Shown here one piece after another: positions 1-20,491 of a stretch of 20,491 nt of DNA. Each line of letters begins with the position of its first letter. Positions within the stretch are counted from its first letter, which is position 1. The stretch is taken from positions 1 through 20,491 of the IMG/VR virus record IMGVR_UViG_3300036851_000024; one strand, 5' to 3'. The notes below the pieces were generated by a model. The model searched no databases and had not been told where the DNA came from. It saw only the letters and a list, made by a program, of their open reading frames with translations. The translations under genes were made by a program, and so were the position numbers. Origin of the DNA: a virus.

Positions 1-1
1 G

Positions 2-817
2 CCGCCCGGCATGCCGCCGGGGCAACCGCCGGCGATGCCTGGACAGCCACCCATGCCGGTTGAGCCGCCGCCGCCCGATCCACAGCAATTGGCGATGGAA
101 CGGTTCCAGGCCGCCATCGACCTTCTGAAAAAGGACAAGCTGCGCGGCTTCCGCGTGGACATCGAGACCGACTCCACAATCGAGCCCGATGCGCAGGCCG
201 AGAAGCAGGCGCGGGTCGAGTTTCTCGGCGCGGTGGCGCAGTTCCTGCCGCAGGCGCTGGAGGCGGCCGCGCAGCAACCGAAAATGGCGCCGCTGATGGG
301 CAAGATGCTGCTGTTCGGCGTGCGCGGCTTCCGGGTCGGACGCGAGCTGGAGACGGCAATGGAGGAGACTATCGCGGACCTAGAGAAGATGGCGGCCAAC
401 CCGCCACCCAAGCCGCCGACACCGGAAGAGATCAAGGCGCAGACGGAGCAGGCCAAGGCGCAGGCCGAAGTCCAAAAGATGCAAATGCAGGCACAGATCG
501 ACGCCGCGACGGCGCAGCGTGAGCAGGAGCAGGCACAGGCCGACATGGCGCTCGAGCAGCAGAAGATGCTGATGGAGCGCGATCGCATGGAGATGGAGTT
601 CGCGCATGAACAGCGCATGATAGCGCTCAAAGAACGCACTCTCATTATTCAATCACAGATGAAAGAGCGTGACATGGCGATGCAGGTACAGGCCAGCGTC
701 GAGCAGCACGCGCTCGACAGCGAGGCCATGCACGAGAAGCACGATATGAGCCTAGAAATGATGGCGGAAAAAGCCAAACAGGCGAAAGCGAAGCCCAAAG
801 ACGTGGCGCGGCCGTGA
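2..817 (+). CDS. Phage portal protein, C-terminal part (5' end outside window)
   Basis: The frame is open to the left edge, so only the C-terminal 271 or so codons are present. The portal is the dodecameric ring at the head vertex through which DNA is packaged and ejected. After a Pro/Met/Gln-rich start, the stretch with FRVDIETDSTIEPDAQAEK matches a signature I associate with portal proteins of podovirus-like phages, followed by a helical FLGAVAQFLPQALEAA segment. From about two thirds of the way in, the protein is a long Gln/Met/Glu/Ala-rich coiled coil ending in Lys-rich residues, comparable to the C-terminal barrel or tail seen in such portals. Its TGA overlaps a GTG start of the next small gene, and scaffold and capsid genes follow, which supports the call. 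The exact portal subfamily cannot be judged from the C-terminus alone. Confidence 0.82.
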   Translation, partial: PPGMPPGQPPAMPGQPPMPVEPPPPDPQQLAMERFQAAIDLLKKDKLRGFRVDIETDSTIEPDAQAEKQARVEFLGAVAQFLPQALEAAAQQPKMAPLMGKMLLFGVRGFRVGRELETAMEETIADLEKMAANPPPKPPTPEEIKAQTEQAKAQAEVQKMQMQAQIDAATAQREQEQAQADMALEQQKMLMERDRMEMEFAHEQRMIALKERTLIIQSQMKERDMAMQVQASVEQHALDSEAMHEKHDMSLEMMAEKAKQAKAKPKDVARP

Positions 818-1023
818 CCATATTGCAACGGTTGATCATAGTGGCGGCACCGTTTGTCGTAGCCATGATACTGATTGCGATCCCGATCATGGTGGCCGTT
901 ACGCTTCCTTTCCACTTTCTGCTTCGCATTGTCGGGCGGAAAGGATTTGTGCGTCACCATGACAATGGGAGACTTTCGTACATCGTGGATTGCGATGGTC
1001 TCAAGAAGGCATGCGCGCCATGA
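814..1023 (+). CDS. Small single-pass membrane protein
   Basis: A 69-residue protein starting at GTG in a GTGA overlap with the portal stop, which points to translational coupling. Residues of about 7 to 38 (from LIIVAAPFVVAMILIAIP) are strongly hydrophobic and should form one long or two short membrane segments. The C-terminal third is polar and basic, with two Cys. I do not recognise a family. Its position between portal and scaffold is unusual for a membrane protein, so it may be an accessory gene rather than part of the head. The stop overlaps the ATG of the next gene. The alternative is that translation here mainly serves coupling to the downstream gene. Confidence 0.55.
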   Translation: MTILQRLIIVAAPFVVAMILIAIPIMVAVTLPFHFLLRIVGRKGFVRHHDNGRLSYIVDCDGLKKACAP

Positions 1024-1301
1024 CCACCTACGTCATGCGCGGTGGCCGTCTTGTCGAGAAGCATCTCGCGGCACCGCTCACCACCGATCCGAAGGTGCAC
1101 GTGATCAGCGACGTGATGCCGGCCATGCGCCATCCGATCACCGGCAAGCTGATGGACAGCAAGTCCGAGTTTCGCAAGGTCACGCGCGCGCACGGCTGCA
1201 TCGAGGTCGGTAACGATACGTTCGCACCGCGAAAGCCGATCAAGAATAGCCCGGTTGCGCCCGACATCGGGCGTGCATGGGATGAACTGAGCAGAAGGTA
1301 A
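1020..1301 (+). CDS. Conserved phage hypothetical protein between portal and scaffold
   Basis: A 93-residue soluble protein. I chose the ATG at 1020 because it overlaps the upstream TGA (ATGA); an in-frame ATG at 990 would add ten residues inside the preceding gene. The middle of the protein reads RHPITGKLMDSKSEFRKVTR and then AHGCIEVGND, a pattern I recognise from small proteins encoded beside portal genes in many podovirus-like phages. Their function is not established as far as I know. The motif spacing and the basic central part suggest a compact DNA- or head-associated protein, but that is inference. The scaffold gene begins six bases after the stop. Confidence 0.7.
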   Translation: MTTYVMRGGRLVEKHLAAPLTTDPKVHVISDVMPAMRHPITGKLMDSKSEFRKVTRAHGCIEVGNDTFAPRKPIKNSPVAPDIGRAWDELSRR

Positions 1302-1307
1302 AATCCA

Positions 1308-2513
1308 ATGGCCGATGACGATCTTGTGCTCCCGCTGGATACTACAACGGACACGACCGGCTCCGATCAGCAGAACGATGCGGTCGTAGAGCAGGCGCCG
1401 AAAAGCCGCAGCGAGACGATTGCAGCGGCCTACGACCAGGTAGCCAAGCAGGCCGAGTCAAAACCAGAGGGTGACGAGCAGCCCAAGCCCGGCAAGCTCG
1501 CCGACCGTGAGCGCGATGCGCTCGGCCGCGTGCTGCCGAAGAAGGACCCTGTCAGGGGAGCGTCAGAGCAACCCAAGCCTGAAAGCGAGGTGAGGCCCCA
1601 AGCTGCCGTGCAGCCTGCGCAGGTTCCTCAGGAGAAGCCTGCGCAGGTCTCTCCGCCGGTGTCGTGGGCGATCCCCGCCAAGGGCAAATGGGACGCGCTA
1701 CCGCAGGAGGTGCGCGACGCCATCGCCAAGCGCGAGGCGGAGATGGACAGCGGCCTCAAGGAATACGCGGGGCTCAAGCCGTTCGCGGAGCGCGCCAGAC
1801 AAAGCAACACCACGCTGCCAGCAGCACTCGCCGCCTATACCGGCATCGAGGACTTGATCAACCGCGACATGGTCGGCGGTCTCCTCCACATCATGGGCAA
1901 CGCGAGGCTCACTCATCACGAGGCCATGCAGGTCACGCAAAATCTTGCGCAGCGCCTCGGCCTCCAACTTTCCGCGCCGGGCAATCAGAATGCCAACGGC
2001 GGGTCACTGCCAGATCAAAATGGCGGCGCCGACCCCAATGCCCTGCTGGAGCTGCTCGGCCCCGTGCTGAGCCCGCTGCAGCAGGAGATCGCCACGCTCA
2101 AGACATCGCTCTCCCGACAAGCTGAGGCCGACCGAAGCCAGCGCATGCAGGGTGCCAGCAGTGTCATTGAGACGTTTCGGTCCAAGCCCGAGCACAAGTA
2201 CTACGACAACGTCGAGGAGACGATCGGTGATCTCCTCGAAAGCGGCGTGGTCAAGCGCACGGGCGATCCCGCGGCCGATCTGGCGAAAGCCTATGAAGTA
2301 GCCTGCTGGCAGCATCCGGAAATTCGCGAGCACCTCATCAATGAGCGCGCCGCGAAGGCCCAGGAGCAGCAGCAGGCAAAAACCGACGCTGCGAGACGTG
2401 CGGCCGTTTCCATCAAGGGCGCTCCGCAAGGAGTGCCTGTTGCAGGCGGTTCGTACGGCTCGCGGCAGGCAGCTATAGCGGCGGCCTACGACGAGGTCGC
2501 AAACCGACTTTAG
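1308..2513 (+). CDS. Putative capsid scaffolding protein
   Basis: A 401-residue acidic, Gln/Ala/Pro-rich protein placed directly before the major capsid gene, the classical position of the scaffold that templates procapsid assembly and then leaves. The N-terminal 120 residues are low-complexity and charged. The segment near residue 120 (PVSWAIPAKGKWDALPQEVRDAI) is followed by a helical GLKEYAGLKPFAERARQ motif that I associate with scaffold-like proteins of this phage group. A predicted helical region of about residues 240-285 fits the elongated shape of scaffolds. The motif IAAAYDxVA occurs twice, near residue 40 and again at the extreme C-terminus. The start has AGAAGG upstream. The assignment rests on position and composition, not on a catalytic motif. 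Confidence 0.68.
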   Translation: MADDDLVLPLDTTTDTTGSDQQNDAVVEQAPKSRSETIAAAYDQVAKQAESKPEGDEQPKPGKLADRERDALGRVLPKKDPVRGASEQPKPESEVRPQAAVQPAQVPQEKPAQVSPPVSWAIPAKGKWDALPQEVRDAIAKREAEMDSGLKEYAGLKPFAERARQSNTTLPAALAAYTGIEDLINRDMVGGLLHIMGNARLTHHEAMQVTQNLAQRLGLQLSAPGNQNANGGSLPDQNGGADPNALLELLGPVLSPLQQEIATLKTSLSRQAEADRSQRMQGASSVIETFRSKPEHKYYDNVEETIGDLLESGVVKRTGDPAADLAKAYEVACWQHPEIREHLINERAAKAQEQQQAKTDAARRAAVSIKGAPQGVPVAGGSYGSRQAAIAAAYDEVANRL

Positions 2514-2522
2514 GAGACTTAG

Positions 2523-2600
2523 ATGCCTGAACCCAATCTGAGCGAAGTGGCCACCGTGTCGCTTCGCAGTCGGAGGCGGGAGCTTGCGGATTCCGTGACT
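2523..2600 (+). CDS. Major capsid protein, exon 1 (26 codons)
   Basis: The ATG has AGGAG six bases upstream and begins just after the scaffold stop. It encodes MPEPNLSEVATVSLRSRRRE followed by LADSVT. This matches the N-terminal arm of the capsid family whose uninterrupted members read roughly LADNVTxNNALL. The next codon in the genome is TAA (2601-2603), so without splicing only a 26-residue peptide would be made. The last seven bases of the exon (CGTGACT) pair with the intron's guide sequence at 2610-2616, ending in the U-G pair typical of a group I 5' splice site. The exon joins base 2600 to base 3387. Confidence 0.85.
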
Positions 2601-3386
2601 TAAGAACCGGGTCACGTTAAACTGGGTGAATTCGGTAAACGCTGTGATGCCAATACCGAGCCAAGCCGTGCATGTAAGGCGAAAGTCCCAGGGGCACGGA
2701 AGGTGTAACGACTAGGCGGTGACGAAAGGATAATCCGCCCACGAGCGCCCAGCAGTTTTGCAAAATGCCAGAGAGGAGAATTCCGAATGGCAATCATCTA
2801 CGGTCTTGTACACGTTCCATCTGGTCGCGTGTATGTCGGCTGCACGAAAGGAAAGCCGGCGAAGCGGCTTCGGGAACATCGGTGCCTGCTCAATCAAGGC
2901 AAGCATAATGAACCCGATCTTCAGCGAGATTGGCTGAAGGACGGAGAGGGCGCTTTCAAAATGAAGGTGCTTGAACAGCTTCCGATCGGCGTCAGCTTGG
3001 TGCTAAAACGTGAAGCGGAACTCCGTTGGATGGATTGCTTCCGCGGTCTTGGATTGCTCTACAATCAACGCAGGCTGTCATTCCAACTGACGCCTGAGGC
3101 GATGCGGAAGGGTGTTGCAAACGCCCAACTTAAGCCGGGCAATCGCTGGACTCCGGAAGTGAACGAGAAACGTAGATTGGCCATGCTTGGTCGTAAGCTC
3201 AATACTGGACCGAAGATCAGCGCCACCAAAAAGCGTCTTGGTCAAAGGCCATCACTTGAAGCAGCGCGGCTGGGCGGCATTGCCGCTTGCAAAAAGCGAT
3301 ATGCAAAAGCTGATGAGATAGTCTGATCACAAGCGAATGCGAAGCTTGTGACGCATCGGATAAAGAGCCGATACAGCGAACATCTG
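2601..3386 (+). ncRNA. Group I self-splicing intron (subgroup IA-like) in the capsid gene
   Basis: This 786-base intron excises itself by guanosine-initiated transesterification. Pairings I can draw by eye: P1 2594-2600 with 2610-2616, ending in the U2600-G2610 wobble; P3 2622-2628 (CTGGGTG) with 2746-2752 (CGCCCAG); P4 2631-2636 with 2655-2660; P6 2666-2671 (CCGTGC) with 2694-2699 (GCACGG); P7 2710-2714 (GACTA) with 3319-3323 (TAGTC); a P7.1/7.2-type hairpin 2715-2719 with 2735-2739; P8 2753-2761 with 3303-3312 (one bulge); P9 hairpins 3327-3334 with 3344-3351 and 3355-3359 with 3368-3372; and P10 2607-2609 with exon bases 3387-3389. The intron ends in G3386, as the family requires. Conserved P (AATTCGGTAAA) and Q (ACCGAGCCAAG) sequences are present. 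The hairpin between P7 and P3' suggests subgroup IA, common in phages. Confidence 0.92.
2787..3326 (+). CDS. GIY-YIG homing endonuclease inside the group I intron
   Basis: A 179-residue nuclease expected to cut intronless copies of the capsid gene, so that the intron is copied in by repair. Residues 3-5 (IIY) and 16-18 (YVG) are the two signature strands. R27, H31/H40 and E76 or E78 (in REAELRWMD) are candidates for the catalytic and metal-binding residues of the fold. The C-terminal half, with GRKLNTGPKISATKKRLGQ, resembles the small DNA-binding NUMOD3-type repeats of these enzymes. The ATG has GAGGAG eight bases upstream. The gene sits in the P8 loop, and its last codons (AKADEIV then TGA) overlap the P8 and P7 3' strands. 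Whether it is active cannot be told from sequence, but no key residue appears lost. Confidence 0.88.
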   Translation: MAIIYGLVHVPSGRVYVGCTKGKPAKRLREHRCLLNQGKHNEPDLQRDWLKDGEGAFKMKVLEQLPIGVSLVLKREAELRWMDCFRGLGLLYNQRRLSFQLTPEAMRKGVANAQLKPGNRWTPEVNEKRRLAMLGRKLNTGPKISATKKRLGQRPSLEAARLGGIAACKKRYAKADEIV

Positions 3387-4325
3387 CGGAATAACGCCCT
3401 ACTCACCCGCCTCAACTCCCGTGGCCGCTTTCGCGACTTCATCAGCGGCGGCCGAACCATCCTCGAGGAAATCGCCTACCAGGGCAACTCGACCTACACC
3501 CGGTATTCCGGATACCAGGTCATCAATATTGCGCCATCGACCAGTTTCACGTCGGCGGAATATCCGATACGGCAGGCTGCCGTCAGCGTCAGCATCTCCG
3601 GTCTGGAAGAGTTGCAGAACTCCGGACGGGAGCAGTCGATTGCCCTGCTCGATTCTCGCATGGAGCGGGCCGAGGAGGACTTCAAGAACGGTCTGTCCTT
3701 CGATGTCTACTCGGACGGAACGTTGCCGAACCAGATCGGCGGATTGCAGGCGGCGGTGCCGTTCGATCCAACCGTGGGTACGTACGGCGGCATCGATCGC
3801 GCGGCATGGGACTTCTGGCGCAACCAGAGATTCCGCGCGATCACGGACGGCGGCGCGGCGCTGAGCCCCGCCAACGTCTATCAGTACATGACGCAGCTCT
3901 ACGTGCGCTGCATCCGCGGCAACGATCGGCCCGATCTGATCGTCACCGACAACAATGGCTGGACTGTCTACAACCAGTCTCTGCACGCGATCCAGCGCAT
4001 CACCAACACCGACAGTGATGTCGGCAAGGCCGGGTTCATGAACTTGAAGTTCATGGATACCGATGTTGTGTTGGACGGCGCCTTCCAAGGCACGGCGGGA
4101 CAGGCGGCGTCGTCGGGCGTTCCGATTGGCGGCGTTCCCGCGTCAACGATGTGGTTCCTCAACAGCCGTTTCATCAGTTGGCGTCCACATCGCGATCGCA
4201 ACATCGAGCCACTCAACCCGGACCGGTTCAGCGTGAATCAGGATGCCATGGTTCGCATCCAGGCCTGGGCTGGAAACATGACTCTTCGCGGCGCCCTGTT
4301 CCAGGGCGTCCTGACCAACACGTAA
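3387..4325 (+). CDS. Major capsid protein, exon 2 (312 codons)
   Basis: This is the shell-forming major capsid protein. The frame continues from exon 1 in phase and gives a 338-residue product with the junction ADSVT-RNNALLTRL. Segments YQGNSTYTRYSGYQ, AAVSVSISGLEELQNSGRE and the AWDFWRNQRF region are the conserved body of this podovirus-type capsid family. The frame is also open upstream through intron sequence to a GTG at 3348, but that GTG lies in the P9 hairpin and would lack the conserved N-arm. The C-terminus (MTLRGALFQGVLTNT) is followed immediately by AAGGAGG, the ribosome site of the next gene. A decoration-type gene and a terminator follow. Confidence in the family is high; in the exact exon border it is good, because P1 and P10 pairing and protein alignment agree. 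Confidence 0.88.
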   Translation, partial: RNNALLTRLNSRGRFRDFISGGRTILEEIAYQGNSTYTRYSGYQVINIAPSTSFTSAEYPIRQAAVSVSISGLEELQNSGREQSIALLDSRMERAEEDFKNGLSFDVYSDGTLPNQIGGLQAAVPFDPTVGTYGGIDRAAWDFWRNQRFRAITDGGAALSPANVYQYMTQLYVRCIRGNDRPDLIVTDNNGWTVYNQSLHAIQRITNTDSDVGKAGFMNLKFMDTDVVLDGAFQGTAGQAASSGVPIGGVPASTMWFLNSRFISWRPHRDRNIEPLNPDRFSVNQDAMVRIQAWAGNMTLRGALFQGVLTNT

Positions 4326-4337
4326 GGAGGAATGGTC

Positions 4338-4661
4338 ATGGCTTCGACTATCACTGCAATACCTCTTGAGGGCATCAACTTCAAAGAGCGATATGTGCCA
4401 AGCCTGGAGCGCCCTAGGGGGTTTACGCTTGGCACCCCGACCATCGGCAACGAGAACGACACTTGGATTTATGTCCAGGCCGATGTTCCGGTTACGGCAC
4501 CCAATGTCGTGCTGATAGTCAATACGACGACTCCTGGCGCCACCTTCTTTCATATTACAGCCGCGAGCGGTGGCGCTGGCGACACTGCTTGGGCTGCCGA
4601 TACCTCGTTTCTAACTAACGAGGTGGGCTGGGTTCGCAAGGTTGCCAATCCGCTCGACTAA
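4338..4661 (+). CDS. Putative capsid decoration (head auxiliary) protein
   Basis: A 107-residue protein directly after the capsid gene. I prefer the ATG at 4338 because AAGGAGG at 4324-4330 lies seven bases before it; the ATG at 4332 would leave only one base. The sequence is rich in Thr, Val and Gly and looks all-beta (TWIYVQADVPVTAPNVVLIVN). It has no Cys, signal peptide or membrane segment. Small beta-rich proteins in this slot often bind the outside of the shell and stabilise it, but I recognise no specific family, so the role is inferred from position. A terminator hairpin follows at once, making capsid plus this gene the natural high-expression unit. Confidence 0.6.
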   Translation: MASTITAIPLEGINFKERYVPSLERPRGFTLGTPTIGNENDTWIYVQADVPVTAPNVVLIVNTTTPGATFFHITAASGGAGDTAWAADTSFLTNEVGWVRKVANPLD

Positions 4662-4669
4662 CTTGGAGG

Positions 4670-4703
4670 GGGGTGGCTCCCGGGCTGCCCCTTCTTCTTC
4701 ATT
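4670..4703 (+). terminator. Rho-independent terminator after the capsid unit
   Basis: GGGGTGGC at 4670-4677 pairs with GCTGCCCC at 4684-4691 (eight pairs, two of them G-U) across a six-base loop, TCCCGG. It is followed by the T-rich run TTCTTCTTCATT. It lies in the 56-base gap between the decoration-type gene and the next head gene. A partial terminator after capsid genes is a common way for phages to raise capsid output relative to downstream genes. The T tract is interrupted by C, so read-through is likely. Confidence 0.6.
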
Positions 4704-4717
4704 CAAAAGGAGACATC

Positions 4718-5464
4718 ATGGACGCTCAAGCAATGTCGCCGCACAAGCAGAACGTGACGTTCTTTGCGCGCGATGTGCCCAATCCCGCGAAGTCGGAAGC
4801 CGTTGGATATCCGGTCTTCGAAGCTGCGGACTACGTTCGCATCGAAACGCCTGGTGAGAAAGAAGGAATCCCGATCTTCCCCGCCACTCAGGAGTATAAA
4901 AACAGGTTCCCAACGGAATGGGAAAATTACCGACTGAAGCGCGCGCCGACGCCGTCTGGTATGCCGCTGGCGATTCTGTTTCCGCAATATCCCGAGCGTG
5001 TCGCGGCACTGGAGTTTGCCAATGTCAGGACGGTCGAGCAGCTTGCGGAATTGTCCGACACCGCCAAGCAGAACATCGGCCTCGGCGCCGACGAATGGCA
5101 GAAGAAGGCCATCGAGTTTCTGAAAACAGCCGCGAAGACGCACGACTACCATGCGCTCAAGAAATCGCAGGAGATGCTAGAAGCCACGATCGCGAAGCAA
5201 GAGGCGCAGATCGTCGCCATGCAGATGAAATTGAACGAATACGAGGCGAGAATGCGAACCGATCCGACGATGGGCGTTCTCGGGCCAGCACCATTTGCCG
5301 CCCCGCCTGTAACCCAGCCACCATCTGACTTGCTGGCGCAGATGGCCGCGCAGATCGCAGCGCTGGCCACCAAGGTCGAGAAGGCGGCCGATCCGGCGCC
5401 TGTCAAGCGTCGCGGGCGTCCGCCCGTTCGAAAACCGCAACCCGACACAGAGGAGACCGCGTGA
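4718..5464 (+). CDS. Head-associated protein with helix-hairpin-helix-like segment and AT-hook-like tail
   Basis: A 248-residue protein. The ATG at 4718 has AAAAGGAG upstream; a longer frame to 4673 would run through the terminator hairpin. The N-terminus (VTFFARDVPNPAKSEAVGYP, then FEAADYVRIETPGEK) is a pattern I associate with proteins next to capsid genes in related phages. Around residues 92-130, VAALEFANVRTVEQLAELSD followed by an IGLGADEW segment resembles a helix-hairpin-helix-type fold. A coiled coil follows (KSQEMLEATIAKQEAQIVAM). The last 25 residues are basic and Pro-rich, with KRRGRPPVRKP, close to an AT-hook. A DNA- or procapsid-binding role is plausible but unproven. The stop overlaps the start of the next gene. 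Confidence 0.6.
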   Translation: MDAQAMSPHKQNVTFFARDVPNPAKSEAVGYPVFEAADYVRIETPGEKEGIPIFPATQEYKNRFPTEWENYRLKRAPTPSGMPLAILFPQYPERVAALEFANVRTVEQLAELSDTAKQNIGLGADEWQKKAIEFLKTAAKTHDYHALKKSQEMLEATIAKQEAQIVAMQMKLNEYEARMRTDPTMGVLGPAPFAAPPVTQPPSDLLAQMAAQIAALATKVEKAADPAPVKRRGRPPVRKPQPDTEETA

Positions 5465-5856
5465 TGGCAACCGCAGAAGCGCTGATGGGACTTGGCGAGC
5501 CGGCCGAACTCGCAAAGCGAACCGGATGGATTATCCTCAATGTGACGACGAATGGATCGACGCAGAATAGCACGGGCGGCTTGCTCAGGGGCTCGGGCAA
5601 CAAAGTCGTACTGGCCAACGTTGCCGCCCTTGATGGTGCGGTGACATTGCCGGCCGATGCCGAACTCGGTGATGAGATCGAAATCAATAATAGAAGCCTC
5701 GCCAATGTTGGCCGGGTCTTTCCGCCAACGGGCGGGTTCCTCAATGGAGGGGCGGTGGACGTTTTTCACGCTCTTCCGCTCTTGGCGGCAACGACAGCGT
5801 CCAATGGTGTCCGGTTTCGAAAAGTCACATCAACTATCTGGCTTTCGATCGTCTGA
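5464..5856 (+). CDS. Hypothetical head or virion structural protein
   Basis: A 130-residue protein. AGGAG at 5451-5455 serves either the GTG at 5461 (five bases) or the ATG at 5464 (eight bases); the ATG sits in TGATG with the previous stop, and I chose it. The middle and end are beta-rich: LPADAELGDEIEINNRSLAN, then VFPPTGGFLNGGAVD, then a hydrophobic strand-like close (STIWLSIV). This resembles small trimer-forming or fibre-tip-like beta modules common among phage structural genes (a value-plus-noise pattern ending in a short hydrophobic strand). I do not recognise a named family. It overlaps the next start by one base, so it belongs to the same late transcript. Confidence 0.55.
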   Translation: MATAEALMGLGEPAELAKRTGWIILNVTTNGSTQNSTGGLLRGSGNKVVLANVAALDGAVTLPADAELGDEIEINNRSLANVGRVFPPTGGFLNGGAVDVFHALPLLAATTASNGVRFRKVTSTIWLSIV

Positions 5857-6797
5857 TGGCCCAATTCCTTGCCATCCTCCAGCAAGTTGCCGACGAACTC
5901 GGCCTGCCGCGTCCCGTGTCGGTCACCTCGCCCGATGCGACGACGCGGCAGCTTGCTGCGCTGGCCAATAACATCGGCCAGCAACTTATGAAGGATGTCG
6001 ATTGGACCGGGCTACAGACCGAGTTCATCATCGAGTTTGGTATGCCGCTGGTGTTAACCGGCGACACCGTGCAGGGCTCGCGTATCGTCACCAATATCAC
6101 CACTGCCGGTCTACTACCGCGCGCGAACGCCTTCACGATTACCGGCGCTGGCATGCAAATCGCCTGCCGCGGCGCCACGATCGACAGTGCGACACAATTG
6201 ACGATGACAGAAACGGCGGACGTGACGCAGATCGGCAACCCGCTGACGTTCACGCGCGATACCTATGACATCCCGACCGACTTCGATCGCTACATCGATC
6301 AGACGATGTGGGATCGCCGATTCCAGTGGGCGATGATCGGTCCGACGTCGCCGCAGTTCGATGAATGGATGCGCAGCGGTATTGTCACCGTTGGACCGCG
6401 TCAGCACTGGCGCCAAGTCGGCCGTGAACCGAACGTGTTCCGCATCTTCCCGCCGCCATCCGCGTCGGGGGACAGCCCCGGCACCTTGGTGTGGGAATAC
6501 ATCACCAATAAATGGGTGCTGAAGCAGGACGGCACCTTCGCGTCAAGTCTGACGGCCGACACCGATGTGCCGACGTTCCCGGATGGATTGTTGCAGAAGG
6601 GAATCAAATATCAGTTCTGGGCGATCAAGGGCTTTGCCTATGCCGAATTGAAAGCTGAATATGATGACCGGCTGGAAATCGAAAAATCAAGAAACGGCGG
6701 CAAGAGCACTCTTCGCCTCAATGCGCAGCAGCCTGGATACTTGATCTCACCCGCACAAATTCAAAACGGCAGCTTTCCGGGACCGGGTAACCCATAA
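5856..6797 (+). CDS. Head-tail connector / tail tubular A-type protein
   Basis: A 313-residue protein beginning at an ATG that overlaps the previous TGA by one base. The N-terminus (FLAILQQVADELGLPRP, then AALANNIGQQLMKDVDWTGLQ) is the helical pattern of phage connector or gp4-like and tail-tubular-A-like proteins that sit under the portal. The central part is beta-rich, with YDIPTDFDRYIDQTMWDRRF and RIFPPPSASGDSPGTLVWEY, both typical of this family. The C-terminal helix (GFAYAELKAEYDDRLEIEKS) is followed by a low-complexity tail. Its location between head genes and the large tail protein fits. The assignment is to the broad family; I cannot say which tail ring position it takes. Confidence 0.7.
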   Translation: MAQFLAILQQVADELGLPRPVSVTSPDATTRQLAALANNIGQQLMKDVDWTGLQTEFIIEFGMPLVLTGDTVQGSRIVTNITTAGLLPRANAFTITGAGMQIACRGATIDSATQLTMTETADVTQIGNPLTFTRDTYDIPTDFDRYIDQTMWDRRFQWAMIGPTSPQFDEWMRSGIVTVGPRQHWRQVGREPNVFRIFPPPSASGDSPGTLVWEYITNKWVLKQDGTFASSLTADTDVPTFPDGLLQKGIKYQFWAIKGFAYAELKAEYDDRLEIEKSRNGGKSTLRLNAQQPGYLISPAQIQNGSFPGPGNP

Positions 6798-9061
6798 TGT
6801 CCCTCTATGCGCAGAGAAGTCCCCGTCGCGTCGCCGTCGCGCGCGCCCAAAACTCGATCCTGCGCGGCGGCACGATCCCGCCGCCCTACAAAGGCTGGAA
6901 CGCCGCCTCGCCGCTGGAGGACATGGACCCGGCGATGGCGATCATCCTGGACAACTGGTTTCCGGAGCCGGCGTTCGTGCGGTTCCGCGGCGGCCATATC
7001 CAGCACAGCAGCACCACGGTCGCCGGCAACGATGCCTTCACCAAGGTGCTATTGCACTTCGATGGAGCCGACGCCGGGACGGTCATCACGGACACCAACG
7101 CGGGCGGCTCGGCACATACCTGGACGGCCAACGGCAACGCGCAACTGGACACGGCGCAATTCAGGTTTGGCCCCAGCTCGCTGCTGTGCGACGGCACCGG
7201 CGACTCAGTCTCGACGCCGGACAGCGCAGACCTCACCCTGGGGAGCGACCCCTTCTGCATCGATATGCAATTGCGTCCAGCGGTTGATGGGACGACTTTG
7301 TCACCAGCAGGTCAAGGCAATAGCACGTCAACAGCCGCAACATCGAGTGTGCTGTTCTTCAAACTACCCAGCAATAAGATAGAGGCAAGAGTCTCAAATG
7401 GATCGACTTTCGTTACCTTGACTGGCGCAGCCGTCAATGTCGTCTCGGGCACATTCCATTACGTGAAGCTGAGTCGCACTGGTGATGTGCTGAACTTGAG
7501 AGTCAATGGAATCCTTGACGCGACAGCCCCTTTTACGGGGCCCGTGAACAATTCTGCTAATGAGTGGCGATTTGGCATGGCGGGTGAGAATACCGCCAAT
7601 GCGTGGAACGGATGGATTGATGAGGCCCGGATCAGCGTAGGTTCGGATCGATCGACCGAGGATACGCAGCCCAACCTGCCCTATGAGACATCACCAGCCG
7701 GCCCGATCGAAAGCCTGATGGCCTATCATGGCCCGGCTGCAGTGCAGCGGCTGTTCGCCGCGCGCGGTAGCAAAATCTATGACGTCACCGCCGCCGCCGC
7801 GATGGAGGCCGTTCTTGGACTGACCAGCGCGCGCTGGCAGCACATCAACTTCACCACGCCCGGCGGCAGCTTTCTCTACATCGTCAATGGCGCCGACGAT
7901 CCCAGGCACTTCAACGGCACGGTATGGGCCACTCCGGTCATCACCGGCATCACGGCCAGCCAGGCCGTTCACATCGAAGCGCACAAGAACCGCATCTGGT
8001 TTGTGCTGATTAATTCGACCAATGCCGCCTATCTGCCGACGTCGTCGATTGCGGGCGCCGCGCAGATATTCCCGCTCGGTCCGCTGATGACCAAGGGCGG
8101 CCATCTGGTGGCGATGGGCACATGGACCATGGACTCCGGCTGGGGGCCGGACGACTTCGCCGTATTCATCACTTCGCGCGGGCAGGTCATCGTCTACGCC
8201 GGCACCGATCCGGCGAATGCCAACGAATGGATCCTCAAGGGCGTCTATGACATAGGCATTCCGATCGGCCGGCGCTGCCTGACCAAAGTCGGCGGCGACC
8301 TTGCCGTCATCACCGTTGATGGTGTGGTTTCGCTGTCGCAGGCCATCAGCATGGACCGCTCGACGGTCAATCGATCAGCCATCACCGCGCGCATTCAGAA
8401 GGCCATGAACGCAGCGGCGCTGAGCGCGCAGAACAATTTTGGCTGGCAGTTGATCACCTATCCGAGGGGAACCGCATCCTATCTCAATGTTCCGATCACG
8501 GAGAATGTACAGCAATATCAGTTCGTCATGAACACGCTCACCGGGGCGTGGTGCCGCTATCTCGGAATGAACGGCTCCTGCTGGGAGCTATTTCAGGACA
8601 AGCTGTATTTCGGCGGCAACACCGGTATCGTGATGGAGTCCGACCGCGGCGGCACCGACAACGGTACGCTGATCATTGCCGACATGAAAACGGCGTTCAA
8701 CTATCTCGGCGACCGCGGCTCGCCCAAGCGCTTCCCGTTGATGCGGGCGCTGATGCGCTCGGACGGCACGGCCATTCCCGACTTGACGCTCAATCCGGAC
8801 TATCAGGATTTTGCGCCCGAGACATTGGCATCGCCGTTCGTCGGACTGGGCGCGCGCTGGAATCAGTTCTTCTGGAATGACGGTTCGCTGTGGTCGGGCG
8901 GCACGATCAGCTTGGCCGACTGGGTCAGCGCGACAGCCATTGGTTACTGCGTCGCGATGAGGATGAAGATCACGCCTGATCCGGAGAATCCGGCGGCGCT
9001 GATCCTGCTCGAGATCAATGGCTTCGACATCAAGTGGGAGCGCAGCACGGGGGCGTTGTAG
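6797..9061 (+). CDS. Large tail protein (tail tubular B-like propeller) with an inserted LamG-like domain
   Basis: A 754-residue virion protein. The N-terminal 78 residues include PPYKGWNAASPLEDMDPAMA and an ILDNWFPEP motif, typical of podovirus tail proteins of this slot. From about residue 80 to 285 there is a separate beta-sandwich: TKVLLHFDGADAGTVITD, then FGPSSLLCDGTGDSVSTPDS, then FHYVKLSRTGDVLNLRVNG and WNGWIDEARISV. This is the classic concanavalin/LamG phage module, likely for binding carbohydrate. The remaining 460 residues are repetitive beta strands with Trp and Gly (propeller-like), containing SLMAYHGPAAVQRLFAARG and the domain KNRIWFVLINSTNAAYLPTS. The DNA from roughly 7310 to 7640 is visibly lower in GC than its surroundings, suggesting the insert arrived by recombination. 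The start overlaps the previous stop by one base. Confidence 0.75.
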   Translation: MSLYAQRSPRRVAVARAQNSILRGGTIPPPYKGWNAASPLEDMDPAMAIILDNWFPEPAFVRFRGGHIQHSSTTVAGNDAFTKVLLHFDGADAGTVITDTNAGGSAHTWTANGNAQLDTAQFRFGPSSLLCDGTGDSVSTPDSADLTLGSDPFCIDMQLRPAVDGTTLSPAGQGNSTSTAATSSVLFFKLPSNKIEARVSNGSTFVTLTGAAVNVVSGTFHYVKLSRTGDVLNLRVNGILDATAPFTGPVNNSANEWRFGMAGENTANAWNGWIDEARISVGSDRSTEDTQPNLPYETSPAGPIESLMAYHGPAAVQRLFAARGSKIYDVTAAAAMEAVLGLTSARWQHINFTTPGGSFLYIVNGADDPRHFNGTVWATPVITGITASQAVHIEAHKNRIWFVLINSTNAAYLPTSSIAGAAQIFPLGPLMTKGGHLVAMGTWTMDSGWGPDDFAVFITSRGQVIVYAGTDPANANEWILKGVYDIGIPIGRRCLTKVGGDLAVITVDGVVSLSQAISMDRSTVNRSAITARIQKAMNAAALSAQNNFGWQLITYPRGTASYLNVPITENVQQYQFVMNTLTGAWCRYLGMNGSCWELFQDKLYFGGNTGIVMESDRGGTDNGTLIIADMKTAFNYLGDRGSPKRFPLMRALMRSDGTAIPDLTLNPDYQDFAPETLASPFVGLGARWNQFFWNDGSLWSGGTISLADWVSATAIGYCVAMRMKITPDPENPAALILLEINGFDIKWERSTGAL

Positions 9062-9472
9062 ATGGAGCTGTTGCTTGGGCATGACGTCGCAGTGGCGGAA
9101 TGGATCGGCAACCTGATCGGTGACCCGATCATCCCTCCTTACACCGCGCTCGGTTGGCTCGACGATGATGGCCATCTCGCCGTTGGTTTCGTATTTTTCG
9201 GCTACGTTCCCGGCGGCAACATCGAGATGGGGCTCGCAGCGACCGGCAAGTTAACGCGCGGGATTCTCTGCGCCGTTGCGGACTACGTTTTTCGCCAGGC
9301 CGGGGCCAAGCGCATCACCGCGCGTTGCAAGCGCAAAAACACCAAGGCGCACAACATGCTCAAGCGCGCGGGCTTCGTGCAGGAATGCGTCTGCCGCGAT
9401 TACTATCACGATGACGATGCCGTGCAGTTCCGGCTCACCAGGGCCGGCTGCAAATGGCTGAAGGAGAAGTAA
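9062..9472 (+). CDS. GNAT-like acetyltransferase family protein of the tail module
   Basis: A 136-residue protein starting on the base after the previous stop. The C-terminal half, GAKRITARCKRKNTKAHNML followed by KRAGFVQE, reads as the end of a GNAT fold (strand, helix with NxKAxxMLxxxGF, strand). The segment with RDYYHDDDAVQFRL is the final strand pair. The expected acetyl-CoA loop (Q/R-x-x-G-x-G/A) is not clear: the equivalent stretch reads ATGKLTRGILCAVADYVF. Genes like this are found among structural genes in many phages, with no established target. It may modify a virion or host protein, or act only as a structural or chaperone relative of the fold. Confidence 0.68.
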   Translation: MELLLGHDVAVAEWIGNLIGDPIIPPYTALGWLDDDGHLAVGFVFFGYVPGGNIEMGLAATGKLTRGILCAVADYVFRQAGAKRITARCKRKNTKAHNMLKRAGFVQECVCRDYYHDDDAVQFRLTRAGCKWLKEK

Positions 9473-9473
9473 C

Positions 9474-10262
9474 ATGGGCGGTGGCGGCTCTCCCCCTCCG
9501 GCTCCGGACCCGGTAGCGACCGCCAAGGCGCAGGCCGCGGCAAACAAGGAAACTGCGATCACGCAGTACGGGCTCAATGCGACCAATCAGATCACGCCGG
9601 AAGGTACGCTCAGCTACAAGCAGATCGGCACTTGGCTGGATGGAACGCCGCGGTTCGAGTCCACGCAGGCGCTGTCTCCCGAGCAGCAGAAAATCTTTGA
9701 TCTATATCAGACGACCCAAGGCAACATCGGCCAGATCGGTGTTGATCAGTCCGCGCGCATAGGCGAGTTGCTCGGCAAGCCGGTTTCGCTGGGCAACGAA
9801 GCTAGCGAGGCCCGCATCAACGAATTGGCCCGCAAGCGCCTTGATCCGATGTTTGCGGAGCGTCGTGCCGCGCTCGACAACAAGTTGGCCAACCAGGGTA
9901 TCATGCCGGGCTCGGAAGCCTACGCGAGGGCCACCGGGCAATTCGGCGAGCAGGAGAATGACGCCTACAATCAACTGTTGTTGACCGGCCGCGCGCAAGC
10001 CAACCAGGAGCTATTGACCGAACGTAATCAGCCGCTGAACGAGATCAGTGCGCTGATGTCGGGCTCGCAGGTCAGTCAGCCGAATTGGCTCAACACTCCG
10101 CAATCGCAGGTGGCGCCAGTCGATTACATGGGCGCAGAGCAGAACAAATATGCCGGGCAGCTCAACGCCTACAATCAGGAGCAGGCGCGGTCGCAGGCCA
10201 ACATGGGCGGGCTCTACGGCCTCGGTGGCACGGCCCTGATGGCCGGAGCGATGTTCTTCTGA
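9474..10262 (+). CDS. Internal virion / DNA-ejection-type structural protein
   Basis: A 262-residue protein starting one base after the GNAT-like stop, with AAGGAGA upstream. The start MGGGGSPPPAPDPVATAKAQ is a signature of a virion protein family in podovirus-like phages, followed by TAITQYGLNATNQITPEG-like and TLSYKQIG segments. The middle is helical (ARINELARKRLDPMFAERRA, then LDNKLANQGIMPGSEAYARA), and the tail ends in the hydrophobic Gly-rich stretch GGLYGLGGTALMAGAMFF. An ejected or internal protein with a membrane-active C-terminus is plausible, since ejected proteins help DNA cross the envelope. The stop overlaps the next ATG. Confidence 0.68.
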   Translation: MGGGGSPPPAPDPVATAKAQAAANKETAITQYGLNATNQITPEGTLSYKQIGTWLDGTPRFESTQALSPEQQKIFDLYQTTQGNIGQIGVDQSARIGELLGKPVSLGNEASEARINELARKRLDPMFAERRAALDNKLANQGIMPGSEAYARATGQFGEQENDAYNQLLLTGRAQANQELLTERNQPLNEISALMSGSQVSQPNWLNTPQSQVAPVDYMGAEQNKYAGQLNAYNQEQARSQANMGGLYGLGGTALMAGAMFF

Positions 10263-11014
10263 TGTTGGGATCGCACAAGCATGCCGTTCTGCAATTCTCG
10301 GGTGGAAAGGATTCCACCGCACTGATGTATCTGGCGCGGCCGTGGCTCGACCGCATCACGGTGCTGTTCGCCGACACCGGCGCGACGTTTCCGCACTTGG
10401 TACGACATGTCGAGGACACGTGTACGCGGCTGGGCGCGAAGCTGGTGATCGTGAGACCGCCGGTCGATGTGATCCAGCACACGCGCGATCACGGCTTGCC
10501 GGCGGACATCGTGCCGATCGAGGCGACGGAATTGGCGCGAATGTTTCTCAAGCCGCCGCCAGCCGAAATCCTGCAGCCATACACGCAATGTTGTGCAGCC
10601 ATGCTATGGGCTCCGATGTTGCAATGGACGCGCGAGAACGACGTTGACTTGGTGCTGCGCGGATCGAAAGCGTCCGACCATCGCGTAGGCATTGGGCCAA
10701 ACGTCGAGGTCGAGGGCATCACCTACAAGTCGCCGCTGTGGGATTGGACGGACGATGACGTGTACGGCTATCTCACCGAGCAGGGCGCGCCGCTGCCTGA
10801 TCATTACAAGCACATCAACGACAGCCTCGACTGCTGGCTTTGCACCGCGCATCTCGCGCACCATGGCGATGAGAAGATGCGCTACATCCGCGACAACTAT
10901 CCGGAGTTCTGGCGCATCGTGGCCGGACGCATGGCGCGCGTGCAAGTCGTGCTCGATCACGAGATGGCCCGGATCAGACCCGCGATTGACGAGGTGAGCC
11001 ATGGCGCTCGCTGA
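10262..11014 (+). CDS. PAPS-reductase-family PP-loop protein with a CC...CxxC quartet
   Basis: A 250-residue protein whose ATG overlaps the previous TGA; a longer frame to 10085 is inside the upstream gene. Residues 13-19 are SGGKDST, the PP-loop that binds the nucleotide phosphate in adenine nucleotide alpha hydrolases. LFADTGATFPHLVRHVE and LVLRGSKASDHR match the PAPS reductase family. C110-C111 and C191/C194 (CWLC) form a CC-X79-CxxC quartet like the [4Fe-4S] ligands of APS reductases. However, the family's catalytic C-terminal Cys (ECGIH-type) is missing, as there is no Cys after residue 194. Simple sulfate reduction is therefore unlikely; sulfur transfer or nucleotide activation, for example DNA or RNA modification as in DndC-type relatives, is an alternative. 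It sits among ejection-protein genes. Confidence 0.8.
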   Translation: MLGSHKHAVLQFSGGKDSTALMYLARPWLDRITVLFADTGATFPHLVRHVEDTCTRLGAKLVIVRPPVDVIQHTRDHGLPADIVPIEATELARMFLKPPPAEILQPYTQCCAAMLWAPMLQWTRENDVDLVLRGSKASDHRVGIGPNVEVEGITYKSPLWDWTDDDVYGYLTEQGAPLPDHYKHINDSLDCWLCTAHLAHHGDEKMRYIRDNYPEFWRIVAGRMARVQVVLDHEMARIRPAIDEVSHGAR

Positions 11015-12506
11015 CGATTTCTATCAGGACCAGCGCAAGGCCAACCGGCGCATTGCCGAACTGCTGGCCACGGAGGGCAGGAGCAGCGCACCGACGTCGT
11101 CGCATTTGGTGGGCGCCAATCGGGTTCTGCAGGGGCTGCTTGGCGGTGTCATGATGAACCGGGCCGACGCCGCGGACAAGGCGCGCCAGGATCGCATTAC
11201 GGCGGCGTTGGCTGGCATGCCGGGACTGGGCGGCGAGACAGAGGGCATACCAGCTTCTGCGGCCGGTCCGATCTATGGCTCCGATTTCAGCACCCGGGCG
11301 CCGGACGGCACGGACCGCAGCATCAGCGCGGGCCCGCGGTCGCCAAGTTTTGGTCCGGTCACCACGGCCTCGCCAGAGCCGCCCGTCACGCCATCGCCCT
11401 ACAAGCTCGCCGGCATGCCGTCCCCCACGAATTCGCAAGACACCTTCCGCACGCCGCTGGACGCCATGTCGCCGCGCGAGCAGGGCTTGTCCGCGCTGCG
11501 CACGGCGATGGGCGGGCAACCGCCGATGATGGGCGCCACACCACCCGGCGCCATCCCGGTGCCGACGCAGGCCATCAGGCCGCCAGCTCCAGCCGCGCCA
11601 CCGCCCATGGCGCTTGCGCCCACTGCCGCCCCGCCTGCGGCCGCTGCGGGTTTGGGGATCGATCCGGCCCAAGCCAAATATATCAAGGGCCTGATGACGA
11701 GCGGCGAGCCGCAGCTGCAAGAATATGGCATGAAGCTCTATCAGGCGGCCCAGCAGCGTGCGCTGACATTGGCGGCAGAGAAACCGACGTTCGAAGAGAT
11801 TGGCATCGACCCGCAGACTGGCCAGCCGGTGAAAGGTTTTGTCGATTCGAGACGGCGCAGCATTGAGCCGTATCAATTGCCGGCAGCAACCGGCGGCGCA
11901 CCGAGCACGATTCCGCCGGTGCCGCCCGGGATAGATCCCAAGGTCTGGCGCGAGGCGCACAGCAAGCGCGCCGCTGGCGAGGCCATGCCTGGCACCAGCG
12001 AAGATGCAATGAAGCTGCGTAAGGAAGTGCAGGACTTGCCGAGCTACAAGAACCTCGCGCAGTCGGCCCCGGTCTACAAGTCGATGCTGGAGGCCGCCGG
12101 ACGCGACACCCGTGCGTCCGACGTGAACCTGATCTACGGCATGGCCAAGTTGATGGACCCCGGTTCGGTTGTCCGGGAATCGGAAATGTCCGTAGCACAG
12201 GCTATCGCTACGCTGCCGCAGAACCTGCAGGCGCAGATCAAGTCTCAAGTGACGGCCGGCGGACGGCTGCCTCCGGAAGTCAGGGCCGGCATCATGGAGG
12301 AGGCTTACAGCCGGATAAACGCGTACCGCGGCATGTTCGACCAGGACGCGGGAATGTTCCGCGAGATTGCAAAGAGCGGTCGCTTCAATGAAGCGCACGT
12401 GCTCCCGAACTTCGGCGAGTTCAAGCCGTTCACACCGCCGGTTGCCGGTGCGCCGACGGCGGATGACGCTATTGCGGAATTGCGACGCCGGAAGCTGATC
12501 CCATGA
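11001..12506 (+). CDS. Internal virion / DNA-ejection-type protein (501 aa)
   Basis: The ATG lies 14 bases inside the preceding gene, consistent with coupled translation. The N-terminal 75 residues are helical and polar (DDFYQDQRKANRRIAELLAT). Residues of about 90-220 are Pro/Ala/Gly-rich low complexity with many Met-Pro steps. Residues of about 225-500 are mostly helical (GIDPAQAKYIKGLMTSGEPQ, then LQEYGMKLYQAAQQRALTLA) and end in DDAIAELRRRKLIP, a motif I see often at the C-terminus of phage virion proteins. Size, helical composition and position between two other such genes suggest a protein injected with the DNA. I do not recognise a named family. Confidence 0.62.
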   Translation: MALADDFYQDQRKANRRIAELLATEGRSSAPTSSHLVGANRVLQGLLGGVMMNRADAADKARQDRITAALAGMPGLGGETEGIPASAAGPIYGSDFSTRAPDGTDRSISAGPRSPSFGPVTTASPEPPVTPSPYKLAGMPSPTNSQDTFRTPLDAMSPREQGLSALRTAMGGQPPMMGATPPGAIPVPTQAIRPPAPAAPPPMALAPTAAPPAAAAGLGIDPAQAKYIKGLMTSGEPQLQEYGMKLYQAAQQRALTLAAEKPTFEEIGIDPQTGQPVKGFVDSRRRSIEPYQLPAATGGAPSTIPPVPPGIDPKVWREAHSKRAAGEAMPGTSEDAMKLRKEVQDLPSYKNLAQSAPVYKSMLEAAGRDTRASDVNLIYGMAKLMDPGSVVRESEMSVAQAIATLPQNLQAQIKSQVTAGGRLPPEVRAGIMEEAYSRINAYRGMFDQDAGMFREIAKSGRFNEAHVLPNFGEFKPFTPPVAGAPTADDAIAELRRRKLIP

Positions 12507-14089
12507 CCGAACTGCGCGACATGAGCAAGCTGTCGGAGCAGGAGCTGTTGGCGATCATCGCCAAGCAGAATTCGCCCGCGCAGATGGCCGAGACATTGAC
12601 GGATATCGGCAAGTCGGCCGGCGTCGGGCTTGGCGAGGCCGCGATCGGCATGGCTGGCCTGCCGGGCGATGTGCAGGCGCTGGCTGTCAAGGGCGCCGAT
12701 TGGGTTGGCGGAAAGGGTGCCCGCGTCGGCATCCCGACGCCGATGCCAACCTCCGGGACAATCAAATCCAGAGTCGAGGAATTGACCGGCCCGTTCTATG
12801 AGCCGCAGACTGGCGCCGGCAAGTTCGCGCGCGGCATTGGCGAGCAGGCGCCCGGCGTGTTGTTTCCTGGCGGTCCGGTTCGGCGTGCCATCAACGTGAT
12901 TGCGCCGGCGGCGGGCGCAGAAGCTGGTGAGGCGCTGACGGGCGGTCCGGGCGGCCGAGTCGCCGGAGCCTTGATTGGCGGCCTGGCGGGTACGCGCGGC
13001 ATCACGCCAGCGCCGGCGACGCCAGAGCGCGCGCGGCTCGCGGCAATCCTTGAGGGTGAGGGCGTCCCGCTCACCGCAGGACAACGCACCGGCAACAAGC
13101 CGCTGCAATGGTTCGAGCAGGCGGCGGCGGATACGCCGTTCGCGGCGGGCCGGGCGGCGGCGCTGAATGAGGCGACCCAGCGAGGATTCTCCGGCGCGGT
13201 GATGCGGCGCATCGGCGCGCCCGGTGATGAGATTGCAACCGGCGATGCCGTGCAGCGCGCAGCTCGTAACTTGAGCACAACGTTCGAGGACTTGTCGGCG
13301 CGGAACACGCTGACTGCCGATCGACAATTTGCGAACGATCTGACACAAACGGCCCGACAATATATTGACGACGTGATCCCGTCACAGCGGACGCAAGGCC
13401 GACAGAACATCCAAGTCATAATGAATGATGTGATGCAGGAGCTGATCAGCAACGGATATCGAATGTCCGGAGAAACATATCAGGCCACGCGCTCACGACT
13501 CGGTCGTATGGCCGATGGCGTCCGGGAATCCGACCCCCAGTTGTCGCGTGCCATCACTGGAATCCAAGGCGCGCTCGACGATGCCATGACGCGATCGATC
13601 TCGCCCGCGGACCAAGCGGCGTGGGCAGAGGCGCGGGTGCAGTGGCGCAATTTGAAGGCGCTGGAAAAGGCGATGAGCGGGGCCGGCTCATCCGTCGCCG
13701 AAGGCTTTGTGTCGCCATCGCAATTGCGCGGCGCCGTCGCCGGTCAGAACCGCACGGGGTATGCCCGCGGACAGGGTGATATGGCCGATCTCGCGAGGGC
13801 TGGCGAGGCGGTGCTGCGACCGTTGCCGCAGTCCGGCACCGCGCCGCGGCAGGCGGCTGGCAATCTATTCGCCTCAATGGCGGGTGGCTTGGCCGGGCAT
13901 TCGACTGGTATGGGGCTTGAGGGCGTGCTGGCCGGCATGGCCGCCCCGGCGGTCGCCGGCCGCGTCATGCTCTCTCGTCCGATGCAAGCCTATCTCGGCA
14001 ATCAACTATTGCCCATGACGCGCGGGGAGATGGCTCGCCGGCTCACGGTGCAACAGCTTCTGGCCCGTCCTGATCAGGGCGCCGAATAG
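12503..14089 (+). CDS. Internal virion / DNA-ejection-type protein (528 aa)
   Basis: It starts in an ATGA overlap with the previous gene. The N-terminus (LSEQELLAIIAKQ) is followed by a Gly/Ala-rich part of about residues 30-180 (GVGLGEAAIGMAGLPGDVQA and GGPGGRVAGALIGGLAGTRG) that could insert into or cross membranes. Next comes a helical and coiled region (ITGIQGALDDAMTRSISPAD, then QAAWAEARVQWRNLKALEKA) that is common in large phage ejection proteins. A second hydrophobic Gly/Ala region near the C-terminus (GLEGVLAGMAAPAVAGRVML) precedes a basic end. This fits the set of ejected proteins that form a trans-envelope channel. The last 84 bases are overlapped by a small minus-strand gene. Confidence 0.62.
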   Translation: MTELRDMSKLSEQELLAIIAKQNSPAQMAETLTDIGKSAGVGLGEAAIGMAGLPGDVQALAVKGADWVGGKGARVGIPTPMPTSGTIKSRVEELTGPFYEPQTGAGKFARGIGEQAPGVLFPGGPVRRAINVIAPAAGAEAGEALTGGPGGRVAGALIGGLAGTRGITPAPATPERARLAAILEGEGVPLTAGQRTGNKPLQWFEQAAADTPFAAGRAAALNEATQRGFSGAVMRRIGAPGDEIATGDAVQRAARNLSTTFEDLSARNTLTADRQFANDLTQTARQYIDDVIPSQRTQGRQNIQVIMNDVMQELISNGYRMSGETYQATRSRLGRMADGVRESDPQLSRAITGIQGALDDAMTRSISPADQAAWAEARVQWRNLKALEKAMSGAGSSVAEGFVSPSQLRGAVAGQNRTGYARGQGDMADLARAGEAVLRPLPQSGTAPRQAAGNLFASMAGGLAGHSTGMGLEGVLAGMAAPAVAGRVMLSRPMQAYLGNQLLPMTRGEMARRLTVQQLLARPDQGAE

Positions 14090-14173
14090 CTGGTTGATTA
14101 AGCCAGATAGAATAATTCCGCCGACGCCGACGGCGATACAAAACGCGGCCCATTTCAAGACGACGTACCACAT
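14006..14173 (-). CDS. Small minus-strand membrane protein (55 aa)
   Basis: Start ATG is at 14173 on the minus strand, with AAGGGG about eight bases upstream. It encodes MWYVVLKWAAFCIAVGVGGI and then ILSGLINQLFGALI before a basic tail, a strong single long membrane segment or hairpin, rare for a chance reading frame. It fills the 96-base gap before the HNH gene and runs 84 bases into the antisense of the ejection-protein gene. The same strand forms a longer open frame to 14320, but that part lies inside the HNH gene. No family is recognised. A holin- or antiholin-like role cannot be shown. A similar minus-strand membrane gene occurs at 16252-16443. Confidence 0.42.
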   Translation of the reverse strand: MWYVVLKWAAFCIAVGVGGIILSGLINQLFGALIRTGQKLLHREPASHLPARHGQ

Positions 14174-14185
14174 AGGAGGCACCCC

Positions 14186-14770
14186 TTGGTGTCGATGTTG
14201 CATAATACATGCAAACAATGCGAACGGCCAGTGAGGGCGCGCGGTCTTTGCCATCGTCACTATTATGCAGCGCGGCGGAAGGGCATCCTTGAGCAACATG
14301 CCAAAGATCACCCCATGCATCGTCCTCTATTAGAGAGGATGCAGACGAAGACTTCTATTCAAGAGAATGGTTGTTGGTTGTGGCTTGGTTTTAAGCGCCA
14401 CGATGGCTATGGATTGATTTGGTTGAATGGCAAACATCAGCGTGCGCATCGCGTTGCGTTTGAGCACCGCAACGGAAAAGTCGATCCGGAAGCCATCATT
14501 TGTCATCGTTGCGACAATCCCTCTTGCATCAATCCGGATCATATGTTCGTCGGAACAACCGCCGACAATATCCGTGATTGTGTGGTGAAGAAGAGGCATG
14601 CGTTTGGTGAACGAAACGGTCATGCGAAACTGACCTCTGCACAAGTCGCGGCAATCCGCGCAAATAGCATTGCCACTCATCAAGCTTTGGCCGAGCAATT
14701 CGGCGTGCGCCAAAGCACTGTCAGTCGGATCAGAGCTGGAACGCGCCGCGCTTTAGATGGCGCGGCCTAA
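14186..14770 (+). CDS. Free-standing HNH homing endonuclease
   Basis: A 194-residue nuclease. AGGAGG at 14174-14179 is followed by TTG at 14186 (six bases) and GTG at 14189 (nine bases); either may start it, and an ATG follows at 14195. Residues 9-25 have a CxxC...CxxH pattern (CKQCERPVRARGLCHRHYYA) that may bind zinc. The HNH core is HRVAFEHRNGKVDPEAIICH, then RCDNPSCINPDHMFVGT (HNH_3-type), with the His and Asn residues intact. The C-terminal third, LTSAQVAAIRANSIATHQAL then AEQFGVRQSTVSRIRAG, is a helix-turn-helix for DNA recognition. GC is clearly lower than the flanking late genes. Both neighbouring genes look complete and no intron fold is visible, so this is an intergenic homing gene that spreads by cutting unoccupied sites. 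Confidence 0.85.
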   Translation: MVSMLHNTCKQCERPVRARGLCHRHYYAARRKGILEQHAKDHPMHRPLLERMQTKTSIQENGCWLWLGFKRHDGYGLIWLNGKHQRAHRVAFEHRNGKVDPEAIICHRCDNPSCINPDHMFVGTTADNIRDCVVKKRHAFGERNGHAKLTSAQVAAIRANSIATHQALAEQFGVRQSTVSRIRAGTRRALDGAA

Positions 14771-14792
14771 GTCATTGATATAGGAGGGTTTT

Positions 14793-15794
14793 TTGCCCCG
14801 CAGTGGAAGTGGTGTCTACACGCTACCGGATACTATTCAACCAGCCACGCTGGCCGATGCCAACGAGGTGCAGGCTATCAATGTCGATATCGCGTCGGCG
14901 TTGACGGGGTCGGTCGCGTCGGACGGGCAGACGCCGATCACCGGGCAACTGCGTGGCTTCGTCAGCGCCACCCCCGGCTACTCGTTCAACGGCGATCTCA
15001 ACACCGGCTTCGGCTCGGACGTCCCCGAGGAAGCCTACATTCAGGCCAACGGCACCAAGACGGTGCGCGTCACCGCGGCCGGTATCACGGTCACCGGCAC
15101 TATGACACTCTCTGGGTTGCTGACTGTTGCGACCGGAGGTGTGGCTATTACGGCTGGTGTCTTTACCGCGCCGGTGGGGAGTGCAGGAGCGCCATCGTAT
15201 ACGTTCGCCGGGGATTTAAACTCAGGTTTTTATTGGATTGGCGCCGATAACATCGGCGCTGCCGTCAATGGCGCCAAGGTTCTGGATATTGCAACAACTG
15301 GACTAGGCATCACGGGCGCCATCACTGCCACGACAAATATTACTGCCACCGCCGCAATCAACGGCGCAACTGTTGCCGGCGCCATGGTGGCGACGCAGGC
15401 GAACATGGAGACCGGGACTGCCACCAATTTGATCGTGACGCCGGGCCGACAGGTCTTCCATCCAAAGCATACCAAAGCATGGTGCAGATTTAGCGGGACC
15501 GGTACTCCGGCCGTGACTTCCGGCAGCGGCGTATCTTCTATCACCGATAATGGAGTGGGTGATTACACCATCAATTGGACGACAGCGTTTGCAAGTGCCA
15601 CCGACTATGCCTGGCTGGCAATGCCCTCAGAGGTGGCAGGGGGAAGCACTTTAGCCGGAGCGGATCGCACAGCGGGTGGCGCCGCCGCCGCACCGATAGC
15701 TGGCGCCGTGCGGCTGACGACCTTTGCCTTCCCCGGAGGGGCCGCGGTCGATCCGGGCCGGATATATGTTGCGGCATGGGGGGATTTATCATGA
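14793..15794 (+). CDS. Tail fibre / tail spike-type protein
   Basis: A 333-residue protein starting at TTG, five bases after AGGAGG at 14782-14787. The start MPRSGSGVYTLPDTIQPATL is a known N-terminal form of phage tail fibres that attaches to the tail. Two repeats follow: GYSFNGDLNTGF and SYTFAGDLNSGFYWIGAD, each leading into a beta strand set (KTVRVTAAGITVTG and AKVLDIATTGLGITG). This is a beta-helical or trimeric fibre pattern. Near the C-terminus, a GRQVFHPKHTKAWCRFSG segment is a fibre-tip-like motif. The stop overlaps the next ATG. It likely binds the host surface; the receptor cannot be inferred. Confidence 0.75.
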   Translation: MPRSGSGVYTLPDTIQPATLADANEVQAINVDIASALTGSVASDGQTPITGQLRGFVSATPGYSFNGDLNTGFGSDVPEEAYIQANGTKTVRVTAAGITVTGTMTLSGLLTVATGGVAITAGVFTAPVGSAGAPSYTFAGDLNSGFYWIGADNIGAAVNGAKVLDIATTGLGITGAITATTNITATAAINGATVAGAMVATQANMETGTATNLIVTPGRQVFHPKHTKAWCRFSGTGTPAVTSGSGVSSITDNGVGDYTINWTTAFASATDYAWLAMPSEVAGGSTLAGADRTAGGAAAAPIAGAVRLTTFAFPGGAAVDPGRIYVAAWGDLS

Positions 15795-16255
15795 TCGTCA
15801 TCACTCGAAAGGATGGCGGTGTGTCGATCATGGCACTGACCGTCGAGGCGAAAAGTGCTGATGCCGAGATCGAGAAATGGAAACTGCGTCACCCTGACGA
15901 ATATCTCTCTCATCGGGAGATGCCGGATAGTGCATACCCGGAGGACAAGACTTTCCGCAATGCGTGGCGCGATGTGACGCCGGAGCCCGTGATCGACATC
16001 GACATCGATCGGGCGCGCGAGATTCACAAAGACAAACTGCGCGAGCTGCGTGCGCCAAAGCTGGCCGCGCTCGATATCGAGATGAACAGAGCCGTTCTTA
16101 AAGAGCTGTTTAACGGCACTGGCAAGGCCACGCAGGTATACGACCTATTTGAGGCGCGCAAGCAGGCGCTGCGGGATGTCACGGCTGATCCATCAATATC
16201 CGCCGCAAAAACACCGGACGAGCTTAAGGCGGTTGTTCCGGCTGCGCTGACCTAA
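15791..16255 (+). CDS. Conserved late phage protein, possible tail-fibre assembly protein
   Basis: A 154-residue protein. The ATG at 15791 overlaps the fibre TGA; a longer frame to 15575 lies inside the fibre gene. The sequence is polar and helical: DKTFRNAWRDVTPEPVIDID, then RAREIHKDKLRELRAPKLAA, then DLFEARKQALRDVTADPSIS and a KTPDELKAVVPAAL close. This set is familiar from small proteins beside tail fibre genes in alphaproteobacterial phages and suggests a chaperone or assembly role, but I cannot name a family. No signal peptide or Cys is present. It converges with a minus-strand gene whose stop overlaps by three bases. Confidence 0.65.
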   Translation: MIVITRKDGGVSIMALTVEAKSADAEIEKWKLRHPDEYLSHREMPDSAYPEDKTFRNAWRDVTPEPVIDIDIDRAREIHKDKLRELRAPKLAALDIEMNRAVLKELFNGTGKATQVYDLFEARKQALRDVTADPSISAAKTPDELKAVVPAALT

Positions 16256-16443
16256 GTGCCAGGATGTGCCCTGTGGCGCGGGTAGAACGTAATGTCTCCT
16301 TGAATGCCTGCTGGTCCGAACGGGTCATCCTCACAGCGCTTTAGCAGGAAAAATGCAGGGAGCACGAAGAGAAGCCCTACGCAAACAAAGATGCTGCCGA
16401 TGGCGAGCGGCACAAAGGCCAACAGAAATCCAACACGTTTCAT
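16252..16443 (-). CDS. Small minus-strand membrane protein (63 aa)
   Basis: Start ATG is at 16443 on the minus strand, with GGAGAG at 16456-16451 and seven bases of spacing, a good ribosome site. The protein begins MKRVGFLLAFVPLAIGSIFV and continues CVGLLFVLPAFFLLKRC, giving two close hydrophobic segments of about residues 5-33, then a polar tail with DDPFGPAGIQGDITFYPRHR. The frame fills most of the gap between 16255 and 16507, where the plus strand has no gene. I do not recognise the family; small membrane proteins on the opposite strand within a late operon may be host-interaction genes expressed separately. It matches the pattern of the minus-strand gene at 14006-14173. Confidence 0.6.
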   Translation of the reverse strand: MKRVGFLLAFVPLAIGSIFVCVGLLFVLPAFFLLKRCEDDPFGPAGIQGDITFYPRHRAHPGT

Positions 16444-16507
16444 AGTTTTTCTCTCCAGCATCCCGCTTCGATTGTAGCGTCTTCCGTCCTCCATTCAAGG
16501 GCCGCCA

Positions 16508-17077
16508 ATGCGCGTCTACGTCCGCAACATGGGTGGCACGCCGATCATTCTCGATCTGGCGCAATCATCGGACTTGGCGGCGTTACAGGCAGAAATTGAC
16601 GCGCTGCAAGTCATCATTCAGGCGCGCGGGCAATTCCAGGGCACGGATACGAATGACAACGCGGTGGCCGGGAACGTCGGTGAATATGTCTCGTCGATCA
16701 TTGTCACCGGATCATCCGTCGCATTGACGACCGCAGTTGCCGCGGATGTCACCAGCATCAGTTTGACGGCCGGGGATTGGGACGTCTGGGTCAATGGGTT
16801 TTTCAATCCCGCCGGAACGACTGTCACGACGCTCGGTATCATATGCGTGTCGCTCGTCAGCGCGACGCTCGATGTGACCATCGGTCGTGTGGGTCTTCTG
16901 TCAATCCCGGCTGCCGGTTTCACGGGTGCGGGCAGCGGCGGGAACATCACGGTCAACACCGGCCCGGTGAGATTCAGTCTCGCAAGCACAACGACACTTT
17001 TTTTTGTCGCCCAAGCAAATTTTACGACCAGCACAATGCGGGCCTACGGCGGCATCTTTGCCAGGCGGGTGCGGTAA
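16508..17077 (+). CDS. Tail fibre-like or host-contact structural protein
   Basis: A 189-residue protein. ATG at 16508 has AAGGG seven bases upstream. After a short start (VRNMGGTPIILDLAQSSD) there is a coiled segment (LAALQAEIDALQVIIQ), then beta-rich sequence: ARGQFQGTDTNDNAVAGNVG, EYVSSIIVTGSSVALTTAVA and the TSISLTAGDWDVWVNGFF motif. This motif is frequent in the distal part of phage tail fibres and spikes. The coiled coil fits trimerisation. It probably works with the fibre at 14793 in host recognition. A ribosome site for the next gene follows the stop. Confidence 0.68.
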   Translation: MRVYVRNMGGTPIILDLAQSSDLAALQAEIDALQVIIQARGQFQGTDTNDNAVAGNVGEYVSSIIVTGSSVALTTAVAADVTSISLTAGDWDVWVNGFFNPAGTTVTTLGIICVSLVSATLDVTIGRVGLLSIPAAGFTGAGSGGNITVNTGPVRFSLASTTTLFFVAQANFTTSTMRAYGGIFARRVR

Positions 17078-17090
17078 AGGAGATGTGCCG

Positions 17091-17357
17091 ATGAGCATAA
17101 GTGGTGAGCCCTATATTGTCACGAAGATGACCATCGTTGATCGGCTCGAGGCGAATGGGCTTATCGCGGCAGCGGAAGCACAGCTCGCAGCAATCACACC
17201 ATATCTGCGCCAGAAGTGGTTAGCGCGGAACCTCATCCATTCGGATGCGCAAGACATGTGGGAGTTTCTGATCTCTATCGGTGCTGACCCAGACGTAATC
17301 CTGGCGCCGGACCCGCGAATTGCAGCGGGTCCAACTACGCCTGCACCAAATGACTGA
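17091..17357 (+). CDS. Small hypothetical late protein (88 aa)
   Basis: The ATG at 17091 has AAAGGAGAT upstream; a frame from 17004 lies inside the fibre-like gene. The protein is soluble and mildly helical: KMTIVDRLEANGLIAAAEAQ, then LAAITPYLRQKWLARNLIHS and the DMWEFLISIGADPDVILAP stretch, ending in a Pro-rich tail. I do not recognise it. The stop overlaps the next gene, which opens the lysis region, so it is at the junction of tail and lysis modules. Confidence 0.55.
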   Translation: MSISGEPYIVTKMTIVDRLEANGLIAAAEAQLAAITPYLRQKWLARNLIHSDAQDMWEFLISIGADPDVILAPDPRIAAGPTTPAPND

Positions 17358-17544
17358 GACCATCAAAACGATTTCCACGTCGATTGTCGAGGGGCTCAAG
17401 GCGCAGCCGGTCCCGACGATCGTGGTCGTGCTCAATCTCGCGGTGCTCGGGCTGGTCTATCTCGGCGTGCAGAAACAGGCGGATAGGCACGTACACTACA
17501 TCGACAAGCTCATAGAGCGGTGTCTTCCCGCCGGCAAGGAATGA
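17350..17544 (+). CDS. Small membrane protein, holin-like candidate
   Basis: A 64-residue protein with an ATG eight bases inside the previous gene. One clear membrane segment (PVPTIVVVLNLAVLGLVYLG, about residues 20-40) separates a short polar N-terminus from a basic and Cys-containing tail. Similar short single-pass proteins lie before endolysin genes in alphaproteobacterial phages. It might be a holin, an antiholin or an accessory lysis protein; a second holin candidate is at 18658. The stop overlaps the next ATG. Confidence 0.55.
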   Translation: MTETIKTISTSIVEGLKAQPVPTIVVVLNLAVLGLVYLGVQKQADRHVHYIDKLIERCLPAGKE

Positions 17545-17696
17545 CGATGTCAGATGAGGAACTCGCCGAGCTGCGGAAGCGCGAGGTGCGCGCGCTGGAG
17601 CGGATTGCGGATCGCCCGGAGCCGCGGAATGTGCTGGAGACGATAAGTCAGTGGTGGCGTCATGAGAAGTCGCGTTCGATGAGGATGGAATACTGA
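17541..17696 (+). CDS. Small charged protein (51 aa)
   Basis: It starts at ATG in an ATGA overlap with the previous stop (a second ATG follows at 17547). The sequence is helical and charged: SDEELAELRKREVRALERIA, then DRPEPRNVLETISQWWRHEK. No membrane segment is present. No family is recognised; it is placed here because of the overlapping start and its position inside the lysis gene run. A weaker reading is that it is only a coupling leader. Confidence 0.48.
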   Translation: MTMSDEELAELRKREVRALERIADRPEPRNVLETISQWWRHEKSRSMRMEY

Positions 17697-17714
17697 CAAC
17701 AAACGGAGGCCATC

Positions 17715-17864
17715 ATGCTCGAATTCTTCCTCGTATTCGGACTAGGCGCCGCGTGCGCAACAGCCGCGTGCTGGTGGTTCTGGAAATCGTCCGACGCGGA
17801 GCGCAAGAGCCTGCGCGATCAGGTTGAACAGCTCAAGGCGCAGGTGAAGGACAAGCTGTCATGA
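17715..17864 (+). CDS. Small membrane-anchored coiled-coil protein (49 aa), spanin-like candidate
   Basis: ATG at 17715 has GGAGG five bases upstream (17705-17709). An N-terminal membrane segment (LEFFLVFGLGAACATAACWW, residues of about 2-23) is followed by a coiled coil (DAERKSLRDQVEQLKAQVKD). This order, TM then periplasmic helix, resembles inner-membrane spanins or short holin accessories, but it is shorter than classical Rz. The stop overlaps the endolysin ATG. I see no lipoprotein partner nearby, so the spanin role is a guess. Confidence 0.5.
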   Translation: MLEFFLVFGLGAACATAACWWFWKSSDAERKSLRDQVEQLKAQVKDKLS

Positions 17865-18661
17865 ACGACAAGCTGCGCCTGTCAAAGGCCGGGCAAAATC
17901 TCATCAAGGCATTCGAATCATGCCTGCGCCCCGTCGGCGGCGGACGGATCACGGCGTATCTCGACCCGGTGCAAGTCCCGACGATCGGCTGGGGGCACAC
18001 AAACCACCATGGCCGGCAGTTCCGGATGGGAGACATCTGGACACAGGCGGAATGTGATGAGGAATTCCGCAGCGACATGGTGCGGTTCGAAAGGGCGGTG
18101 AAGCAACTCGTGAAGGTGCCGCTGCGGCAATGGCAGTTCGACGCACTCGTGTCGTTCTCGTTCAATGTCGGGGAAGGTGCGCTCGGCCGCTCCACGCTCT
18201 TGAAAAGAGTGAATGCGGGTGACTTCGAGGGCGCCGCGCTCGAATTCCAGAAATGGAATAGAGCCGGGGGGCAAGTGCTTGCGGGCTTGACGCGTCGGCG
18301 CGCCTCCGAATCTCTGTTGTTCCAAAACATTCCGGATGCGAACTATGACGGTCGTCCAGACAAGGTTCGGCCGCCGACGGTCGAAGAGGCGCCGGACGTC
18401 GAACCGATGCCACAGGACGTGGACGAACCAAAGCCGCCGCCCAAAACCGGCGTGACGGAAACGGCTGTTGTCGGCGGCGGCCTGTCCATCACAGCGATCA
18501 TCACCATCGTGCTGGACAAGCTCGGCGATCTCTCGGAGGGCACCCTGAATGCGCTCGGCTCACTGGCTGCAAAGCCGTATTTCTGGGTCGCGGTGGCGTG
18601 CCTTGCGGCTTTCGCTTTCATCTATTGGAAGCGGCGCCAAGCCAAGCTGGAGGCCGCATGA
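17861..18661 (+). CDS. Endolysin, GH24 lysozyme (muramidase) with C-terminal membrane segments
   Basis: A 266-residue enzyme that would cut the bond between N-acetylmuramic acid and N-acetylglucosamine at lysis. The catalytic trio of the T4-type lysozyme family is visible: E19 (KAFESCLRP), D35 (TAYLDPVQVP) and T41 (TIGWGHT). Other family landmarks are QWQFDALVSFSFNVGEGALG and the close LTRRRASESLLF. The E-to-D distance is longer than in T4 lysozyme because of a Gly-rich insert. After a Pro-rich linker (residues of about 165-195) come two hydrophobic stretches, about 203-218 and 240-256, followed by a basic end. Most GH24 endolysins have no such tail, and it suggests membrane tethering. ATG overlaps the previous stop, and its TGA overlaps the next ATG. 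Confidence 0.85.
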   Translation: MNDKLRLSKAGQNLIKAFESCLRPVGGGRITAYLDPVQVPTIGWGHTNHHGRQFRMGDIWTQAECDEEFRSDMVRFERAVKQLVKVPLRQWQFDALVSFSFNVGEGALGRSTLLKRVNAGDFEGAALEFQKWNRAGGQVLAGLTRRRASESLLFQNIPDANYDGRPDKVRPPTVEEAPDVEPMPQDVDEPKPPPKTGVTETAVVGGGLSITAIITIVLDKLGDLSEGTLNALGSLAAKPYFWVAVACLAAFAFIYWKRRQAKLEAA

Positions 18662-19029
18662 TGGGCTTCATCAGCATCCTCCTTGGTCTTGTCGATCCGA
18701 TATCCAAGATCACGAACAAGATCATCGATCTCCGCGTTCAACAGGCCAATGCGGAGACGGAGCGCCAGAGAATTGAGGCCGATGAAGAAGTCAAAAAGCT
18801 TCAAATGCAGCGCGATGTTTTGGTCGCGGAATCAGGGTCAAAAATCAATGCGCTCATTCGTATTTTGTTTGCGTTCCCATGCGCGCTCTACATCAACAAG
18901 CTGATCGTTATCGACAAGGTTCTTGGGTGGGGAAGTACAGATGATTTGTCAAACAATCTCTGGTGGATAGTCTTTACGGTGATCGGATTTTATTTCGTCC
19001 AGTCGATAGCGTCGATCATCAAACGGTAG
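18658..19029 (+). CDS. Holin candidate, 3-TM type
   Basis: A 123-residue protein. ATG at 18658 lies within ATGATG overlapping the endolysin TGA. A hydrophobic N-terminal segment (MGFISILLGLVDPIS) is followed by a charged coiled coil (QQANAETERQRIEADEEVKK, then LQMQRDVLVAESG), then two membrane segments (INALIRILFAFPCALYIN and NNLWWIVFTVIGFYFVQSIA). This order matches the 3-TM holin family described for gene-transfer-agent and phage release in alphaproteobacteria. Position right after the endolysin supports a pore-forming role that times lysis. Confidence 0.7.
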   Translation: MMGFISILLGLVDPISKITNKIIDLRVQQANAETERQRIEADEEVKKLQMQRDVLVAESGSKINALIRILFAFPCALYINKLIVIDKVLGWGSTDDLSNNLWWIVFTVIGFYFVQSIASIIKR

Positions 19030-19121
19030 GAGCGCGTAAAAACAGCGGGACGCCCGACGCGGAAACGTACGGACGCCCCTAGAGATGCACATAGTTGGAG
19101 GCTATGCACATGCTCCATCTG

Positions 19122-19127
19122 TATAAT
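19122..19127 (+). promoter_or_regulatory. Possible -10 promoter element
   Basis: A perfect TATAAT lies in the 127-base gap between 19030 and 19156, before the gene at 19157. The only TTG-like -35 candidate (TTGGAG, 19095-19100) is 21 bases away, too far for a standard promoter, so support is weak. The gap also has two direct copies of ATGCACAT (around 19085 and 19105) and two copies of GGACGCCC (19048-19055 and 19071-19078), which could be operator-like. Confidence 0.25.
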
Positions 19128-19156
19128 AGCACGGCGCCGCGCGCGGGCGGTGGCCG

Positions 19157-19669
19157 TTGATTACCCCCGCCCATCCGAACGAGCGCCTCGCCAGGGTTGA
19201 GGAACGCGTCGATCATATCGAGGAGGAAGTCGATAGCATCTCGATCAAGGTCCACGAGATGCACGAAGTCCTTATGCAGGCCAAGGGTGTGCGCTGGGCC
19301 GTGATGTCGTTCTCAGCTCTGATCGGGTTTCTGATAGGCGTCGGCGCGTTCTTGATCAGTTTAAAAGGTCTTCGGTCGATCGTCCTCGTTGCCGTCGCGT
19401 TGGCCTTGCTCTTGCCCGCGCTCGCTCACGGTCCGGCCGAATGGATTCAGCGAGGTGGCTATCGCAACGCCGTTGGCGAACTCTGCTGTGGCGAGCGCGA
19501 CTGTTTCGAGGTTGAGCCGGTCAGGACCACGGCCACCGGCTATTACCTGCCCGGGTACAGAGAGACGATTCCGTTTTCCGAGGCGCTGCCGTCGCGTGAC
19601 GGCAAATACTGGCGCTGTCAATGGGGCGGTGCCCGAAAATGCTTCTTCGCACCGCCGCCCGCCATGTAA
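19157..19669 (+). CDS. Coiled-coil/membrane N-terminus fused to a secreted Cys-containing domain
   Basis: A 170-residue protein from a TTG at 19157 with a poor ribosome site (G-rich tract GGGCGGTGG), so the start is uncertain. Residues of about 8-42 form a coiled coil (NERLARVEERVDHIEEEVDS), followed by a membrane segment (AVMSFSALIGFLIGVGAFLI). A second hydrophobic stretch (LRSIVLVAVALALLLPALAH) looks like a signal peptide ending in ALAHG. The remainder, WIQRGGYRNAVGELCCGERD, then CFEVEPVRTTATGYYLP, resembles small exported proteins that in related genomes I recall as separate genes. So this reads as a natural fusion of two lysis-region genes. The secreted part has five Cys, which could form disulfides. 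Function unknown. Confidence 0.55.
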   Translation: MITPAHPNERLARVEERVDHIEEEVDSISIKVHEMHEVLMQAKGVRWAVMSFSALIGFLIGVGAFLISLKGLRSIVLVAVALALLLPALAHGPAEWIQRGGYRNAVGELCCGERDCFEVEPVRTTATGYYLPGYRETIPFSEALPSRDGKYWRCQWGGARKCFFAPPPAM

Positions 19670-19673
19670 GGAG

Positions 19674-19964
19674 TCACGCCCACGCCCCCGGACACCCTGC
19701 CGCTGCAGCCGCGGCCCATGCATCGAGCCGCCGCGGCGTCCAGCCCATCACCGAGCGGTAGCGGGTGCTGAGAGGCAGCCACGTCCTGGCCTTGAGATCG
19801 TAAGCTGCAGCGTCCGGATACATCCGCTCGAATGCGGCGAGGTCGGCGCTGGCCTGACCGGGCGAGATGCCGAATCTCGCGGTGAGATGTTGGCGCCCGA
19901 CCATGCCATGCACGGTCAGGCGCCAGTCTATGAATGCGAGCCGCTGGCGCTGGCTGTAGGTCAT
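19674..19964 (-). CDS. Small HTH protein like the N-terminal domain of WYL-type regulators
   Basis: A 96-residue protein on the minus strand, ATG at 19964, four bases after the stop of the upstream minus gene. MTYSQRQRLAFIDWRLTVHG, then RQHLTARFGISPGQASADLA and AFERMYPDAAAYDLKARTW read as a winged helix-turn-helix domain of the type that precedes a WYL domain in bacterial regulators. Here no WYL domain follows, so it is a stand-alone or shortened DNA-binding protein. It likely regulates nearby phage or host genes. The plus strand has a long open frame here, but it looks like a shadow. Confidence 0.6.
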   Translation of the reverse strand: MTYSQRQRLAFIDWRLTVHGMVGRQHLTARFGISPGQASADLAAFERMYPDAAAYDLKARTWLPLSTRYRSVMGWTPRRLDAWAAAAAAGCPGAWA

Positions 19965-19967
19965 TGC

Positions 19968-20192
19968 TCAATCTGCCGTGATACGATCGACGACTTTGCG
20001 GCCATCCATGATCGACCACCGGTCATGATGGCCGGCGTAAGATTGGGTTCTGCGCACCAGAGCGCGAGCGGCGCCGAGCGTCTCACGCCGCGCATAGAGC
20101 TTGCCGTTGCGGATGATGCGGTAACAGGGGGTGCCGGCAGCCGGGGTCTCGTCACCGGGGTCGCCGCGGCCGTATGAAGGATGGTTGGTCAT
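19968..20192 (-). CDS. Small hypothetical protein (74 aa), minus strand
   Basis: I chose the ATG at 20192 because GGAG lies eight bases upstream; a GTG at 20201 would add three residues. The N-terminal 20 residues are Gly/Pro-rich (NHPSYGRGDPGDETPAAGTP), and the remainder (CYRIIRNGKLYARRETLGAA, then RWSIMDGRKVVDRITAD) looks like a small alpha/beta fold. I do not recognise it. It forms a tight pair with the HTH gene, so the two are probably co-expressed. Confidence 0.5.
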   Translation of the reverse strand: MTNHPSYGRGDPGDETPAAGTPCYRIIRNGKLYARRETLGAARALVRRTQSYAGHHDRWSIMDGRKVVDRITAD

Positions 20193-20228
20193 GTCCGTCA
20201 CTCCGCCCCTGATGCCCGAGGCGCGGCA

Positions 20229-20246
20229 GAGCCCTTCGACAGGCTC
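20229..20246. repeat. Short hairpin resembling a dispersed intergenic repeat
   Basis: GAGCC at 20229-20233 pairs with GGCTC at 20242-20246 around the loop CTTCGACA. The sequence around it (CCCTTCGACAGGCTCAGGAT) matches a repeat I know to recur between genes in many bacterial genomes, including alphaproteobacteria. It lies in the 62-base gap between two minus-strand genes. Only one copy is visible here. Confidence 0.5.
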
Positions 20247-20254
20247 AGGATCAA

Positions 20255-20443
20255 CTAATTCACGAAGACCCGGTAGAAGCCGTCCTGCTTTTCGAAGAAG
20301 GCGCGCCGCCCGCCGATCTTGAGTTCATTCACGCGGGCCTTAGCCATCTCGCGGCCGGTAGCGGACGTGTCGCAGATATCGCCATCGCACTCGTACCGCA
20401 CGCCGTTCCGGTTCCGATAGCTCTGCTCTTGATGCTTGTACAT
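20255..20443 (-). CDS. Small hypothetical protein (62 aa), minus strand
   Basis: ATG at 20443 with a weak ribosome site (CTGGGG close by). The protein, with NRNGVRYECDGDICDTSATG, then EMAKARVNELKIGGRRAFFE and a QDGFYRVFVN close, is polar with two Cys, and has a credible composition for a real small protein. I do not recognise a family. It is the first gene of the minus-strand block; the last 48 bases of the window upstream of it may hold its promoter, but I see no clear elements. Confidence 0.5.
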   Translation of the reverse strand: MYKHQEQSYRNRNGVRYECDGDICDTSATGREMAKARVNELKIGGRRAFFEKQDGFYRVFVN

Positions 20444-20491
20444 GGCCCCAGTCCATCTGATCCAATGCGGTCATACTAATCCGATGGTCAG

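Follow-up and report, generated by a model that had tools for sequence, protein, structure and literature searches.

An uncultured tailed phage with a group I intron, carrying a GIY-YIG endonuclease gene, in its major capsid gene, and the relatives of this intron in phage capsid genes

In an uncultured tailed phage, the Mx8-type major capsid gene is almost certainly split by a group I intron that harbours a GIY-YIG endonuclease gene in its P8 loop and belongs to an intron lineage found almost only in capsid genes. The first-pass annotation had proposed a group I intron in the major capsid gene, and the proposal is borne out by a sister phage with the exact empty site, a covariance-model match, a complete catalytic core, fitting P1 and P10 pairings, and covariation at 28 of 39 predicted pairs. 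The DNA analysed (the window) is a virus record of 20,491 bases from an uncultured bacterial virus, and all positions below refer to this whole window. The anatomy of the locus is as follows:

2523..2600, + strand: capsid exon 1, 26 codons, contiguous with exon 2 in the intronless sister contig L009 and in 80 relatives
2601..3386, + strand: group I intron, 786 nt, opening with an in-frame TAA and with G as its last base
2595-2600/2610-2615, + strand: P1 (GTGACT/GGTCAC), with the U.G pair at the 5′ splice site; folds as predicted
2607-2609/3387-3389, + strand: P10, CCG pairing with CGG of exon 2, from the sequence
2622..2752, + strand: 5′ half of the catalytic core, for which the minimum-energy fold gives P3, P4, P5, P6a, and P7.1
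2622-2628/2746-2752, + strand: P3, in the minimum-energy fold
2631-2637/2654-2660, + strand: P4, in the minimum-energy fold
2666-2671/2694-2699, + strand: P6a, in the minimum-energy fold; P5 and P6 also lie in this core half
2710-2714/3319-3323, + strand: P7, its 3′ strand downstream of the endonuclease-filled P8
2715-2719/2735-2739, + strand: P7.1, in the minimum-energy fold; covaries in relatives
2753..3312, + strand: P8 element (2753-2762/3302-3312, one bulge), from the sequence; covaries in relatives, its loop filled by the endonuclease ORF
2766..2792, + strand: hairpin over the endonuclease ribosome-binding site and start codon (stems 2766-2770/2788-2792 and 2775-2777/2782-2784; z-score -3.4)
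2787..3326, + strand: GIY-YIG homing endonuclease ORF, 179 aa, in the P8 loop, its 3′ end overlapping P8 and P7
3319..3386, + strand: intron 3′ region with the P7 3′ strand, P9, P9.1, and the terminal G 3386, from sequence, fold, and covariance model R1
3327-3334/3344-3351, + strand: P9, from sequence and fold
3355-3359/3368-3372, + strand: P9.1, from sequence and fold
3387..4325, + strand: capsid exon 2, 312 codons plus stop; phrog_9953 major head protein, E 5.5e-92

Translated from ATG 2523, exon 1 reads MPEPNLSEVATVSLRSRRRELADSVT and ends at the stop TAA 2601-2603, while the capsid frame picks up in phase at CGG 3387 (RNNALL...) and runs to its stop at 4325. The joined exons encode 338 residues that match the phrog_9953 major head protein profile with an E of 1.4e-101 over profile positions 4-328 of 329, a full-length match that identifies the predicted spliced product as an Mx8-type major capsid protein. 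Its named relatives are the capsid proteins of Bradyrhizobium phage ppBjS10J-1 (49.7% identical to the exon 2 protein) and Myxococcus phage Mx8, both at about 50% identity. The capsid frame is uninterrupted in 80 of the 80 nearest virus contigs, and intronless homologues start 26 codons before the first residue of exon 2, exactly the length of exon 1. The comparison with uninterrupted homologues suggested in the first-pass annotation agrees in both exon 1 length and junction, and the joined sequence ADSVT-RNNALL that it had put forward is the one predicted for the spliced product.

The insertion itself can be placed to the base with L009, a sister phage contig that encodes a capsid protein 98% identical to that of the window and is about 90% identical in DNA across a 3.9-kb stretch around the capsid gene. 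At its empty site, ...GTGACT is joined directly to CGGAATAAC, where the window has 786 extra bases. The boundary is unique, because sliding the insert by one base in either direction destroys the match to L009, and it places a U before the intron and a G at the intron end. The previously proposed end of the capsid codons at TAA 2601, the in-phase restart at 3387, and the 786-base gap are therefore right to the base. An HMM finds only one splice pair that fits the window intron, predicting the exon junction GTGACT/CGGAAT and the ligated exons GTGACTCGGAAT. The whole 25-kb L009 record contains no match to the intron model, and no foreign co-conversion tract is visible around the insertion, the last 60 nt of exon 1 being identical to L009. 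An intein was rejected as the nature of the insert, its first codon being a stop.

The insert bears all the hallmarks of a group I intron, namely the P3-P8 and P4-P6 domains with P7, covariation, a P1 in which the U pairs with G and whose 5′ side is formed by the last 6 nt of exon 1, a terminal G, and P10. Every pairing listed in the first-pass annotation (P1, P3, P4, P6, P7, P8, P9, and P10) was recovered in the sequence or fold, together with P5, P7.1, and P9.1. The Rfam search that it had called for gave a match to RF00028 of 35.1 bits (E 9.7e-6, span 2554-3343), short of the curated gathering score of 50 bits; this low score is probably due to the 540-nt endonuclease ORF inside the intron, since ORF-less relatives reach 54-81 bits, above the cut-off. 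A covariance model, R1, was built from 24 ORF-less relatives with the window left out, and matches the window with 117.3 bits (E 7e-40) in the 5′ half and 20.9 bits (E 3e-5) in the 3′ half (3267-3374), with no matches in the 80 intronless relatives (600 kb). Compensatory changes occur among these 24 relatives in the 28 pairs noted above, and P7 is invariant. The support for the ribozyme is thus comparative, since the window intron's own fold is no more stable than that of shuffled sequence (z -0.6) and its Rfam score lies below the gathering cut-off. The single extra pairing P7.1 between P7 and P3, which marks subgroup IA introns, probably places the intron in subgroup IA; no P7.2 was seen in the window intron.

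The 179-residue product of the ORF in the P8 loop, on which the first-pass annotation was silent, matches a PHROG homing endonuclease profile with an E of 1.7e-8 and by itself scores just under the Pfam cut-off, and the profile of its family matches the catalytic domain of I-TevI (1MK0) with an E of 1.4e-15. Relatives 29-56% identical to it lie in 14 related introns of the same capsid family, and a single-sequence search found none in prokaryote genomes. Y5, Y16, G18, R27, H31, and E78 are invariant in the family and N93 nearly so, a pattern that identifies a GIY-YIG motif with predicted catalytic Arg, Glu, and Asn. The hairpin over the start site is kept in 14 introns (the window and 13 others), with 94 of 98 cells paired, a value equalled by 2 of 20,000 shuffles, and both of its stems show compensatory changes although the protein differs by half. 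An in-frame stop (TAA) also opens all 14 introns with a mapped junction at the codon 25/26 site, a count from which L153 was left out for its ambiguous first junction. The first-codon TAA and the start hairpin would together keep ribosomes off the ribozyme core, and the presence and absence of the intron at one site (window versus L009) is consistent with homing.

The distribution of the lineage was surveyed by scanning IMG/VR DNA with the intron core alone (AACGACTAGNNGGTGACGAAAG), a search blind to the host gene. This yielded 65 virus contigs besides the window, with no occurrence of the core in 84,980 prokaryote genomes and no relatives of the intron in plasmids. The host is a major capsid gene in 64 of the 66 introns (window included), distributed over Mx8-type capsid genes (25, including the window), SU10-type capsid genes (PF17236; 35), Phage_capsid_3 (PF13252; two), and the head family phrog_1357 (two); the two remaining hosts have no assigned gene. 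The host genes of L130, L131, L162, and L168 were left unnamed. No cross-match among these four capsid families was found with the profiles used; tailed-phage capsid proteins share one ancient fold. The introns occupy at least 13 positions overall. Of these, seven or more lie in the Mx8-type gene (near codons 25, 26, 58, 64-66, 69, 123, and 137) and six or more in the SU10-type gene, and a single gene can contain as many as five introns. In the two Mx8-type contigs richest in intron matches (91 and 31 kb), the matches alternate with capsid exons, of which the 31-kb contig has four. A relaxed core pattern added 24 contigs, more than half of which had no fitting P7 partner and were rejected as chance matches in coding sequence.

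Several individual members deserve mention. In the 90.6-kb record of L153, five introns of this lineage divide the capsid gene, at 12318-15134 (L212), into six exons. In the annotated complete phage C72C1 (L181, OQ984150), a group I intron scoring 82 bits interrupts an SU10-type capsid gene at 1147-2348, which is listed as two major head protein genes. Four contigs (L133, L147, L155, and L156) carry, upstream of the core, an HNH endonuclease ORF that extends into the 5′ portion of the ribozyme, an arrangement different from that of the GIY-YIG genes in the P8 loop.

With at least four capsid families and at least 13 positions represented, and the lineage absent elsewhere in the contigs searched whole, it is fairly probable that the lineage is specialised on capsid genes, which would steer or retain it. 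Something about these genes would then be responsible, the candidates being their late and abundant mRNA, a conserved target, and an intolerance of imprecise loss.

A competing explanation, to which we give a considerable chance though short of an even one, is that group I introns of environmental phages generally reside more often in capsid genes than in any other host gene and that this lineage is not special. It draws on the capsid introns of crAss-like phages (PMC7886860) and on a comparison set of our own: a crAss-type core used as a control pattern gave no matches, and a second control core variant used instead gave 18 contigs with group I introns, six of them with confirmed capsid hosts. 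The contrast between the lineage and the control is weakened because the control set also holds capsid introns. However, in the other 12 contigs of the same set no capsid gene was recognised as the host, and some of these introns lie in tRNA-rich stretches; the nearest isolate relatives of the core lie in Proteus phage terL, Bacillus phage SP-15 recA, DNA polymerase I of the crAss-like phage cr116_1, and psbA of cyanophage S-PM2. Three comparison contigs (L193, L194, and L200) have their group I introns in tRNA-gene-rich surroundings, and some of these may interrupt tRNA genes. Capsid hosts are common in the wider group, and a preference for them may extend to phage group I introns more broadly; what characterises the window lineage is its near-exclusivity.

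It is unlikely that the preference is an artefact of contigs being recognised by their capsid genes and of a few old insertions being inherited. Points in favour of such an artefact are the shortness of many contigs, the near-identity of several introns, and the clustering of host families in the ribozyme tree. Ascertainment was checked by applying the intron model to the complete records of the 21 matching contigs between 30 and 91 kb in length, and every match fell into one cluster per contig at the capsid gene, at most about 3 kb wide. No member of the lineage was found in terminase or polymerase genes, though these also mark contigs as viral, and the spread over four families and many positions, with close kin at different positions, likewise argues against an artefact.

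In a ribozyme tree, the window intron is sister to that of L105 (97/91), which sits at codon 58 of the same gene rather than codon 26 and carries a different GIY-YIG gene, 29% identical to that of the window; the two join L153 and L102 (98/91), the latter an intron at the same position as that of the window. There is therefore a partial decoupling of ribozyme, endonuclease, and position. Since support is weak at many of the deeper branches and the introns of the SU10 and Mx8 groups for the most part fall together by group, the shifts between positions or families that the tree suggests are claimed to be repeated but not frequent, and its many weak branches equally qualify the suggested horizontal movement between capsid families. 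The N-terminal site has two insertion points 3 nt apart, one after a Val codon (L092, L093, L098, L104, and others) and one after the next codon (window, L102, and L173). Across this 3-nt offset (window 2600/2601 versus L092, L093, L098, and L104), the endonucleases are related and P1 is refitted to each site. In L150, one intron joins capsid exons at profile positions 98 and 117, skipping about 18 codons, as would result from recombination between two adjacent introns with loss of the intervening exon; it could also be an assembly chimera.

Based on these features, we propose that the transcript folds and that guanosine attacks the 5′ splice site after U2600, whereupon the freed exon 1 would join C3387 to restore the 338-residue capsid protein. 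Translating ribosomes on exon 1 would halt at the TAA that forms the first intron codon, while the conserved hairpin would hide the endonuclease start site; stop and hairpin together would shield the ribozyme core and so protect the splicing of a gene whose product is needed in bulk. When a co-infecting phage has an intronless capsid gene, the endonuclease probably cuts that gene near codon 26, and repair of the cut would copy the intron into it. The ribozyme itself is a member of a phage-borne lineage that resides almost only in major capsid genes and would have moved between positions and capsid families. The capsid gene would, on this sequence-derived scheme, depend on ribozyme activity, as the first-pass annotation had supposed.

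The intron might instead be a decayed, inactive copy in a defective phage, as the origin of the window from a metagenomic contig of an uncultured virus would allow, but this is very improbable given that all core elements, P1, P10, and the endonuclease ORF with its catalytic residues are intact and that the capsid, portal, lysozyme, and tail-type ORFs are open. Scarcely credible is the production of capsid protein without splicing from the in-frame GTG 3348 inside the intron, the insert being a remnant: the ORF 3348-4325 (325 aa, with peptides predicted from THRIKSRYSEHLR) is open and runs into exon 2, but its GTG lies within P9 and lacks a Shine-Dalgarno-like stretch, the first 13 residues would be encoded by the intron, and the 26 residues of exon 1 that it would forgo are conserved in 80 relatives, with the last 60 nt unchanged in L009.

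Elsewhere in the window, a free-standing HNH endonuclease gene (PF13392, E 1.4e-10) lies between structural genes at 14186-14770, and a PAPS reductase-like gene (PF01507, E 3.1e-16) lies in the phage structural region at 10085-11014.

Mobile introns favour conserved genes. The capsid preference described here is an extreme case, in which nearly all known sites of one lineage are in the gene for the protein required in most copies. It raises the questions of how obligatory RNA splicing can be tolerated in a gene that is essential and highly expressed, and of what steers a mobile intron to one functional gene class across unrelated sequences. In addition, capsid genes that are split escape annotation or are recorded in pieces, as in C72C1, so that capsid-based phage surveys lose such phages.

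As a group I intron that carries a homing endonuclease gene, the finding is of an ordinary kind, and its host gene is uncommon but not unprecedented. The first-pass annotation had regarded capsid hosts as less common than others, which holds for reported cases, although precedents exist in LittleE, Tuc2009, and the crAss-like phages. The surprising part, and what is new, is a lineage nearly confined to capsid genes, single capsid introns of phages being already known; no group I lineage confined to phage capsid genes is described in the literature searched, a scope outside which most subscription journals lay. The nearest isolate relatives, in terL, recA, DNA polymerase I, and psbA, share 70-90% identity in the core over short stretches only, and their hosts are not capsid genes. 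The many group I introns of jumbo gut phages are likewise reported in terL, nrdD, and polymerase genes (PMC12363816), while the spliceosomal introns in virion genes of Mirusviruses offer a parallel (PMC12768974).

The closest precedent is the capsid intron of mycobacteriophage LittleE, whose splicing was shown by RT-PCR and protein sequencing (PMC3706429); a capsid intron of lactococcal phage Tuc2009 is cited in the same paper. Like the window, LittleE has an intron in the major capsid gene (about 820 nt) with U at the exon end and G at the intron end, an endonuclease gene inside it, and an empty site in close relatives, but that endonuclease is LAGLIDADG-like and on the opposite strand, the capsid family is another one, and the intron is there described only as 'most likely group I' (PMC3706429). 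The Delta and Zeta groups of crAss-like phages also have group I introns in the capsid gene, several per gene, but differ in having many introns in polymerase, primase, and other genes as well (PMC7886860). The arrangement of the endonuclease gene is reminiscent of T4 td/I-TevI, where the gene of a GIY-YIG endonuclease likewise occupies a loop of the ribozyme and extends at its 3′ end into the core, and a hairpin covers the ribosome-binding site, whereas the T4 host gene encodes thymidylate synthase and a late promoter frees the start site (PMC2988022). Hairpins of this type prevent the early translation of intron endonucleases in T4, where splicing is reduced in a hairpin mutant (PMC2988022).
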